From Mycolicibacterium poriferae (GTDB lineage Bacteria > Actinomycetota > Actinomycetes > Mycobacteriales > Mycobacteriaceae), in contig NZ_AP022570.1 of the NCBI RefSeq assembly GCF_010728325.1, forward strand, positions 4,154,001-4,218,000: 64,000 nucleotides of DNA. Direction: 5' to 3'. Positions within the stretch are counted from its first letter, which is position 1. Each line of letters opens with the position of its first letter. Below, piece after piece: positions 1-64,000 of the stretch. Under the pieces are notes generated by a model. The model was not told where the DNA came from. It saw nothing but the letters and a program-made list of their open reading frames with translations, and searched no databases. Both the position numbers and the translations under genes were made by a program.

Positions 1-713
1 AACTGCTCGATGACCTCACCGGGCGCGCCCAGCCCGGAGTGAACCTGCTCGAGCTCGAACAGCGCGCCCGCACACTGATCTCGGAGCGCGGCGCGCACTC
101 CTGCTACTGGGATTACGCCCCCTCCTTCGGACGCGGCCCCTTCCGCAACGTCATCTGCCTGTCGGTGAACGACGCGGTCCTGCACGGCTTGCCCCACGAC
201 TACGTCCTGCGCGACGCCGACGTGCTCAAGATGGACATCGCGGTGTCCATCGACGGCTGGGTGGCCGACTCCGCGCGCAGCGTCATCGTCGGCACTGCCC
301 GACCGCAGGACCGGCGCCTGGTCGCCGCGACCGAAGATGCACTCGCGGCCGGCATCGCCGCCGCCCGGCCCGGCAACCGCCTCGGCGACATCTCGGCCGC
401 GATCGGCGCGGTCGCCGCCGAGTACGGCTACCCCGTCAACACCGAGTTCGGCGGTCACGGCATCGGACGAACCATGCACGAGGACCCGCACGTCTGCAAC
501 ACCGGCCGCGCCGGCCGTGGCCTGAAACTGCGTCCCGGCCTGACGCTGGCGCTGGAGCCCTGGTTCGCCGCGGGCACGGACAGGATCGTCTACGACCCCG
601 ACGGATGGACGATCCGCTCGGCCGACGGTTCTCGCACTGCCCACAGCGAGCACACCATCGCGATCACCGACGGAGAGGCCCAGGTGCTCACCGAGCGAGT
701 CGACCGAGGCTGA
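1..713 (+). CDS. map: Type I methionine aminopeptidase, 5' end cut by window
   Basis: Removes the initiator methionine from nascent cytosolic proteins. The frame is open from base 3, so the true start lies upstream; the GTG at 39 is internal. About 237 residues are present, close to a whole catalytic domain. Metal ligands of the pita-bread fold are visible in order: an Asp in KMDIAVSIDGW, a second Asp in ADSARS, His in GHGIGRTMHEDPH, Glu in LALEPWF and Glu in SEHTIAI. All five expected ligands are present, so the enzyme should be active. Mycobacteria carry two paralogues and I cannot tell which one this is. Confidence 0.9.
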   Translation, partial: LLDDLTGRAQPGVNLLELEQRARTLISERGAHSCYWDYAPSFGRGPFRNVICLSVNDAVLHGLPHDYVLRDADVLKMDIAVSIDGWVADSARSVIVGTARPQDRRLVAATEDALAAGIAAARPGNRLGDISAAIGAVAAEYGYPVNTEFGGHGIGRTMHEDPHVCNTGRAGRGLKLRPGLTLALEPWFAAGTDRIVYDPDGWTIRSADGSRTAHSEHTIAITDGEAQVLTERVDRG

Positions 714-854
714 GCTCTGACGGCGCGGACCGCGGTCGACCCTCTCGTATCGACCGCGACACGCCGCCCCGTCACCTGCGAAATCCTGAGAATCAGCTGG
801 CAGGCGGGTAAGTTCATCGTGGGCGGGTTTATCGATCGGTAGGTGGGGATCGTC

Positions 855-2204
855 ATGAAGGTTTCCGGACGAGCGGTTCTGGCCGCTGGCGTCGCGGCGC
901 TGACCGGCGGCGCACTGGCTTTCACGCCCTCGGTGCTCCCTGCATCGATGCGGACCATCGAGGTGCTGCCGCCGGTGGCGTTCACCGCCGACAGCACGGC
1001 TCTGCCGGTCTCCGATGAGGAGGTGCGCGCCGCTCTGGAACTGATCGGCGACGTTTCCACCGCTCCCGGCCACGGCAAGATCACGATCCGTCTCGGCACC
1101 GACGAGGGGTCTCACGCCCTCGCGGCCGCGCTGCCGGCGGCCAACGTCGCCGACGAGATCCACCGCGCCCCCGCCCTCGCGCGCACCACCGCCGATCCCG
1201 ATGAGCCCGACGATGTCGCCTCGGACGTGGCGGGGCTGGAAGAACCGGGCGAAGACCCGGTGGTTCTCAACGCGGCTTCCGACATCATCAACGATGTCTA
1301 TGCCGTCACCCGGTACTGGGCGAACTATGTGTCGCTGGAGCTCGGCCCGTGGCTGATCAACTGGGTGCCGTTCGGTTATCTGATCTCCGACCAGATCTAC
1401 ATCTGGTACCCGGATTTCGTGCTCCCCGTCGTGGACAGCTTCGTCTACGACTTCCTCGACCCGGTGGTCAACAACCCGCTCGATCTGGGGGTCTGGGTCA
1501 CCGGCATCGGTGACATCATCAACACCGCCGTCACCGGCGTCTACAACGGCATCGTCAGCGAGATCCAGTACGTGTTGGACTTCGGCTGGTTCCCGATTCC
1601 GCTGCCACCGCTGCCCGACTTCCCGCTTCCGTTCGCCGCGGATTCGACAGAGGCCGCCGTCACGCTGGCGGCCAGCGAGGCCGCCCCCGCCACCGAAGCT
1701 GCCGAGGACACCGAAGCGACCGAGACCACCGAGACCACCGAGACTGCTGACGCGGCCGAGGGCACCGGCGCGGTCGCCGGTGAGGTCGCCGAGCCGGAGG
1801 CGCCCGCCGGTGAGGTCGCCGAGCCGCAGGCGCCCGCTGAGGGCGACGCCGAGCAGCCCGGCGAGGTGACCGAGGAGGTCGTCGACGACACCGGAGAGGT
1901 AGCCGACGACACCACAGAGGTCGCCGGTGGCACCGAGGTTCCCGTCGAGGAACCGGCCGTCGACGAGTCCACCGAGACCGCCCCCGATGTCGATGAGTCG
2001 ACCGGTGAGGATGCCGACGAGACATTGGACGAGATCGGCGACGAGGTCCTCGAGGACGGCGACGCGCCGGAGGTCGAGACCGAGCACGCCGAGTCCGGTG
2101 ACACCGGCACCGGCAGCGAGGTCACGACCGACGCTGACGACGACACCGACACCGACGCGACCGGCGCCGAGTCCGAGTCCGGGGACACCGATTCCGGCGA
2201 GTGA
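855..2204 (+). CDS. Secreted protein with long acidic low-complexity tail
   Basis: Protein of about 449 residues. I prefer the ATG at 855, which has a purine-rich GGTGGGGA just upstream, over the in-frame GTG at 843. The N-terminus (MKVSGRAVLAAGVAAL...) is a signal peptide. A roughly 250-residue globular part contains an aromatic-rich segment (VTRYWANYVSLELGPW, then DQIYIWYPDF) like those in some mycobacterial exported proteins. From about residue 265 the rest is Ala/Glu/Thr/Asp/Val low complexity, including a tandem ten-residue repeat (GEVAEPEAPA, GEVAEPQAPA). The tail is strongly negative and probably disordered in or beyond the cell wall. No enzyme motif is visible and I do not recognise the family. 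Confidence 0.75.
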   Translation: MKVSGRAVLAAGVAALTGGALAFTPSVLPASMRTIEVLPPVAFTADSTALPVSDEEVRAALELIGDVSTAPGHGKITIRLGTDEGSHALAAALPAANVADEIHRAPALARTTADPDEPDDVASDVAGLEEPGEDPVVLNAASDIINDVYAVTRYWANYVSLELGPWLINWVPFGYLISDQIYIWYPDFVLPVVDSFVYDFLDPVVNNPLDLGVWVTGIGDIINTAVTGVYNGIVSEIQYVLDFGWFPIPLPPLPDFPLPFAADSTEAAVTLAASEAAPATEAAEDTEATETTETTETADAAEGTGAVAGEVAEPEAPAGEVAEPQAPAEGDAEQPGEVTEEVVDDTGEVADDTTEVAGGTEVPVEEPAVDESTETAPDVDESTGEDADETLDEIGDEVLEDGDAPEVETEHAESGDTGTGSEVTTDADDDTDTDATGAESESGDTDSGE

Positions 2205-2291
2205 GTTCGCCCGCGCACCAAGTCATTACCAAAGTCGAACGACCACGCTGACGCTACTGTCCACACCGCCTCGGGTCCCTACTATCGGGGC

Positions 2292-2783
2292 ATGCCGGTA
2301 CCCGACAAACCGCTTCAGCACCAGGAGTCGGTGTGGGATTACCCTCGTCCGCCACGGCTGGAGAAGTTCGCCGGGTCGATCACCGTCGAGTTGGGCGGGC
2401 AGGTCATCGCCAGCACGGAGCGGGCCTGGCGCGTGCTCGAAACCAGCCACCCCCCAACGTATTACCTGCCGGGCGACTGTTTCGCGGACGGAGTCCTGCG
2501 GCCGGCGAGCGGCTCGTCGTGGTGTGAGTGGAAAGGCCAGGCCAGCTACTTCGACCTGGTGACGCCTGCGACCGTGGCGTCTCGCGCCGGGTGGACCTAT
2601 CTGGACCCGACACCCGGATTCGCCGACATCGCCGGGGCCGTTGCCGTGATGGCCTCACTGGTGGATCGATGCACCGTCAACGGCGAAACCGTGATCCCGC
2701 AGCCCGGCGGCTTCTACGGCGGATGGATCACCAGCTGGATCGCCGGCCCCTTCAAAGGTGGCCCGGGTTCCATGGGGTGGTGA
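2292..2783 (+). CDS. DUF427 domain protein
   Basis: 163-residue soluble protein. The pattern fits DUF427: a GGQVIASTERAWRVLET strand region, a PTYYLPGD segment, CEWKGQASYFDL, and a C-terminal stretch in which an aromatic-rich sheet is completed. The function of DUF427 is not established and no catalytic residues are known to me. It starts at ATG 2292 and stands alone, 87 bp after the acidic secreted protein. An 8-bp inverted repeat straddles its stop codon. Confidence 0.8.
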   Translation: MPVPDKPLQHQESVWDYPRPPRLEKFAGSITVELGGQVIASTERAWRVLETSHPPTYYLPGDCFADGVLRPASGSSWCEWKGQASYFDLVTPATVASRAGWTYLDPTPGFADIAGAVAVMASLVDRCTVNGETVIPQPGGFYGGWITSWIAGPFKGGPGSMGW

Positions 2784-2789
2784 ACCCGG
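2763..2789 (+). terminator. Hairpin across stop of the DUF427 gene
   Basis: Perfect 8-bp arms CCGGGTTC (2763-2770) and GAACCCGG (2782-2789) with an 11-base loop. The TGA at 2781-2783 is in the hairpin. There is no T-run, which is common for mycobacterial terminators. Function inferred only. Confidence 0.4.
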
Positions 2790-3097
2790 CAGGCGGGTGT
2801 CCCCGACCTTCCGACCAGCAAATGGCGAAGGTGTGCGGTAACGCCAAGAGGCGCAACCTCGACTGCCACCTGAGGTAGGCAGTACGAAAGCTCCGTGGCG
2901 CTCTGCACGCACGGTGGCGTAGCGGCGTATCGCAGTGATCGAAGGTTTGCCAGAGCAGCATCAAAGATGGCAGCCACCGCCCCTGAGGCTGGGGCCCGGA
3001 CTCGGGAAACTGTCGGGCAACGGTCCGATCGCAGGCACCATTCTCGGCAATCGTGCGTGCAAACAGAGCCGACGGCTTCTAATGAATCAGTGAGCAA
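2784..3097. other. Intergenic stretch without recognisable gene
   Basis: 314 bases between the DUF427 gene and the diguanylate cyclase gene. Short open frames here lack ribosome binding sites and have no recognisable sequence. Apart from the hairpin at its left edge I see no repeat, RNA gene or motif. Confidence 0.5.
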
Positions 3098-4222
3098 ATG
3101 TCAGGGGGGCGGCTCGCCGCGCATCTCGCAGACTCCATGCCCGGGGTGAGCAGAGCTAGACAGCGCTGGCTGCGGTGGTGGCGGCAGCCCGACCAGTTTG
3201 TCCGGATGACGTGGTTCCTGCGCGACCACGGCATGGTTCGGTCCACCCAGAACATCATGGCGTTCGTCGCGTTCTCCTCCGCGCTGGTGCCGTCGAGCAT
3301 CTTCTTGTCGTTCGGTGCGCCAGCGCTGGCCACCATATTGGTGTGCGCCGCGTCGGCGTCGGTCGGTCTCGGGATGACATTCTTCTGGCTGACTCGCTGG
3401 CCGACCCGGCGCCAGTCCATCGTTGCGGTATCCGTGGGCATTCTCTGTGTCGCCGGATGGTCGGTGGCCGGGCCGGGGACTGTCGTACCGGCGTTGTCGT
3501 GCACAGCTTTCGCGATAACTGGGGCCTACCTGGCGTTCTTCCACAGCGTCAAGCTGATGACGGCCAATGTCGTGTTGGCTCTCGCCACCGGGGCCGCGCT
3601 GACGGTGCGCATCGCCGACGCCGTCGGCTGGTCCGTTGCGCTGTCGGCGTTCTGGACGCTCTGGCTACTCAACACCGCGGTGCCCATCGCGGTCCGCTGC
3701 ATGGCGTGGGCGTTGACCCACTATGTGGAACGGGCGAACACCGACCCGTTGACCGGGCTGCTGAACCGGCGCGGATTCCTCGACGAGGTCTGCCGGCTGC
3801 TCGACGACAACGCCGGGTGCACCGTTCTGATCACCGCCATGGTGGATCTCGACGACTTCAAACGCGTCAACGACGTCAGCGGCCACGCCGCCGGCGACCA
3901 CATCCTGGGCGTGGTGAGCGCGGTGCTGCACACCCTGTTTCCGCGCCGGTCCGCGATCTGCCGTTCCGGCGGTGAAGAGTTCCTGATTGCGCTGTGCGCC
4001 GACGAGGAACAATCCGTCGACGACCTCGGCGATGAGATCTGCGCGGCGATCAAGCGCAGGGCACTGGGAGTCACCGCGAGCGTGGGGGTGGCCACGGCAC
4101 GGCCCGGACGGTTGTCGAAGCGCGATATCGAACGCCTCCTCGGACACCAGATCGCGGCGGCTGACGCGGCGATGTATGCGGCCAAGAGGCTTGGCGGTGA
4201 CCGGGCCAGCGTCGCGTCGTGA
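3098..4222 (+). CDS. Membrane diguanylate cyclase (GGDEF)
   Basis: 374-residue protein predicted to make cyclic di-GMP from two GTP at the inner membrane. Residues about 50-205 hold some six hydrophobic segments. The GGDEF domain starts near residue 212 (NTDPLTGLLNRRGF). The active-site motif is GGEEF at 291-295, a functional variant, and the metal and substrate region MVDLDDFKRVND is intact. The product-inhibition I-site (RxxD just before the active site) is absent: the equivalent residues are P-R-R-S. No EAL domain is fused. The start at ATG 3098 has a weak ribosome binding site; an ATG at 3137 is an alternative. Confidence 0.88.
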   Translation: MSGGRLAAHLADSMPGVSRARQRWLRWWRQPDQFVRMTWFLRDHGMVRSTQNIMAFVAFSSALVPSSIFLSFGAPALATILVCAASASVGLGMTFFWLTRWPTRRQSIVAVSVGILCVAGWSVAGPGTVVPALSCTAFAITGAYLAFFHSVKLMTANVVLALATGAALTVRIADAVGWSVALSAFWTLWLLNTAVPIAVRCMAWALTHYVERANTDPLTGLLNRRGFLDEVCRLLDDNAGCTVLITAMVDLDDFKRVNDVSGHAAGDHILGVVSAVLHTLFPRRSAICRSGGEEFLIALCADEEQSVDDLGDEICAAIKRRALGVTASVGVATARPGRLSKRDIERLLGHQIAAADAAMYAAKRLGGDRASVAS

Positions 4223-4261
4223 GCCCTGCCGGTATTCGAGGGGCTGTGGCACACTGAGCCC

Positions 4262-4480
4262 ATGGCGGAGCGACTCAGTCGGGTGGAGATTTTCAAGGAC
4301 GCCGCCCAGGACATCGTCGAGTCCGGGGCGTCGACCGTGGGTGAGGTGGCGTCGATCATCACCGGCGCGGTCAGAGATGTCGCGACCGCCGTCGGCGGGT
4401 TCGCAACCGATGCATTCGAGATCCGCGACGGCATGCGTACCGCCGCACGCGACAACGAACCCGAACCGTCAGACGACTGA
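4262..4480 (+). CDS. Small conserved-type hypothetical protein
   Basis: 72 residues, mostly amphipathic helix (IFKDAAQDIVESGASTVGEVASIITGAVRDVATAVGGF) followed by an acidic tail. No signal peptide and no cysteine. It resembles small helical proteins often annotated only as mycobacterial hypotheticals. Its 3' end overlaps the 3' end of the convergent DUF998 gene by 12 bp. Function unknown. Confidence 0.65.
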   Translation: MAERLSRVEIFKDAAQDIVESGASTVGEVASIITGAVRDVATAVGGFATDAFEIRDGMRTAARDNEPEPSDD

Positions 4481-5071
4481 GCGTGTCCGCAGGATCGTGA
4501 CGCCGGCCAGCAGCTCCCACGCGATGATCGGGTAGACCGCTCCTCGCTCGACCAGCCCCACCGGCAGCGAGGCGCCGTTGACGCCGTCGATGACCAGCAC
4601 AGCGAGGCACAGCAGCCCGACGGCGCCGAGGGTCACCCCGGCCCGCCGGAACCACTGCCCCGCCCCGAGCGAGCGGCTGCCGAGGGCGCCCAGGATCACC
4701 GCGACGTTACCGCCGATGATGGCCATCCCGGCGCCGGTCACGTGTGCTGCGGTACCACTGGGAAAGCCGCCGACTCCGACGTTGCCGAGCGCATTCACCG
4801 CGGCGGCGACGACGAAGGCCCGCCCGGTCCAGCCGAGTTCGACGCTGCGGACCACCAGAACGGCGCCGATCAGGAACAGCACGCCGTGCAGCATGAACGC
4901 CCGGTTCATCAGTCCGGACACGCCCAGCTCACTGATGTAGTCGTCGAGGTAGCTGTAACTCTCCACACCGGTTGCCGTGACCACTTCGGCGGTCAGGTAT
5001 ACCGCCGCACCGACCAGCCACGTTCCTGCGGCGGCACGTATCGAAGCCGTTGACAAACCAAGTCCTTTCAC
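4469..5071 (-). CDS. DUF998 family membrane protein
   Basis: 200 residues with about six transmembrane helices. The pattern fits DUF998: a first helix followed by SYLDDYISELGVSG, then helices around LFLIGAVLVV, a GGFPSGTAAHVTGAG loop, and a final helix. No transport or catalytic residues are known for the family. It is divergent from the small secreted protein at 5149 and convergent with the 72-residue gene. Confidence 0.75.
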   Translation of the reverse strand: MKGLGLSTASIRAAAGTWLVGAAVYLTAEVVTATGVESYSYLDDYISELGVSGLMNRAFMLHGVLFLIGAVLVVRSVELGWTGRAFVVAAAVNALGNVGVGGFPSGTAAHVTGAGMAIIGGNVAVILGALGSRSLGAGQWFRRAGVTLGAVGLLCLAVLVIDGVNGASLPVGLVERGAVYPIIAWELLAGVTILRTRSVV

Positions 5072-5148
5072 TCGCCGAGTGGGAGGCGAGTCGCCGATTT
5101 CGGGAACGCTACCGACTGATCTTGATAGTTGAGCTAAGCTTTGCCGCC

Positions 5149-5415
5149 GTGGCTAGATTCACTGTGCTGACCTGTGCCGTTGCTGTCGCCTTCGCCGTCG
5201 CACCGGCAGCGTACGCCGCGCCAAACCCCGTCCCGTTGCAACCGGGGTCGTCGTGCGACTCCAACTACTCAGGCGCCTGCGTCCCCATCGACAGTGACGT
5301 GGACTGCGCCGGCGGCAGCGGTAACGGCCCGTCCTACGTTTCCGGTCCGGTCACCGTCGTCGGCACCGACATCTACGGCCTGGATCGCGACGGCAACGGC
5401 ACCGGCTGCGAGTAG
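5149..5415 (+). CDS. Small secreted protein with excalibur-like calcium-binding end
   Basis: 88 residues from GTG 5149. A longer frame opens at 5050, but that part overlaps the divergent DUF998 gene and does not look like a leader, while GTG 5149 gives a clean signal peptide (MARFTVLTCAVAVAFAVAPA, cleavage after AYA). The mature part has four cysteines and ends in DRDGNGTGCE, the Asp-rich loop typical of excalibur-like extracellular domains. Likely exported; partner unknown. Confidence 0.7.
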   Translation: MARFTVLTCAVAVAFAVAPAAYAAPNPVPLQPGSSCDSNYSGACVPIDSDVDCAGGSGNGPSYVSGPVTVVGTDIYGLDRDGNGTGCE

Positions 5416-5431
5416 GGGAGGGTCGCGGTGG

Positions 5432-5779
5432 TCACGGCACGAACCGGAGTGTGATCGGGGCGTCGCTGGGAATCACCTCCCCCGGCGAAGGCTCTTGCCA
5501 GCCAATCTGATTCGGCAGACAGGCAGAGTTGGTGACATCCTCGCCTTTCTGCACCGCGCCGCGCCATCCCGCGTCACGCAGCAGTGGTTCCGCGTCGGTC
5601 CAGTCCATGCATTGCAATGCGGGCATCACGAGAGTCGTCGGCGCCGACTTCGGCGAGCTCGTCTGCTCGGACGCCGCCGACGGCTGCTGACCGCCGGAAC
5701 ACGCTGCCACGGCGCCAACGACGCAAGCAGCCAGCGCTATTCCTGCCAGCGCCCGCCGCCGGGCATTCGTCTCCATCAT
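5432..5779 (-). CDS. PASTA-domain lipoprotein
   Basis: About 115 residues starting at the ATG pair near 5779. The N-terminus ends in the lipobox VAAC, so it should be lipidated and anchored in the cell envelope. After a Ser/Thr-rich linker comes one PASTA-like domain: MPALQCMDWTDAEPLLRDAG... ending in PSPGEVIPSDAPITLRF. PASTA domains bind peptidoglycan fragments or beta-lactams in other proteins, so a cell-wall role is inferred. It is convergent with the excalibur-like gene. Confidence 0.75.
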   Translation of the reverse strand: MMETNARRRALAGIALAACVVGAVAACSGGQQPSAASEQTSSPKSAPTTLVMPALQCMDWTDAEPLLRDAGWRGAVQKGEDVTNSACLPNQIGWQEPSPGEVIPSDAPITLRFVP

Positions 5780-5908
5780 CTGGCCTCCGCCAAGCATCCG
5801 ACCGTGGTCCATGTATATCCGAAAAGCACCGCAGCAACGACGCCGGGCCTTTCAACCTGCGACGGGCGTTCACGAGACCGCGGATGGGGGTTGTTGGTGG
5901 AGTGTTGA

Positions 5909-5946
5909 GTGGGGCGGGCGGGGCTCGAACCCGCGACCAATGGATT
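5909..5946. repeat. Attachment site, distal copy (tRNA 3' half remnant)
   Basis: 38 bp identical to 15362-15399. It is the displaced 3' half of the tRNA from the anticodon loop to the discriminator base, in the same orientation. The first mismatches are at 5908 and 5947, which set the limits of the crossover region. Confidence 0.93.
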
Positions 5947-6118
5947 CAAGGACAGTGATTCGCGTCGGTTAGCGGTGATTCTCAATAAGAGTTGCACGGC
6001 AACATACTTGACGCCTAATGACTGTTGCTGGTGGTCACCGATTCTCGACAATTCTCAGTCATTTAGTGCGAATAAAGTACGGATTGTGTGCCCCACCCGC
6101 GCGACACATCTCGGGCTA
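5947..6118. other. AT-richer element end with ATTCTC repeats
   Basis: Together with 5780-5908 this makes more than 300 bases without a gene. The 172 bp inside the element end are poorer in G+C than the flanks and contain ATTCTC at 5978, 6041 and 6051; the last two are exactly 10 bp apart. These could be integrase arm-type or excisionase binding sites. 5780-5908 holds nothing I recognise. Confidence 0.4.
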
Positions 6119-7300
6119 CTAATCGCTGTTTAGCTCAGGAAACAGCGCCCGGCTGTTCAGGCTGCGGAGCAGAGGGCCAACCAGATCCTCGACGACCCGC
6201 TGTGGTGCCGAATTGATTTCCACGAGAGAAGCCGCCGCCGACGCCTCGTAGCGATCTTCGCTATATGGCTCGGAGTGCCGCATCCGCCCGTGCGCCGCGT
6301 AGGACGTTTTGTCTTCCAGGCCAGTGACGAGCAGGCCGAACCTCCAGGACCCCGCGAAACCAAATCGGTCGGAAAGGACGCCGCTCAACCGCACCAGAAG
6401 TTCAGTGTGGCTAACAATTAACTCCTCGAATATCCACTCCTCCCCACCTTCTCGAACGGCTTCCATAACCGGACGGCGAGATCCGAGCACAAGGACGCCT
6501 GATTCCCGCAGTTGAAGCTCGGCAGCACGCTTGTCCTCAAACCCCCTCCCCTCTTTGGTGTAGGTCCTGACAGCTACAGCACCGGCTCGGCGAACAGGAG
6601 TGGTGTTACCGAAGTTGGGGTCAAACGCCCTTTGCTGGCCTTCCACGCCAGCGGCCTTCAGCATCTCGTGCACAGTTGTCTGCCACTCGCCGACAGCAGC
6701 CGAAAGTGGCTTCAGCATTCCAGGGGGAGCCCCCAGCGGGAGGGCGAGCGCCACCATCAGCGGAGGCTTCACCGAGGGGGTGGTACCTAAAAAGCTGTCC
6801 AATTCACGGCTTGCGGCCTGGATCGCGTCGTCATGGTCGGCGACTTGCTGTTGGTGAAGCCTAAGCACTTCTGCATGTGACAACACTCGGTTCCGCTTGT
6901 CGCCACGACCGTAGTACTTGTCGTCGGCCATGTGGGGCGCCCGCGGCGATGCTGGGACGCGGACGACCAGTACTCCTCGCCCGCTGCCGGGCGGCGTCTC
7001 GATGGCGACGGTGGACACCGCGACGCCCTCCTGCACTCGCATCGCGCCGACTTGCTCGACCCGCTCCGGCAGTCCGTCCAGTTCGACAGGGTTGATCGAC
7101 GGAGGTGACGTGGCTTCATCTACCCCGATCAGGATGATGCCGCCATCGAGCGCGAACGCGGCGATGTCTTTGGCGATCTCCTTGTTGCCGGCGTTGCCGG
7201 GCGGAAGTTCACGCTTGAGGTCAAGGTAGTGGGTTTCAGTCAGCAGCTCGTTAGCCGCCGCGTCAACAATCTCTTGCTCGGTGGACGGTGACCAGATCAC
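6119..7300 (-). CDS. Schlafen AlbA_2-domain protein (element cargo)
   Basis: 393 residues. The N-terminal 150 residues carry the AlbA_2/Schlafen pattern: THYLDLKRELP, then KEIAKDIAAFALDGGIILIGVDE, and a later YYGRGDKRNRVLSHAEV segment (the YxRxG-like part). The C-terminal 240 residues match no family I know. AlbA_2 proteins are predicted nucleic-acid binding and are widespread in mobile elements, some as regulators and some suspected in defence. It lies at the att-distal end, the usual cargo position in satellites. Its base composition is less GC-rich than the chromosomal neighbours. Not required for any capsid or replication function I can see; role unknown. Confidence 0.75.
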   Translation of the reverse strand: MIWSPSTEQEIVDAAANELLTETHYLDLKRELPPGNAGNKEIAKDIAAFALDGGIILIGVDEATSPPSINPVELDGLPERVEQVGAMRVQEGVAVSTVAIETPPGSGRGVLVVRVPASPRAPHMADDKYYGRGDKRNRVLSHAEVLRLHQQQVADHDDAIQAASRELDSFLGTTPSVKPPLMVALALPLGAPPGMLKPLSAAVGEWQTTVHEMLKAAGVEGQQRAFDPNFGNTTPVRRAGAVAVRTYTKEGRGFEDKRAAELQLRESGVLVLGSRRPVMEAVREGGEEWIFEELIVSHTELLVRLSGVLSDRFGFAGSWRFGLLVTGLEDKTSYAAHGRMRHSEPYSEDRYEASAAASLVEINSAPQRVVEDLVGPLLRSLNSRALFPELNSD

Positions 7301-7386
7301 AATCGCCGAGTATGCCCAATCCGGCTGACGTCGATGAATCCCTCCTCAGAAAATTTCAGGTCTCTGGACTGCGAGTCCCCTCGACC

Positions 7387-7536
7387 GGGGTCAAGGTTTG
7401 GACTGCCAGTCGGGGTCACCCGCCAGGGGTGCACCTGACCTCTGGCTCCACAAGAATCGCCTAACTCGCGGCAGCAGCAGTTTCTCTTGCCGGGGGTCAA
7501 GGTTGGGGTGGCTGTTTGGGGACACCCGCCAGGGGT
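7387..7536. repeat. Two 44-bp imperfect direct repeats beside the HNH gene
   Basis: Copies at 7387-7430 and 7493-7536, 35 of 44 positions identical by hand alignment, start points 106 bp apart. Each begins GGGGTCAAGGTT and ends ACACCCGCCAGGGGT or the close variant, and the end forms a small stem (ACCC/GGGT). They occupy the 247-bp non-coding gap between the HNH gene and the AlbA_2 gene. Placement next to an HNH nuclease suggests a packaging or recognition site; unproven. Confidence 0.6.
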
Positions 7537-7547
7537 TGGGGCGCGCA

Positions 7548-7898
7548 TCATCGGACTCTGTTCTGTCGGGTGGCGTGCTTGCGGGCGTTGCAGCCGCGGC
7601 ACAGCACTTGGAGTTCTCCGTGTGGGTCGCCGCCGAGGGTGACTTCGTGGATGTGGTCAGCGGTCAGGTCGGCACTGGCGTGTGCTTCTCGTCCCCAGCC
7701 GGGGCACCAGTCGCCGTGCTGGGCGCGGTGTGCGTCGACTGCGGCTTTGCGTCGGGCGCGGTCGCGGGGTTCGGATAATTTGGAGCCGAACTGGCGCCGG
7801 TATCGGTCGTTGGCGCGGCGGTGTTCGGTGCAGCGTGGCTCATATTGCAGTTCGGGGCATCCGGGTTGGGCGCAGGGCCGCAGGCGGGCTTTGGGCAT
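7548..7898 (-). CDS. HNH endonuclease, phage-type
   Basis: 116 residues from ATG 7898, chosen because AAGGA lies six bases upstream; a longer frame opens at 7952. The HNH motif reads LTADHIHEVTLGGDPHGELQVLCRGCNARKH, with two CxxC-type zinc knuckles (CAQPGC near the N-terminus and CRGC in the motif). In cos phages of Gram-positive bacteria such HNH proteins work with the large terminase to cut packaging sites. No terminase is encoded here, so if it acts in packaging it would have to use a helper's terminase. Confidence 0.85.
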   Translation of the reverse strand: MPKARLRPCAQPGCPELQYEPRCTEHRRANDRYRRQFGSKLSEPRDRARRKAAVDAHRAQHGDWCPGWGREAHASADLTADHIHEVTLGGDPHGELQVLCRGCNARKHATRQNRVR

Positions 7899-8035
7899 GG
7901 TGGTCCTTGCGGGGTGGTGGGTGGCGAACGCGGGGCGCAGGTACTGCTGCACACACGTGGCGTGGTCGTGGCGGTCCTTGCCCGGAGAATTACTAACTGG
8001 GGTTTGACGCCCGCGCGTTCGCCTGGTCGGAGGGG

Positions 8036-8878
8036 TTAGGAACCGTCGGGTTCGCCGATGCAGACCACGGCGGCTTCGTGGGGGAAGCCGAACCCGACGC
8101 GCATGGTGGCCCTGATGCCGAGGCGGTCGGACTCGAAGTATCGGGATTCATCGACGCGCAGGTCGACGTCCTGGCGCACGATGACGAACACCCGTGTGCC
8201 GTCGATGGCCCAGACGACGTTGTCGGGGACGACGGTGTCGGGCACTGACCACAACGGCACGCCAAGGATCTGGCGGCGTGTGGGCAGTGTGGGGTCGGGC
8301 TGCAGCAGCGGCAGGTTGCTGTCGGTGGTCTGCTTGACCTTCGACAGGGCCAACACCGTGGCGGCGTTGGCGACGAACGCGGTGACCATCGCGCCGACGT
8401 TCTCGGCCAGGGAGATGGCTTCGGCGAACGCGTCGGTGTTCGTCAGCGTCGTGGTGGTGGTGGACTGGTAGGTGATCGACTCGATGCCGTCAGGCCCGTT
8501 CGCGGTGGTGTCGGCGAAGAACGCGGCGTCGACCTTGCGGGCGAGGTCGCGGGCGATGGAATCCCCGACGACATTCTGAGCGGCGGGTGAGGAGTCGTTG
8601 GCCAGTTCGTTGGAGATGATCGACAGGGCCGCCAGCTTGTCGGGCTTGACAGTGACTTCGTCGACCCCGGCGTCGGAGGGGTTGATGTCTGATCCCTCCG
8701 GTGTCCAGGCGGCGACGGCGTCGTTGGTGACGATGGGGATGCGGAACTCGCCGCTGTTGGTCGGGACGACGGTGGCGATCTGCATGGCTACCGAGGCGGC
8801 TTCGACGGGCTGGACGATGAGTGCGCCGACTTCTTCGGGGGTGAGTATCCCGCCGGCTGCGTTGGTGTACAAGGGCAT
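8036..8878 (-). CDS. HK97-fold major capsid protein
   Basis: 280 residues, start at ATG 8878 behind AGGAG. The sequence begins almost directly with the mature capsid pattern (GGILTPEEVGALIVQPV... AATVVPTNSGEFRIPIV), continues through the P-domain spine region (VDAAFFADTT..., ISLAENVGAMVTAFVANAATVLAL) and ends with GVPLWSVPD...VFVIVRQDVDLRVDESRYFESDRLGIRATMRVGFGF, typical of siphophage capsids. It lacks the long N-terminal delta domain, in keeping with the separate scaffold-like protein upstream in transcription. No protease gene is present. Similar capsid genes exist in phiRv1 and phiRv2. Confidence 0.9.
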   Translation of the reverse strand: MPLYTNAAGGILTPEEVGALIVQPVEAASVAMQIATVVPTNSGEFRIPIVTNDAVAAWTPEGSDINPSDAGVDEVTVKPDKLAALSIISNELANDSSPAAQNVVGDSIARDLARKVDAAFFADTTANGPDGIESITYQSTTTTTLTNTDAFAEAISLAENVGAMVTAFVANAATVLALSKVKQTTDSNLPLLQPDPTLPTRRQILGVPLWSVPDTVVPDNVVWAIDGTRVFVIVRQDVDLRVDESRYFESDRLGIRATMRVGFGFPHEAAVVCIGEPDGS

Positions 8879-8970
8879 TGGTGCTCCTGGTGGTCAGACA
8901 CGCGTGGCGCGTGCAGAAGTTGCTTGGGATTCCCGTCGGCGCCGGGCCGGTCGGGTTGCCCACCAGGGGC

Positions 8971-9023
8971 GGTCGTGCAGCTCGGGCGGGCGCCTGGCCC
9001 CAGAAGTCCCGGGCTGCACAACC
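8971..9023. repeat. Long inverted repeat in the capsid gene leader
   Basis: 16-base arms at 8971-8986 (GGTCGTGCAGCTCGGG) and 9008-9023 (CCCGGGCTGCACAACC), 14 of 16 paired, with a 21-base GC-rich loop. It lies in the 165-bp gap between the scaffold-like gene and the capsid gene, both read leftward. It could be an attenuator, an RNA stability element or a protein binding site. No T-run follows in either direction. Confidence 0.55.
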
Positions 9024-9043
9024 ATTCTAACCCCTGCTTGTGT

Positions 9044-9580
9044 CTATTGGGTGTGTCCTTGCCTGCGGCGTTGGTCGGTCAGGACCGTCGACCAGGTGGC
9101 GCTGCTGGGGGCGGATTGGCTGCGGACGCCTTGGCCGTAGTCGGCGCCGGCGGGCCAGGGTGGGGTGTAGCTGGCGCCGAGTTGGGGGCGTTGCGCGACG
9201 AGTGTTTCTGCGGCGGTGCGCAGTTCGTCGGTGAGGATGTCGCCGTTGTCGTCGAGGTAGTCGGCGAGGTCGGCGTGGCCGACGTCGAACAGGTCGGCGG
9301 GGGTGGCGATCACGTCGCTGATGATGAGTTCGGCGTGGCGGCGTTGGTAGGTGGCGAGTTGGTCGCGGACGGTGGCGAGTTCGGTTTGGGTTTCGCGGAG
9401 TTGGCGGCGGCGCTTGGCGGCTTCGCTGTTGGGTGAGTCCTGTTCGGGCTCCACGCCGTCGGTGTCGTCGGTGGTGGCCTCGGCTTCTGGTTCGGCTGCC
9501 GGTGTGGTGGTGTCCTCGACAGTGTCGCCGGTGGGGGTGGCCGGGTCGGGGCTGGTCGGTGTGTGCTCGGGTGCGGTCAT
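9044..9580 (-). CDS. Capsid scaffold-like protein
   Basis: 178 residues. The first 50 are Thr/Pro/Asp/Glu-rich and disordered; residues about 53-85 form a charged coiled coil (AAKRRRQLRETQTELATVRDQL...); a helical segment follows (PADLFDVGHADLADYLDDNGDILTDELRTAAETL) and the tail is basic. This layout is typical of mycobacteriophage scaffolding proteins and the gene directly precedes capsid in transcription. It would chaperone shell assembly and then leave. Identification rests on layout and position rather than a conserved motif. Confidence 0.72.
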   Translation of the reverse strand: MTAPEHTPTSPDPATPTGDTVEDTTTPAAEPEAEATTDDTDGVEPEQDSPNSEAAKRRRQLRETQTELATVRDQLATYQRRHAELIISDVIATPADLFDVGHADLADYLDDNGDILTDELRTAAETLVAQRPQLGASYTPPWPAGADYGQGVRSQSAPSSATWSTVLTDQRRRQGHTQ

Positions 9581-9583
9581 TGG

Positions 9584-9874
9584 TCAGTGTCCTTCGCGGT
9601 CGATGATGGTCAGTCGGGGCACGTCGTCGGCGGTGAGTCCGGCGGCGTCGAGGTCGGCTTGCGTGACCGTCCAGGAGCCGAGGGTGGCGCTGCTGGTGAC
9701 GGTGGGTCCGACTCCGATCGGTACGCCGTCGGTGTCGGTGAGGATCTCGCCGGGCTCGCTGACGTTTACGGCGGTGCCGATCGTCTGGTTCAGGTGCAGG
9801 ATCTGCTCACGGGTCAGCGGGGCAGCTGGAACCACATCCTTGGGTGGCTTGCGGAATCGATGGTCGTCGGTCAT
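9584..9874 (-). CDS. Small phage-type protein upstream of scaffold
   Basis: 96 residues, acidic, predominantly strand: TREQILHLNQTIGTAVNVSEPGEILTDTDGVPIGVGPTVTSSATLGSWTVTQADLDAAGLTADDVPRL. No cysteine, signal or membrane segment. It ends three bases before the scaffold-like gene and probably shares its transcript. It could be a head accessory or a regulator; I do not recognise the family. Confidence 0.65.
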   Translation of the reverse strand: MTDDHRFRKPPKDVVPAAPLTREQILHLNQTIGTAVNVSEPGEILTDTDGVPIGVGPTVTSSATLGSWTVTQADLDAAGLTADDVPRLTIIDREGH

Positions 9875-9916
9875 GTCCGTTTTCTCCTTACTGGGGGGTG
9901 ATTGCCTGGCGCCCGG

Positions 9917-11725
9917 TTAGGCGCCGAGTCCGTCGGTGTTGTCGGTGATGCGCCAGATCCGTTCGGTTTTTGAGTCGCCGTGCGCGGGGATCGACTCGAT
10001 ACGCGTCGACAGCCCGGCGGCGCGGCGCACTGAGTCCCAGGGATGCCCGGCGGCGATTCCTGCGGTCTTGGCGTCGTCGGGGGTGACGGTGTCGCCGTCC
10101 TGGTTGTCGAGCCACCTATCCAGCCACGCTGCGGCGGACTCGTAGAGGGGTGGCTTGTGGTCGGGGGTGATCGACCAGATCGCACGGCCACGCTTGCGGC
10201 TGACGGTACGCATATCGGGGTGGGCACTGACGGCTTGATGGATGCTGCCCTTCGAGTAGCCGAGGGCTTGCCCTGCCTCGATCACAGCAAACGACTCGAC
10301 GGTGGTATGCCCGGCGTCGAGGAGATCAGCGACGTGTTGGTTGAGCCATTTCTGGCAGGACAGCTTCGGGCGCACCGATTCATGCGACCTGCGGGAATCC
10401 AGATCTGTGACGCTGGCAGAGCGGTCACGGGTGACCACAGTGGTCACCCCCTCTGAACTGGGCATTCGGGGGGTGACCCCGTCGGTCACGGGTGACCCCA
10501 TCCGATACCTGACGCTGTTATGCTCACCGGACCGAGCAGACACGAGGCCTTCCGCTTCCAGCAAACCGATTGCTTGGTCGAAAAGCTCCCGCTTTTCCCG
10601 CTTGCCCAACCGTCGGCGAAGGTCACCTCCGGCCTGCTCACCGTCACGCTCCAGCATCCGCAGCAGACTGCGCTTGACCGTCTCCAGACGGCTGGCGTCG
10701 TAGAACTCCTCCCCGACCGCGCGGGCGATCGCGCGCTCACGCACCTTGGCGCGGTCGGCTTTGCGGGCTTCGGCGACGATCCAGCCGCGGGTGTGATCCG
10801 ACACCGCCATGACGTCCGCGGAGCGGTCCCAGTCCCATTGCCCGACGACGGAGCGGCCGTGCATGATCGCCAGCAGCGCGGCGACCTTGCAGCGGGTCAG
10901 CATGGCGTGTCCATCGAGCGCGTCAGCCTCTCCCCGTTGGCGGGCCAGGTGCGCAGAGATGATTGTGTCCGCAATTTCGGTGGGGCCGTAAACGATCTCG
11001 ATGACCCCGTCGCCACCCGGCTGCCAGGACGGCAGCGCGGTTTCCAAAGGTTCGGGATCTCGCGGCGCCTTGGTCGGCATATGCGGGTCGATCGTGGGTG
11101 CCCACAAGAACCTCTGCGGCGTTCCCCCCGTGGTGTCGTTGAAGATGACCCCGGTGTGGAGCGGTTGCGCGCCCACCGACAGACACGCTCGATAGGTGTG
11201 GGCCTGCACGATGCGGCTCGTCGCCTTCGAGGCGTTGGCCTGGCCCAGCAGCTCACCCATCGCCATGGACTTCAGCTGTGCCAGCAGGATTGAACCCTGC
11301 CGGGAAGCGATTCCAGCCATGGTGTCGATCTCGGGGACGTTGAAGATCGCCGCAGTGACCGGCTCATGGTCGGCGTCGGCTTTGGCCGGCGGCTTGAACG
11401 TTTCGGCGATTCCCTCACCCGACCCGATGGGCAGCTCCAGGATCGGCGCAGGATAGGCGAGGCGGGCAACTTTGTCGGAGATGCCCTTACCGCCACCGGA
11501 CAGCGAGACGAACGCGCACAGCAGGTTCAGAGACGCACGACCACCGATCAACCCGGGCAGCTGGACCTTGGGGTCAGTTCGGGCCGCCACCCGCAGCAGA
11601 ACCGCGAAGAACACCGCCCACGGTGCGGCGTAGCGAGCCCGCGCCCACAGATAGATCTTGTGCAGTTGCGGGCTGCCGGAGTCGAGGAAGAATTCCTCCG
11701 TCGGCCCCCAGTGGTCGTCGTTCAC
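9917..11725 (-). CDS. Satellite replication protein, DUF3987/primase-helicase-like
   Basis: 602 residues. Residues about 40-330 look like the ATPase core of phage or satellite replication proteins: a glycine-rich loop LSGGGKGISDK in the P-loop position (degenerate, without the first Gly), and a hydrophobic strand ending in acidic residues (AAIFNVPEIDTMAG) like Walker B. A helical regulatory part follows (EARKADRAKVRERAIARAVGEEFY). The last 160 residues hold two winged-helix-like repeats, each closing with an aromatic IW strand (RAIWSI and ERIWRI). The gene occupies the replication position between early genes and head genes, as in phiRv1. It overlaps the next upstream gene by four bases. Confidence 0.7.
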   Translation of the reverse strand: MNDDHWGPTEEFFLDSGSPQLHKIYLWARARYAAPWAVFFAVLLRVAARTDPKVQLPGLIGGRASLNLLCAFVSLSGGGKGISDKVARLAYPAPILELPIGSGEGIAETFKPPAKADADHEPVTAAIFNVPEIDTMAGIASRQGSILLAQLKSMAMGELLGQANASKATSRIVQAHTYRACLSVGAQPLHTGVIFNDTTGGTPQRFLWAPTIDPHMPTKAPRDPEPLETALPSWQPGGDGVIEIVYGPTEIADTIISAHLARQRGEADALDGHAMLTRCKVAALLAIMHGRSVVGQWDWDRSADVMAVSDHTRGWIVAEARKADRAKVRERAIARAVGEEFYDASRLETVKRSLLRMLERDGEQAGGDLRRRLGKREKRELFDQAIGLLEAEGLVSARSGEHNSVRYRMGSPVTDGVTPRMPSSEGVTTVVTRDRSASVTDLDSRRSHESVRPKLSCQKWLNQHVADLLDAGHTTVESFAVIEAGQALGYSKGSIHQAVSAHPDMRTVSRKRGRAIWSITPDHKPPLYESAAAWLDRWLDNQDGDTVTPDDAKTAGIAAGHPWDSVRRAAGLSTRIESIPAHGDSKTERIWRITDNTDGLGA

Positions 11726-12060
11726 GATGCCCTCCGATGCTCATCGATCTGGCGGCGCCGCTGGACTTGGCGGGCCACGTCGCCCCAATCCTCCGCAGCC
11801 GCGATCTGTTCTCCCGCCTCGGCGATGGCGTCCTGGCGGCATTCTTCGGCGATGGCCCACCACACCGCCGACCACAGAATCGCCTGCCACTTCGCGGGGT
11901 CAGTGTCGTCGAGCTGGCACCACACCGGCGTTCCTGGAATCAGCCTGGGGTCAGCCAGCATCGGTGACAACATCTCGTAGACGGGATAGAACTTGACTTC
12001 ACGCGAGGGGGTGCCCGCCCCCGGCAGGGAGCGAGCGTCCTCGATGGGGTAACCCGTCAC
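11722..12060 (-). CDS. Phage protein, possibly DUF2742
   Basis: 112 residues: an N-terminal strand part (REVKFYPVYEMLSPMLADPRLIPGTPVWCQL) followed by a helical Trp-rich region (KWQAILWSAVWWAIAEECRQDAIAEAGEQIAAAEDWGDVARQVQRR). I link it tentatively to DUF2742, a family of mycobacterial prophage proteins. ATGA-type overlaps join it to the replication gene downstream and the Cys-rich gene upstream, so it is translated as part of the early operon. Function unknown. Confidence 0.6.
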   Translation of the reverse strand: MTGYPIEDARSLPGAGTPSREVKFYPVYEMLSPMLADPRLIPGTPVWCQLDDTDPAKWQAILWSAVWWAIAEECRQDAIAEAGEQIAAAEDWGDVARQVQRRRQIDEHRRAS

Positions 12061-12821
12061 CGGCTCATGCCTTCGGACGAGACGGTGGTGGACGGGCGCA
12101 CCGAGTCGAGGGCCTCGATCAGGTACTCCACCGTGTGCAAGTCGAGTTTCTTCGGGAATCCCGACTTGTCGGCGAGCAGCACAGCGAGGAACTCAGTCAT
12201 TTTCGTGCCCAGCAGCTCTCGCCGCTGCCGCAGCAGCTCGAGGTGCCACACCCGCAGGCAGTCCACGCAGTCGCCTTCGCGCCACCACATCCCGGTGTCG
12301 GAATCTTCGTACTCCTGATCCCGCACGGTCATCGGCTTGATCTGGCGACTGTCGTCATCATCGGAGCGTTTCTTGCTCGCCGACGGGCCGGAGGGATCAC
12401 GCGTGAGTTTCATCGGCTCGCCACACAGTCCTATAACGGTGTCTTTGCCGGCATCCCATGCCTCTTGGGCGTCGCTCTTGTACCAGAAGTGATTGAGGTA
12501 GGGGTTGCGCGGCATGCCCTGCCTGTACTTTTGAGCAACCTCGCCGAGTTGAGCAGCGTTGAAGTGTCCGTGGCTGTTGCCAGTGGCGACGCGCTGCATC
12601 ATCTCGGCGTGGTCACGAAAGGTGTCCTTCTCGGGGTGGATGATCGCGTGGGTGGTGACCCGCGCGCACTCGGCGCACTTGAGATCACCGGTCTCGCGCC
12701 ACCAGTCCCGGTCGATCGGCCCTGACAGCCAGTAGTTCTCGGCTCGGTGGTTCCGGGGCCGGCGGCAGGTCCGCATCGTCCCGCAGACACAGCACAGCGC
12801 TTTCTTGTTTTGGTCGCTCAT
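12057..12821 (-). CDS. Cysteine-rich early element protein, zinc-binding-like
   Basis: 254 residues. Two CxxC pairs near the N-terminus (CCVCG at about 10 and CAEC at about 50) and one near residue 185 (CVDC) suggest zinc ribbons. The middle is charged and includes a short poly-Asp run, and the C-terminus is helical. It is coupled by four-base overlaps to both neighbours. The zinc-ribbon pattern fits nucleic-acid binding during replication or regulation. I do not recognise a named family. Confidence 0.65.
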   Translation of the reverse strand: MSDQNKKALCCVCGTMRTCRRPRNHRAENYWLSGPIDRDWWRETGDLKCAECARVTTHAIIHPEKDTFRDHAEMMQRVATGNSHGHFNAAQLGEVAQKYRQGMPRNPYLNHFWYKSDAQEAWDAGKDTVIGLCGEPMKLTRDPSGPSASKKRSDDDDSRQIKPMTVRDQEYEDSDTGMWWREGDCVDCLRVWHLELLRQRRELLGTKMTEFLAVLLADKSGFPKKLDLHTVEYLIEALDSVRPSTTVSSEGMSR

Positions 12822-13066
12822 CGGGTCACCTCCGCGCGGTCGAGCGCGTCGGCACAGCGGTCAACGAGGACGGCAGCCTGGCGCAGATGTCCGAGCGCGG
12901 TGACGAGATCGACCACGCCGAACAACGGGGCGGTGCGGGGCAGCTCGCGCAGCACCCGATTGCCGTCAGCGCGGGCCAGATCCACCAGGTTGGAAATGGT
13001 GTCCAGCAGCAGCGCCTGCTGGGACAGCACACTCGGCGGTGGCGGGGCGGCGTGGTGTGGCATCAT
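12818..13066 (-). CDS. Small helical early element protein
   Basis: 82 residues from ATG 13066, preceded by a GCAGG ribosome binding site. After a Pro-rich start it is one long helical stretch (SQQALLLDTISNLVDLARADGNRVLREL... VDLVTALGHLRQAAVLVDRCADALDR). No motif is recognisable. It overlaps the downstream Cys-rich gene by four bases. Confidence 0.6.
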   Translation of the reverse strand: MMPHHAAPPPPSVLSQQALLLDTISNLVDLARADGNRVLRELPRTAPLFGVVDLVTALGHLRQAAVLVDRCADALDRAEVTR

Positions 13067-13080
13067 TGAGTTACCTGCTT

Positions 13081-13230
13081 TCAGTAGGTCTGAGATGGAG
13101 CGGTCCCCGCCGGTGTTGACGCACCGGATTCATCGGGGGCCGTTCTGTTATTGGTGGGGCGAAGATCCTCGGTGTCGTCGTCGTCGATCAACCCGAGGTC
13201 GGCGTGGTCCTGCTGGGGAAGCACTCGCAT
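13081..13230 (-). CDS. 49-residue protein translationally coupled to excisionase
   Basis: Short gene read by eye: ATG at 13230 overlaps the stop of the upstream excisionase-like gene in a TGATG arrangement, and a TGA ends it at 13081. The product is acidic with a run of four Asp (LGLIDDDDTEDLRPTNN). The overlap and position inside a tightly packed operon support translation, but no homologue is known to me. It may be a small regulator or not made at all. Confidence 0.45.
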   Translation of the reverse strand: MRVLPQQDHADLGLIDDDDTEDLRPTNNRTAPDESGASTPAGTAPSQTY

Positions 13231-13445
13231 CACGCAGCGTCACCGCCGCTGAATTGGCTGTTCTCCCAAGCGATGCACTGTGACAGCAAGTACCTGGTGT
13301 GCCTTCCGAAACGTCGGTAGGGCGGACCCTTCTTCTGGCTGGCCCACTGGGCCAGTGTCTTCTCGGGGATTTGGAGCCGTTCGGCGACCTGAGATCGGGT
13401 TAGCCAGGCGTCGACCGGTGGGTCGGGTGAGGGCGCGGTGGCCAT
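13230..13445 (-). CDS. Excisionase-like MerR/HTH_17 DNA-binding protein
   Basis: 71 residues. The pattern WLTRSQVAERLQIPEKTLAQWASQKKGPPYRRFGRHTRYLLSQCIAWEN is the helix-turn-helix excise-type fold found in recombination directionality factors and other small phage regulators. It is the first gene of the leftward operon and faces the XRE regulator across a 123-bp control region. It probably helps the integrase excise the element, and may also act as a transcription factor. Confidence 0.8.
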   Translation of the reverse strand: MATAPSPDPPVDAWLTRSQVAERLQIPEKTLAQWASQKKGPPYRRFGRHTRYLLSQCIAWENSQFSGGDAA

Positions 13446-13466
13446 CAGCTACTCCTATTGTTGTGT

Positions 13467-13548
13467 GTACATCCGCAATTCTCGTTGCTTCTGGTCCACT
13501 CTTGCGGACCTAAACGAAGCGTACACCCATTCCCGTACAGATCCGCAA
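13467..13548. promoter_or_regulatory. Control region with three TCCGCAA operator-like sites
   Basis: The divergent region 13446-13568 between the excisionase-like and XRE genes has TCCGCAA at 13472-13478 and 13542-13548 on the plus strand and its complement at 13502-13508. The two plus copies follow GTAC or GTACAG. Spaced repeats between a repressor gene and the early operon are typical immunity operators, so the XRE protein is the likely ligand. Confidence 0.6.
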
Positions 13549-13568
13549 CATACGGGCGAGAAAGGCCT

Positions 13569-14162
13569 ATGCTGCGTGTCATGCCGCAAAAAACGGATGT
13601 TCACGACTGGGGCGACCCGCCGAAGAATTGGGCCGAGGAACAGGCGCGCCGCACCGCCCTGGAGATTCGCAGGCTGAGAGGGAAACAATCCGCCCAATGG
13701 CTCTCCGACAGAACCAAGGAGCTTGGGAGCCCGATCACCAGGGCCGTGATCTCGGATCTTGAACTCGGTCGACGTCGATACGTTACGAGTGCCGAGTTGA
13801 TCGTTCTGGCTGCTGCACTCGACACCGCACCAATCGCGTTACTGTACCCGCCGCCCTACGACGAGATCATTGAGTTGGTGCCTGGTGTAGAGCATCCGAA
13901 AATTGCTGTCGTGGAATGGTTTTGCTTAGATGACTATGCTGCTCGATACCAGCCCAGTGAGGGGGTAGGCGATTTCTCTGACCGCACTTGGCCGCTCCAT
14001 GCGGCTCGCGCGGTAGAGAAGCTGGAGGAAGCCCAGCGCGGCCTGTTGGCATCACTTGCCAATGAGTCCAACCCGGATTCGCCTCTCGCTCGAAGCATGC
14101 GGCGGGAGCTTGATTACATCGCGGAGCGCCTCAAGGAATATCGGGAAGAGGATGGCCGGTAG
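13569..14162 (+). CDS. XRE-family regulator of the element
   Basis: 197 residues from ATG 13569, which has GAGAAAGG just upstream. Residues about 20-90 form an XRE helix-turn-helix (LEIRRLRGKQSAQWLSDRTKELGSPITRAVISDLELGRRRYVTSAELIVLAAALDTAPIALLYPP). The rest is a helical dimerisation-type tail with no peptidase motif, so it is not an obvious SOS-cleaved repressor. It is divergent from the excisionase operon and overlaps the integrase start, so one transcript likely makes repressor and integrase together in the integrated state. Confidence 0.85.
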   Translation: MLRVMPQKTDVHDWGDPPKNWAEEQARRTALEIRRLRGKQSAQWLSDRTKELGSPITRAVISDLELGRRRYVTSAELIVLAAALDTAPIALLYPPPYDEIIELVPGVEHPKIAVVEWFCLDDYAARYQPSEGVGDFSDRTWPLHAARAVEKLEEAQRGLLASLANESNPDSPLARSMRRELDYIAERLKEYREEDGR

Positions 14163-15318
14163 GCCGCCGCTGCGGATCGGGCAGCACGGGAAGATCACCC
14201 GGACCAGCCTTGGCGGCGGGCTGTGGTTGGCGCGCTGCAAGTTCCGTGACAGTGACGGCGCGGTGCGCCGTGTCGAACGCCGCGGCCCCGCTGGTATTGA
14301 GGACAAGTACGGGAAGCTCGCCGAGGACGCGTTGATTGAGGCGCTCAAGGACCGCCGGCCACCTTCGGACGAGGAGATCTCACTCGACACCAAGATCTCG
14401 ACTCTGGTCGAGCGGCACATCACTCGGCTTGGCGAGGATGGCCGTTCCCCCGCCACAATCTCCACCTACGAGTTCGCGGCGGGGAAGCTGGCCAAGTTCA
14501 TCGGTGGCGTGCGGGTGGGCGAAGCGACACCCGGACGCATCGACGCGGCTATCCGTTCGATGCGGACAACGCACGGGCCGACGATGGCGCGCCAGTCAAA
14601 AACTATTCTCCGGGGCGCACTGCAGCTCACTGTTATGGCCAACGTCTTAGCCACCAATCCGGTACGGGATGTGCAGCCGATCAAATCGAACGATCAACCG
14701 AAGGGCGCGACCGCGCTCACCGCTGGCCAGTTGCGCGAGCTGCTGGGCAAGCTGCGGGCGCACGAGTACAGCCGCCGGCATGACCTTGTCGACCCGATCA
14801 CCTTGTTGATCGCCACCGGCCTGCGCCGCTCGGAGCTTCTGGCGTTGCGGTGGTCTGACTTCGACGAGGACGGCGAGACGATCTTGGTGTGCGGCAAGTT
14901 GGTCCGTGCCAAGGGCGAGGGATTGCAGCGGATCGACGACACCAAGACGGCCTCGGGCAAGCGGACCTTGCCGCTACCTCACTTCGCGGTGGACGCACTC
15001 ACCGAGCGCAGAGGCCGCGAGTACGTCGGAGAGCAGACGATGATCTTCCCGTCCACGGCCGGCACCTGGCGCGACCCGAACAACTTCGGCAAGCAGTGGC
15101 GCCAGGTCCGGGATGACCTCGGCGCGGACGGGGTGACGACGCACAGCTTCCGCAAGACGGTAGCCACCCTAATCGACGACGAGGGACTGTCCGCGCGGAT
15201 CGGAGCCGACCACCTGGGGCACGCCAAGGTGTCGATGACACAGGACCGGTACATGACCCGTGGTCGAGTTCATACCGCGGTCGCGGATCTGCTGGACCGG
15301 ACTATAAAAGACGAATAA
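14152..15318 (+). CDS. int: Tyrosine integrase
   Basis: 388 residues from ATG 14152, inside the end of the XRE gene and behind GAAGAGG; the longer frame from 14056 overlaps the regulator too far. An arm-binding N-terminal region (GQHGKITRTSLGGGLWLARCKFRD) is followed by a SAM-like core-binding domain and the catalytic domain. Catalytic residues are Arg225 (ATGLRRSELLALRW), His331 and Arg334 (HSFRKT), His357 (LGHAKVSM) and Tyr367 (DRYM). The full set is intact. It ends 44 bp from the att repeat in the tRNA, the usual arrangement for tRNA-targeting integrases. Confidence 0.95.
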   Translation: MAGRPPLRIGQHGKITRTSLGGGLWLARCKFRDSDGAVRRVERRGPAGIEDKYGKLAEDALIEALKDRRPPSDEEISLDTKISTLVERHITRLGEDGRSPATISTYEFAAGKLAKFIGGVRVGEATPGRIDAAIRSMRTTHGPTMARQSKTILRGALQLTVMANVLATNPVRDVQPIKSNDQPKGATALTAGQLRELLGKLRAHEYSRRHDLVDPITLLIATGLRRSELLALRWSDFDEDGETILVCGKLVRAKGEGLQRIDDTKTASGKRTLPLPHFAVDALTERRGREYVGEQTMIFPSTAGTWRDPNNFGKQWRQVRDDLGADGVTTHSFRKTVATLIDDEGLSARIGADHLGHAKVSMTQDRYMTRGRVHTAVADLLDRTIKDE

Positions 15319-15361
15319 AAGTCGGATTCAGTAGTGAGCGTTACTAACTACCATTCCTGAC

Positions 15362-15399
15362 GTGGGGCGGGCGGGGCTCGAACCCGCGACCAATGGATT
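15362..15399. repeat. Attachment site, integrase-side copy
   Basis: 38 bp identical to 5909-5946. All but the last base outside the tRNA lies in the tRNA 3' half, so integration rebuilt a working tRNA. Crossover must fall between the anticodon loop and the 3' end. Confidence 0.93.
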
Positions 15400-15436
15400 A
15401 TGAGTCCACGGCTCTAACCGACTGAGCTACCGCCCC
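15363..15436 (-). tRNA. tRNA with CAT anticodon (Met, probably elongator)
   Basis: 74 nt. The cloverleaf folds by hand: acceptor GGGGCGG with CCGCCCC, D arm GCTC/GAGC, anticodon stem GTGGA/TCCAT around loop CTCATAA, and T stem GCGGG/CCCGC. CAT could also be the lysidine-modified tRNA-Ile, which I cannot exclude. CCA is not encoded. It is the target of the integrated element. Confidence 0.9.
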
Positions 15437-15476
15437 CGGCACGTTGTGCGCGGCCATTATGGTCGCACACGGCTGC

Positions 15477-16319
15477 TCAGGCGAATATCGTCTGGCCCGC
15501 CTCGTCGATCTCGTAGAGCTCGGTGCCCTCGTCCACCCGCGCGGCGTCGGAGCCCAACGACACCAGGATCTTGTTGGCGCCGTTGCGCATCACGTCGAGA
15601 GTCAGCTCCAGGGCCTGCTTGGTCGAGAAATGCTTGCGCACCCCGCCCGCCACGTCCTCGCCGATGTTCGACGGCGTCCAGATCAGCGCATCGACGTAGC
15701 GCAGCGCGGCCTTGTGCGCGTCGGACAGCCCGTCGGCGCGTTCGAAGTCGGTGATCTGGCCGTAGACATCTTCGGATCCGCCGGCGTCCAACGCGTGGCG
15801 TTCGCGCAGTGACTGGCACAACCGGCAGTTGTGTGCGGCCGCCCCGCGCAGCCGCACCACCTCGGTGGTCACCGGGTCCAGTGCGCGCATCCGCGCCACC
15901 TCGGGCACGAACCCGTTCAACACGAAGTCGATCGGGTCGGTCTGGCCGTCGAAGTCCACCTCGGCGGTGCGCCCCGGCATGCCGAGCCCGAGGGCCTCGC
16001 ACCCGGCCCACACGCGCGGCACGAAATCGGCGACGTACATTGTCACCACCGTCCGGAAGGCGTCGGCGCCCCAGGCCTCGAGGAAGCGGGTGCGCTGGTT
16101 GTCGCCGATGCCGGTGACGTCGGTGGAGAACTGTTCGGCGAACGCGACGAGCACCGACTCGGCGTCGGTGTTCTCCGTCGGCACCTCGACCGGCAGCGGC
16201 AGCGGCGGCAACGCCAATGTCCGCGCGCAGATCAGCCGCATCAGCGTGTCGGCCCGGTCATCGCCCGAGGACAACGCCACCATCCCGGTCAGTCGGTCAG
16301 CCACAGCGGTACGACCCAT
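15477..16319 (-). CDS. AhpD/carboxymuconolactone decarboxylase-like protein
   Basis: 280 residues. The central-to-C-terminal part has the CMD/AhpD pattern: a long helix, then RLRGAAAHNCRLCQSLRERHALDAGG with a CxxC redox pair, followed by FERADGLSDAHKAALRYVDAL. In AhpD the CxxC and nearby Glu/His carry peroxidase-linked disulfide chemistry, so a redox role is likely. The N-terminal 100 residues may be a degenerate second repeat. It lies eight bases after tldE and may share its transcript. Confidence 0.7.
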   Translation of the reverse strand: MGRTAVADRLTGMVALSSGDDRADTLMRLICARTLALPPLPLPVEVPTENTDAESVLVAFAEQFSTDVTGIGDNQRTRFLEAWGADAFRTVVTMYVADFVPRVWAGCEALGLGMPGRTAEVDFDGQTDPIDFVLNGFVPEVARMRALDPVTTEVVRLRGAAAHNCRLCQSLRERHALDAGGSEDVYGQITDFERADGLSDAHKAALRYVDALIWTPSNIGEDVAGGVRKHFSTKQALELTLDVMRNGANKILVSLGSDAARVDEGTELYEIDEAGQTIFA

Positions 16320-16327
16320 TCTTGGGA

Positions 16328-17701
16328 TTATTGCGCTTGACTGACCGAGGACATGTGAAAGTCGGGAATCCGCAACGTCGGCATCTGCGCGCGGGTGGCC
16401 CAGTCACCCCATTCGCGAGGCAGCGTGACCTCGCTGACGCCGGCTTCGCTGGCGCGGCGCAGCAGGTCCAACGGGCTTTCGTTGAACCGGAAGTTGTTCA
16501 CCGCAGCGGTGACCTGCCCGTCTTCGACCAGGTACACCCCATCGCGGGTCAGCCCCGTCAACAGCAGCACTGACGGGTCGACGGTGCGGATGTACCACAG
16601 GGTGGTCAGCAGCAGACCGCGCTCGGTGCGGGCCACCATGTCGGCAAGGGACGCCGTCCCACCCGTCATGAGCAGGTTGTCGGCACCGACGGCCACAGGC
16701 GCATCGAACTCGGTGGCCGCCGCGCGCGGATAGGCCAGCGCGTTGATCACGCCGTCGCGGATCCAGTCCACCCGGTCGATGGGCATGCCGTTGTCGAACA
16801 CCGACGCGCGTTCCGACGAACCCGACACCGCCACGAAGGGGGTGCACTGCAGCCCGGGGGCTTGCGGATCGGAGTACAGCGTCAGCGGTAGCGACGTGAG
16901 TTTCTCCCCCACGCGGGTACCGCCGCCCGGTGCGGACAGTGCGGTGCGTCCCTCCTGTGCGCCGCGACCGCCCATCGTCCACGACAGGTAGATCATCATG
17001 TCGGCCACCGTCGAGGGCGGCATGATCGTCTCGTACCGTCCGGCGGGCAACTCCACGCTGCGCTGCGCCCACGACAGCCGGGTCGCGAGGTCCTCGAGCA
17101 TCGCATCGGTGGGCACGTCGACGAAGTCGGGGGTGCCGACCCCGGCCCATGCGCTGGCGCCGTCACGTTTGGCGTTGATCTCCACCGATCCGGTGGGCTG
17201 GGTGAACCGGCGCCGCAACCCGGTAGAGGTGGCCACGAACGTGGTCTCCACCACGTGGCGGGCGTACCCGAAAAGTGTTTCCCGGCCGCCGAACCCGCGC
17301 GTCAGCGCGTCGGCGACCCCGCCGAAGGCGTCGACGCCGGTGCGCGGACTCGGGGCGTCCCAATCGGTGGGTGCCGTATCGGCGGGCAGCGCCGGAGCGC
17401 TGTCCCGCGCCGGCGGGGCCGCGGCCGCGGCCGCCTGCGAGGCGACGACCAGGTCCATCAGCACCGACGGGGCGACCGCACTCGAGCGCACCGAACCGAC
17501 GTGGGCCCGCCCGTCGCGCCGCACGATCGAGATGACGGTGGTGGTGCGACTGGTCGACTCCCCGTTGGTGGTCATGGTGTTGTTGGCCCACCGCAGCGCG
17601 GCATCGACGCGGTCGGTCACCAGCACGATGGTCTCGTCGGCCCTGCCACGCCGGCGCGCCTCGGCCAGCACGATGTCGACGACCTGTTGTGCACCGATCA
17701 C
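16328..17701 (-). CDS. tldE: TldE/PmbA-type metallopeptidase partner subunit
   Basis: 457 residues from GTG 17701, four bases after the tldD stop; the longer frame to 18007 overlaps tldD and is not used. It has the PmbA/TldD fold pattern (VVDIVLAEARRRGRADETIVLVTDRVDAALRWANNTMTTNGESTSRT; later GEKLTSLPLTLYSDPQAPGLQCTPF, GLTRDGVYLVEDGQVTAAVNNFRFNESPLDLL) but no HExxxH, as expected of the non-catalytic TldE subunit. TldD and TldE form a heterodimer that degrades unfolded or leader peptides in the cytosol. Adjacent, coupled order supports this. Confidence 0.88.
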   Translation of the reverse strand: MIGAQQVVDIVLAEARRRGRADETIVLVTDRVDAALRWANNTMTTNGESTSRTTTVISIVRRDGRAHVGSVRSSAVAPSVLMDLVVASQAAAAAAPPARDSAPALPADTAPTDWDAPSPRTGVDAFGGVADALTRGFGGRETLFGYARHVVETTFVATSTGLRRRFTQPTGSVEINAKRDGASAWAGVGTPDFVDVPTDAMLEDLATRLSWAQRSVELPAGRYETIMPPSTVADMMIYLSWTMGGRGAQEGRTALSAPGGGTRVGEKLTSLPLTLYSDPQAPGLQCTPFVAVSGSSERASVFDNGMPIDRVDWIRDGVINALAYPRAAATEFDAPVAVGADNLLMTGGTASLADMVARTERGLLLTTLWYIRTVDPSVLLLTGLTRDGVYLVEDGQVTAAVNNFRFNESPLDLLRRASEAGVSEVTLPREWGDWATRAQMPTLRIPDFHMSSVSQAQ

Positions 17702-17705
17702 CGGA

Positions 17706-19223
17706 TCACCGCCCGCTTTCTTCGCGCGTGTTGAGCACGTTGATGCCCCGGAACAACGCCGACGGGCAACCGTGGCTGACCGCGGCAACCTGGCCAGGTT
17801 GGGCCTTGCCGCAGTTGAACGCACCCCCCAGTCGCCATGTCGACTGCCCGCCAACGGCTTCCAGTGCGCCCCAGAAGTCGGTGGTGGTCGCCTGATAGGC
17901 GACGTCGCGCAGTTGCCCATCGAGGCGGCCGTCACGGATGCGGAAGAACCGTTGCCCGGTGAACTGGAAGTTGTAGCGCTGCATGTCGATCGACCAGCTC
18001 TTGTCACCGACGATGTAGATGCCGTCGGAGACCCGGGCGATCAGATCGTCGGTGCTCAGGTCGTCAGGGTTGGGCTGCAGCGACACGTTGGCCATCCGCT
18101 GGATCGGGACATGATGTGCCGAGTCGGCATAGGAGCACCCGTTGGAGCGGGGCTCACCCAGCCGCGGCGCGAAGACCCGGTCGAGCTGGTACCCGACGAA
18201 CATCCCGTCGCGGACCAGATCCCAGCTCTGCGCGGCGACACCCTCGTCGTCGAAACCGATTGTCGCCAGCCCGTGCTCGACGGTCCGGTCGGCGGTGACG
18301 TTCATCACCGGAGACCCGTAGCGCATGGTGCCCAGTTTGTCCGGGGTGGCGAACGACGTTCCGGCGTAGGCGGCTTCATAGCCGATCGCACGGTCGTACT
18401 CGGTGGCGTGCCCGATGGACTCGTGAATGGTCAACCACAGATTGGTCGGGTCGATCACCAGGTCGGTGGGCCCGGCCACCACACCGGGGGCCTTGACTTT
18501 CTCCGCCAGCAGCGACGGCAATTCGGCCAGCTCGGCCGTCCAGTCCCACACCTCGTCGCCGGCGACCGCCTCCCATCCGCGGGCCGTCGGCGGCGCCAGG
18601 GTGCGCATGGTCTGGAACGTCCCCGCCGACGGATCGACCGCGACGGCCTCCAGGCTCGGCAGCACCCGCACCCGCTGCTGGGTGATCGCTGACCCGAACG
18701 TGTCGGCGTAGAACGTCTGCTCCTTGGCCGCGTGCACAGCAGCCGACACGTGGTCGACCCCGTCGGAAGCCAGCAACCGCTCGGAGTAGTCCTCGAGCAC
18801 AGCGATCTTGTCCGCGGCGGGCACCGTGAACGGGTCGACCCGAAATGGCGAGGCCCAGAACACGTCACGGTAGACCGGCTCGGGGGCCAGCTCGATGCGT
18901 TCGGCGTTCAACCTCCCCAGCGTGCGCGCCACCCGTACCGCGCGGCGCGCGGTGTCGGCGGCCGCCCCGGTGTCCAGCTGCGCGTGTGACGCGAAACCCC
19001 AGGTGCCGTCGACGATGACGCGCACCGCCAGCCCGATCTCGTAGTCGGTGACCGCGGTTTCCAGCGCGCCGTCGCGCAACGCCACCGTCTCGGTGGTGAT
19101 GGCATGGATGCGCAGATCGGCATAGCTCGCGCCGGCCTGCGTCGCGGCGGTCAGCGCGGCATCGGCCAGCGAGTGGCGCGGCAGCGCGAGGAAGTCGGTG
19201 TCGATTCGTCGGGGCCCCGTCAC
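17706..19223 (-). CDS. tldD: TldD catalytic metallopeptidase subunit
   Basis: 505 residues. The zinc motif HESIGH is present in WLTIHESIGHATEYDRAIGYEAAYAGTS, followed by GSPVMNVTADRT and a C-terminal FRGINVLNTREESGR. This is the active subunit of the TldD/TldE peptidase, and TldE follows immediately. The start codon lies upstream of MTGPRRIDTDFLALPRHSLADAAL. The pair is conserved in mycobacteria at the same place relative to later genes. Confidence 0.92.
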   Translation of the reverse strand: MTGPRRIDTDFLALPRHSLADAALTAATQAGASYADLRIHAITTETVALRDGALETAVTDYEIGLAVRVIVDGTWGFASHAQLDTGAAADTARRAVRVARTLGRLNAERIELAPEPVYRDVFWASPFRVDPFTVPAADKIAVLEDYSERLLASDGVDHVSAAVHAAKEQTFYADTFGSAITQQRVRVLPSLEAVAVDPSAGTFQTMRTLAPPTARGWEAVAGDEVWDWTAELAELPSLLAEKVKAPGVVAGPTDLVIDPTNLWLTIHESIGHATEYDRAIGYEAAYAGTSFATPDKLGTMRYGSPVMNVTADRTVEHGLATIGFDDEGVAAQSWDLVRDGMFVGYQLDRVFAPRLGEPRSNGCSYADSAHHVPIQRMANVSLQPNPDDLSTDDLIARVSDGIYIVGDKSWSIDMQRYNFQFTGQRFFRIRDGRLDGQLRDVAYQATTTDFWGALEAVGGQSTWRLGGAFNCGKAQPGQVAAVSHGCPSALFRGINVLNTREESGR

Positions 19224-19251
19224 ACCTTCACCGTAACGGCTGCCGGTGAGC

Positions 19252-20088
19252 TCAGCGCCGCGTGCCGCTGGTGCCCAGAATGGTCAGCTCGAGCGCCAGG
19301 GCGATGCCGCACACCGCGACGACCACCGCGAAGGCCACCCAGTCGCGGGTCTTCGGTCGCGACGGCGCCGCCGAGAACTGGCCGGCGCCACCGCGGGCGG
19401 TGATGGCATCACCCATCTCGTCGGCGCGGCGCAGCGCCACGGTGATGGCAGCGGCCAGCAGATCGATCAGTTCGGTTGCCCATCGGCGCAGCCGGTTACG
19501 CCTGTCACCGTCGACGTCGCGGGGCCGCAGCCGCCGCGCGGCGTAGAGCACCCTGAACTCGTCGAGCAGCATCGGAAACGCCCTCAGCGCCAACGCCAAC
19601 GCCACGGCCCAGTCGGCGACGGGGATGCGCAGCGCCCGCAGCGGGCGGCCCAGGGTGGCCACCGCGGGCGCCACCTCGGCGACGTTGGTGGTCCACGACA
19701 CCATCGCGCCCAGGCCCAGCAGCACGATTGACAGCGCGGTGACGCGCAGGAAGTACAGCAACCCGCCCAGCCCGACGTCGACGGAGCCGAGCGACACCAC
19801 CGGGCTGCCGCCGCCCAACGCCGCAGTCAGCGCACCCAGTGCCAGCAACACCCACAGCACGCGCGGGATAGTGGGCAGCACCCCGCGCGGAATCCGGGCC
19901 AGCATCGCGGCGACGGCGATCAGCAGCGCCACCGCACCGATGGGCACCCAGCCGGGATAGAACGTCAGCAGCACCCCGATCAACGCGACGACGAGCAGCT
20001 TCGTGCCGGCCCACAGGTCGTGGATGACGCTGGTGCCGGGCACCGGCCGCAGCAGCACCACCTGCTTGCGGGGTTTGCGTTCGCTCAC
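19252..20088 (-). CDS. ECF transporter transmembrane coupling subunit EcfT
   Basis: 278 residues with five or six transmembrane helices. A CbiQ/EcfT pattern is visible: [18 protein letters not shown] near the N-terminus and two coupling-helix Ala-Arg motifs, [10 protein letters not shown] and [10 protein letters not shown]. EcfT links substrate-binding S components to the ATPases in the membrane. Its ATG overlaps the stop of the upstream ATPase gene by four bases, so the two are co-translated. Substrate unknown. Confidence 0.88.
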
Positions 20089-22139
20089 GACATGCCTCCG
20101 GCCGCGGTCGGTGTCGCGGCGAGCACGCCGTTCTCCAGATGCAGGATGCGCGGGCAGAGTTCCTCCAGGCCGGCGAAGTCGTGGGAGATCACCACGACGG
20201 TCAACCGCTCGCGTCGGCGCAGGTCCACCAGCAACTGCAACAGGCCCTGTTGGGAGGCGCCGTCGAGGCCGGCCAGGGGTTCGTCGAGGATGAGTGCGCG
20301 GGGCTTGCGGGCCAGCAGGCCGGCCAGCACCACGCGCCGCATCTGCCCGCCGCTGAGTTGCTCGATGCGCCGGCTGGCCAGCGTCGGTTCCAGACCGACG
20401 GTCCGCAGCGCCTCGGTGACCTTCGCCTGGTCGTACATCGAGAATCCGGCCGTCGACGCGATCTCCAACGCCACGTGGCTGCGCATGAGTTGCAGGCGGG
20501 CGGCCTGGAACGCAATGGCCACCGCCCCAACCTGGTCGGACACGGGTCGACCGTCGAGCAGGCAGCTGCCCGACGCCGGTTCGAGCAGGCCGGCCATGAT
20601 CCAGGCCAGAGTGGACTTGCCCGACCCGTTGAGCCCGTGGATCAGCACGCCGTCACCCTCGTGCACGGCGAAGTCGATGTCCCGCAACGCCGTCTGCGCC
20701 CACGGGGTGCCCAGGCCGTATTCGTGGCTGACGCCGTTGAGTTCCAGCACGGGGGCGCCGCGGGGGGCGTCGTCGCCGGCCGTGGCGGGGTGCACGTCGG
20801 CCTTCTCGACCATCGGCACGTCAGCGGTGTTGTCGGCGATTCCCCGGCCGGTGAGGTTGACGGTGCGGTCGGCGGCCTCGGCCTCGTTGTTGTAGTGCGT
20901 GATGTGCACCAGCGCGGTGCGGTGATTGCGGGTGAGCCCGGACAGCACCGACATCACGGCGTCGCGGCCGTCCTGGTCGACCATGCTGGTCACCTCGTCG
21001 GCGATCAACAGCGACGGCTCGCGCGCCAGCGCCCCGGCGACCGCGAGGCGTTGCAGCTCTCCCCCGGACAGCCCGCCGGTGTCCCGTTCGCTGAACCCGT
21101 CGAGGCCGACCTCGGCCAGTAACCGGTCCACCTCGATGGTGACCCCGGGGGGCAGGCCCCACACCACGTCGTCGGCGACACGGGTGCCCAGCACCTGGCT
21201 CTCCGGGTGCTGCAGGACGACCGCCGTTCCGCCCAGCTTGCCCAGCCCGACCGCGCCCGGGCGCTGCACCGTGCCCGACGTCGGTTCGCGGCCCGAGAGC
21301 ACCAGCATCAGCGTGGTCTTGCCCGATCCGTTGGGACCGGTCACGGCCAGGTGCTCGCCGGGCTGCACGTCCAGCGACAGCGGACCCAGCGCGTCACGGT
21401 CGGTGCCCGGATAGCGGAACACGACGTCGCGCAGCTGCAGCGGCACCGGGACCACCGGGCCGGTGTCGGCGGACGGCTCGAGCTTGTGCACGTCGGGCAC
21501 GCCGAGCAGCCGGGCCAGCACCTTGGACAGTGCCCACCAGCCGACCAGGCTGACCCAGGTGATCGAGAAGACTCCCGCGAGGAAGAACAGCACAGGCCAG
21601 TAGTCCAGCACGGTGCCGAAGTCCCGGGTCAGTCGCTCGGCCGCGCCCTGCATGTTGGGGATGCGCTCGAGGATCGCGGCCACCCCGGCGACGTTCGCGG
21701 TGACCGACTCGAAGATCAGATGCCGCAGCCGGGCCAGCACGGCCAGAGCCGCCACGATGGCCAGCCCGAACAGCGCACCGGCGACCAGGGCCGCCGCCAC
21801 CACCGTCGTGGTGCCGCGCCCGCGACGCTTGACGATTCCGGTGAGTCCGCCGATGTAGGCGCAGTTGACCACCGTCATCAACCCGCCCATGCCGGCGATC
21901 AGGAACGCGATGATCCCGCCGGCCACCGTCGCGGTGATCAGCACGCGCAGCCGGTAGCGGTAGGCCAGCAGGCCCATCGGGACCGTGCCCAGCAGCGACA
22001 GGCCCGCGGCGAACGGCACGACGACGGCGATGATGGCGATCGCGGCACACAGCGCTGCCATCACGGCGGCGTGGGCGAGTTCCACCGGTCGGAGCGAACC
22101 GGTCCTTCGCGGCTCGCTCTTCGGGCCGGGTGACGTCAT
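20085..22139 (-). CDS. ECF transporter: S-like membrane domain fused to two ATPases
   Basis: 684 residues from ATG 22139. Residues about 1-225 hold roughly six transmembrane helices resembling an ECF S-component or DUF2232 domain. First ATPase: Walker [11 protein letters not shown], signature [16 protein letters not shown], Walker [10 protein letters not shown]. Second ATPase: Walker [12 protein letters not shown], signature [16 protein letters not shown], Walker [13 protein letters not shown]. With EcfT this single chain gives a complete energy-coupling factor importer, probably for a vitamin or a metal. The same fusion occurs in M. tuberculosis (Rv2326c, from memory). No riboswitch is visible upstream to name the substrate. 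Confidence 0.88.
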
Positions 22140-22214
22140 TTCACGATTCTGCCAGTTGACAGGTGTAGGGCCTGCGGGCCGGTCGGCGCGCGGTGCTCCC
22201 AACTGGGCGGTTCG

Positions 22215-22237
22215 ACATGTATAGCAACCCTATGTAA
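22215..22237. promoter_or_regulatory. Candidate MarR operator / promoter
   Basis: AT-rich imperfect palindrome around ATAGCAACCCTAT (ATAG and CTAT arms, five-base spacer), directly before the marR-like start and in the 100 bp shared with the divergent ECF gene. It is the only AT-rich patch there. Autoregulation by the MarR protein is inferred. Confidence 0.4.
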
Positions 22238-22239
22238 TC

Positions 22240-22689
22240 ATGGTCGCCATGTCCTCGACTCTCGGCGCCGACCTGCTGGCGGTGGTGGCCCGGATCAACC
22301 GGCTGGCCAACCAGCGGGTCCGCATGCCCGTGCCGTTCGCGCAGGCTCGCCTGCTGTCCACGATCGAAGACCAGGGCGAAGCCCGCATCTCGGACCTGGC
22401 GGCGCTGGACAACTGTTCCCAGCCCACCATGACCACCCAGGTGCGCCGTCTCGAGGACGCCGGACTGGTCACCCGAACCGCCGACCCCGGCGATGCCCGC
22501 GCGGTGCTGATCCGGATCACCCCCGCGGGCGTCGATGCGCTGCGCCAGGCCCGTCTGGACCGTGGCGCGGCCATCGACCCGTACCTGGAGCAGCTCAGCG
22601 ACACCGACCGCGAATGCCTGGCCGAAGCCGTCACCGTGATGCGCCGCCTGTTGCAGGACGCCGGCGCCCCGGTGCCGTCCCGCCGCTGA
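22240..22689 (+). CDS. MarR-family transcriptional regulator
   Basis: 149 residues from ATG 22240, or 146 from ATG 22249; neither has a clear ribosome binding site, so the message may be leaderless. Winged helix-turn-helix: ARISDLAALDNCSQPTMTTQVRRLEDAGLVTRTADPGDARAVLIRITPAGVDAL, with the wing Asp-Arg pattern of MarR proteins. The MFS exporter gene starts 43 bp later on the same strand, so the regulator most likely controls that pump by sensing its substrate. Confidence 0.88.
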   Translation: MVAMSSTLGADLLAVVARINRLANQRVRMPVPFAQARLLSTIEDQGEARISDLAALDNCSQPTMTTQVRRLEDAGLVTRTADPGDARAVLIRITPAGVDALRQARLDRGAAIDPYLEQLSDTDRECLAEAVTVMRRLLQDAGAPVPSRR

Positions 22690-22732
22690 GGACGTCCCCC
22701 GCACTGTCGATCTGTTAGGAGAACTTGCTGCC

Positions 22733-23944
22733 ATGTGGCGCCAACCCAAAGCCGTGTGGGCCGTCGCCTTCGCCTCCGTCGTCGCGTTCATGGGCATCGG
22801 GCTCGTCGACCCGATCCTCAAACCGATCGCCGACAACCTCAACGCCTCCCCGTCCCAGGTGTCGCTGCTGTTCACCAGCTACATGGCGGTGATGGGGGTG
22901 GCGATGCTGATCACGGGTGTGGTCTCCAGCCGTATCGGGCCCAAACGCACGTTGCTGCTCGGCCTGGTGATCATCATCGCCGGCGCCGGGTTGGCCGGCA
23001 TGAGCGAGACGGTCGGCGAGATCGTCGGCTGGCGCGCCCTGTGGGGGCTGGGCAATGCGCTGTTCATCGCGACCGCGCTGGCCACCATCGTCAGCTCGGC
23101 GCGCGGTTCGGTGGCCCAGGCGATCATCCTCTACGAGGCCGCACTGGGCCTGGGCATCGCCGTCGGGCCCCTCGTGGGCGGTGTGCTCGGCTCGATCTCG
23201 TGGCGGGGCCCGTTCTTCGGGGTCTCGGCACTGATGACCGTCGCCGTCATCGTCACCGCCCTGCTACTGCCGGCCACCCCGCGCGCCGAACGGGCCACCA
23301 CGCTGGCCGACCCGTTCCGCGCGTTGCGCCACCGCGGCCTGCTCGGGGTCGCCGTCACCGCCCTGCTCTACAACTTCGGCTTCTTCACGCTGCTGGCGTT
23401 CACCCCGTTCCCGCTCGACATGAGCGCCCAGGGCATCGGGCTGATCTTCTTCGGTTGGGGCATCGCGCTGGCCTTCACCTCGGTGGTGGTCGCGCCGCGG
23501 CTCCAACGCCGCTTCGGCACCCTGCGCACGCTGGTGGTCAACCTGCTGCTGATGACCGCGACGCTGGCCGCGATGGCGGTGTGGACCGACTCCAAGGCGG
23601 TGCTGGCCAGCTGTGTGGTGATCGCCGGGCTGTTCATCGGTGTGAACAACACGCTGATCACCGAGACCGTGATGAAGGCGGCGCCGGTCGAGCGCGGCGT
23701 CGCGTCGGCGGCCTACAGCTTCGTGCGGTTCGGCGGCGCGGCGCTGGCCCCGTGGCTGGCCGGGTTGCTCGGCGAACACGTCAACGCCCACGTTCCGTTC
23801 TGGGTCGGCGCCGCCGCGGTGCTCGCATCGGCCGGCGTGCTGTTTGCCACCCGACCGCACCTGGCCCACATCGACGACGACGAGCCCGCGCTCGACGAAC
23901 TCACCGATCAGGCCCGCGCGGTCACCGTCGGCAGCGACAGCTGA
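22733..23944 (+). CDS. MFS efflux transporter
   Basis: 403 residues, twelve predicted transmembrane helices, ATG at 22733 behind AGGAG. Major facilitator motif A appears in the first cytosolic loop as VVSSRIGPKRTLLLG, and motif C-like GIAVGPLVGGVLGSISWRGPF in helix 5 points to a drug:proton antiporter. The substrate is not evident. It is paired with the MarR regulator, and a strong hairpin terminator follows. Confidence 0.88.
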   Translation: MWRQPKAVWAVAFASVVAFMGIGLVDPILKPIADNLNASPSQVSLLFTSYMAVMGVAMLITGVVSSRIGPKRTLLLGLVIIIAGAGLAGMSETVGEIVGWRALWGLGNALFIATALATIVSSARGSVAQAIILYEAALGLGIAVGPLVGGVLGSISWRGPFFGVSALMTVAVIVTALLLPATPRAERATTLADPFRALRHRGLLGVAVTALLYNFGFFTLLAFTPFPLDMSAQGIGLIFFGWGIALAFTSVVVAPRLQRRFGTLRTLVVNLLLMTATLAAMAVWTDSKAVLASCVVIAGLFIGVNNTLITETVMKAAPVERGVASAAYSFVRFGGAALAPWLAGLLGEHVNAHVPFWVGAAAVLASAGVLFATRPHLAHIDDDEPALDELTDQARAVTVGSDS

Positions 23945-23960
23945 GTTCCACCGCGAATCC

Positions 23961-23997
23961 GGCGCGCGCAGGCACCCTGATGGTGCTTGCGCGCGCC
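23961..23997. terminator. Bidirectional hairpin terminator
   Basis: 16-base arms GGCGCGCGCAGGCACC (23961-23976) and GGTGCTTGCGCGCGCC (23982-23997), one G-T pair, five-base loop. It lies between the convergent MFS and VIT genes. No T-run follows, yet the stem is exceptionally stable. An 8-bp direct repeat CGAATCCG flanks it. Confidence 0.8.
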
Positions 23998-24008
23998 GAA
24001 TCCGCCCG

Positions 24009-24743
24009 TCAGGTGACGACGCCGCCGACGAGCAACCCGACCAGATAGGTGGCGGCGATCGCGACCGCGCCGAAAGCCAACTGCCGCAACGACGCCCACA
24101 CCGGATGGCGGCGGGTGAACCGTGCCGCCGACGCTCCGGCGAGCAGTAGCCCGGCCCCGCCGAACGCCAGCCCGAGCCACAGCGACTCGTAGCCCAGCAG
24201 GTACGGGATCAGCGGGATCACCGCGCCGATCGCGAACAGCACGAACGACGACCCGGCCGCCACCCACGGTGAGGGCTTCTCCCGGGGATCCACGCCGAGC
24301 TCCTGCACCAGGTGGAAATTGAGCGCCTTGGCCTCGTCGCGGTGGATCTCCTCGGTGGCCTTGGCCGCGGTGTCGGGGGCCAACCCCATGTCGGTGAGCA
24401 TCGCCTGCAACTCCGCCCGTTCGGCTTGGGGGTGCAGCTTGAAGGACTTGCGCTCCACCCGCACCTCGGAGTCGATCTGCTCGTTGGCGGTCATCACCGA
24501 GGCGTACTCTCCCATCGCCATCGAGAAGGCGCCGGCAAGCAGACCCGCGACACCGCTGATCACCACGGTGTGCGCGCTGGCCGCGGCGGCCACTCCGGCT
24601 ATCAGCGCGGTGTTGCTCACCAGCCCGTCCATCGCCCCGAACGTCGCCGCGCGCAGCCAGCCGCCGGTGACGTCGGCGTGGCGGTGATCGGCCACATGAG
24701 GCAGACCCGTCGGCGAGACGGGCTCGTTCCCCTTCGCGCTCAT
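24009..24743 (-). CDS. VIT1/CCC1-family iron/manganese transporter
   Basis: 244 residues from ATG 24743 (a frame opens at 24761). Helix 1 reads ATFGAMDGLVSNTALIAGVAAA, the VIT family signature, followed by LLAGAFSMAMGEYASVMTANEQ. A cytosolic Glu-rich helical region (ERKSFKLHPQAERAELQAMLTDMGL...) matches the metal-binding domain. Three more helices end the protein. Such proteins move Fe2+ or Mn2+ across the membrane, so a detoxification role is likely. It stands alone. Confidence 0.88.
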   Translation of the reverse strand: MSAKGNEPVSPTGLPHVADHRHADVTGGWLRAATFGAMDGLVSNTALIAGVAAAASAHTVVISGVAGLLAGAFSMAMGEYASVMTANEQIDSEVRVERKSFKLHPQAERAELQAMLTDMGLAPDTAAKATEEIHRDEAKALNFHLVQELGVDPREKPSPWVAAGSSFVLFAIGAVIPLIPYLLGYESLWLGLAFGGAGLLLAGASAARFTRRHPVWASLRQLAFGAVAIAATYLVGLLVGGVVT

Positions 24744-24845
24744 TGCACGATTGAACGCCACCGCGATGACCTCGTTGAATTAAGGTTCGCCTTCGGTTCT
24801 GCACATCACAGTTTGCGACCCGGTTCGGCGGGCTACCGTCGAGAT

Positions 24846-26765
24846 ATGACCACCACGGCCGAGCATCTTCGCAACACGTTGGACGGACGCTTCCGGGATG
24901 TGAAGAATCGGATGCGCCACGAACTCTCCGATCAGGTGTTCCGGCCGCACTACACGCCGAACACGGTGATCGCCCGCACCAAGGTCGACGAGCAGATGCG
25001 GATCATGGCTTCCCGCGGAGCCGCCGAGGACGGCTTCAAGAAGGAGCACGGCGGCAACGGCGACGTCGGTGCCGCGGTGACCCAGATCGAGATGCTGGCG
25101 ATGAGCGACCTGTCGCTGATGGTCAAGGCCGGAGTGCAATGGGGTCTGTTCGGCGGCGCCATCGAGAATCTCGGCACCGAACGCCACCACCAGGCCTACG
25201 TCCAGAAGCTCATCGACCTCGACCTGCTCGGCTGCTTCGCGATGACCGAGACCGGGCACGGCAGCGACGTGCAGGCGCTGGAGACGACGGCCACCTACGA
25301 TCCGGACAGCCAGGAGTTCGTGATCGACTCACCCACGCCGACCGCGCGTAAGGACTACATCGGCGGCGCCGCGCAAACCGCGCGTGTGGCCGCTGTTTTC
25401 GCTCAGTTGATCACCGCCGACGGCACCGGCCACGGCGTGCACTGTTTCGTGGTGCCCATCCGCGACGACGCCGGCAACGACCTGCCCGGGGTGACGACCT
25501 CGGACTGTGACTACAAGGGCGGCCTGCCCGGCGTGGACAACGGCCGCATCCAGTTCGACCACGTGCGTGTCCCGCGGGAGAACCTGCTGAACAAATACGC
25601 CGACGTCGCGCCCGACGGCACCTACACCTCACCGATCGAGAACCCCAACCGCCGGTTCTTCACCATGCTGGGCACCCTGATCCGCGGCCGGGTCACCGTG
25701 GGCGGCAGCGCCGGCGCCGCCGCCCGGGTCGGCCTGGACATTGCCACCCGCTATGCGCTGCAACGCCGCCAGTTCGCCGCACCCGACGACGACACCGAAG
25801 TGCTGCTGATGGACTACCTCGTTCATCAACGGCGGCTGTTCCCGCTGATCGCGAAGTCCTACGCGTTGCAGTTCGCCCAGAACGAGCTGGTCAGCAAGAC
25901 CCATGAGCTGCAGACCGCCGACGACCCCGACCCGGAGGAACAGCGTGAGCTGGAATCGCGCGCGGCGGGGTTGAAGGCGGCGAACACCTGGCACGCCACC
26001 ACCGCCATCCAGGAGGCACGCGAGGCGTGCGGCGGCGCCGGCTATCTCGCCGAGAACCGGCTGATCGCGCTCAAGGCGGACACCGACGTGTTCACCACGT
26101 TCGAGGGCGACAACCACGTGCTCACGCAGCTGGTCGCCAAGGAGCTGCTGACCGCCTACGCCGACGACATCAAGGGCATGAGCCCCGTCGAGTGGGTGCG
26201 CTTCGCGGCCAACTTCGCCAGCGAGCGGGTGATGAAACGCACTGCGGCGCAGACGATCATGCAGACGATCCTGGACAGCCGGCAGGACAACGAGGAAGAG
26301 GGCAGCCTCTTCAACCGCGGCACCCAGGTGCAGATGTTCGAGGACCGCGAGGAGTACATGTTGGCCTCCGTCGCGCGGCGACTGCAGGCCAAGTCCAAGG
26401 AGATGAGCGCCTTCGACGCGTTCAACTCGGTGCAGGACCATGTGCTGCACGCCGCGACGGCCCACATCGACCGGATCATCCTGGAGGCGTTCGTCGCCGG
26501 CATCGACGCCTGCGAGGACGACGAGGCCCGCGAGATCCTGGGCATGGTGTGCGACCTGTACGCGCTGTCGGTGATCGAGGGCGACAAGGCGTGGTTCGTC
26601 GAGCACCGCTTCCTGTCCACCGAGCGTGCCAAAGCGGTCACCCGGGGCATCAACGACCGGTGCCGGCGGCTACGCCCCTACGCCGAGGTGCTCGTCGACG
26701 GGTTCGGGATTCCCGAACAGCTGCGCTACGCCGAGATGATGCATCCGGAGAACATCGCGGATTAG
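24846..26765 (+). CDS. Acyl-CoA oxidase/dehydrogenase-like flavoenzyme
   Basis: 639 residues from ATG 24846; the frame is open back to 24312, but that part overlaps the VIT gene and lacks family sequence. Order: N-terminal helical domain, flavin region LLGCFAMTETGHGSDVQALET, middle beta domain (KDYIGGAAQTARVAAVFAQL), then the C-terminal domains with REACGGAGYLAENRL and FTTFEGDNHVLTQLVAKELL, whose Glu is the catalytic base in acyl-CoA oxidases. Length and FEGDN motif favour the oxidase-like subfamily over ordinary 380-residue dehydrogenases. Acts in fatty-acid beta-oxidation; chain length unknown. Confidence 0.88.
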   Translation: MTTTAEHLRNTLDGRFRDVKNRMRHELSDQVFRPHYTPNTVIARTKVDEQMRIMASRGAAEDGFKKEHGGNGDVGAAVTQIEMLAMSDLSLMVKAGVQWGLFGGAIENLGTERHHQAYVQKLIDLDLLGCFAMTETGHGSDVQALETTATYDPDSQEFVIDSPTPTARKDYIGGAAQTARVAAVFAQLITADGTGHGVHCFVVPIRDDAGNDLPGVTTSDCDYKGGLPGVDNGRIQFDHVRVPRENLLNKYADVAPDGTYTSPIENPNRRFFTMLGTLIRGRVTVGGSAGAAARVGLDIATRYALQRRQFAAPDDDTEVLLMDYLVHQRRLFPLIAKSYALQFAQNELVSKTHELQTADDPDPEEQRELESRAAGLKAANTWHATTAIQEAREACGGAGYLAENRLIALKADTDVFTTFEGDNHVLTQLVAKELLTAYADDIKGMSPVEWVRFAANFASERVMKRTAAQTIMQTILDSRQDNEEEGSLFNRGTQVQMFEDREEYMLASVARRLQAKSKEMSAFDAFNSVQDHVLHAATAHIDRIILEAFVAGIDACEDDEAREILGMVCDLYALSVIEGDKAWFVEHRFLSTERAKAVTRGINDRCRRLRPYAEVLVDGFGIPEQLRYAEMMHPENIAD

Positions 26766-26772
26766 ACCGTTC

Positions 26773-27234
26773 TCACGGACCCGGGATCGGGTCCAGGATC
26801 GTCAGCCTGCCGTCCTCGAGGGTGACCCGCGCGGTACCGATCCCGGTCGGGCAGCACGGTTCGTCGGCGCCCTGACGCCACTGGTACTGCACGACGGCGT
26901 TGTGGTCGCCCTGTGGGCTGACCGACAGATACGGCCGCGGCTCCGGGGTGGGCGAGCCCACCGGTTCACCGTCGGCGAAGAACAGCACCTGCTGTGGACT
27001 GTCGGCGTCGTCGCCCGAGTCGACCACCACCCAGAACATCCGGCAGTCGGCGGTGTGCCCGCGCGAGCTCTCCTGCCACGGCGCGGGCGGCAGCAGCGCG
27101 AATTCGGACGTCACCGCATCGGTCGTCGGGCCGGGGCCGCAGTCGGCGGTGCTGGTGGGTGGTGCGGAGGGCGGACTCCATCCGCAGCCGGCGGCCAGCA
27201 GACCCGTCGCCAGCAGCACCGCGAAACGTCGCAT
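26773..27234 (-). CDS. lppP: LppP/LprE-family lipoprotein
   Basis: 153 residues from ATG 27234. Signal peptide with lipobox LLAAGC near residue 17, so it is anchored to the membrane and faces the cell wall. The mature part, with Cys pairs (ADC...RMFW, then PCCP) and a GDHNAVVQYQWR segment, fits the LppP/LprE family of mycobacterial lipoproteins; the role is unknown. Convergent with the acyl-CoA oxidase-like gene (seven bases apart). Position matches M. tuberculosis lppP (Rv2330c) by memory. Confidence 0.82.
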   Translation of the reverse strand: MRRFAVLLATGLLAAGCGWSPPSAPPTSTADCGPGPTTDAVTSEFALLPPAPWQESSRGHTADCRMFWVVVDSGDDADSPQQVLFFADGEPVGSPTPEPRPYLSVSPQGDHNAVVQYQWRQGADEPCCPTGIGTARVTLEDGRLTILDPIPGP

Positions 27235-27259
27235 GGCGGCCAGCTTACGGTCGGAGCCG

Positions 27260-27502
27260 TCAGCCGCAGCCGCCGCTCCAGGGTTCGGCGCCGCACGGCG
27301 GGATCGCGATGATCTCCGGAGAGAACGAGGACTTGTCCAGGTGCAGCTCCGAGCCGCCGGGCTTGAGGGTCTCCCCCGCCCCACCGATCTCATAGGTGCT
27401 GTCCCTCGGGTAGGTGCCGGCCTGGGCGATGCTCGCTCCGAGTGCGCAGGCCACCGCCAAACCTCCGATCAATGCAGCACTTCGCTTGAACCGCATCGTC
27501 AT
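27260..27502 (-). CDS. Small secreted protein A, CGAxxWxGGCG family
   Basis: 80 residues (or 78 from the second Met). Signal peptide cleaved after AQA; the mature part is about 53 residues, begins GTYP and ends in PCGAEPWSGGCG at the stop codon. The two Cys could form a disulfide. It is paralogous to the gene at 27598: both share AGTYP, TY, GG-G-T, SF-P-I-A and the Cys/Trp/Gly end. I do not recognise the family. Confidence 0.72.
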   Translation of the reverse strand: MTMRFKRSAALIGGLAVACALGASIAQAGTYPRDSTYEIGGAGETLKPGGSELHLDKSSFSPEIIAIPPCGAEPWSGGCG

Positions 27503-27597
27503 CGCGTCCCCTTCGATTCCGCGTCCCCGTGCGGGGTCAGCGTAACGTCGGAGCGGGCAGACTTCGCGGCGAGATCAGGGGACGGACGGGGTGCACC

Positions 27598-27834
27598 TCA
27601 GCCGCAGCCGCCACCCCAAACCACTGCGCCACAAGGGGCTTCGGCGGTGATCGCCGGAGCGAACGACGCGGTGGCCAGCGTCGTCGGATCCGGTTGCGGC
27701 TCGACGGTGCTCCCCACCCCGCCGTCGTGGTAAGTACCTCCGGCGGGATAGGTGCCGGCATGCGCGACGTCGACACCCACGCCGATGAGCAGCGCGACCG
27801 ACCCCACCGCGGCGCCAATGAGCTTGATTTTCAT
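27598..27834 (-). CDS. Small secreted protein B, CGAxxWxGGCG family
   Basis: 78 residues from ATG 27834; the frame runs back to 27897 without family sequence. Signal peptide cleaved after AHA, then GTYPAGGTYHDGGVGSTVEP..., ending PCGAVVWGGGCG. It is a tandem paralogue of the gene at 27260, 95 bp away on the same strand. Conserved spacing of the two Cys and the Trp, together with the diverged middle, suggests selection on the ends. Function unknown. Confidence 0.72.
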   Translation of the reverse strand: MKIKLIGAAVGSVALLIGVGVDVAHAGTYPAGGTYHDGGVGSTVEPQPDPTTLATASFAPAITAEAPCGAVVWGGGCG

Positions 27835-28037
27835 GGACAATTCACATTCCGTTCGTCGCGCGGGGCGCGAAAGGGGTTGTAAGTCTGGACTATCCACATC
27901 GGCGTGGCCACTTCGAGCCTACGTCCGCCGCGCGGCCGGCCTGTCGGCTCGACAGCGCATTGTCAACGACCCCACAGCGCGCTTCGAGGGGAACCGGCTC
28001 CGCGGCGAACCGCCCGGCAGATGGGGCGGGATAGAGG

Positions 28038-28113
<76 letters not shown>

Positions 28114-28264
28114 TTGCCCTGCCCGCACTGCTGCGGGCCAGAGAGCACTCTAGCGCACGCCCGCGGCGCACCGCCAATACGCTCCCGGACGGGCGGGCAG
28201 TCCCTCCGGTGAGGCAGGATGGACAGCGACGCACCACGCCGCGAGAGACCTCTGGAGGAGCCCT

Positions 28265-28519
28265 GTGATCGGGTATGTCGCCGTTCTGGCTGTCGGCTAC
28301 GTGCTGGGGACCAAGGCCGGCAGGCAGCGCTACGAGCAGCTCGCGGGCACGTATCGCGCGGTCACCGGCAGCCCGGCCGCCAAATCCGTGATCGACGCGG
28401 GTCGACGCAAGATCGCCGAGCGGGTGTCACCCGACCCGGCGTTGGTGGAGCTCACACCAATCGACCCCGGCACCGAGGTGATCGGGCCGGAGTCGACGAA
28501 CAGGAACGGGAACCGCTAG
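28265..28519 (+). CDS. Small membrane-anchored conserved protein
   Basis: 84 residues from GTG 28265 behind a strong GGAGG. A single N-terminal hydrophobic segment (MIGYVAVLAVGYVLGTKAG) is followed by RQRYEQLAGTYRAVTGSPAAKSVIDAGRRKIAERVS. The TKAGRxRYEQL pattern recurs in short mycobacterial proteins of unknown role (Rv2342-like). It overlaps the convergent gene at 28516 by four bases. Confidence 0.78.
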   Translation: MIGYVAVLAVGYVLGTKAGRQRYEQLAGTYRAVTGSPAAKSVIDAGRRKIAERVSPDPALVELTPIDPGTEVIGPESTNRNGNR

Positions 28520-28815
28520 CCGATGGGCTGGCTGATGGTGGTGCCGGGCAGCAGCGGACCGACGGAGAAGCCGAAGCCGTCCTCGCCGAAGCCGATGGCC
28601 GGGCTGCCGATGCTGACGCCGCTGCCGTTGGAGTAGGACAGGCAGTTGCCGTCCTCCTTGTTGCCGAACCAAGCCAGGCAGGCCGGGCCGGCGGTCACGT
28701 CGGTGGCGGTTTCAGTGCTGGTCAGGGCGGAATAGAGCGGCACAGCGACCGCCGCAGCCGCGCAGGCACCTGCGATCAACCGCATCTTGTTGGTCCGAAT
28801 GGTGTCCACCAGCAT
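28516..28815 (-). CDS. Small exported protein of unknown function
   Basis: 99 residues from ATG 28815. An N-terminal Lys/Arg stretch and a hydrophobic segment (MRLIAGACAAAAVAVPLYSAL) indicate a signal peptide. The mature domain has two Cys (GPACLAWFGNKEDGNCLSY) and a Gly-rich part (GSPAIGFGEDGFGFSVGPLLPG). No family is recognised with confidence. The stop overlaps the end of the 84-residue gene opposite. Confidence 0.65.
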   Translation of the reverse strand: MLVDTIRTNKMRLIAGACAAAAVAVPLYSALTSTETATDVTAGPACLAWFGNKEDGNCLSYSNGSGVSIGSPAIGFGEDGFGFSVGPLLPGTTISQPIG

Positions 28816-28873
28816 CACGAGCTCGCCTTCTCCCCGACGGATTGCAGCCACAACCATAACCCGGGTATCGCTG

Positions 28874-30826
28874 TCATGCAGTCAGGTCGTTACCGCTGGC
28901 CTGTTCGAGCAGGCTGCGGCGATAGGCCTCCATCGCCACCAGGTCGCCGAACAAGGCGTGATACTCGTCGCCCTGCTCCACCGGTGACATCCGCTGCAGC
29001 TTGGATTTCACCTCGGCGATCTGGCGTCCGATCCACACCTCCTGCAGCCGGGCCAGCACACCGCCGATGTAGCGCGGCAGCTGCTCATCGTCGGCGTTGA
29101 TGGCCTCGGCGCTGAGCTCGCTGACCAGGTTCACCGCCATCGGCGTCGACACCTGATCGCCCACCACCTCGATCCAGCGGGCGCCGGTCATTCCCGAGGA
29201 GGTGCCACCGGCGGACTCGATTGCGGCGCGCACCGCGGCGTAACCCGGGTGGGTGAAGCTCTCGGCGGCCAGCGAGTCGAACACCGGCCCGGCCAGCGCC
29301 GGATACTGCAGCGCCGACTTCAGCGCCTCGCGCTGCGGCCACAGCGTCGGGTCAGCGGGGTCCGGGCGTGCCGCCGCCGGGTCGGCCGGTGGGCGCTGCT
29401 CCGCCGGCTGCCGACGGTCCTCGGCAGGGGCAGCACGGCGGCGCGCCCGATCGGGCATGCCGCGCTTGCCGGCCTCCTCCCGAACCCGAGCCAGCACCTG
29501 ACCTTCGTCGCGCCATCCCGTCCAGCCCGCCAGCCGTCGTGCGTACTCGTCGCGCAGCGCGTAGTCCCTGATCCGTGCGACCAGCGGCACGCTGCGCCGC
29601 AGCGCGTCGACCTGGGCCTGCGGGTCGTTGTCCAAGACGTCGTCGGACGGGATGAGGCTGCGGATGGCGAACTCGAACATCGGGATGCGGCGCGCCACCA
29701 GGTCGCGCAACGCGTGGTCGCCGGTCTTCAGACGCAGGTCACAGGGGTCCATACCGTCGGCGGCGATCGCGACGAACGACTTGCCCGCCACCTGCTGGTC
29801 GCCGTCGAACGCCTTGAGCGCGGCGGCCTGCCCGGCCGAGTCGCCGTCGAAGACGAAGATCAACTCGCCGCGGTACCAGTTGTCGTCCATCATCAGCCGT
29901 CGCAGCAGCGCCAGGTGCCCGTCGCCGAACGCCGTCCCGCAGGAGGCGACCGCCGTCGTCTCACCGGACAGATGCATCGCCATGACGTCGGTGTAGCCCT
30001 CGACGACCACCGCGCGGTGGGATTTGGCGATGTCACGTTTGGCCAGATCGAGGCCGAAGAGGACCGCGGACTTCTTGTACAGGACGGTCTCGGGGGTGTT
30101 GACGTACTTGGCTTCCATCGGGTCGTCGTCGAAGATCCGCCGGGCCCCGAAGCCGATCACCTCGCCGCCACCGGCCCGGATCGGCCACAACAGCCGACGA
30201 TGGAACCGATCCATCGGGCCGCGCCGGCCCTCCCGGGACAGTCCGGCCGCCTCGAGTTCCTTGAACTCGAACCCCTTGCGCAGCAGGTGCTTGGTCAGCG
30301 AGTCCCACCCCGACGGGGCGAAGCCGCAACCGAAGCGGGCGGCCGCCTCGGCGTCGAAGTTGCGGTCGATCAGGTACTGCCGGGCCGGGGCGGCCTCCTC
30401 GGAGGACAAGGCCTGGGCGTAGAACTCCTGCGCCGCGGCGTTGGCGGCCAGCAACCGGCTGCGGCTGCCCCGGTCGCGCTGGACGTTGGTGGTCGAGCCG
30501 CCCGAGTAGGTGACGGTGTAGCCGACGCGGTCGGCGAGCAGCTCGACGGCCTCGACGAACGTGACGTGTTCGATCTTCTGGAGGAACGCGTAGACGTCGC
30601 CTCCCTCACCGCACCCGAAGCAGTGGAAGTGCCCGTGGTTGGGCCGGACGTGGAACGACGGCGACTTCTCGTCGTGGAAGGGGCACAGCCCCTTGAGTGA
30701 ATCGGCGCCGGCCCGGCGCAACTGCACGTAGTCGCCGACCACGTCCTCGATGTTGACCCGCTCACGGATGGCGGCGATGTCGCGGTCGGGGATCCTGCCC
30801 CGACTCCGAGTCACGTCGCCCGCCAC
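28874..30826 (-). CDS. dnaG: DNA primase
   Basis: 650 residues. Makes RNA primers for DNA replication. The N-terminal zinc-binding domain is intact (LCPFHDEKSPSFHVRPNHGHFHCFGCGEGGD, CHC2 type). The RNA polymerase core (ARRIFDDDPMEAKYVNTPETVLYKKS) and TOPRIM (VVVEGYTDVMAMH, then LIFVFDGDSAGQAAALKAF) are present. A Pro/Ala-rich linker precedes the C-terminal helicase-interacting domain (LKSALQYPALAGPVFDSL). It follows dgt on the same strand, 31 bases apart. Confidence 0.97.
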   Translation of the reverse strand: MAGDVTRSRGRIPDRDIAAIRERVNIEDVVGDYVQLRRAGADSLKGLCPFHDEKSPSFHVRPNHGHFHCFGCGEGGDVYAFLQKIEHVTFVEAVELLADRVGYTVTYSGGSTTNVQRDRGSRSRLLAANAAAQEFYAQALSSEEAAPARQYLIDRNFDAEAAARFGCGFAPSGWDSLTKHLLRKGFEFKELEAAGLSREGRRGPMDRFHRRLLWPIRAGGGEVIGFGARRIFDDDPMEAKYVNTPETVLYKKSAVLFGLDLAKRDIAKSHRAVVVEGYTDVMAMHLSGETTAVASCGTAFGDGHLALLRRLMMDDNWYRGELIFVFDGDSAGQAAALKAFDGDQQVAGKSFVAIAADGMDPCDLRLKTGDHALRDLVARRIPMFEFAIRSLIPSDDVLDNDPQAQVDALRRSVPLVARIRDYALRDEYARRLAGWTGWRDEGQVLARVREEAGKRGMPDRARRRAAPAEDRRQPAEQRPPADPAAARPDPADPTLWPQREALKSALQYPALAGPVFDSLAAESFTHPGYAAVRAAIESAGGTSSGMTGARWIEVVGDQVSTPMAVNLVSELSAEAINADDEQLPRYIGGVLARLQEVWIGRQIAEVKSKLQRMSPVEQGDEYHALFGDLVAMEAYRRSLLEQASGNDLTA

Positions 30827-30857
30827 CCGGCCAGTCTAGAGGTCTGCGCGGGTGTGA

Positions 30858-32141
30858 CTACGCGGGTTCCAGCCGTTCCAGGCGCCCTTCGGTGAACGAC
30901 GCGACCTGGTCGATCACCACCCGCAACTGGCCGGCGTCGTCGGCGGCGGCGTGGTAGTCGGGGGCGAACAACGGATCCAGGGTTGCCGGCGCCCCGGACC
31001 ACACGAAGCGCACCGCCGCGGCGATCCGTTCGCGCTGGCGGGCCTGCAGATCGAGATGCCGGGGATCGGACATGATGAACTGCAGCGCCAGGATCTTCAG
31101 CACCGCCACCTCGGCCCGGACCACGGTCGGTACGTCCAGGTCGGCGTGGTAGCGCACCAGCCGACCCGCGCCGGCGACGTTGCGGGTCGCCGTGATGGCC
31201 GAGGACGCGAATCTGCCGACCAGCTCGCTGGTCAGGGTCTTCAGCGCGACCGAGGCCGCCAGCGTGCCGTCGTATTTGCCGACCGCGGCCACCGCCGGCA
31301 GCTCCGACAAGCGTTCGGCGGCCTCCACGAGATCCGCGGCGGCCAGCCCGCCGCCCATGCCGTGGGACTGGCCGAGCCGGCCCAGCGCGCCGACCGCGTC
31401 GTCGTCGGCGAGCACCCGGAGATCGATACGCCCGGAGATCACTCCGTCCTCGACGTCGTGCACCGAGTAGGCCACGTCGTCGGCCCAGTCCATGATCTGG
31501 GCCTCCAGGCACGGCCTGCGATCCGGCGCGTCGCCGCGCACCCAGGCCGCGACCTCGGCGTCGTCGGCGTAGAACCCGAACTTCCCACCCTCGACAGGCC
31601 GGTACCAGGGGTACTTCGTCACCGCGTCCAGCGCGGCCCTGGTCAAGTTCAGTCCGGCGCTGCGTTCTTTGTGGCGCTCTCGCACCAGGACTTTCGGCTC
31701 CAGCCGGGTCAGGATGCGAAAGTTCTGGGCATTGCCCTCGAAACCGCCGCAGATCTCGGCGATCTCGTTGAGCGCCCGCTCACCGTTGTGCCCGTAGGGC
31801 GGATGACCGATGTCGTGTGCCAGCCCGGCCAGGTCGACCAGGTCGGGGTCGGCGCCCAACCCGACCGCCATACCCCGGCCGATCTGCGCGACCTCCAACG
31901 AGTGGGTGAGCCGGGTGCGCGGCGTCTCACTCTGCCGGGGGCCGACCACCTGGGTCTTGTCCGCCAAGCGCCGGAACGCGGCCGAGTGCAGCACCCGGGC
32001 CCGGTCCCGGGCGAAATCGGTGCGGTGCTCGGTGTCGGTGCCCGGCAGCGCGGCACCCTTGGGCCGCTCGACCACCAGGCGCTGATGGTCGAACTCGACG
32101 TACGGGTCCCGGGCGTCCCGGCGAGACAGATCTGTAGCCAC
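30858..32141 (-). CDS. dgt: dNTP triphosphohydrolase (dGTPase-like)
   Basis: 427 residues. HD-domain enzyme that hydrolyses dGTP or other dNTPs to nucleoside and triphosphate. HD ligands are visible: the first His in [15 protein letters not shown], the HD pair in [21 protein letters not shown] and the late Asp in [16 protein letters not shown]. Start ATG 32141. It is upstream of dnaG and likely co-transcribed; both touch replication and nucleotide supply. Confidence 0.93.
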
Positions 32142-32211
32142 CGCCGGACAGTCTGCCAGGCCATTGACCTCGTCAGCGCTGCTGAGGTGTCGGCGGCACT
32201 AGATTGGCCCC

Positions 32212-34203
32212 ATGCGTCTCGTCCGCCTGCTGCCCATGCTGCTCGTCGGTCTGCTCACCGCTCTGCTCGCCTCCCCGGCCGCAGTGGCCGAACCGCCGTT
32301 CCGGTTGCCGACGTATCTGACCGACAACGCCGCAGCACTGGACGCCGCCGGACAGAGTGAGGTGCAGCAGGCGATCGACCGGCTCTACAACGACAAGCGC
32401 ATCCGGCTGTGGGTGGTGTTCGTCGAGGACTTCTCCGGCCAGGACGCCCAGTCGTGGGCGCAAACCACGTACCGCCGCAGCGATCTGGGCAGCCAGGACG
32501 CGATTCTGGCGGTGGCGACGGTCGACCGCGCCTACGCGTTGCTCGCACCCACCGACGCGGTGCGCGGTGTCGACGTCGACCAGATCCGCCGCGACGACGT
32601 CGAGCCTCTGCTGCGCACCGGGGACTGGGCCGGCGCCGCGGTCGCCGCAGCCGAGGGTCTGGCCGGTGGCGGTTCCGGCGGTGGCGGCTCGGTCAGCTGG
32701 GTCGGCGTACTCGTCGCTCTGGCGGTCATCGGGCTGGCACTGCTGGTCCTCGTGCTGTGGCAACGTCGCCGGCGGCGCAAGCGGCGGGAGGCCGAATTCG
32801 CCGCGGCGCAGCGGGTCGACCCGGCAGACCCCGGCGCGCTGGCCGCGGTGCCACTCGAGGCGCTCGACGACCTGTCCCGCAAGATCGTCGTCGACGTCGA
32901 CAACGAGGTGCGCACCAGCGAAAGCGAGTTGACCCTGGCCGTCGAGGAATTCGGCGAGCGGGACACCGAGCCGTTCACCCGCGCGGTGACCAACGCCCGC
33001 ACCACGCTGGCTCAGGCGCTCAACGTCCGGCACATCCTCGACGACGCGGTGCCCGAGACCCCGGCGCAACGTCGTGATCTGCTCACCCGCGTCATCGTCG
33101 CCGCCGCCAAGGCCGACCGGGAGCTCGAAGCCCAGCGGGAGGCGTTCGCCCAGATGCGTGACCTGGTGATCAACGCACCCAGTCGACTGGACACCATGAC
33201 CCGCCAGATGGTCGACCTGACCGCGCGGACCGCACCGGCGGAGCAGACGCTGAGCCGGCTCAGCACGCAGTTCGCCGAGTCTGCGCTGGTCTCGGTGGCC
33301 GACAACGTCGACGAGGCCAGGGAGCGCCTGGCGTTCGCCGACCAGAACATCACCACCGCGCGCGAGCTGGTCGCGCGACCGGCCGACCGGCAGGGCGGGC
33401 TGGTCGACGCCATCCACGCCGCCGAAGCCGCGCTCGGCCAGGCCCGCACTCTGCTGGACGCGGTGGACAGCGCATCGACCGACATCAACCGTGCGGTGAC
33501 CGGCCTGCCTGCCCTGATCGCCGACGTCCAGAGCGGGGTCAACCAGGCCGGCGCCCAGCTGGCGCAGGGCAACGTCGCGGTCGCCACGGAACTGAGCGAC
33601 GCCAGAGACGCTGCAGTACAGGCGGTCTCGCACGCCCAGAGTGACGGGAGCGCCGATCCGCTGGGTGCCTTCACCCGGCTGACCCAGGCCGATGCCGAAC
33701 TGGACCGCCTGCTAGAGGAGGTCGCGGAGCAACGTGAGACGACCGAGCGTCTCAGCCGCACGTTCGACCAGGCGCTGTTCAACGCCCAGTCGCGGGTCCG
33801 CGGGGTGTCGGACTACATCGACACCCGCCGCGGCGCCATCGGCCCCGAGGCGCGGACCCGGTTGGCCGAGGCGGTGCGCCTGCTGCAGGCGGCGCAGGAC
33901 AAGCGCGACACCAACCTGAGCGAGGCCATCGCGCACGCCAACGGCGCGGCCAGGTTGGCGGCGCAGGCGCAGTCCCTGGCCAACGCCGACGTCACTGCGG
34001 CACAGCAACACTTCGGCGGGCCGTACGGACGGGGCGGCGGAGGCGGCCAGACCGGCGCGGTGATCGGCGGCATCCTCATCGGCAACCTGCTCTCCGGCGC
34101 GCTGCGCGGCGGTTTCGGTGGCGGCGGCTTCGGTGGTGGGTTCGGCGGCGGCGGTTTCGGTGGCGGCGGCGGGGGCTTCAGCGGGGGCGGCGGCCGCTTC
34201 TGA
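32212..34203 (+). CDS. TPM-domain membrane protein with coiled coils
   Basis: 663 residues. Signal peptide (MRLVRLLPMLLVGLLTALLA), then a TPM domain at about 35-145 (YLTDNAAALDAAGQSEVQQAIDRLYNDKRIRLWVVFVEDFSGQDAQSWA), a transmembrane helix near 165-185 and a basic RRRRKRRE stop-transfer. Residues 190-590 are long helical or coiled-coil, and the tail is a Gly/Phe repeat (GFGGGGFGGGF...) ending SGGGGRF. TPM domains occur in photosystem assembly and envelope proteins; here it is outside and the coiled coil is cytosolic. Divergent from dgt. Equivalent to Rv2345 by position. Confidence 0.85.
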   Translation: MRLVRLLPMLLVGLLTALLASPAAVAEPPFRLPTYLTDNAAALDAAGQSEVQQAIDRLYNDKRIRLWVVFVEDFSGQDAQSWAQTTYRRSDLGSQDAILAVATVDRAYALLAPTDAVRGVDVDQIRRDDVEPLLRTGDWAGAAVAAAEGLAGGGSGGGGSVSWVGVLVALAVIGLALLVLVLWQRRRRRKRREAEFAAAQRVDPADPGALAAVPLEALDDLSRKIVVDVDNEVRTSESELTLAVEEFGERDTEPFTRAVTNARTTLAQALNVRHILDDAVPETPAQRRDLLTRVIVAAAKADRELEAQREAFAQMRDLVINAPSRLDTMTRQMVDLTARTAPAEQTLSRLSTQFAESALVSVADNVDEARERLAFADQNITTARELVARPADRQGGLVDAIHAAEAALGQARTLLDAVDSASTDINRAVTGLPALIADVQSGVNQAGAQLAQGNVAVATELSDARDAAVQAVSHAQSDGSADPLGAFTRLTQADAELDRLLEEVAEQRETTERLSRTFDQALFNAQSRVRGVSDYIDTRRGAIGPEARTRLAEAVRLLQAAQDKRDTNLSEAIAHANGAARLAAQAQSLANADVTAAQQHFGGPYGRGGGGGQTGAVIGGILIGNLLSGALRGGFGGGGFGGGFGGGGFGGGGGGFSGGGGRF

Positions 34204-34290
34204 CCCCTCCGGCGGAGGCTTCAGCGGCGGGCGCTTCTCACCCACTTCGGTGGCCGCTTCTCGCCACTTCGCAGCAGCCGCTCGGCGCCC
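34192..34290. repeat. Degenerate repeats after the TPM gene
   Basis: The end of the TPM gene, GGCCGCTTCTGA, is echoed twice downstream as GGGCGCTTCTCA and GGCCGCTTCTCG within 70 bp, with intervening Gly-rich-like sequence. It looks like decayed tandem duplication of the gene's 3' end, inside the 136-bp gap before glyS. Confidence 0.45.
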
Positions 34291-34339
34291 CGCACACCGA
34301 AAATTGCACCCAGGGCTGCTGCCGCGGCATCTCGCGGTC

Positions 34340-35731
34340 TCAGCAGCCTTTGAGGCGGACGGCCAGGTAGTCGGAGACCTCGCTGATCGCCACCCGCTCC
34401 TGGGTCATCGCGTCCCGCTCGCGGATTGTCACGGCGTGGTCCTCGAGGGAGTCGAAGTCCAGCGTGACGCAGTACGGCGTGCCGATCTCGTCCTGCCGGC
34501 GGTACCGCCGCCCGATCGCCCCGGCATCGTCGAACTCCACATTCCACGACCTGCGCAGCTCGGCGGCCAAGTCGCGAGCCTTGGGCGACAGGTCGGCATT
34601 GCGTGACAGCGGCAGCACCGCGGCCTTGACCGGTGCCAGCCGCGGATCCAGGCGCAGCACGGTGCGCTTGTCGACACCGCCTTTGGCGTTGGGGGCCTCG
34701 TCCTCGGTGTAGGCGTCGATCAGGAACGCCATCAGCGAGCGGGTCAACCCGGCTGCGGGTTCGATGACGTAGGGCACGAACCTCGTCTCGGTGGCCTGAT
34801 CGTAGAACGACAGGTCCGCACCGGAATGCTTGGCGTGCGTGGACAAGTCGAAGTCGGTGCGGTTGGCCACCCCCTCCAGCTCACCCCAGGGGCTGCCCGC
34901 GAAGCCGAACTTGTACTCGATGTCGACGGTGCGATCGGAGTAGTGCGACAGCTTCTCCTTCGGGTGCTCGTAGAGACGCAGATTGTCGCGGTTGATGCCG
35001 AGGTCGACGTACCACTGCAGCCTGGTGTCGATCCAGTACTGATGCCACTCGGGCGCGGTCGCGGGTTCGACGAAGAACTCCATCTCCATCTGCTCGAACT
35101 CGCGGGTGCGGAAGATGAAGTTGCCCGGCGTGATCTCGTTGCGGAAGCTCTTGCCGATCTGGCCGATGCCGAACGGCGGCTTCTTGCGCGCGGTGGTCAC
35201 GACGTTGGCGAAGTTGACGAAGATGCCCTGAGCGGTCTCGGGACGCAGATAGTGCAGTCCCTCCTCGGTCTCGATCGGGCCCAGGTAGGTCTTGAGCATC
35301 ATGTTGAAGTCGCGCGGCTCGGTCCACTGGCCCTTGGTGCCGCAGTCCGGACACACGATGTCGGTCATCGCGACCGAGTCCGGGTCCGACAAGCCCTTCT
35401 TCTCTGCGTACGCCTCCTGCATGTGATCCTGCCGGTGGCGCTTGTGGCAGTTCAGGCATTCCACCAGCGGATCGTTGAACACCTCGACGTGGCCGGAGGC
35501 CACCCAGACCTCGCGGGGCAGGATGATCGCGCTGTCCAGGCCGACGACGTCGTCACGGCCGGTGACGACCGCGCGCCACCACTGCCGCTTGATGTTCTCC
35601 TTGAGCTCGACACCCAACGGCCCGTAGTCCCAGGCGGATTTGGTGCCGCCGTAGATCTCGCCGGACTGGAAGACGAGTCCACGGCGCTTGGCCAGATTCG
35701 CAACGGTGTCGATGATCGAAGACGGAGCCAC
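34340..35731 (-). CDS. glyS: Glycyl-tRNA synthetase
   Basis: 463 residues from GTG 35731, the usual mycobacterial length; the frame opens at 35800. Class II single-chain glycyl-tRNA synthetase. Motifs: [32 protein letters not shown], a zinc-type insertion ([13 protein letters not shown] and [10 protein letters not shown]), motif 2 [25 protein letters not shown], and motif 3 [11 protein letters not shown]-terminal anticodon domain begins near [10 protein letters not shown]. No T-box leader is seen upstream. Confidence 0.96.
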
Positions 35732-35783
35732 GGGTTGACAGCGTAGCGACGCCGACGGCCGACGCTCATCCGAGATCGATTGA

Positions 35784-35801
35784 CATGCGCTCCCACGCAT
35801 G
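35784..35801. promoter_or_regulatory. Palindromic operator upstream of smtB-zur
   Basis: Perfect inverted repeat CATGCG-N6-CGCATG, 15 bp before the smtB ATG. SmtB/ArsR repressors bind such dyads, and the M. tuberculosis orthologue autoregulates the smtB-zur operon in response to zinc, so this is the likely SmtB site. Confidence 0.6.
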
Positions 35802-35815
35802 TATCGTGGTCATTA

Positions 35816-36181
35816 ATGGAAATCATTGCCACTAAGGCTGACCCGCCCGCCGGACACGACCACGGTGGCGCGCCGCCGCCCGAACTGCCGCCCCGCGCCG
35901 TCCTCGACACCGCCGGCGAGCTGTTGCGAGCCCTGGCTGCGCCGGTGCGCATCGCCATCGTGCTGCAGCTGCGCGAAGCCGCCCGATGCGTGCACGAACT
36001 GGTCGACGCGCTGGGCCTGCCCCAGCCCCTGGTCAGCCAGCATCTCCGGATCCTCAAGGCGGCCGGGGTCGTCGACGGCGAGCGATCCGGCCGGGAAGTC
36101 TTCTACCGCTTGGTGGACCATCATCTGGCCGATATCGTCGTGGCTGCCGTGACCCACAGTGCCGAGGAGGTCGAACAGTGA
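35816..36181 (+). CDS. smtB: ArsR/SmtB-family zinc-responsive repressor
   Basis: 121 residues from ATG 35816. Winged helix with ALAAPVRIAIVLQLREAARCVHELVDALGLPQPLVSQHLRILKAAGVVDGERSGREVFYRL. A His-rich N-terminus (GHDHGG) and the C-terminal VDHHLADIVVAAVTHSAEEVE carry candidate alpha-5 metal ligands. It should release DNA when zinc is high. The stop overlaps the zur GTG in a GTGA arrangement, so both are made from one message. Confidence 0.92.
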   Translation: MEIIATKADPPAGHDHGGAPPPELPPRAVLDTAGELLRALAAPVRIAIVLQLREAARCVHELVDALGLPQPLVSQHLRILKAAGVVDGERSGREVFYRLVDHHLADIVVAAVTHSAEEVEQ

Positions 36182-36582
36182 CTGGCGCCGTACGTGCGAC
36201 CCGCCAACGCGCCGCCATCTCGGCGTTGCTGGAGAATCTGGACGATTTCCGCTCGGCGCAGGAACTGCACGACGAACTCCGCAAGCGCGGCGAAGGCATC
36301 GGCCTGACCACCGTCTACCGGACGTTGCAGCAGATGGCGGCCACCGGCACGGTCGACACGCTGCGCACCGACACCGGCGAGTCGGTCTACCGGCTCTGCT
36401 CGGATCATCACCACCACCACCTGGTCTGCCGGGCCTGCGGCAGCACCGTCGAGATCCAGGGCAGCCAGGTGGAGAAGTGGGCCGCCGAGGTCGCCCGCAA
36501 GCACGGCTTCACCGAGGTCACCCACACCGTGGAGATCTTCGGGCTGTGCAGCCGCTGCGGCGCCCTGTCGTCAGACAACTGA
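36178..36582 (+). CDS. zur: Zinc uptake regulator Zur (FurB)
   Basis: 134 residues from GTG 36178. Fur fold: N-terminal winged helix (TRQRAAISALLENLDDFRSAQELHDELRKRGEGIGLTTVYRTLQQM), then the metal region HHHHHLVCRACG and the second CSRC pair that binds the structural zinc. Represses zinc uptake and alternative ribosomal protein genes when zinc is sufficient. Operon with smtB as in M. tuberculosis (Rv2358-Rv2359). Its stop lies at the start of a tandem repeat. Confidence 0.94.
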   Translation: MTGAVRATRQRAAISALLENLDDFRSAQELHDELRKRGEGIGLTTVYRTLQQMAATGTVDTLRTDTGESVYRLCSDHHHHHLVCRACGSTVEIQGSQVEKWAAEVARKHGFTEVTHTVEIFGLCSRCGALSSDN

Positions 36583-36666
36583 GGCCCCGTCGGCAGACGC
36601 TCAGGCCCTCTCGTCAGACCACTCAGGCCCTCGTCAGACCACAGCCCGTCGTCCTCAGACGACCAG
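36568..36666. repeat. Degenerate ~20-bp tandem repeats across zur stop
   Basis: About five imperfect units beginning TCGTCAGAC or GTCGGCAGAC and containing CTCAGGCCC, near 36568, 36589, 36611, 36631 and 36649. The first covers the zur TGA and the last reaches the stop of the convergent gene (36655), so the whole gap is made of the repeat. Confidence 0.65.
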
Positions 36667-37089
36667 TGCACGACGCACGTCGGCGCCGCTGGCGAGCACC
36701 ATCATCACCAGGGTGCGCAGCGCGTCGTCGCTCAACCCGCCTGCCGGGAAGTTGTACCGCAGCAGCACGTCACCGGTTTTCTTGGCCGAGCCGGACCCGG
36801 TCTTCGCGGCGCCGATCTTCTCGACCAGCGACACCGTGCCCAGCAGCGTGTCGTGGGCATGCTTGGCGACCGCAGCACGGATCTTCGCGTTGAGCGGCAG
36901 ATCCCACGCCAGCACCTGGGTCAGCGACACCATCTCTAGACCCTCGGCGATGGTGACCACCCGCAACGAGGCGAACGTCTCGTCGTGACGCACCGTCAGC
37001 GCGCCGTCCTCCTCGCGCTGCACCGGCAGGATCTCGGTGAGCGCGACCTCCAGCCGCTCCGACAACTCCAATTCAGGCCCCTCGACCAA
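36655..37089 (-). CDS. Conserved hypothetical cytosolic protein
   Basis: 144 residues from TTG 37089. Beta-rich, with LEVALTEILPVQREEDGALTVRHDETFASLRVVTIAEGLEMVSLTQVLAWDLPLN, a pattern like the YbjN or type III secretion chaperone fold, followed by a helical region and an ALRTLVMMVLASGADVRRALVV end. Position matches M. tuberculosis Rv2360c, between zur and uppS. Function unknown. Confidence 0.72.
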   Translation of the reverse strand: MVEGPELELSERLEVALTEILPVQREEDGALTVRHDETFASLRVVTIAEGLEMVSLTQVLAWDLPLNAKIRAAVAKHAHDTLLGTVSLVEKIGAAKTGSGSAKKTGDVLLRYNFPAGGLSDDALRTLVMMVLASGADVRRALVV

Positions 37090-37120
37090 GCCGCTCCGGC
37101 CGCCCCATTCGGGCGCACCC

Positions 37121-37224
37121 GCTCAGGCACATCATTCGGCCCTGCCGCTCAGGCACATCATTCGGCTCTGCCGCTCAGGCACATCATTCGGCTCTGCCGC
37201 TCAGGCACATCATTCGGCTCTGCC
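37121..37224. repeat. Four-copy 26-bp tandem repeat at the uppS stop
   Basis: Units at 37121, 37147, 37173 and 37199, each starting GCTCAGGCACATCATTCGGC. Copies 2-4 are identical; copy 1 differs at one base. A degenerate fifth lies upstream near 37093. The uppS stop (37210-37212) is in the last copy, so the array sits just after uppS. It has no spacers, so not CRISPR. Copy number should vary between strains. Confidence 0.93.
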
Positions 37225-38109
37225 GAAGCGACGGTTGCGGTTGACGTATTCCTCGCAGGCCGCCCACAGGTCGCGGCGGTCGTAGTCGGGCCACAGCTTG
37301 TCCTGGAAGACGTACTCGGCGTAGGCCGCCTGCCACAGCAGGAAGTTGCTGGCCCGCTGCTCGCCCGAGGTCCGGATGAACAGATCCACGTCGGGAATGT
37401 CGGCGCGGTGCAGATGCTTGGCGAACATGGCTTCGCTGATCCGACTCGGGTTGACTTTGCCGTCGACCGCCTCCTGCGCCAGCGCGCGGGTCGCTTCGAC
37501 GATCTCGGTGCGCCCGCCGTAGTTGACGCAGTAGTTGATCGTGATGACGTCGTTGCCGATCGTCATCTCCTCGGCGATGTCGAACTCCTTGATCACGCTG
37601 CGCCACATCCGGGGGCGCGAACCCACCCAGCGCATGTTGACGCCCATCGCGTTCAGGTTCTCCCGACGCCGGCGCACCACCTCCCGGTTGAAGCCCATCA
37701 GGAAGCGCACCTCCTCGGTGCTGCGCTTCCAGTTCTCGGTGGAGAACGCATACACCGTCAGGTGTTTGATACCGATCTCGATGGCGCCGCAGGTGATGTC
37801 GATGAGCACTGCCTCGCCCATCTTGTGGCCTTCGGTGCGGTGCAGGCCGCGCTGGGTGGCCCACCGCCCGTTGCCGTCCATCACCACCGCGACGTGGTTG
37901 GGCACCTGGCCGGCCGGGATCTGCGGCGCGGACGCCTTGGACGTGTGCTGGGGCGGCCGGGAAAATCTGCCGTTGGTGTTGGGTGGCAGATCCGGAAACA
38001 CCACCGGCCACGTCGAGGTGTCCGGGAACATCGGATAATCGTCAGGCGCCGGGGGCAGCTGAGGGTAGCTGGTCCGACCCTTCCGCCGCCCGGCGCGTTC
38101 CGTTGCCAT
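37210..38109 (-). CDS. uppS: Long-chain polyprenyl diphosphate synthase (Z-type)
   Basis: 299 residues from ATG 38109. Makes decaprenyl diphosphate, the lipid carrier for peptidoglycan and arabinogalactan, by adding isopentenyl units in cis. Signature [26 protein letters not shown] with the catalytic Asp, then [21 protein letters not shown] and [25 protein letters not shown]. The N-terminal 70 residues are a Pro-rich mycobacterial extension. It overlaps recO by 68 bp. The 3' end runs into the 26-bp repeats. Confidence 0.94.
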
Positions 38110-38878
38110 GCGCCACATCCTGCCTGATGCCCGCCACGGCGCTCCGATCCACCCGCTCGACGAGGGGTAGCGTCCGCAGTTGCCGCTCCAGGTGCCACTG
38201 CAGGTGCGCCGCCACCAGACCGCTGGCCTGGCTGCGATGCGACCCCGACGACGTCTGCGCGTGCTCCCAGTCACCCTCGTAGAGCGCGGCCATCAGGTCC
38301 AGCACCGCCTGGGGTGGGGTGGCGGACCCGGAGGGCCGGCAGTGCACGCACACACTGCCGCCGGCCGCCACGTGGAAGGCCCGGTGCGGCCCCGGCGCGG
38401 CACAGCGGGCGCAGTCGGTCAATGCCGGCGCCCATCCGGCGATTCCCATCGCCCGCAGCAGGTAGGCGTCGAGCAGCAGCTCGCGCGGGCGGCTGCCGTC
38501 GGCCACCGCGCGTAACGCAGCGACGGTGAGTTTGTGCAACGCGGGCGCCGGGGCCCGCTCCTCACCGGCGAGTCGCTCGGCGGTCTCCAGCATCGCGCAC
38601 GCACAGGTGTAGCGGCCGTAGTCACTGACGATGTCGGAGGCGAACGCGTCGATGGCGGCCACCTGGGTGACGATGTCCAGGTTGCGGCCCGGATGCAGCT
38701 GAACGTCGATGTGCGCGAAAGGTTCCAGCCGCGCACCGAACTTGCTGCGGGTACGCCGCACCCCCTTGGCGACGGCCCGCACCAGCCCGTGGTCACGCGT
38801 GAGCAGGGTCACGATGCGATCGGCTTCGCCGAGCTTGTGCTGGCGTAACACCACCGCCCGATCCCGGTACAGACGCAT
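38042..38878 (-). CDS. recO: DNA repair protein RecO
   Basis: 278 residues from ATG 38878; the frame opens much earlier (39856) over the amidase and is not used. OB-fold N-terminus [48 protein letters not shown], then a helical region and a zinc-type cluster ([12 protein letters not shown]). RecO helps RecA load on single-stranded DNA in recombinational repair. Divergent from the amidase gene. The Rv2362c-Rv2361c order is conserved. Confidence 0.93.
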
Positions 38879-38941
38879 CGGCCCAGTCTCCCACTGCCGG
38901 GGGACGAAATGCGCTTCGCAGCGCCGATACCCTCGTAGGTG

Positions 38942-40465
38942 ATGCCTGACGTTCCTCCCCCTCGAGACCGGCCCGGGGACCGCTTCCCCACCCTCGGCGA
39001 GCAGCTCTACCAGCTCGCCAACGGCACCGTGACGTCCGTCGACCTGGTCCGCAGGTCGCTGGAGGCAATCCAGGCCAGCCAGTCCACCCTCAACGCGTTC
39101 CGGGTGGTGCTCACCGACCAGGCACTCGCCGACGCCGCGGCAGCCGACCGGCTGCGCGCCTCGGGCCGTGACACCGCTGATCGTCCCCTGCTCGGCATCC
39201 CGATCGCGGTCAAGGACGACGTCGACGTCGCGGGCGTGCCCACCCGCTTCGGTGCGCAGGGCACCATCGACCCCGCCGGCACCGACGCCGAGGTGGTGCG
39301 TCGGCTGCGCGCCGCGGGAGCGGTGATCGTCGGCAAGACCAACACCTGTGAGCTCGGTCAGTGGCCGTTCACCAGCGGGCCGGCGTTCGGGCACACCCGC
39401 AACCCGTGGTCGCGTGAGCACACCCCGGGCGGCTCGTCCGGCGGTAGCGCGGCCGCGGTGGCCGCGGGCCTGGTCGCCGCGGCCATCGGCTCCGACGGCG
39501 CCGGCAGCGTGCGCATTCCGGCCGCCTGGACCCACCTGGTCGGCATCAAACCGCAGCGCGGGCGCATCTCGACGTGGCCGCTGCCCGAGGCGTTCAACGG
39601 CATCACCGTCAACGGAGTGCTGGCCCGCACGGTGGCCGACGCCGCCCTGGTGTTCGACGCCGTCGCCGGCAACGCCCCCGGCGACCTGCACACCCCGCCG
39701 CCGGTGACCGTGTCGGATTACGTGTCCCAGGCGCCCGGACCGCTGCGGGTGGCCATCTCGACCAAGTTCGCCTACGCGGTGTTCCGTCCCCGCCTCCACC
39801 CCGAGATCCGCACGGCCCTCGACAACGTCGCCGGCCAGCTCGAACAGCTCGGGCACACCGTGACCTCCGCCGACCCCGACTACGACCTGCGCATGTCATG
39901 GAACTTCCTGGCCCGGTCGACGTCCGGCATCCCGCAGTGGATCGATCGGCTGGGACACCGCGTCGAACTGGATGAACGCACCCGCGCCAACGCCAGGGTC
40001 GGCCGGCTGCTCTCCGAGCACATCCTGCGCAAAGCGCGCGCCCACGAGGCGGCCACGCAGCGTCGGGTCGGCTGGATCTTCAACCTGGCCGACGTGGTGA
40101 TCGCGCCGACGACCGCGCTGCCGCCCCCGCAGGTGCACAGCTTCGACGGGCTCTCCGGCCTGGCCACCGACCGCGCGATGATCCGGGCCTGCCCGGCGAC
40201 GTGGCCGTGGAACCTGCTGGGTTGGCCGTCGATCAGCGTGCCCGCCGGGTTCACCTCCGACGGGCTGCCCATCGGTGTGCAGCTGATGGGGCCGGCCAAC
40301 AGCGAACCGCTGCTGGTGTCGCTGGCCGCGGCGCTGGAGGCACTCAATGGCTGGGCGACCCATCAGCCGCGGAACTGGTGGGACACCCGGATCGCCCCGC
40401 CGGAGCCGGCCCCGGCCACCACGAATCTTGCCGCTCCCGACTCGGTGGCGGGCGTCGTCGCGTAA
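38942..40465 (+). CDS. amiA2: Amidase signature family enzyme
   Basis: 507 residues from ATG 38942 (GTG 38939 directly before it is also possible). Catalytic triad of the signature family: Lys in IPIAVKDDVDVAG, Ser in GGSSGGSAAAVAAG, and the nucleophile Ser in SDGAGSVRIPAAWTHLVGIKP. It hydrolyses an amide; the substrate cannot be told from sequence. It is not a GatA by context, as no gatB or gatC is nearby. The name follows M. tuberculosis synteny (amiA2). Confidence 0.85.
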   Translation: MPDVPPPRDRPGDRFPTLGEQLYQLANGTVTSVDLVRRSLEAIQASQSTLNAFRVVLTDQALADAAAADRLRASGRDTADRPLLGIPIAVKDDVDVAGVPTRFGAQGTIDPAGTDAEVVRRLRAAGAVIVGKTNTCELGQWPFTSGPAFGHTRNPWSREHTPGGSSGGSAAAVAAGLVAAAIGSDGAGSVRIPAAWTHLVGIKPQRGRISTWPLPEAFNGITVNGVLARTVADAALVFDAVAGNAPGDLHTPPPVTVSDYVSQAPGPLRVAISTKFAYAVFRPRLHPEIRTALDNVAGQLEQLGHTVTSADPDYDLRMSWNFLARSTSGIPQWIDRLGHRVELDERTRANARVGRLLSEHILRKARAHEAATQRRVGWIFNLADVVIAPTTALPPPQVHSFDGLSGLATDRAMIRACPATWPWNLLGWPSISVPAGFTSDGLPIGVQLMGPANSEPLLVSLAAALEALNGWATHQPRNWWDTRIAPPEPAPATTNLAAPDSVAGVVA

Positions 40466-40475
40466 TGTCCCGAGC

Positions 40476-40964
40476 GTGACCGGTCGCGTGATACTGCCTG
40501 CCGCGGCGGCGTTCGCGTGCGCCGTCGCCATTCCCACCGTCGTGGCGCCCGCCGCCCAGGCCGACAACCGGCGCCTCAACGAGAGCGTCGTGGTCAACGT
40601 CTACACGATCCAGCAGCACAACGACTGCGAGACCGAAATCCAGATCAATCCGCAGCTGCAGCTGGCCGCGGAATGGCACACCAAGGACGTGCTCAACAAC
40701 CGGGCCCTCAACGGCGACATCGGTTCCGACGGCTCCACGCCCCAGGACCGTGCCCGCAACGCGGGCTTCGTCGGCACGGTCGCCGAGACGGTGGCGATCA
40801 ACCCGGCGCTGGCGATCAGTGGGATCGAGATCCTCAACCAGTGGTACTACCGGCCCGACTACATGGCGATCATGTCGAACTGCGCCAACACCCAGATCGG
40901 GGTGTGGTCGGAGAACAGCCTGGACCGCACCGTCGTCGTCGCGGTCTACGGCCAGCCCGGCTAG
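40476..40964 (+). CDS. Secreted CAP-domain (SCP-like) protein
   Basis: 162 residues from GTG 40476, 11 bp after the amidase. Signal peptide ending AAQA, then a CAP domain: QLQLAAEWHTKDVLNNRALNGDIGSDGSTPQDRARNAGFVGTVAETVAINPALAISGIEILNQWYYRPDYMAIMSNC. The Glu and His positions are those of extracellular SCP proteins in mycobacteria. Two Cys may pair. It ends four bases inside the 3' end of era. Confidence 0.85.
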   Translation: MTGRVILPAAAAFACAVAIPTVVAPAAQADNRRLNESVVVNVYTIQQHNDCETEIQINPQLQLAAEWHTKDVLNNRALNGDIGSDGSTPQDRARNAGFVGTVAETVAINPALAISGIEILNQWYYRPDYMAIMSNCANTQIGVWSENSLDRTVVVAVYGQPG

Positions 40965-41869
40965 AACCCGAGGCGGCCCAGTTGTTTCGGGTCGCGCTGC
41001 CAGTTCTTGGCGATCTTCACCCGCAGGTCGAGAAAGACCTTGGTGCCCAAGAGCTTCTCGATCTGGGTGCGCGCGGCGGTGCCGACCTCGCGCAGCCTCG
41101 CCCCCCCTTTGCCGATCACGATGCCCTTCTGCGACTCCCGCTCCACGTAGAGGATGGCGTACACGTCGATCAACGGGTCGTCCTCGGGGCGGCCGGGCCG
41201 CTGCTCGACCTCATCGATGACCACGGCCAGCGAATGCGGCAGCTCGTCGCGCACACCCTCGAGTGCGGCCTCGCGGATCAGCTCGGCCATCAGTACTTCT
41301 TCGGGTTCGTCGGTCAGCTCACCGTCGGGGTAGAACGCCGGGCCGGGCGGAAGCTGCCCCACCAGGACACCGACGAGCACGTCGAGCTGAGCACCCGAGG
41401 TCGCCGACACCGGCACAATGTCGGTGTCGGGCCCGACCAGGTCGGCCACGGCCATCAACTGTTCGGCGACCCTGTCCTTGGACACCTTGTCGATCTTGGT
41501 GACGATCGCGATCACCGTCGTTCGCGGCGCCACCGCCCGGATCTGTTCGTAGATCCATCGGTCGCCGGGGCCGATCTTCTCGTCGGCGGGGATGCACAGC
41601 CCGATCACGTCCACCTCGGAATAGGTGTCCTTGACCAGGTCGTTGAGCCGCTGACCGAGCAGTGTCCGGGGCCGGTGCAGTCCCGGAGTGTCGACCAGCA
41701 CGATCTGGAAATCGTCGCGGTGCACGATGCCGCGGATGGTGTGGCGGGTGGTCTGCGGGCGGTTGGAGGTGATCGCGACCTTGCTGCCGACCAGGGCATT
41801 GGTCAAGGTGGACTTGCCGGTGTTGGGCCTGCCGACGAAACAGACGAAGCCGGAACGGAATTCGCTCAT
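40961..41869 (-). CDS. era: GTPase Era
   Basis: 302 residues. Binds GTP and 16S rRNA to help mature the small subunit. G1 GRPNTGKSTL, G3 VDTPGLH, G4 TKID, and a KH domain with GIVIGKGGARLREVGTAARTQIEKLLG. Last gene of the phoH-ybeY-corC-cdd-era run, read leftward. Confidence 0.96.
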   Translation of the reverse strand: MSEFRSGFVCFVGRPNTGKSTLTNALVGSKVAITSNRPQTTRHTIRGIVHRDDFQIVLVDTPGLHRPRTLLGQRLNDLVKDTYSEVDVIGLCIPADEKIGPGDRWIYEQIRAVAPRTTVIAIVTKIDKVSKDRVAEQLMAVADLVGPDTDIVPVSATSGAQLDVLVGVLVGQLPPGPAFYPDGELTDEPEEVLMAELIREAALEGVRDELPHSLAVVIDEVEQRPGRPEDDPLIDVYAILYVERESQKGIVIGKGGARLREVGTAARTQIEKLLGTKVFLDLRVKIAKNWQRDPKQLGRLGF

Positions 41870-41880
41870 CGCCGGCCCGC

Positions 41881-41936
41881 CGAGTGTGAATCGTCGGCGC
41901 TTCCGGCGCCGATTTTTCGCACTGGACGCACACTCG
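41881..41936. repeat. Nested palindromic unit
   Basis: Perfect 8-bp outer arms CGAGTGTG and CACACTCG 56 bp apart end to end, an inner stem CGGCGC-TTCCG-GCGCCG at 41895-41911, and ATTTTTCG after it. It occupies the gap between era and the cdd-like gene. A similar unit lies at 53213-53270. Could be a rightward terminator or an interspersed palindrome. Confidence 0.6.
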
Positions 41937-41942
41937 TGCTCC

Positions 41943-42260
41943 TCACAGTGGCTGGCCCGCCCGGTCGGTGACGATCACCGCCGCCGCAGGGGCCATCTCC
42001 CGCACCGCGGCCACACCGGGATCGTCGGCCCCGCCTCCGACGAGCACGGCCGCCTCCAGGCCGGTCGCGCCGCTGGACACCGCCGCGGCGAGCGCGGCCT
42101 GCAGTGCGGTCAGCGGCAGAGCCGCCAGCCCGACGGGCGCTCCGGCATACGTGCGGCCGTCGAGGTCGCGCACCGCGGCCCCGCTGGTCGCCTCTGCCCG
42201 CGCCATAGCGCCACGGGCGAGCACCACCAGTTTGGCGTCCTCGGCGTCGAGCTCACTCAT
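41943..42260 (-). CDS. Cytidine deaminase-like small protein
   Basis: 105 residues with a deaminase-like layout: a helix ([55 protein letters not shown]) that matches the cytidine deaminase fold, and [18 protein letters not shown] instead of the CxxC zinc site. The zinc ligands of real cytidine deaminases are absent, so it is probably not a hydrolase. Overlaps the CorC-like gene by four bases. Equivalent to Rv2365c by position. Confidence 0.75.
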
Positions 42261-43558
42261 TCGCTGTCCTGTTCGTCGTCCTCGGGTTCGGGCTCGACCC
42301 GGCTGACCAGCACGGTGCCGATGCGGACCCGGCCACGCGGGTCCGGGCCGCCCTCGGCGCGCAGCAGCAACCCGTCCCAGTTCACCTCCGCACCGGGCAG
42401 AGGCACCCGGCCCAGCTCCAGCGCCAGCAGACCGCCGACGGTGTCGACGTCGAGGTCGTCGTCGAATTCGACATCGTAGAGCTCACCGAGGTCCTCGATG
42501 GACAGCCGCGACGACACCCGGTACTGGTTGTCGCCGAGCTCCTCGATGGGAGCGACCTCGTCGGTGTCGTACTCGTCGGCGATCTCGCCGACGATCTCCT
42601 CGAGCACGTCTTCGATGGTCACGAGGCCGGCGATCGCGCCGTACTCGTCGACCAACAGCGCCATGTGGTTGCGGTCGCGCTGCATCTCGCGCAGCAGTTC
42701 GTCGAGTGGCTTGGAGTCGGGCACGAAGACCGGCGCGCGCATGACCTCGGCCACCGAGGTGTCGCGGCCACCGCGGGTCGAGTAGTACGTCCGCTGCACA
42801 AGGTCCTTGAGATAGACGACACCGACGACGTCGTCGACGTTCTCCCCGATCACCGGGATGCGGGAGTGCCCGCTGCGTACCGCCAGGGAGGTCGCTTGAC
42901 CGGCGGTCTTGTCACTTTCGATCCACACCATCTCGGTGCGGGGAACCATGACCTCGCGCGCCGGGGTGTCGCCGAGTTCGAAGACCGACTGGATCATCCG
43001 GCGTTCGTCGTCGGCGACCACGCCGCGCTGCTGGGCCAGGTCGACGACCTCGCGCAGTTCGATCTCCGAGGCGAACGGACCGTTGCGGAAACCGCGTCCG
43101 GGGGTGACGGCGTTGCCGATCAACACCAGCAGGCGACTCAGCGGCAGCAGCAGCACCGAGAACGCCTGCAGCGGAAGCGCCGTCACCAAGGCGATGGTGT
43201 AGGCGTTCTGCCTGCCGACGGTGCGGGGGCCGACGCCGATGACGACGAAGCTGACCACCACCATGATCGCCGCGGCGGCGACCAGGCCCCAGGTCACCCC
43301 GAGGTGGCCGTCGAGGTAGGCGGCGAGCAGCACCGTGGCACTGACTTCGCAGGTGATGCGCAGCAGCACGATGAGGTTGATGAAACGGGGTCGTTCCCCC
43401 ATCACCCGTGACAGCCGCACCGCGCCCGGGCGTTCGTCGCGCACCAGCTCTTCGACACGCGCCATCGACACCGTGCTCAGCGCCGCGTCGGTGGCGGCGA
43501 ACAGTCCGCCGAAGGCGACCAGCACGATGGCGCCGATGAGTTGTCCCAGGCCGCTCAC
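42257..43558 (-). CDS. CNNM/CorC-family membrane protein
   Basis: 433 residues: an N-terminal DUF21 membrane domain (about three or four helices, residues 1-180), two CBS domains (near [14 protein letters not shown] and [28 protein letters not shown]) and a C-terminal CorC/HlyC transporter-associated domain ([41 protein letters not shown]). The family moves or senses Mg2+ and related cations. Four-base overlap with ybeY upstream. Confidence 0.9.
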
Positions 43559-44109
43559 AGCTGGTCGCGTTCGACGATGTCATCGAAATAGCGGGACTTG
43601 TCGAGCAGCCTGCGGTCCTTCTCGGTCTGGCGGTCCAGGTGATAGGCCTGCACCTGTTCGGCCACCCACTCCTCGAGCAGCTCACGCTGCAGCGCGAACA
43701 TCTCTTTTTCCTCGTCCGGTTCGGCGTGGTCGTACCCGAGCAGGTGCAGCACCCCGTGCACGGTGAGCAGGGCCAGTTCCTGGCCCAGCGAATGTCCCTG
43801 GTCGGCGGCCTGCTTGCCGGCGAACTCCGGGCACAGCACGATGTCGCCGAGCATGGCCGGCCCGGGCTCCGGCGCGTCGGGACGTCCGCCGGGCTCGAGT
43901 TCGTCCATCGGAAAGCTCATCACGTCGGTCGGACCGGGTAGGTCCATCCAGCGCATGTGCAGGTCGGCCATCGCCGCGCTGTCGAGCAGCACCATCGACA
44001 GTTCGGCGGCGGGGTTGACGTCCATCTTGCGGATCACGAATCGGGCGACGCTGATCAGTTCCTCTTCGGAAACGTCGATGCCCGATTCGTTGGACACCTC
44101 AATGCTCAT
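43555..44109 (-). CDS. ybeY: Endoribonuclease YbeY
   Basis: 184 residues. rRNA maturation and ribosome quality control metallo-RNase. The zinc motif [16 protein letters not shown] has the H-x3-H-x5-H spacing of YbeY. Other features: [11 protein letters not shown] and GDIVLCPE. It follows phoH by eight bases and overlaps the next gene by four. Confidence 0.94.
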
Positions 44110-44117
44110 CGTGCGTG

Positions 44118-46226
44118 CTACCGCCTCGGCCGACCGGTCGGGCCCGACGCCCGGCGTTGGGCCCGGTTCATCAGGGTCGGCTCCTCGGAGCGCGCGTAGG
44201 CGTCGACGATCTCGGACACCAGTCGGTGCCGGACCACGTCGGCGCTGGTGAGCTCGGCGAAGTGGATGTCGTCGATGCCGTCGAGGATGCGCATCGCCGC
44301 ACGCAATCCCGACGCCGCCCCACCGGGCAGGTCGACCTGCGTGATGTCGCCTGTCACAACGATTTTCGAGCCGAAACCGAGCCGGGTCAGGAACATCTTC
44401 ATCTGCTCGGCGGTGGTGTTCTGCGCCTCGTCGAGGATGATGAACGCATCGTTCAGGGTGTTATGGGTCAGCAGAAAATCCTCGGTGACATACAGCGAAT
44501 CCGCTGCCGCGACTCGAATGCAGACGGCTTCCTCTGTGCCCACCGGCTCGATTCGATCGATGAAGCGCATCGGTCTGCCACCGCCGGTGGCGTCGTACTT
44601 GGCAATTTTGCGCGGCAGGCGGAACGGGACGATGCCTTCGGGGAGGCGGATGTCGAGAATGTGCTCATCCGCGATGTGGTGCACCTCGCGCCCGCGGGCC
44701 AGCCCAGGCTTGCGTCCCAGTGCCTTTCGCGTGCGCCGGTAGACCACGCCACCCAGCGAGCGAACAAGGAATGTCACATCCTCGGCAAGCTGCAGGGACG
44801 CCGTCCCAAACTGAATTCGGCAGGTGCGGTTGTCCTGCGTCACCGGACCGCCGTCGCTGTCCAACAGCCCTTGCAGAACGGCAAGCCGCACTTCTGGCGC
44901 GTTGGCGAGATACTCGAACGGTACGAATTTGTCATCCGACTTCGTCCCCGCCAACGACAGCCGACGTAAACCTTCCGTCAGCGGGTTCTTGCTTCGCCCG
45001 CCTCGTCCCTTAGGGCCAACCAGGACATAGTCGACGTCCGACTTCCGCCGCACGATGATGCCGGGTATGAGCTGCTGTAGTGCATCCGCAAGTTCAGGAT
45101 CTGTAGTCGCGAAGCTGGGCGAGGTGCGCAGCGATAGGCATCCGTCGCCGATCAACAACCCGAGTGCATAGGGATCGATCGGCACTGGTTCCGATTCGAA
45201 GGCGACTGGAGCACTCAACAGCGGCAACTCGTAGCGGTGATAATGCGCCGCCCTGAGGTTGCCGATCATCTCCTTGGTCTCGAGCACCCGCATCGGCTTA
45301 CCGCGACGCTTGCCGTGCCGGGTCTGCACTGCCCAAAGGTGGTCGCCCGAAGCAAGTGTCGAGGCGCCATCCTGGGTGTGCACCCGATAGATCTCTTTGA
45401 ATCCTTGCAGGTAGATACCCAAGACCTCAGTGGGTCGGCCATCGGAGCCGATGACTGCGTCCCCCACCTTCAGGTCCCCGATCGCCCGGAAGCCCCTGGG
45501 TGTCAACACGCGAGTGGACAGTGGCTGCGCTCGGCCACGCATGTATGCCAGCGGCGCCACCTCGATGACCCCGGCACCCATCAGCTTCGGGATCAGCTCG
45601 GGATCCATCATGTCGTGCAGCGCGTCGTAGAGCGGGCGCAGGTAGGGGTCGATCTTCTCACTCAGCGTGCCGGGCAGAAAGCCCAGGCGTTCGCCGGCTT
45701 CAACCGCGGGCCGGGTCAGGATGATGCGGCTGACCTGTTTGGTCTGCAACGCGCTGACGGCCTTGGCCATGGCGAGATACGTCTTGCCGGTGCCGGCCGG
45801 GCCGATGCCGAACACGATGGTGTGGTTGTCGATCGCATCGACGTAGTGCTTCTGGTTCAGCGTCTTGGGCCGGATGGTCTTGCCGCGGCGCGACAAGATG
45901 TCCAGGGTCAGCACTTCGGCCGGGGAGGCTTCGGCGGCACCGGTCAGCATCGCGACGCTGTGCGCGACGGCGTCGGGCGTCAGCCGCTGTCCGCTGCCGA
46001 CGACCTCGACGAGTTCGGAGATCACCCGCTCGGCCAGCGCGACGTCGGCGGGCTCACCGGCCAGCGAAACGGCGTTGCCGCGGACATGGATGTCGGCGGC
46101 GAGCAACCGCTCGAGAGCACGCAGGTTTTCGTCGGAGGACCCCAGCAGGCCCATGACCAGATCGGGCGGAACTGTCATGCTGCTCCGGACTGACTCCGAG
46201 GCGGCGTTCGTCTCGCGGGGCGTCAC
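44118..46226 (-). CDS. phoH: PhoH-family ATPase interrupted by an intein
   Basis: 702 residues, of which 357 are an intein (residues 233-589); the spliced product is 345 residues, near the usual size. The N-terminal part holds an RNA/KH-like region and the P-loop GPAGTGKTY (about 142-150); the C-terminal extein starts [16 protein letters not shown] with the Walker B. The intein therefore separates Walker A from Walker B, right at the conserved LAYMRGR-TLNDAF joint. The host protein is non-functional unless splicing occurs. Start GTG 46226 matches the M. tuberculosis PhoH1 N-terminus as I recall it. PhoH proteins are RNA-linked ATPases, often next to ybeY. Confidence 0.95.
44460..45530 (-). 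mobile_element. Class 3 intein with LAGLIDADG homing endonuclease in phoH
   Basis: 357 residues, from Ala1 ([14 protein letters not shown]) to the Asn before Thr+1. It lacks a Cys, Ser or Thr at position 1. It has the class 3 WCT set: Trp298 at block B position 12 (GDHLWAV), Cys569 at block F position 4 (EEAVCIRV) and Thr587 before the penultimate His588-Asn589. Homing endonuclease motifs [10 protein letters not shown] and [10 protein letters not shown] keep their acidic residues. The DNA is less GC-rich than phoH itself. Confidence 0.93.
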
Positions 46227-46307
46227 GTGGAGTTTTCTGCCTGCTTCCTGGGTTCTGGGTCGGGTCAGCCCAGTTTAGCGCCGCCCACCGTCACCACCCA
46301 ATGCGTA

Positions 46308-49169
46308 TTACCGGCGCCCTGCCGTCGTGCCCACGGGCGTGCGAAGCGGCCGGTTGCGCACCACCTGCGGCCACCAGAACCAGCGGCCCAGCAGCGTCGC
46401 GATCGCCGGCATCATGAACGCCCGCACCACGAAGGTGTCGAACAACAGACCGAGCCCGATCGTGGTGCCGACCTGGGCGATCACCCGCAGGTCGCTGACG
46501 ACCATGGAGGCCATCGTGAGGGCGAACACCACGCCCGCCAGCGTGACCACGCTGCCGGTGCCCCCGATCGAGCGGATGATGCCGGTCTTGATCCCGGCGC
46601 CGATCTCCTCCTTGAACCGCGACACCAGCAGCAGGTTGTAGTCCGATCCGACGGCGATGAGCGCGATGATGGACATGACCAGCACCATCCAGTGCAGTTC
46701 GATGCCGATGATGTGCTGCCAGATCAACACCGAGACGCCGAACGACGCCCCCAGCGACAGGATCACGGTGCCGACGATGACCAGCGAGGCGACCAGGCTG
46801 CGGGTCAGCAGCAGCATGACCATGAGGACCAGGGTCAGCGCGGCGAGGATGGCGATCATCATGTCGTAGCGCGACCCGTCGGACATGTCCTTGAATGTCG
46901 CCGCGGTGCCGCCGAGCTGGATCTTCGCGTCCTCCAGCGGTGTGCCCTTGAGCGCCTCGATGGCGGCGATCTTGATCGGTTCGACCCGCGCGAGCGCCTC
47001 GGGTGAGGTCGGGTCGCCGCGGTGGGAGACCAACAGTCGCACGGTCTTGCCGTCGGGTGAGAAGAAGCTCTCCATCGCCTGCTGGAAGTCCTTGTTCTCG
47101 AACACCTCCGGCGGCAGATAGAACGAGTCGTCGTTGTTGGCCGCGTCGAACGACTTCCCCATCGCCGTGGAGTTCTCGCTCATCTCGTCCATCTGGTCGT
47201 AGAACCCGCCCATGGTGGCGTAGGTGGTGAGCATCATGTGCCGCATGCTCTCCATGGTTTCGATCATCGGCGGGAACGTGGCGAGCATCTGCGGCAGCAG
47301 CGACCGCATGGTCTCCATGTTCACCAGCGCCTTGTCGAACGAGTCGGTCATGGTGCTGATGCCGTCCATCGAGTCGAACAACGACCGGAACGTCCAGCAC
47401 ATCGGGATGTTGTAGCAGTGCGGTTCCCAGTAGAAGTAGTTCCGGATGGGGCGGAACTGGTCGTCGAAGTTGGCGATCATGTCGCGGATCTGGTGCACCG
47501 TCTGCTGCATGTCGTTGAAGTCGTCGATCATCACCGTGGTGACGTTCGACAACTGCGTCATCAGGCCGTACATGGTGCGCATCGTGCCGATGGTGCGGGC
47601 CAGCTCGTCGGCCTGGCTGCGCATGTCCTCCATGCGGTCCTGCATCAGCTTCATGTTCTGCTGCTGGCCGACGCCCTGCATGCTGATCAGGAACGGGATC
47701 GAGGTGTTCTCGATCGGGGCGCCGTCCGGGCGGGTCGGCGCCTGGACCCGCGCGACCCCCTCGACACCGAACACGCGTTTCGCGAGACGGTCCAACACCA
47801 GGAAATCTGTCGGGTTACGCAGGTCGTGGTCCGCCTCGACGAGCAGGATCTCCGGGCTCATCCGGGACAGCGAGAAGTGCTCGGTGGCGGCCCGCAGGCC
47901 GGCGTTCGCCGGAATCGAGTCCGGGACGTAGCGGGTGTCGTCGTAGCTGGTCTGATAGCCGGGCAGCGCGGCCAACCCGATGAAGGACAGCGCCAGCGAT
48001 GCGACGAGGATGGGCCCGGGCCAGCGGACCACCATGGTGCCGACGCGACGCCAGGCGCGGATCCGCATGGCGCGCTTGGGTTCGAGCAGGTCGAACCGGC
48101 TGCCCACGGTCACGATCGCCGGGCCGAGGGTGAGCGCGACGGCCATCCCGGCCAGCGTGCCCACCCCGCAGGGCACACCCATGCTCTGGAAGTAGGGCAT
48201 GCGCGTGAACGACAGGCAGAACATCGCGCCGGCGATGGTCAGACCCGAACCCAGCACGACGGGTGCCGTGCCGTGGAACATCTCGTAGTACGCCTCTTCG
48301 TGGGTGGCGCCCGCGGTTCGGGCTTCCTGGTAGCGCCCGACCAAGAAGATCGCGTAGTCGGTACCCGCTGCGACGGCCAGCGAGATCAGCAGATTCGTCG
48401 CGTACGTCGACAGCCCGATGAGCTCGTAGTGCGCCATTGCCGCGACGACGCTTCGCGCCAGACCGAGCTGGACGAGGACCACCACGAGCAGGAGCAGCAC
48501 GGTCGGGATGGAGCGGTAGAAGAACAGCAGCAGCACGATGATCACGCAGAAGGTGACCAGCAGCACCAGCGCCATGCTGCTCTCGCCGGCGATGTTGACG
48601 TCGGCGGTCATCGGCGCGGGCCCGGTGACGTGCACCCGCACGCCGGGCGGCGGCGGTGAGTTGGCGACGATGTCCCGCACGGCCGCGACGGCCTCGTTGG
48701 ACTCGGCCTCGCCCATGTTGCCGGCGAGGTTCAGCGTGGCGTACGCCGCGCGGCCGTCGGAGCTCTGCGCCGCGGCCTCGGTCAGCGGGTCACCCCAGGT
48801 GTCCTGAATGTTGCGGACATGCTCGGGTGCCGCCTCCAGCTTGTCGATCAGCTGATCGTAGTAGGCGCGGGCGTCGTCACCGAGGGGCTGATCGTTCTCG
48901 CTCTCCAGCACGATCAACGCGACCGAATCCGACTCGGACTCCTCGAACAGTCGGCCCATGTCGGACATGGCCTGCATCGACGGCGCATTGCTCGGGCTCA
49001 TCGAGACCGAGTTCTTCGCGGCGACGACCTCCAGCTGGGGTACCAGCACGTTCAGCGCCACGAGCAGCAGCGTCCAACCGAGGATGATGGGTATGGCCAG
49101 CCGCCGGATCCACCGCGCCAGGGACCGCGGCCGGCGCAGCTCTTCGCTGCGGTTGCCGGCGGCGTTCAT
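46308..49169 (-). CDS. MmpL-family RND transporter
   Basis: 953 residues from ATG 49169, which overlaps the mmpS stop (ATGA). Twelve predicted helices with two large periplasmic loops; the second is Met-rich and helical (MRDMRSQADELARTIGTM..., MDEMSENSTAMG). Proton-relay Asp-Tyr pairs are in GTDYAIFLVGRYQEAR and GSDYNLLLVSRFKEE. Closest in style to MmpL4/MmpL5, which export siderophores. Adjacent mmpS, the upstream IdeR box and the mbt cluster 7 kb away support a carboxymycobactin/mycobactin role; this is inferred. Confidence 0.9.
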   Translation of the reverse strand: MNAAGNRSEELRRPRSLARWIRRLAIPIILGWTLLLVALNVLVPQLEVVAAKNSVSMSPSNAPSMQAMSDMGRLFEESESDSVALIVLESENDQPLGDDARAYYDQLIDKLEAAPEHVRNIQDTWGDPLTEAAAQSSDGRAAYATLNLAGNMGEAESNEAVAAVRDIVANSPPPPGVRVHVTGPAPMTADVNIAGESSMALVLLVTFCVIIVLLLFFYRSIPTVLLLLVVVLVQLGLARSVVAAMAHYELIGLSTYATNLLISLAVAAGTDYAIFLVGRYQEARTAGATHEEAYYEMFHGTAPVVLGSGLTIAGAMFCLSFTRMPYFQSMGVPCGVGTLAGMAVALTLGPAIVTVGSRFDLLEPKRAMRIRAWRRVGTMVVRWPGPILVASLALSFIGLAALPGYQTSYDDTRYVPDSIPANAGLRAATEHFSLSRMSPEILLVEADHDLRNPTDFLVLDRLAKRVFGVEGVARVQAPTRPDGAPIENTSIPFLISMQGVGQQQNMKLMQDRMEDMRSQADELARTIGTMRTMYGLMTQLSNVTTVMIDDFNDMQQTVHQIRDMIANFDDQFRPIRNYFYWEPHCYNIPMCWTFRSLFDSMDGISTMTDSFDKALVNMETMRSLLPQMLATFPPMIETMESMRHMMLTTYATMGGFYDQMDEMSENSTAMGKSFDAANNDDSFYLPPEVFENKDFQQAMESFFSPDGKTVRLLVSHRGDPTSPEALARVEPIKIAAIEALKGTPLEDAKIQLGGTAATFKDMSDGSRYDMMIAILAALTLVLMVMLLLTRSLVASLVIVGTVILSLGASFGVSVLIWQHIIGIELHWMVLVMSIIALIAVGSDYNLLLVSRFKEEIGAGIKTGIIRSIGGTGSVVTLAGVVFALTMASMVVSDLRVIAQVGTTIGLGLLFDTFVVRAFMMPAIATLLGRWFWWPQVVRNRPLRTPVGTTAGRR

Positions 49170-49588
49170 CACGCCGCCTTCGTGAAGCAGTAGATGTAGG
49201 CGCTGACGTTGGTGATGGTGCGTTCGTCCTTGACCTCTCCGTCGGCGGTGATCCGGCATCCGATGAAGTCACCGTCGCCCTGCGCCACGACGTTTCCCGA
49301 CATCGCCGGAGAGTCGGTCTCGACGTCGATCGACCACGGCAGGGCGGCTCCGACGATCTGGTTGGGGTCGCCCTCGGCGTCGACGTAGTTGATGTCGGCG
49401 ACCGCGCCCGGCTCACCCCAGACCTCGTAGCGCACGATCTTCGGATCGGACTTGTTCGCGTCCTCGGTCATACTTCCGCTGTAGGTCGGCAGCGGGTTGG
49501 CCGCGAACATGCTCCGCAGCCGCCAGACGGCGAAGCCGCTGACGACGAGCACCATCACCAGGACGAGCGGCAGCCACGCTCGGGTCAA
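49169..49588 (-). CDS. MmpS-family accessory membrane protein
   Basis: 139 residues from TTG 49588. One N-terminal transmembrane helix (WLPLVLVMVLVVSGFAVWRLRSMF) and an external beta-rich domain (KIVRYEVWGEPGAVADINYVDAEGDPNQIVGAALPW...CRITADGEVKDERTITNVSAYIYCF) with one Cys pair. The best-placed ribosome binding site (AGAAGGGA) lies before an in-frame ATT at 49600 rather than before the TTG, and starting there would give the usual MmpS N-terminus ILTRLTRAW. Acts with MmpL in export. Operon behind the IdeR box. Confidence 0.9.
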   Translation of the reverse strand: MTRAWLPLVLVMVLVVSGFAVWRLRSMFAANPLPTYSGSMTEDANKSDPKIVRYEVWGEPGAVADINYVDAEGDPNQIVGAALPWSIDVETDSPAMSGNVVAQGDGDFIGCRITADGEVKDERTITNVSAYIYCFTKAA

Positions 49589-49651
49589 ACGGGTGAGAAT
49601 CGGGGGTCCCTTCTCTGCTGGCCCACGGCCCTCGACATACAGATCAGCTCA

Positions 49652-49670
49652 GAAGGGAAGGCTAACCTAT
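49652..49670. promoter_or_regulatory. IdeR (iron-dependent repressor) box
   Basis: GAAGGGAAGGCTAACCTAT matches 14 of 19 positions of the consensus TTAGGTTAGGCTAACCTAA, with 11 of 12 in the right part. It lies about 64 bp upstream of the mmpS TTG. IdeR-Fe2+ should repress mmpS-mmpL when iron is sufficient. Confidence 0.82.
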
Positions 49671-49710
49671 CTAGACCGGGGGCAGTGAGCTACCCCGCCC
49701 GCACCGAAAT

Positions 49711-49810
49711 GTCAGCGCCCCATCGCCATGTCAGGCGCCCACCGCCATGTCAGCGCGCCCCCAGCGCAAGGTCAGCACCCCCAGCGCGAGGTCAGCACCC
49801 CCAGCGCTCC
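49711..49810. repeat. Five ~20-bp tandem repeats across the rsmE stop
   Basis: Units start at 49711, 49730, 49749, 49771 and 49791 with GTCAG and a C-rich body; the last two are closest (GTCAGCACCCCCAGCGCGAG and GTCAGCACCCCCAGCGCTCC). The rsmE stop (49772-49774) is in the fourth unit, so one unit encodes the protein end and the others follow it. Confidence 0.82.
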
Positions 49811-50503
49811 CAGCGCCACCGCCGCTGCCGTCGACGTGCGCAGCACGGTCGGACCCAACCGCACCGCGAGTGCACCCGCGTCGGTCAGCGCCGCGAGTTC
49901 GTCCTCGGCGACGCCGCCCTCCGGACCGACGACCAACGTCAGCGACACCGCATCGGCCAGCGGCAGCTCTGTCAGCGATACGGTGGCCGACTCGTGCAGC
50001 ACCAGCGTCGTCGGGCCCGCCCCAGCGGCCAGCTGCGCCGTCGTGACGACACCCTCGACGGTCGGGATGTGCGGGCGACGAGACTGCCGCGACGCGGCCC
50101 GCGCCACCGCCTGCCATCTGCGCACGCCTTTGTCGACGCGGGCGGCCCCGTCCCAGCGCGCGACGCAGCGGGCGGCCTGCCAGGCCACGAACGCGTCGGC
50201 ACCGGCCTCGGTGGCCAGCTCGATCGCGAGTTCGGAACGGTCCGATTTGGGCAGCGCCTGCGCGACGGTGACGGTCGGTGACGGAGGCGCCACGACCCGG
50301 CGGTCCAACACCCGCGCGCTCAGCCGCCCCTTGGCAACCTCGGCGACCTCGCAGTGCGCCACGGTGCCGGCGCCGTCGCTGAGGTCGAGTTGTTCCCCTC
50401 GCCGGGTGCGGCGCACGTTGGCGGCGTGGAAGCCCTCGTCGCCGTCGACGACGACGACGTCACCCACGCCGGGTACGGCGTCGACGTAGAAGAGACTGCG
50501 CAC
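49772..50503 (-). CDS. rsmE: 16S rRNA m3U1498 methyltransferase RsmE
   Basis: 243 residues from GTG 50503. N-terminal PUA-like domain and SPOUT C-terminal domain; the SAM-binding trefoil knot shows [91 protein letters not shown] completes the family pattern. Follows dnaJ2 by five bases. The C-terminus is made by a tandem repeat unit. Confidence 0.92.
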
Positions 50504-50508
50504 TGCCG

Positions 50509-51663
50509 CTAGCGGCCGGTGAACGTCTCACGCAGCCGCGAGAACAGACCGCCGGCGCCGTGCGACGAGTTGTTCGACTTGGCCGAGCGCACCTCGGCGG
50601 TGTCGCGGCTGCGTTCCTGCAGGGCGCGCAGCAGTTCGACGTCCTCATGGTCCAGCCGCGAGGGCACCACGACGTCGATGTGCGCATGCAGGTCGCCGCG
50701 CACCCCGGAACGCAGGTGCGGCATGCCGTGGCCGCGCAGCGTGGTGACCGCGCCGGGCTGCGTGCCCGCGGCGACGGTGATCTCCACCGGACCGTCCAGG
50801 ATGGCGTCGACGGTCACACTGGTGCCCAGCGCGGCGTCGACCATCGGCACCGAGACGGTGCAGTGCAGATCGTCGCCGTCGCGCACGAACACGTCGTGCG
50901 GGCTCTCGTGAACCTCGACGTACAGATCGCCGGCGGGTCCGCCGCCCGGACCGACCTCGCCCTGCGAGGCCAACCGCACCCGCATGCCGTCGCCGACTCC
51001 GGCGGGGATCTTGACGGTGATCTCGCGGCGGGCACGCACGCGACCGTCGCCGGCGCAGCGGTTGCACGGGTCGGGGATGACCTCGCCGACGCCGCCGCAC
51101 ACCGGGCACGGCCGCGACGTCATGACCTGCCCGAGCAGCGAGCGCTGCACGGTCTGGATCTCCCCGCGCCCGCCGCAGGTATCGCAGGTGACCGGGGTCG
51201 AGTTGCCGTGGGTGCCCTTGCCGTGGCACAGGTCGCACAGCACCGCGGTGTCGACCGTGACCTGCTTGGAGATCCCGGTCGCGCACTCGTCGAGGGTCAG
51301 CCGCATCCGCAGCAGCGAATCCGAGCCCGGCCGGACGCGTCCCACCGGGCCACGCCCGGCGGTGCCGCCGCCGAAGAACGCCTCGAACACATCACCCAGG
51401 CCGCCGAAACCGGAGAAACCACCGGCGCCGCCGGCACCTGCGGCCGAGGCCAGTGGATCACCGCCCATGTCGACGATGCGCCGCTTCTCCGGATCGCTGA
51501 GCACCTCGTAGGCGGCGCTGATCTCCTGGAAGCGGGCCTGGGCACCCTCGTCGGGGTTGACGTCGGGGTGCAGTTCACGCGCCAGTTTGCGGTAGGCGCG
51601 CTTGATCTCGGAGTCGCTCGCACCCTGGCTCACTCCGAGCAGCCCGTAATAGTCGCGTGCCAC
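50509..51663 (-). CDS. dnaJ: Chaperone DnaJ2
   Basis: 384 residues. J domain with HPD ([11 protein letters not shown]), a Gly/Phe-rich region ([18 protein letters not shown]), four CxxCxGxG zinc modules ([32 protein letters not shown]) and the C-terminal substrate-binding domains. It stimulates Hsp70 ATPase. Order hrcA-dnaJ-rsmE, all leftward, matches M. tuberculosis dnaJ2 (Rv2373c). Confidence 0.96.
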
Positions 51664-51702
51664 GCTTGTACCTTCCCACCCGTTGACTCGACGCTACGCC
51701 GG

Positions 51703-52734
51703 TCAGCGGTTACCTAAGACTTCGCCAATATAGAGAGCAACAGCGGCGACGTTGGCGATGGTTCCCGGATAGTCCATCCGTGTGGGACCCAACACACCCA
51801 TGCCGCCGAACACCTTGCCCGAACTACCGTAGGCCGTGCTGATCACCGAAGTGCCGGCCATCTGCTCGGCCTCGGTTTCGTGCCCGATGCGGACGGTGAC
51901 CTTCCCGGCCTCCTGCTGCTTGGCCAGTAGCCGCAGCACCACCACCTGTTCCTCGAGCGCTTCGAGCACCGAGCGTAGCGAGCCGCCGAAGTCGGCCGTG
52001 TTGCGCGTCAGGTTGGCGGTGCCGCCGAGCATCAGGCGTTCCTCGCTGTGCTCGACGAGGGTCTCCACCAGCACCGTCGCCGACCTGCCCACTGCGTCGG
52101 CCAGACCACCGCTGCCGTTGAGGTGCGACGCCAGGTCGGACACGGCGATCGACGCAGCGGCAAGCGGCTTGCCCTCCAGCGCCTGGCCGAGCAGATCACG
52201 CAGTTGGGTCATCTGCGTGTCGTCGATCGTGTCGCCGAGTTCGACGATGCGCTGATCGACCCGGCCCGAGTCGGTGATCACCACGAGCAGCAGCCGCGCC
52301 GGGCTGAGCTGCACCACCTCGAGGCGCCGCACCGTCGACGTGGACAGCGTCGGGTACTGCACGACGGCCACCTGGCGGGTCAGCTGCGCGAGCAGCCGCA
52401 CCGCGCGGCGCAGGACGTCGTCGAGGTCGACACCCGATTCGAGGAAGTTCAGGATCGCGCGACGCTCGGCACCGGACATGGGCTTGACGTCATCGAGTCG
52501 GTCGACGAACTCTCGATACCCCTTCTCGGTGGGGACCCGGCCCGAGCTGGTGTGCGGCTGGGCGATGTACCCCTCGGCCTCCAGGACGGCCATGTCGTTG
52601 CGGACCGTCGCGCTGGACACCCCGAGGTTGTGCCGCTCCACGAGTGACTTGGAACCGATGGGCTCCTTCGTGGCGACGAAGTCGGCGACGATCGCACGGA
52701 GCACTTCGAAACGACGGTCATCGGCGCTGCCCAC
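51703..52734 (-). CDS. hrcA: Heat-shock repressor HrcA
   Basis: 343 residues. Winged helix-turn-helix at the start ([73 protein letters not shown]), then a GAF-like dimer domain ([27 protein letters not shown]). Binds CIRCE sites upstream of groE genes; no CIRCE is visible in its own promoter region here. Upstream of dnaJ2 by 39 bp. Confidence 0.95.
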
Positions 52735-52891
52735 TGTTCACCCACCTCTCAGGATGTGTCCTGGTCGCGTTCATTTTACGGTGACGGTAGGCCTGGGCAC
52801 CGACCGAGCGGTCCGCGCCGCCGCCGCGGCCGGGTTACTGTGCAGGCCGGGGTTGACCACGCAGGGGCACGGGGCGAGCGAAGGCACGGCG

Positions 52892-53191
52892 ATGATCTTC
52901 AAGGGAGTCCGCGACGGCCGACCCTACCCCGACCACGGTCTCACGCATCGGCAGTGGGCGCAGATCCCGCCCCGCCAGATCCGCCTCGACGAGTTGGTGA
53001 TGACGACGACGGTGCTGGCCCTGGACCGGCTGTTGTCGGAGGATTCCACGTTCTACGGCGACCTGTTTCCCCACGCCGTGCGGTGGCGCGGGGACATCTA
53101 CCTCGAGGACGGCCTGCACCGAGCAGTGCGCGCGGCGCTGCGCAACCGCACCGTGCTGCACGCCCGGGTGTTCGACATGGACCCCCGCTGA
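52892..53191 (+). CDS. Conserved mycobacterial hypothetical (Rv2375-like)
   Basis: 99 residues from ATG 52892. GRPYPDHGLTHRQWAQIPPRQIRLDELVMTTTVLALDRLLSEDSTFYGDLFPHAVRWRGDIYLEDGLHRAVRAALRNRTVLHARVFDMD. The last part, GDIYLEDGLHRAVRAALRNR, resembles the ParB-like nuclease core (GxH-R), but the domain is too short to be sure. Divergent from hrcA, at the M. tuberculosis Rv2375 position. Function unknown. Confidence 0.75.
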   Translation: MIFKGVRDGRPYPDHGLTHRQWAQIPPRQIRLDELVMTTTVLALDRLLSEDSTFYGDLFPHAVRWRGDIYLEDGLHRAVRAALRNRTVLHARVFDMDPR

Positions 53192-53212
53192 TCGCGCTCC
53201 CCGCCCGTGGTG

Positions 53213-53270
53213 CGAGGGCGCGTGTCTGTGCAGCGGCATGCCGCAAAAAGTGGCATCTCGCGCGCGCTCG
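53213..53270. repeat. Nested palindromic unit
   Basis: Outer arms CGAGGGCGCG (53213-53222) and CGCGCGCTCG (53261-53270), 9 of 10 paired, around an inner perfect palindrome GCGGCATGCCGC (53233-53244) followed by AAAAAG. Same size, arm bases and short A/T run as the unit at 41881-41936. In the 180-bp gap before the hydrolase gene. Confidence 0.55.
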
Positions 53271-53371
53271 TCCCGCTTGCGCACTCTTGCTTGCCTACTC
53301 CCGCCCGCGCCCGCGCCCGCGCCGGGACAATGATGGTCGTGACGGGACTGTCTTGTGAGCGGGCGATCTGA

Positions 53372-54658
53372 GTGACCGAGCGCGACGTTGTTGCCACCGC
53401 GGAAGCCGTGATGGCGTTGATGGCAGCCGATGGGTTCGCCGATGTCGTCGATATGGTCCCGTCCTCGCTGCGCGAGTTGGTGTCGGCTGAATCGCTACGT
53501 GACTCGTGGCAAGAGCTGACCGCGACGCACGGATCGGTCGTCCAGATCGGTACACCGTCGACCGAACCGGCGGGCGCGGATCACACGCTCGTGAGGATCG
53601 GGGTGACGTGTGAGCGCGGCGCCTGTGCCGTGCTCATGGTCGTCGACGCGGCACGCCGGCTGCACGGGCTCCAGTTCGCCCCGCCGGAGGCGGCCGAGCC
53701 GTCGCAGCCATGGGAAGCGCCGCCGTACGTGGACTCGGCCGCGTTCACCGAGCACGAGGTCACTGTCGGCGAAACGCCCTGGGCGACGCCGGGAACGCTC
53801 AGCCTGCCGCAGTCATCGAGTCCGGGGCCGGCCGTCGTCCTCCTCCCCGGGTCCGGGCCGTCCGACCGGGACGTCACGATGGGCCGCAACAAGATCTTCC
53901 GGGATCTCGCATGGGGGTTGGCGAGCCACGGAATCGCTGTGCTGCGCTTCGACAAAGTCACCTACGTCCATCGCGACACGCTGGATAGACGCACCTTCAC
54001 CGCGTTCGACGAATATGTCCGACCCGCGGTCGCCGCCGTGCACCTCCTTCGCGAACACCCTCTTGTCGACGGTGACCGGATCTTCGTGCTCGGGCACAGT
54101 CAGGGCGGCATGATGGCGCCCCGCGTCGCGGCGGCCGAGCCGTCGGTGGCTGGGTTGGTCGTGCTCGCCGGCGCGACCGAGCCGATGCACCGTTCCTTGC
54201 TTCGCCAAGTTCGCTACCTCGCCACCGTGCACAAACCGGCCGCGGACCCCGAGGCCGACCCAACCGTTCAGACCATCACCCGACAGGTGGCGCTGATCGA
54301 CGACCCCGACCTCTCCCCGTCCACTCCCGATCACCTTCTGCCGCTGGGCGTTCCGGCGCAGTACTGGCTCGACCTCCGCGGTTACGACCCGGTGGCGGCG
54401 GCCGCTCAGCTGGACCTACCGATGCTCATCATGCAGGGCGGACGTGACTACCAGGTCACCGTCACCGAGGACCTGCTCGGCTGGCAGAGCGGCTTGGCCG
54501 ACCGTGACGACGTCACGATCCGCGTCTACCCCGCAGACGACCATCTGTTCTTCTCCGGATCAGGTCCCTCGACCCCCGCCGGATACGAACCGGCACAGCA
54601 TGTCGACGAGGCAGTTGTCAGCGACATCGCGCGATGGATCAGCGGCACGACGCGCTAA
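53372..54658 (+). CDS. Alpha/beta hydrolase with N-terminal DUF3887-like domain
   Basis: 428 residues from GTG 53372. Residues 1-110 look like the DUF3887/NTF2-like domain often found before esterases; the rest is an alpha/beta hydrolase with oxyanion region VVLLPGSGPSDRD, nucleophile GHSQGG, Asp in MQGGRDYQV and His in PADDHLFF. A dienelactone-hydrolase-like or acyl esterase is likely; substrate unknown. No signal peptide. It takes the place where M. tuberculosis has cfp2, between the Rv2375-like gene and mbtH. Confidence 0.8.
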   Translation: MTERDVVATAEAVMALMAADGFADVVDMVPSSLRELVSAESLRDSWQELTATHGSVVQIGTPSTEPAGADHTLVRIGVTCERGACAVLMVVDAARRLHGLQFAPPEAAEPSQPWEAPPYVDSAAFTEHEVTVGETPWATPGTLSLPQSSSPGPAVVLLPGSGPSDRDVTMGRNKIFRDLAWGLASHGIAVLRFDKVTYVHRDTLDRRTFTAFDEYVRPAVAAVHLLREHPLVDGDRIFVLGHSQGGMMAPRVAAAEPSVAGLVVLAGATEPMHRSLLRQVRYLATVHKPAADPEADPTVQTITRQVALIDDPDLSPSTPDHLLPLGVPAQYWLDLRGYDPVAAAAQLDLPMLIMQGGRDYQVTVTEDLLGWQSGLADRDDVTIRVYPADDHLFFSGSGPSTPAGYEPAQHVDEAVVSDIARWISGTTR

Positions 54659-54802
54659 TACGCCCGCGCCCGGCGTTCTTCACATCCGTTGCGGCGCGCG
54701 GGCGAGCTTTGCACAGACCGTGCTGACGACCGGAGGTTTTCCACCGTCAAACGGGAGGTTATCCCCCGTGACACTGCCGTTTTCGATGATCATGCTTTCC
54801 TC

Positions 54803-55957
54803 ATGGACCTCGCACAGTCGATGAGCGAAAATCTCTCGGGGACCACTGCGATGGGACGCCGCAATTTTCTGGGCGCTGCTGCTGCACTTGGTGCCGGCGT
54901 CGGGTTGTCCGCGTGTACCACCAGATCCGATGAGCCCGCGACGAAGATGTCGGATATCTCGTTGCGAGACCGGGATTTGCCATTCATCGCCACGGAAGAG
55001 ACCTACACCACCCGCGAACTCATTGCCCTGAACGCGATCAACGCTGATCACGCGGAGTACCTCGAGGAAACTGGTCTTGCCGATCTCGGGGCCGGCCGCA
55101 TCGGTGCAATGGATGAGGCGGGTGTCGATGTTCAGATTCTCTCGGCACATACCCCGGGCGTGCAGGATCTCGCCGGACAGCAGGGCAACGATTTCGCGTA
55201 TCGCCTCAACAAGATGATCGCCGATGGTCCGATGACCGCCTATCCGGGGCGCTACCAGGCCTACGCGACCCTGCCCCTGCAGGACCCCGAGGCATCTGCG
55301 GACGAATTGGAACGCGCCGTCCGCGAGGACGGTTTCGTCGGCGCCATGACCAATGGGTTCGTCGGCAGCAAGTTCCTCGACCATGAGGATTTCGAGCCCG
55401 TTCTGGCACGTGCCGAGGCACTTGATGTTCCGATATATCTGCACCCGGGATTTCCACCCAGAGAAGTCTTCGACATTTACTATCGCATCGAGCGCGCAGG
55501 ATACAACGATGAGTACCAGGACTACATTTTCAGTGGTTCAGGGTATGGCTGGCACCAAGAGGTGCTCACTCAATGCCTTCGATTGATCATGACCGGGGTG
55601 TTCGACAGATTTCCCGGACTCCAGATGATCGTCGGCCACATGGGAGAGGGGCTCCCGTTCTATTACGAGCGAATCGTGGAAGATCTGGGTGAGTCGACCG
55701 CGGGTTCGTTGAACAGGCCTGTCGGGCAATACTTCAGTGACAATTTCTGGTATACGACCAGCGCATTCTTCCAAGACGACCTGCTTCAGCTGTTGCTGAG
55801 ATACATCAGTGCGGATCGAGTGATGTTTGCCACCGACTACCCATTTGCAAACATGAAGGAAGGGACCGACTGGTTCAGGGCGGTGGATCTGCCACGCGAG
55901 ACGAAAGAGAAGATCGCTTACCGCAATGCCGAGAAACTGTTCGACATAAAGGTATAA
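54803..55957 (+). CDS. Tat-exported lipoprotein amidohydrolase (amidohydrolase 2 family)
   Basis: 384 residues from ATG 54803; later ATGs at 54821 and 54851 are possible, and only the last has a G-rich site upstream. The start has a twin-arginine motif and lipobox (MGRRNFLGAAAALGAGVGLSAC), so it should be exported folded and lipidated. The mature part is an ACMSD or gamma-resorcylate decarboxylase-like TIM barrel: HPGFPPREVFD, IVGHMGEGLPFYYERIVED, MFATDYPFANM with the metal Asp and His. The usual N-terminal HxH pair of this superfamily is not obvious. Codon use is less GC-rich than neighbours, suggesting recent transfer. Confidence 0.75.
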   Translation: MDLAQSMSENLSGTTAMGRRNFLGAAAALGAGVGLSACTTRSDEPATKMSDISLRDRDLPFIATEETYTTRELIALNAINADHAEYLEETGLADLGAGRIGAMDEAGVDVQILSAHTPGVQDLAGQQGNDFAYRLNKMIADGPMTAYPGRYQAYATLPLQDPEASADELERAVREDGFVGAMTNGFVGSKFLDHEDFEPVLARAEALDVPIYLHPGFPPREVFDIYYRIERAGYNDEYQDYIFSGSGYGWHQEVLTQCLRLIMTGVFDRFPGLQMIVGHMGEGLPFYYERIVEDLGESTAGSLNRPVGQYFSDNFWYTTSAFFQDDLLQLLLRYISADRVMFATDYPFANMKEGTDWFRAVDLPRETKEKIAYRNAEKLFDIKV

Positions 55958-55980
55958 CGCATCCGCGCGCAGGTTCGCTG

Positions 55981-56193
55981 CTAGCTCGACATCGACTCCC
56001 GCAGGCCGCGCGGACGCATGTCGAGCCAGTTCTCCTCCACCCAGGCCAGGCAGTCTGCGCGATTGCTTTCGCCGTAGACGACGCGCCAGCCCGCGGGAAC
56101 GGCGACGAACGTCGGCCACAAGCTGTACTGCTCTTCGTCGTTGACCAGCACGTAGAACGTGCCGTTGTCGTCATCGAACGGGTTGGTGCTCAT
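55981..56193 (-). CDS. mbtH: MbtH-like protein, NRPS activator
   Basis: 70 residues from ATG 56193, which has AGGAG eight bases upstream. [61 protein letters not shown] carries the two conserved Trp and the S-x-WP of MbtH proteins, which bind and activate adenylation domains. It overlaps mbtG by 23 bases in another frame, so the genes are coupled. Last gene of the visible mycobactin operon. Confidence 0.95.
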
Positions 56194-57481
56194 CAATTCT
56201 CCTGGTGATCTCGTGGGTGTCGGCCCGTCGGGGATAGCGGGCGCCCAGCACTCGGTCGGACAACAGGCCCAGGCAGCTGAGGTTGGGAAAGCCCGGGCCC
56301 TGCATGAGCCCGGCCAGGCCGGGCAGGAACAGTTTGGGGGTCACGCCGGAGACGGCCAGGTCGACACCGATGGACTCCTCGAGCACATCCCCAGCCAGCG
56401 GCACACCCAACCCGAGCTCGAGCAGATCACGCGCCTCCTGACTGAACAACGGCGTGAACCACATCGCGTCGGCTCCGGATCCGTCGATGACCAGGTCGAA
56501 ACCGTGTACGGTCTCCAGCGCCTCACCGCTGCGATTCGCGCTCAGCGTCAACCGGATTCGTTCGTCACGCGCGACGGCGTGCGCGACCCGGCCGCGGAGA
56601 TGACGGATTCGGTCGTCGGCCAGCAGCGCGTCCTGCACACGCGCGGAGAACACCCCGCGGTCGGTGCGCGCGAACGCATCCCGCCGCTCGGCGAGCGTCA
56701 GACTCGCCCAGTCCGTGGGGTCCGAGAACAACGTGTTCTCGAAGAATCCCTCGCCGCGGGTGAACAGCGTGACCTGCGGTGAGATGACGGTGATGGTCGA
56801 AACGCGATGCCGGAACAGCTCGTTGAGCATCGACGCCGCCGTCTCGCCACCGCCGATCACCGCTACCCGGTCGGCGGCGATCAGCTCACGACCCGCCGCG
56901 CGGGACCAGAACTGGGCGATCGAGAGCACCCGCGGGTCATGGGGCAGGATGCAGCGGTGCGCCTGACCCGGGCCGGTGATCATCAGACCGTCGGCCTGCA
57001 CTGTCTGCCGCGTCGCACGAAGCGCCCACCGGTCGTCGCGCACATCGATGCCGACGACCTCGTCGGCCAGCACCGTCATGCCGACATTGTCGGCGACCCA
57101 ACGCAGATAGCGACTCCATCCCGAGTGGGTCGGCGCCGGCCGGCCGCGGTCCACCCACTCGGCGAACTGTGCGCTGGCGATCAGATAGGCCTGCCAGCTG
57201 TGCCGAGTCATGCGCTCGTCGAGTTCAGCATTGCGACGCGGTACCAGCGTCGAGCGGTACGGAAACCCGACGTCCTTTTCCGGGCTGGTGCCCAGGCGAT
57301 GCTGGCCGTCGGTCCATCCGCCGACCGGCTGCCAGTTCGCGCCGACGCCGCTGCGCTCGACGACCACCACATCGGGCACCTCGACACCCATGTCGCGCAG
57401 CTCGGCGGCCTTGGCGGCAACCGCGACCGCCTTGGGACCGGCGCCGATCACCGCCAGTGTGGCGGTACCCGCGCCGCTCAC
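56171..57481 (-). CDS. mbtG: Lysine N6-hydroxylase
   Basis: 436 residues from GTG 57481, overlapping the mbtF stop (GTGA). Flavin- and NADPH-dependent N-hydroxylation of the lysine side chains of mycobactin. FAD motif [25 protein letters not shown] motif [15 protein letters not shown], and a C-terminal substrate part [19 protein letters not shown]. Length matches M. tuberculosis MbtG (431). The hydroxyl groups it makes become the hydroxamate iron ligands. Confidence 0.93.
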
Positions 57482-60400
57482 AGTGCCTCGCCCAACACCG
57501 TGACGGCCTGGCTCCACAGCTCACTGAGCCGATCGACCTCGGCCTCGCTGCTCAGCCGGTCACTCCAGCGCCAGCTGGTGCGCAGCTGTGGACCGTCGGG
57601 GCCGGCGGCGACAACGCAGATGACGTCGAACGTGTAGCGCAGCGGCAGGTCCGGTTCGGCGGAGACGGGCAACTGGGTGTTGAGCGCGGCGTCGGTGAGC
57701 AACGACCACTCAGCCCCGGACCTCTCGCCGCTGAGGTCGTGTCGGCCGATGTAGTTGAACTCCACCTGCGGTTCGGGCTTATCCACGAAATCCCCGCGTA
57801 GGTAACGCAACACCCCGTAGTCCAGTCCCCGGTTCGGCACCAGCGCGAGCTGGTCGGTGATCGAGCGCACGAGCGTACGGGCGACAGCAGCATCCTTCGC
57901 GGCGCCGATGTCCACTGGCGCCTCCGCGGCGCCCAGTCGTACCGGATACACCGAGGTGAACCATCCGACGGTGGCCGAGGTGTCACAGGAATGACTGACC
58001 ACGGCGTCTTCTCGACCGTGCCCCTCCAGCGCGATCAGCGCCCCGTGGTGCGCGGGCTGCCCGCGCTCGACCCGCCACGAGGTCAGGGTCAACGTCAGCG
58101 CTGCCAACAGGAAATCGCGCACTTCGACACCCGCCCGGTCGAGACGGTGCAAAAGGGCCGCGGTGGAGTCGGCGTCGGTGACCACGTCGGTGAGACGGTG
58201 CGAGGCCCAGGTGTCGCGGCTCGGATCGGGGCGTCGCACGCCCAGCGGCGGGTCCGGCGCTTCGAGCTGACGCGCCCAGTACCCGAGTTGCTCGTCGAGT
58301 TCACGGGAATGGCTGCGCTCGGCGAGCATTCGCGTCCAGTGGCGGTAGGTGGTGAACTCGGCGGCGAGCGCGGGTGTCCTGCCCGCGGTGACGTCGGCGG
58401 CGAGTTCGGCGAGCGCACCGAGTATGACGTACCAGGACACCACGTCGGTGGCCAGATGGTGCACGCACAGCAGCAACACCGATGGCTTCTCGCGGAACCA
58501 CACCGCCTGCAGCATCGACCCGGCGGTCGGGTCGATACGCTCCAGCGCCGAGGCGGCCTCTGCCCGGACATGGTCGTGCGCTGAGCCGCCGACGACCGTG
58601 AGCACCTGGGCGGCCGGGACCACGCCCGGGGGCCGGGTGACCAGCCGTTGTCCCTCCTGCAGCACCGAGCGCAGCATGTCGTGACGATCCAGCAGGGCCT
58701 GCAGGATTTTCAGCATCTGATCTTCGGTGAGCTCGTCAGGCACGCTGACGAGCACGTTCTGGGTGAACCGGCGAAAACTGCCGTACTCGAACATCCACCG
58801 CATGATCGGGGCGGGGTCGACCTCGCCGTAGCGGTCGTCGTCCAGCGGTGCCGGCGCCGACTCACCGCCAGCACTGCCGGAATTGTCGGGGTTGTTGATG
58901 GCGGCCGCCAGTTCCCGGATGGTGCTGCACTCCAGCATGAGTCGAGCGCGCATGTCGATCCCGCGGCGGCGGGCCTCCTGGACCAGGGTCAGCGCGACGA
59001 TGCTGTCCAGCCCCATCTCCAGGAAGTCGTCCGTGACTCCCACCCCGTCGGCGCCGAGAACAGCGGCCAGCACATCGGCGAGTGCGGACTCCGTCTCGGT
59101 GGCCGGCGGCACGCCGGCCCCTGCGGGATCCGCACCGGAACCGGCGATCTCGGCCAGGGCGGCATCGTCGATCTTGCCGTGTGAGGTCAGCGGCAGTGCG
59201 TCGATGGCGACGAGTTGGTGGGGCACCATGTACCGCGGCAGCTTCGCCGACACCAGCTCCCGCAACTCGTCGAGCGGCACGTCCTGCGCACCGCGGACGA
59301 CGTAGCCGATCAACCGCGCCTGCGGACCCCGGCGCGTCGCTGTCACATATGCGTCGCGGACACCCGGATGGGTGCCCAGTACGGCGGCGATCTCGTCGGG
59401 CTCCACCCGGAAGCCGCGGATCTTGACCTGGCTGTCGGCGCGGCCGAGGAACTGCAGCCCGCCGTCGGGGCCACGCCGCACGACGTCGCCGGTGCGGTAC
59501 ATCCGCCGGCCCGCCCCGAAGGGGTCGGCGACGAACCGGGCCGAGGTTTCGGCACCGCGCCCGAGGTAGCCGCGGGTCACCTGTTCCCCGGTCAGGTACA
59601 GCTCGCCGGCCACCCCGGCCGGGACCGGCCGCAGCCAAGCGTCCAGAACCCGCACACCGACGGTCGCGGTCGGGAAGCCGATCGACGGCTCGTCGTGGGC
59701 GTCGATGGCGGCGACCACTGATTCCACGGTCGTCTCGGTGGGTCCGTAACAGTTGAACGCGGTCATGCCGGTACGGGCGCACTCCTCGCCGATCATCCGC
59801 CACGTCGTCGCGCCGACCGCTTCCCCGCCGAGGGCGAGCACGGCCAGCGGCACGGTGCTCAGCAGACCCACGGCGCGCAACTGGGCGAACATCGACGGTG
59901 TGGTGTCGAGCATGTCGATGCCGAACCGCCCGATCGTGAACACCAACGCCTCTGCGTCACGCTGACATTCGTCGCCGACGATGTGCACCGTGTCGCCGTC
60001 GAGCAGCGCGGCCAACGGTTGCCAGGCGGCGTCGAAGGTGAACGACCACGCGTGGGCCACCCGCAGCGGCCGTCCGAGCCGTGCCCGCGCCGGACGCAGG
60101 ACATGCTCGGCGTGGTCGTCGGCGTAGGCGAGCAGCGCGCCGTGCGTCCCGATGACCCCTTTGGGCCGGCCGGTGGTGCCCGAGGTGAACACCACGTAGG
60201 CGGCCTGCGCTCCCGTCACCTCGGCGGGCCGGTAGTCCGCCGACGGGACGGCGGGCAGCGCGGCGATGAACGCCTCGTCGACGACGACGCGCGCCGCGGC
60301 CTGATCCAGGATGTCGGCGACCCGGTCGGCGGGCATCGCGGGGTCCAGCGGCACGATGACCGCGCCCGCCTTCAGCACGCCCAGCATGGCCACGACGTAG

Positions 60401-61974
60401 TCGGGGCCGCGAGGCAGTGTGATCGCCACGGCATCTTCGTCACCGACCCCGCGGGCGAGCAACGCCGAGGCCACCCGGTCAGCGGCCTCGTCGACCTGTC
60501 GATAGGTCAGCCGGCCGGTGTCCCAGGTCAGCGCCACCGACCCGAGGCGCGTCGCGGCCACCTCGGTGAATCGGGTGTGCACCCCGCCGCCAGTGACTGC
60601 GTCACCGGCGGCTGACGGCCCCAGTTCCTCGCCGGGGAGCAGGATGCCGACGTCGCGCAATGGCCGGTCCCAGCAGCTGATCAGGCGCTGCGCGATGTGC
60701 AGCACTCGCCTGCCCAGCGTTTCGGGCCGCAGCTGACCCAGCGCCCCGTCGAGCACCTCGACGAACACCGTGAGCTGCTCGCCGGCCAGATGCGCGGCGA
60801 GCGTAACCGGAAAGTGCGACAGACTCTCCAGCGCCGACGGCACGAATGTGGCGCCGTTGACCGCGAATTCGCTGGCGCCGACCAGGCCTCCGGGCGGGAA
60901 GTTCTCGTAGACGAGCAGGGTGTCGAACAGCTCCCCGATGCCGGCCATCGCCCGCAGGTCGGCGTGGCTGAGGTAGCTGTGGTCGCGCAGCCCGGCGGCT
61001 TCGCGCTGCAGCGCCAGACATTGGCTGCCCGTGCGGTCGGCGGGATCCAGGCGTACCCGCAGTGGAACGGTGTTGACGAACAGTCCGACCATCCGCTCGA
61101 CGCCGGCCAACTCGCCCGGCCGCCCCGATACCGTCACCCCGAAGGTGACGTCGGTGCGGTCGGTGAGCACGGAAAGCACGCTGGCCCAGGCGAGCTGGAT
61201 CAGGGTGTTGACGGTGACGCCGCGGCTGCGCGCGCCTTCGGTCAGCCGGCGGGTGGACTCGGCGTCGAGTTTCACCTCGGTGAGCCGGGGCCGCCCGGGG
61301 GCCGGGGCGGACGAAGTCAGCGCCGGGGTGAGCAGCGTCGGCGCGTCGATCCTGTCGAGGTGGCGGCGCCACAGTCGCCGGCTGGCCTCGTGGTCGCGGC
61401 CGGCCAACCAGCCGATGTAGTCGCGGTAGGGTCGGGGCGGGTCGGGCAACGCGGCGGGGTCACCGCCGGCCCGGTACAGCGTCAGCAGCTCCCCCATGAA
61501 CAACGGCAGCGACCAGCCGTCGATGAGGATGTGGTGTGCGGTGACGACCAACCGCCACCGCTGAGGTGTCTCGATCAGCAGGAACCGGATCACCGGTCCG
61601 CGGGCCAGCTCGAACGGCGCACTGCGCTCCGCTGTTTCGACGGCCACCGCCTCGTCGTCGGAGTCGACGCGGACCTGCCGCCACGGCAGCTCGGCACGGG
61701 TCGGGATGATCTGCACGGCTCGGCTGAGGTCACCCTGGACGAAGCTGGCGCGCAGGTTCGCGTGCCGCGTCAACAGCTGGTCGGCACAGCGGCGCAGCAG
61801 ATCCACCTGCAGGTCACCGGTCGCATCGACCGCCATCGCGATGACGTAGGGATCGGTGCGTGCCGCCCCGCCCTCGGTCAGCGTGGCCATCGAGAACAGC
61901 CCCTGCTGCAGCGGGCTCAGCGCCAGCACATCCTCGATGGCCGACGCGCCGGGGCGTGCGTCGGTCTGGGTCAT
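57478..61974 (-). CDS. mbtF: Mycobactin NRPS MbtF (C-A-PCP-E)
   Basis: 1498 residues from ATG 61974, coupled to mbtE by ATGA; the frame open to 62403 lies in mbtE. Order: condensation domain (HHILIDGWS near residue 147), adenylation domain ([63 protein letters not shown]), carrier protein ([17 protein letters not shown], Ser attachment) and a terminal epimerisation-type domain ([13 protein letters not shown] and ALEGHGRE...[11 protein letters not shown]). It adds the terminal lysine that closes to the cyclic hydroxamate part in mycobactin. The final domain is taken as epimerisation-like from HHxxxDxxSW; its activity is not shown. Confidence 0.95.
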
Positions 61975-64000
61975 CGCGGCGCCTCCCCACCGCTCCACGA
62001 CGCCGTCAGCGCGGCCAGTTCCTGCTCCGACAGGCCCGAGGCCGACATCGGTTCGTGGTGCAGGTCGTCGGGTTGGGGATCGGCGACCGAGCCCGCGTCC
62101 AGCGCGGCGGCCAGCTCGGCCAGCGCGGGATGTTCGAAGACCATGCGGGCGGTCAGGTCCAGACCCGCGTCGCGGGCTCGCGCGGCCAGCTGCACGGCCA
62201 GCACACTGTCTCCGCCGAGACCGAAGAAGTCGTCGTGACGGCCGACGTCCTCGGCGCCGAGCAGTTCGGTCAACAGCGCGGCCAGGGCACGCTCGCTCGC
62301 GGTGCGCGGCTCCTCCCATTCGGTCGCCGGCGCGCTCGTCACCACCTCGGCGTCGCCGGGCACGGTCGCCGCGGCGAGGTGAAGGCGGCCGTCGTCGTCC
62401 CACCGGCCGCGGTCCCCGGTGCGGTACAACCGCGCTCCGGGGCGCGAGCTGAACGGGTCTCCGACCAGCTTGTCGCCCGTGAACACGGTGCCGCCGAGAT
62501 AGACGTCACCGAGGACGCCGACCGGGACGGGTGCCAATGCGTCATCGAGCACGTAGACCCGGTTCGCGCCGGCGGCCCAGTCGGTAACGATCCGCTGCTT
62601 CTCTTCGGCGGTGATGATCTCGACGTCGCCGAGTCGGCGATCGGGATGCTCGGCGAACGCAGTGACGATGCGGTCCAGCCAGCCGGTGAGCCGTTGGATC
62701 GTGGCCCGGTCATACAGTTCCGGTCGATAGATGACGTGGCCGCGGTAGCCGGCTGCCGGACCGTCCTGCGCATCCGCGAAGAAGTTCAGCGACAGGTCGG
62801 CCTGGGCCATGTCGAAGCTCGGTTCCAGCGCCGTGAACGACGTCCGGTCGTCGATCATCTGCTGCCGGGGAAGTTGTTCGCGCACATGTACGACCACTTG
62901 GAACAGCGGGTTGCGGGACAGCGAGCGCGGCGGGTTGACGACCTCGACGACCTGCTCGAACGGCACGTCGGCGTTCGAGTAAGCCGACAGCGCCGTCTCG
63001 CGGGCCCGCACCAGGATCTCGCGCAACGTGGGATTGCCGCGCAGATCGTTACGTAGCACCACGAAGTTGACGAAGAAGCCGACCAGGTCTGCCAGCTCGG
63101 CCTCCGACCGGCCCGCCACCGGTGTTCCCATCGGGATGTCCGGTCCGCCGCCGGCTTTGGCCAGCGTCACGGCGACCGCCGCCTGCAGGGCCATGAACTC
63201 GGTGATGCCGAGGTCGCGGCACAGCTGCGCCAGTGCGGTCCTGGTCGATGCCGTGATGGTGAACTCGACGGCGTCACCGGCGCCGCTGGGCAGCCGAGGC
63301 CGTGGATGGTCCAGCGGCAGGCCGGATTCGGTGGGGACGCCGGCCAACTGGCCGGCCCAGTATTCGCGTTGCGGGGCGACGATGCCTGCCTCGTCGCTGA
63401 GCAGACGCGCCTGCCAGGCACCGTAGTCGGTGTACTGGATCGGCAGCGGCGCCCAATCCGGCTGGCGTCCAGCGTTTCTGGCACGGTACGCGGTCACCAT
63501 GTCGGTGAACAGCACTCCGCCGGACCAGTGGTCGCCGGCGATGTGGTGGATCACCAGAGACACCACCAGTTCCGGGCCGCGCTCACCCTCGACGCCGAGC
63601 ACCGCTGCGCGGATCGGCCAATCCTGTTCCAGATCGAAGGCGTAGCGCTGTTCGCGGGCCAGTTCGCCGCGCAGCCAGTCTTCGCCGTCGCCGCGGGCCC
63701 GCCGCACCAGGAAGTGCGGTGTCATGTCGTTGACGACCTGATAGGGCGTGCCGTCGATCTCACGGTAGGTCGTGCGCAGGATCGCGTGCCGCTCGACGAC
63801 ATCGTGGAGAGCCGCCACCAGTGCGTCGACGTCGCACGGGCCCGACAGCCGGGCGGCGAACGGGATGTTGTTCACGGGGTTGGCGCCTTCGATGCGGTAG
63901 CCGAACCACGATCGCAACTGCGAGGACGACAGCGGCGCCGGACCGTCGTGCGGCTGCGCCACCAGCCGCGGTCGGGCGCCGCGGCCGTCGGCGGCGAGGG
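61971..64000 (-). CDS. mbtE: Mycobactin NRPS MbtE, C-terminal part, cut by window
   Basis: 677 residues present; the frame is open to the right edge ([17 protein letters not shown]...), so the GTG at 63962 is not the true start. Visible order: a condensation domain ([17 protein letters not shown] start, [16 protein letters not shown] active site, [27 protein letters not shown]), then a shortened adenylation-like piece ([45 protein letters not shown]) without core motifs A1-A5, then a carrier domain with Ser in [16 protein letters not shown]. Upstream of mbtF with a four-base overlap. The preceding linker looks like that after another carrier domain. Confidence 0.92.

Follow-up and report, generated by a model that had tools for sequence, protein, structure and literature searches.

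Within a 64,000-nucleotide stretch of the Mycolicibacterium poriferae genome (the window), we observed an integrated element of 9,453 bp bounded by perfect 38-bp direct repeats in tRNA-Met, with intact open reading frames between them (Table 1). The first-pass annotation had described 9.45 kb between such repeats, carrying an integrase, a regulator, a replication protein, a capsid and an HNH nuclease. The repeat spacing and the profile matches bear this out; the list had passed over an AlbA_2 (Schlafen) domain gene and several small backbone genes. An ortholog of the right-hand flanking gene is present in 29 relatives, with tRNA-Met near it in 17 of these, and none of the element's genes occurs within its 1.5-kb flanks. 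As the window's left-flank genes were not found beside this ortholog in the 29 relatives, barring one weak match (L120), no one-to-one empty site is established.

Table 1. Features of the element, in window coordinates
Feature	Position	Strand	Evidence or remark
attL, 38-bp direct repeat, copy of tRNA-Met 3' end	5909..5946		perfect repeat, spacing 9453
AlbA_2 (Schlafen) domain protein, 393 aa, cargo	6119..7300	-	PF04326 3.4e-8
Noncoding tract, two imperfect 51-bp direct repeats	7380..7536		repeats 7380-7430 and 7486-7536, 76% alike
26-bp noncoding motif	7445..7470	-	identical in L001 2523-2548
HNH endonuclease, 134 aa	7548..7952	-	phrog_144 2.2e-14
Major capsid protein (MCP), 280 aa, HK97 fold, no delta domain	8036..8878	-	PF05065, TIGR01554, AlphaFold2
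Head scaffold, 178 aa, acidic	9044..9580	-	directly upstream of capsid gene; family matches phrog_4708
Head-cassette protein, 96 aa	9584..9874	-	relatives adjoin scaffold in L001 and L090
Replication ATPase, 602 aa, backbone	9917..11725	-	phrog_28894 5e-50, phrog_11515 3e-49
Backbone protein, 112 aa	11722..12060	-	cluster c8, 15/53 loci incl. window
Cysteine-rich backbone protein, 254 aa	12057..12821	-	cluster c20, 5/53 loci incl. window
Backbone protein, 82 aa (gene caller: later start, 70 aa)	12818..13066	-	cluster c4, 16/53 loci incl. window
Small protein, 50 aa	13081..13233	-	missed by gene caller; by eye like small c4 proteins of relatives
Excisionase-like (xis) HTH_17 protein	13230..13445	-	PF12728 1.3e-8; phrog_66 9.3e-8
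HTH regulator, divergent from operon	13569..14162	+	weak HTH_3 match; cluster c7, 20/53 loci incl. window
Tyrosine integrase, 388 aa	14152..15318	+	PF00589 1.2e-18; phrog_1 1.4e-52
attR, second perfect 38-bp copy	15362..15399		3' end of tRNA-Met(CAT), 15362-15436, minus strand

The 602-residue backbone protein aligns with the C-terminal portion of phage families annotated as polymerase/primase (5e-50), and near and remote matches to it were recovered in 111 of 396 genus genomes, its own included (E <= 0.001). At 11 of 46 loci with this primase backbone, no gene for head, packaging or tape measure was recognised; hence, the backbone does not require the shell.

The HNH nuclease shares 48.5-51.5% identity over 96% with proteins in six Gordonia phage records, and its counterpart in phage Nyceirae precedes the terminase genes. 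A similar motif recurs in only 4 of 52 other loci, sometimes outside the element, and we accordingly rejected the nuclease as a core gene of the family; in L001, the closest relative available as DNA, inspection by eye suggests that a deletion removed it. By tblastn at 1e-3 the AlbA_2 gene matched none of the other loci, in a set of 62 records that took in copies from the element's own genome, and its assignment to a defence family was rejected, as PADLOC returned no match.

The noncoding tract at 7380-7536 is a candidate packaging or replication site. Its RNA fold is no better than that of shuffles (z -0.37), and the 26-bp motif, allowing up to three mismatches, occurs in 2 of 396 genus genomes, namely its own and one with L001's coordinates. 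A packaging site common to a phage was sought and rejected: the 13 matches of a 247-bp tract among 50,697 phage records all lie at E of about 10 and are meaningless, and the 21-bp core of this tract has no match in viral contigs.

The shell cassette and the genes not found

The capsid protein matches PF05065 at 1.3e-36 and TIGR01554 at positions 108-381 of 385 only, and therefore lacks the delta domain, as had been noted for the 280-residue product. Its AlphaFold2 model (pLDDT 86.5, pTM 0.82) has structural matches in the PDB to HK97 Head II, SaPI1 and the cf-PICI EcCI2. A long helix at residues 98-120 can be read as the spine helix, and the capsid has a complete HK97 fold, with neither spine nor P-loop missing. 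The single pair tested, against L001, gives a dN/dS of 0.21 for the MCP, indicating purifying selection; the scaffold value is 0.56, which indicates weaker constraint.

The protein first described as scaffold-like has, by itself, no match to PHROG families at E 0.01 and a weak one to phrog_648 (E 0.018). The description gains support from its family, in which 19 of 39 members match the phrog_4708 head scaffolding protein and the net charge ranges from -6 to -20 in 40 members. That this scaffold is a separate partner of the capsid, as had also been proposed, agrees with the position of its gene, which directly precedes that of the capsid at 51 of the 61 capsid loci, the window's among them. Across 15 loci, MCP distances covary with those of the scaffold (r 0.51, reached by none of 2000 permutations) and not clearly with those of the integrase (r 0.14, reached by 180 of 2000), which suggests that the shell cassette, whose gene order is kept across several genera of the family, tends to move as one unit. 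Its exchange is not free, because MCP and primase distances correlate weakly (r 0.21, 17 of 2000 permutations), as do those of scaffold and integrase at 36 loci (r 0.14, 4 of 1000).

A six-frame scan of the element gave no profile match for TerS, TerL, portal (c23), adaptor, stopper, two other capsid families or one protease family (c55), and none of the ten of its proteins that were scanned against PHROGs matches a protease family. The tail, packaging and lysis genes of an intact prophage were likewise not found, either with these profiles or when ten of its proteins each were compared with PHROG, Pfam and NCBIfam. The absence of portal, terminase, protease, tail and lysis genes claimed on first reading is upheld within these searches, for lysis and tail genes by the general scans only. 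In the host genome, two portal families (PF05133 and PF04860), one tape-measure family and phrog_9 for TerL returned nothing, and phrog_2, also for TerL, returned one marginal match (7.4e-4) in a 662-aa ORF; a resident helper prophage was not found with these five families.

Relatives, phage records and known satellites

Around the capsid gene, the 61 loci that carry it, the window's included, have no TerS, TerL or portal in 26 cases, TerS only in 22, TerL and portal in nine, portal only in three and TerL only in one, with a tape measure near just two (L008 and L162). The fullest sisters carry TerL and portal (L005, L063-L065, L155, L156, L159 and L160), and none was seen with a full tail and packaging set, the tape measure being the one tail gene profiled. 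Five other capsid loci hold an ORF of at least 600 aa that looks host-gene-like by eye. Among elements bounded by a tRNA repeat, twenty (window included) have scaffold and MCP genes and neither TerL nor portal; their median length is 9,528 bp (IQR 9,316-9,895, CV 8%, smallest 7,355 bp), with TerS in 4 of the 20. This sample consists of loci at which such a repeat could be located, and in one of them (L043) the repeat is only 18 bp long. Elsewhere, this backbone is joined to different capsids, or to a tape-measure gene in place of a capsid. In tape-measure elements, a neighbour protein of about 280 aa was considered as a hidden capsid; the one folded (L083) gave a low-confidence, mostly helical model (pLDDT 61) that is not capsid-like.

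Among 50,697 phage records, 154 match the capsid, all below 60% identity and the best 30 of the 154 at no more than 34.4%; 15 match at least 80% of it, none above about 34% identity, and the search turned up no complete phage whose capsid belongs to this lineage. M. aichiense accounts for twelve of the 15 (OR387110-OR387121, among them WillG and Alyssa1), each 10.9-11.1 kb long and entered in the database as a phage genome with a linear map. The two annotations examined hold a capsid, a terminase CDS (TerS by PHROG in WillG), neck genes and a tape measure, and no portal or major tail protein. To judge from their gene content, these 11-kb 'phages' look like satellites, although none of the texts consulted describes them as such. 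Their capsid is about 33% identical to that of the element and the WillG scaffold is related (30%), whereas they differ in having a serine integrase, a small terminase, an adaptor, a stopper and a tape measure.

Candidate PICIs with integrase and capsid have already been published for mycobacteria, and hence the element belongs to a known kind. Of the two defining genes in the candidate-PICI section of PMC10654092, it has both the integrase (PF00589, phrog_1) and the MCP gene (PF05065, fold model), and it shares the tyrosine integrase at tRNA genes, the helicase-type replication gene and the mycobacterial host. Some of those candidates carry scaffold or terminase genes and their capsids are diverse, as in the present family. 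That section notes that elements unlike in other respects can have capsids closely related to one another and describes phage induction or mobilisation as not yet demonstrated; it gives no mechanism, no common backbone with alternative head or tape-measure modules and no size clustering. The integrated mycobacterial elements phiRv1 and phiRv2, which have a capsid gene and are named PICI-like in the same paper, are likened here by description only; phiRv1 uses a large serine recombinase, going by a title in the reference list of PMC10654092.

The proposed likeness to cf-PICIs extends to an MCP of similar fold (TM-scores of 0.70 and 0.60 against two EcCI2 chains, PDB 9gyi), an HNH endonuclease and the absence of tail genes. 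However, cf-PICIs, as defined in PMC10690885, encode a protease, portal, connectors, TerS and TerL, whereas none of these was matched in the element (connectors by adaptor and stopper profiles), which has a separate scaffold in place of the delta domain; hence, it is not a cf-PICI as published. Unlike classical PICIs and SaPIs, whose proteins redirect the helper capsid to a small size and which have no MCP of their own, it has one. The Streptomyces phage satellites MulchRoom and MiniFlayer are similarly actinobacterial, with their own capsid and scaffold; in PMC10690885 they are described as carrying TerS, TerL, portal and adapter and as having no primase homologues, in contrast to the element with its replication ATPase.

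A probable shell-only satellite and its rivals

We posit, with a probability of about three in four, that the element is an integrated phage satellite carrying only the shell part of a virion. Upon infection by a helper phage, it would excise and replicate, and its scaffold and capsid would assemble a small shell onto the helper portal. The helper terminase would then fill this shell from a site in the element, for which the 7380-7536 tract is the best candidate, and helper neck and tail would complete the particle. The shell would thereby set the genome size at about 9.5 kb and exclude the larger helper genome. We infer both small-head formation and completion by helper tails, and the clustering of sizes near 9.5 kb fits both. 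In phages, portal and scaffold normally fit each other within one virus, and the entry of a foreign portal into a satellite shell counts as a difficulty for this proposal. Of the first-pass reading, the satellite with its own capsid and separate scaffold, and with no detectable helper genes in its host, stands; the comparison with cf-PICIs holds only in part, and the HNH nuclease, which that reading named with the head genes, is not conserved in the family.

A defective prophage, in which a larger temperate phage lost its portal, terminase and tail genes and left the capsid over, would account for the packaging and tail genes not found in the element, and decay does occur in the family, as in the apparent HNH deletion of L001 and the capsid gene of L046, which is broken into pieces. 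We nevertheless regard it as improbable, given the intact reading frames and perfect att repeats, the same cassette order in several genera, the clustered sizes, the signal of purifying selection on the MCP in the pair tested and the lack of a complete phage with this capsid lineage among the records searched. The relatives favour a functional satellite over a phage remnant. Somewhat less probable still is that capsid and scaffold are kept to poison the head assembly of invading phages and do not package the element. Satellites often carry defence genes at their distal end, where the AlbA_2 cargo gene lies, and the element has no portal or terminase of its own. Against this, PADLOC matched neither AlbA_2 nor the other uncharacterised proteins submitted, among the 61 capsid copies sister loci add TerS in 22 cases and TerL, portal or both in 13, which fits packaging, the size is constant, and the M. 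aichiense relatives were deposited as linear-map phage genomes. We give the least credence to an element that mainly travels in helper capsids, its MCP and scaffold redirecting or co-assembling with them like the size-determination proteins of SaPI and P4. The element does have no portal, and classical PICIs do redirect helper capsids (PMC10690885); nonetheless, its capsid is a full-length HK97 one, and co-assembly with a helper MCP is unlikely because this lineage is so distant from known phage capsids.

The relatives further suggest that the shell genes are a swappable part of these elements. We tentatively raise the possibility, which we hold at well under even odds, that mycobacterial satellites form a modular platform, in which one integration-replication backbone is combined with an exchangeable cassette of morphogenesis genes, and this cassette decides what the helper supplies. 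Its forms would be a shell alone, as in the present element at about 9.5 kb; a shell together with packaging genes, at 9.5-10.9 kb; and a tape measure lacking any recognisable shell, at 12.5-14.1 kb. This third form suggests satellites that govern the length of the tail and not the size of the head. For the first, a satellite scaffold would have to recruit a foreign portal. If the element works as proposed, a satellite can dock a shell of its own making on a portal and motor of separate evolution, and helper range would hinge on one scaffold-portal contact. The family offers many natural pairs for probing that contact, along with a size ruler of about 9.5 kb for small HK97-fold shells, and its tape-measure branch, if real, would carry satellite piracy beyond head size to the length of the tail.

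Boundaries and gene content of the element

Perfect 38-bp direct repeats in the window sequence bound a 9,453-bp integrated element, and the 3' end of a tRNA-Met(CAT) gene forms the right-hand repeat. A repeat at a tRNA 3' end is what a tyrosine integrase that restores the tRNA upon insertion typically leaves. A minus-strand gene series diverges from the integrase and HTH regulator genes. The first-pass annotation had proposed perfect att repeats spaced by 9.45 kb, which is confirmed; the genes that it listed are all present, but its list omitted the AlbA_2-domain gene and the small backbone genes. The former, for which no relative was found among the other elements searched, is a candidate cargo or defence gene.

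Features of the element (window positions)
Feature	Coordinates	Strand	Remark
tRNA-Met(CAT)	15362-15436	-	3' end is the right-hand repeat
Integrase	14152-15318	+	adjoins tRNA-side repeat
HTH regulator	13569-14162	+	beside integrase
Xis-like HTH_17 protein		-	minus-strand series
Small proteins		-	minus-strand series
Cysteine-rich protein, 254 aa		-	minus-strand series
112-aa protein		-	minus-strand series
Replication ATPase (primase), 602 aa	9917-11725	-	minus-strand series
96-aa protein	9584-9874	-	minus-strand series
Scaffold, 178 aa	9044-9580	-	minus-strand series
Capsid, 280 aa	8036-8878	-	minus-strand series
HNH nuclease		-	minus-strand series
Two imperfect repeats	7380-7536		noncoding
26-bp stretch	7445-7470		noncoding, beside HNH, between the imperfect repeats
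AlbA_2/Schlafen-domain gene, 393 aa	6119-7300		distal end, beyond 247-bp noncoding tract

Sixteen relatives among L099-L127 were inspected around the tRNA-Met that accompanies the orthologous right-hand gene. Beyond this tRNA, several different neighbors occur, and the window's left-flank genes are all missing. The site is probably an insertion hotspot.

Shell genes, with no packaging or tail genes found

A six-frame scan of the element with profiles built from relatives detected no TerS, TerL, portal, adaptor or stopper, and no member of two further capsid families or of one family of proteases. Likewise, PHROG, Pfam and NCBIfam scans recovered no packaging, neck or tail gene among the ten element proteins given to each, the PHROG set comprising proteins other than those of 112, 82 and 50 aa. 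In the organism's own genome (5.93 Mb, two contigs), searched for helper genes, we found no portal (two Pfam families), no tape measure and no large terminase with phrog_9; phrog_2 gave one marginal large-terminase match (7e-4) in a 662-aa ORF. Phage_capsid has two matches in this genome, the element's capsid and that of another satellite-like element (L041). The latter, at about 3.389-3.400 Mb of C1 and about 10.6 kb long, has a tyrosine integrase beside tRNA-Pro, a 699-aa replication-type protein, a scaffold, a capsid 52% identical to that of the element, and a head maturation protease (phrog_193, 1.8e-31).

The element encodes a complete capsid. Its AlphaFold2 model, built from 77 sequences (pLDDT 86.5, pTM 0.82), falls below 50 pLDDT at residues 1-10 only and adopts an HK97-type fold in which the expected E-loop and P/A-domain strands are present, as is a long helix at 98-120, which we read as the spine helix. 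Foldseek matched the model to HK97 Head II (TM 0.70), to the similarly folded capsid of the cf-PICI EcCI2 (TM 0.70) and to the SaPI1 capsid, among many phage and GTA capsids; the capsid profile gave six matches to PDB sequences, including GTA, Muddy, Bxb1 and R4C, and one including the SaPI1 entry 8vd4. As the TIGR01554 alignment begins only at position 108 of 385, the delta domain is absent, and a separate scaffold is therefore to be expected. This scaffold is the acidic protein encoded upstream of the capsid: its own score was poor, yet its family includes 19 members, of 39, that matched the head scaffolding protein phrog_4708, and smaller numbers that matched four other scaffold families. 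Thus, the first-pass proposals of a capsid lacking a delta domain with its own scaffold, and of an element without portal, terminase or protease, are borne out, the latter as far as the six-frame and family searches covered.

The HNH nuclease is 48.5-51.5% identical over 96% to its counterparts in six Gordonia phage records. In Nyceirae the HNH gene spans the map end and start and is followed by three small genes, then TerS and TerL, while in Ewald it lies at the map end; these positions support a role in packaging. Of 52 other loci, however, only 4 have an HNH motif of this kind, and in some of these it lies outside the element. In L001, the closest relative compared as DNA, the gene seems to have been lost, with an apparent remnant of its start discernible by eye at 2250-2360. 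The adjacent 26-bp noncoding stretch is identical in L001 and occurs in 2 of 396 genomes of the genus, the own genome and one with coordinates equal to those of L001. Lying between the two imperfect repeats, this stretch is the best candidate for a cis-acting packaging or replication site.

Alternative cassettes on one backbone

Counting near and remote matches at E <= 0.001, own genome included, the capsid is represented in 86 of the 301 host-family genomes and the replication ATPase in 111 of the 396 from the genus. Leaving the window's primase aside, we fetched the neighborhoods of the 46 strongest primase hits, and likewise those around a larger number of capsid hits. Genes were called with a simple codon-usage caller, which on the element recovered all but the 50-aa gene and gave the 82-aa gene a later start; TerS, TerL, portal and protease were identified by PHROGs on representatives. 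Among 61 capsid copies, including the window and the phage record WillG (L008), the scaffold lies directly upstream in 51, at most three genes away in 4, and was not found there in 6. TerS, TerL and portal are all absent nearby in 26 (counting WillG, whose TerS is at the opposite end of its linear map); 22 have TerS only, 9 TerL and portal, 3 portal only and 1 TerL only.

Within 7.5 kb of the primase, 24 of the 46 primase-anchored loci have a recognized capsid: the present scaffold-capsid pair in 12, a long HK97 capsid of one family in 6 (a tape measure being present as well in one), another type of capsid accompanied by its protease (phrog_1650/phrog_3894) in 3, and further capsids in 3 (L078, weak; L092; L162). 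Three loci have TerS alone, two TerL with or without portal, and 11 nothing recognized. Eight have a tape-measure gene (L083, L088, L091, L128, L135, L144, L162, L163; top tape-measure PHROG at 1.3e-74 or below), and in six of these no capsid is recognized; those with defined att (L083, L128, L135, L163) measure 12.5-14.1 kb. These are possibly satellites that set tail length, and our literature search of open-licence papers returned no title on mycobacterial satellites with tape measures. In two backbone elements (L079, L093) the capsid slot holds a 291-295-aa protein without a PHROG match, possibly an unrecognized capsid, and two loci (L084, L136) have no integrase in range.

Where all four genes are present (15 loci), distances correlate between capsid and scaffold (r 0.51, reached in 0/2000 permutations) and, weakly, between capsid and primase (r 0.21, 17/2000), with no clear correlation for capsid-integrase (180/2000), scaffold-integrase (608/2000), scaffold-primase (1023/2000) or integrase-primase (504/2000). 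Over 36 loci the values are 0.52 for capsid-scaffold (0/1000), 0.06 for capsid-integrase (140/1000) and 0.14 for scaffold-integrase (4/1000). By these comparisons, the shell genes largely act as a cassette. The capsid of L001 is 86% identical to that of the element, and for this one pair dN/dS came to 0.21 (capsid), 0.56 (scaffold) and 0.54 (96-aa protein).

Among elements with a direct repeat overlapping a tRNA, the 20 with scaffold and capsid and without TerL or portal (window included; four with TerS; the repeat of L043 just 18 bp) span 7,355-10,608 bp (median 9,528, IQR 9,316-9,895, CV 8%), nine lying within 9.4-9.8 kb. Elements with TerL and/or portal measure 9,514-13,597 bp (n=7), and long-capsid elements 9,314, 9,592 and 9,996 bp. 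So narrow a size class, despite divergent integrases and different tRNA sites, would be expected from a fixed shell volume, presumably that of a T=3 or T=4 shell.

Phage records and candidate PICIs

Fifteen phage records match at least 80% of the capsid length, three remote and 12 from Mycolicibacterium aichiense (10.9-11.1 kb). Two of the latter, WillG and Alyssa1, which bear no satellite label and on which our literature search found no paper, have at their left end a terminase CDS (assigned to TerS by PHROG for WillG), and further an adaptor, stopper, serine integrase, capsid and tape measure, with no portal or major tail protein annotated. WillG shares about 52% identity in the adaptor and about 49% in the tape measure with 53-kb mycobacteriophages. 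Its tape measure (L008 8075-10030) has about 650 aa versus 798 aa in one of these phages, Phaded (L174 1483-3879), and from this deficit of about 150 aa a shorter tail would be expected. Leaving the M. aichiense group aside, the WillG TerS is closest to that of Bernal13-type phages (40%), and hence the parts of WillG do not all point to one helper. These records suggest that a cassette related to the element's head genes moves as virion DNA, together with a neck and a tape measure that match 53-kb mycobacteriophages.

In 2023, elements of mycobacteria that combine an integrase with a capsid were put forward as candidate PICIs (PMC10654092), with integration at tRNAs and with helicase and scaffold genes among their features; mobilization is not demonstrated in that paper. 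Since the element fits that definition and falls outside that of cf-PICIs, it represents a further case of this already proposed mycobacterial kind.
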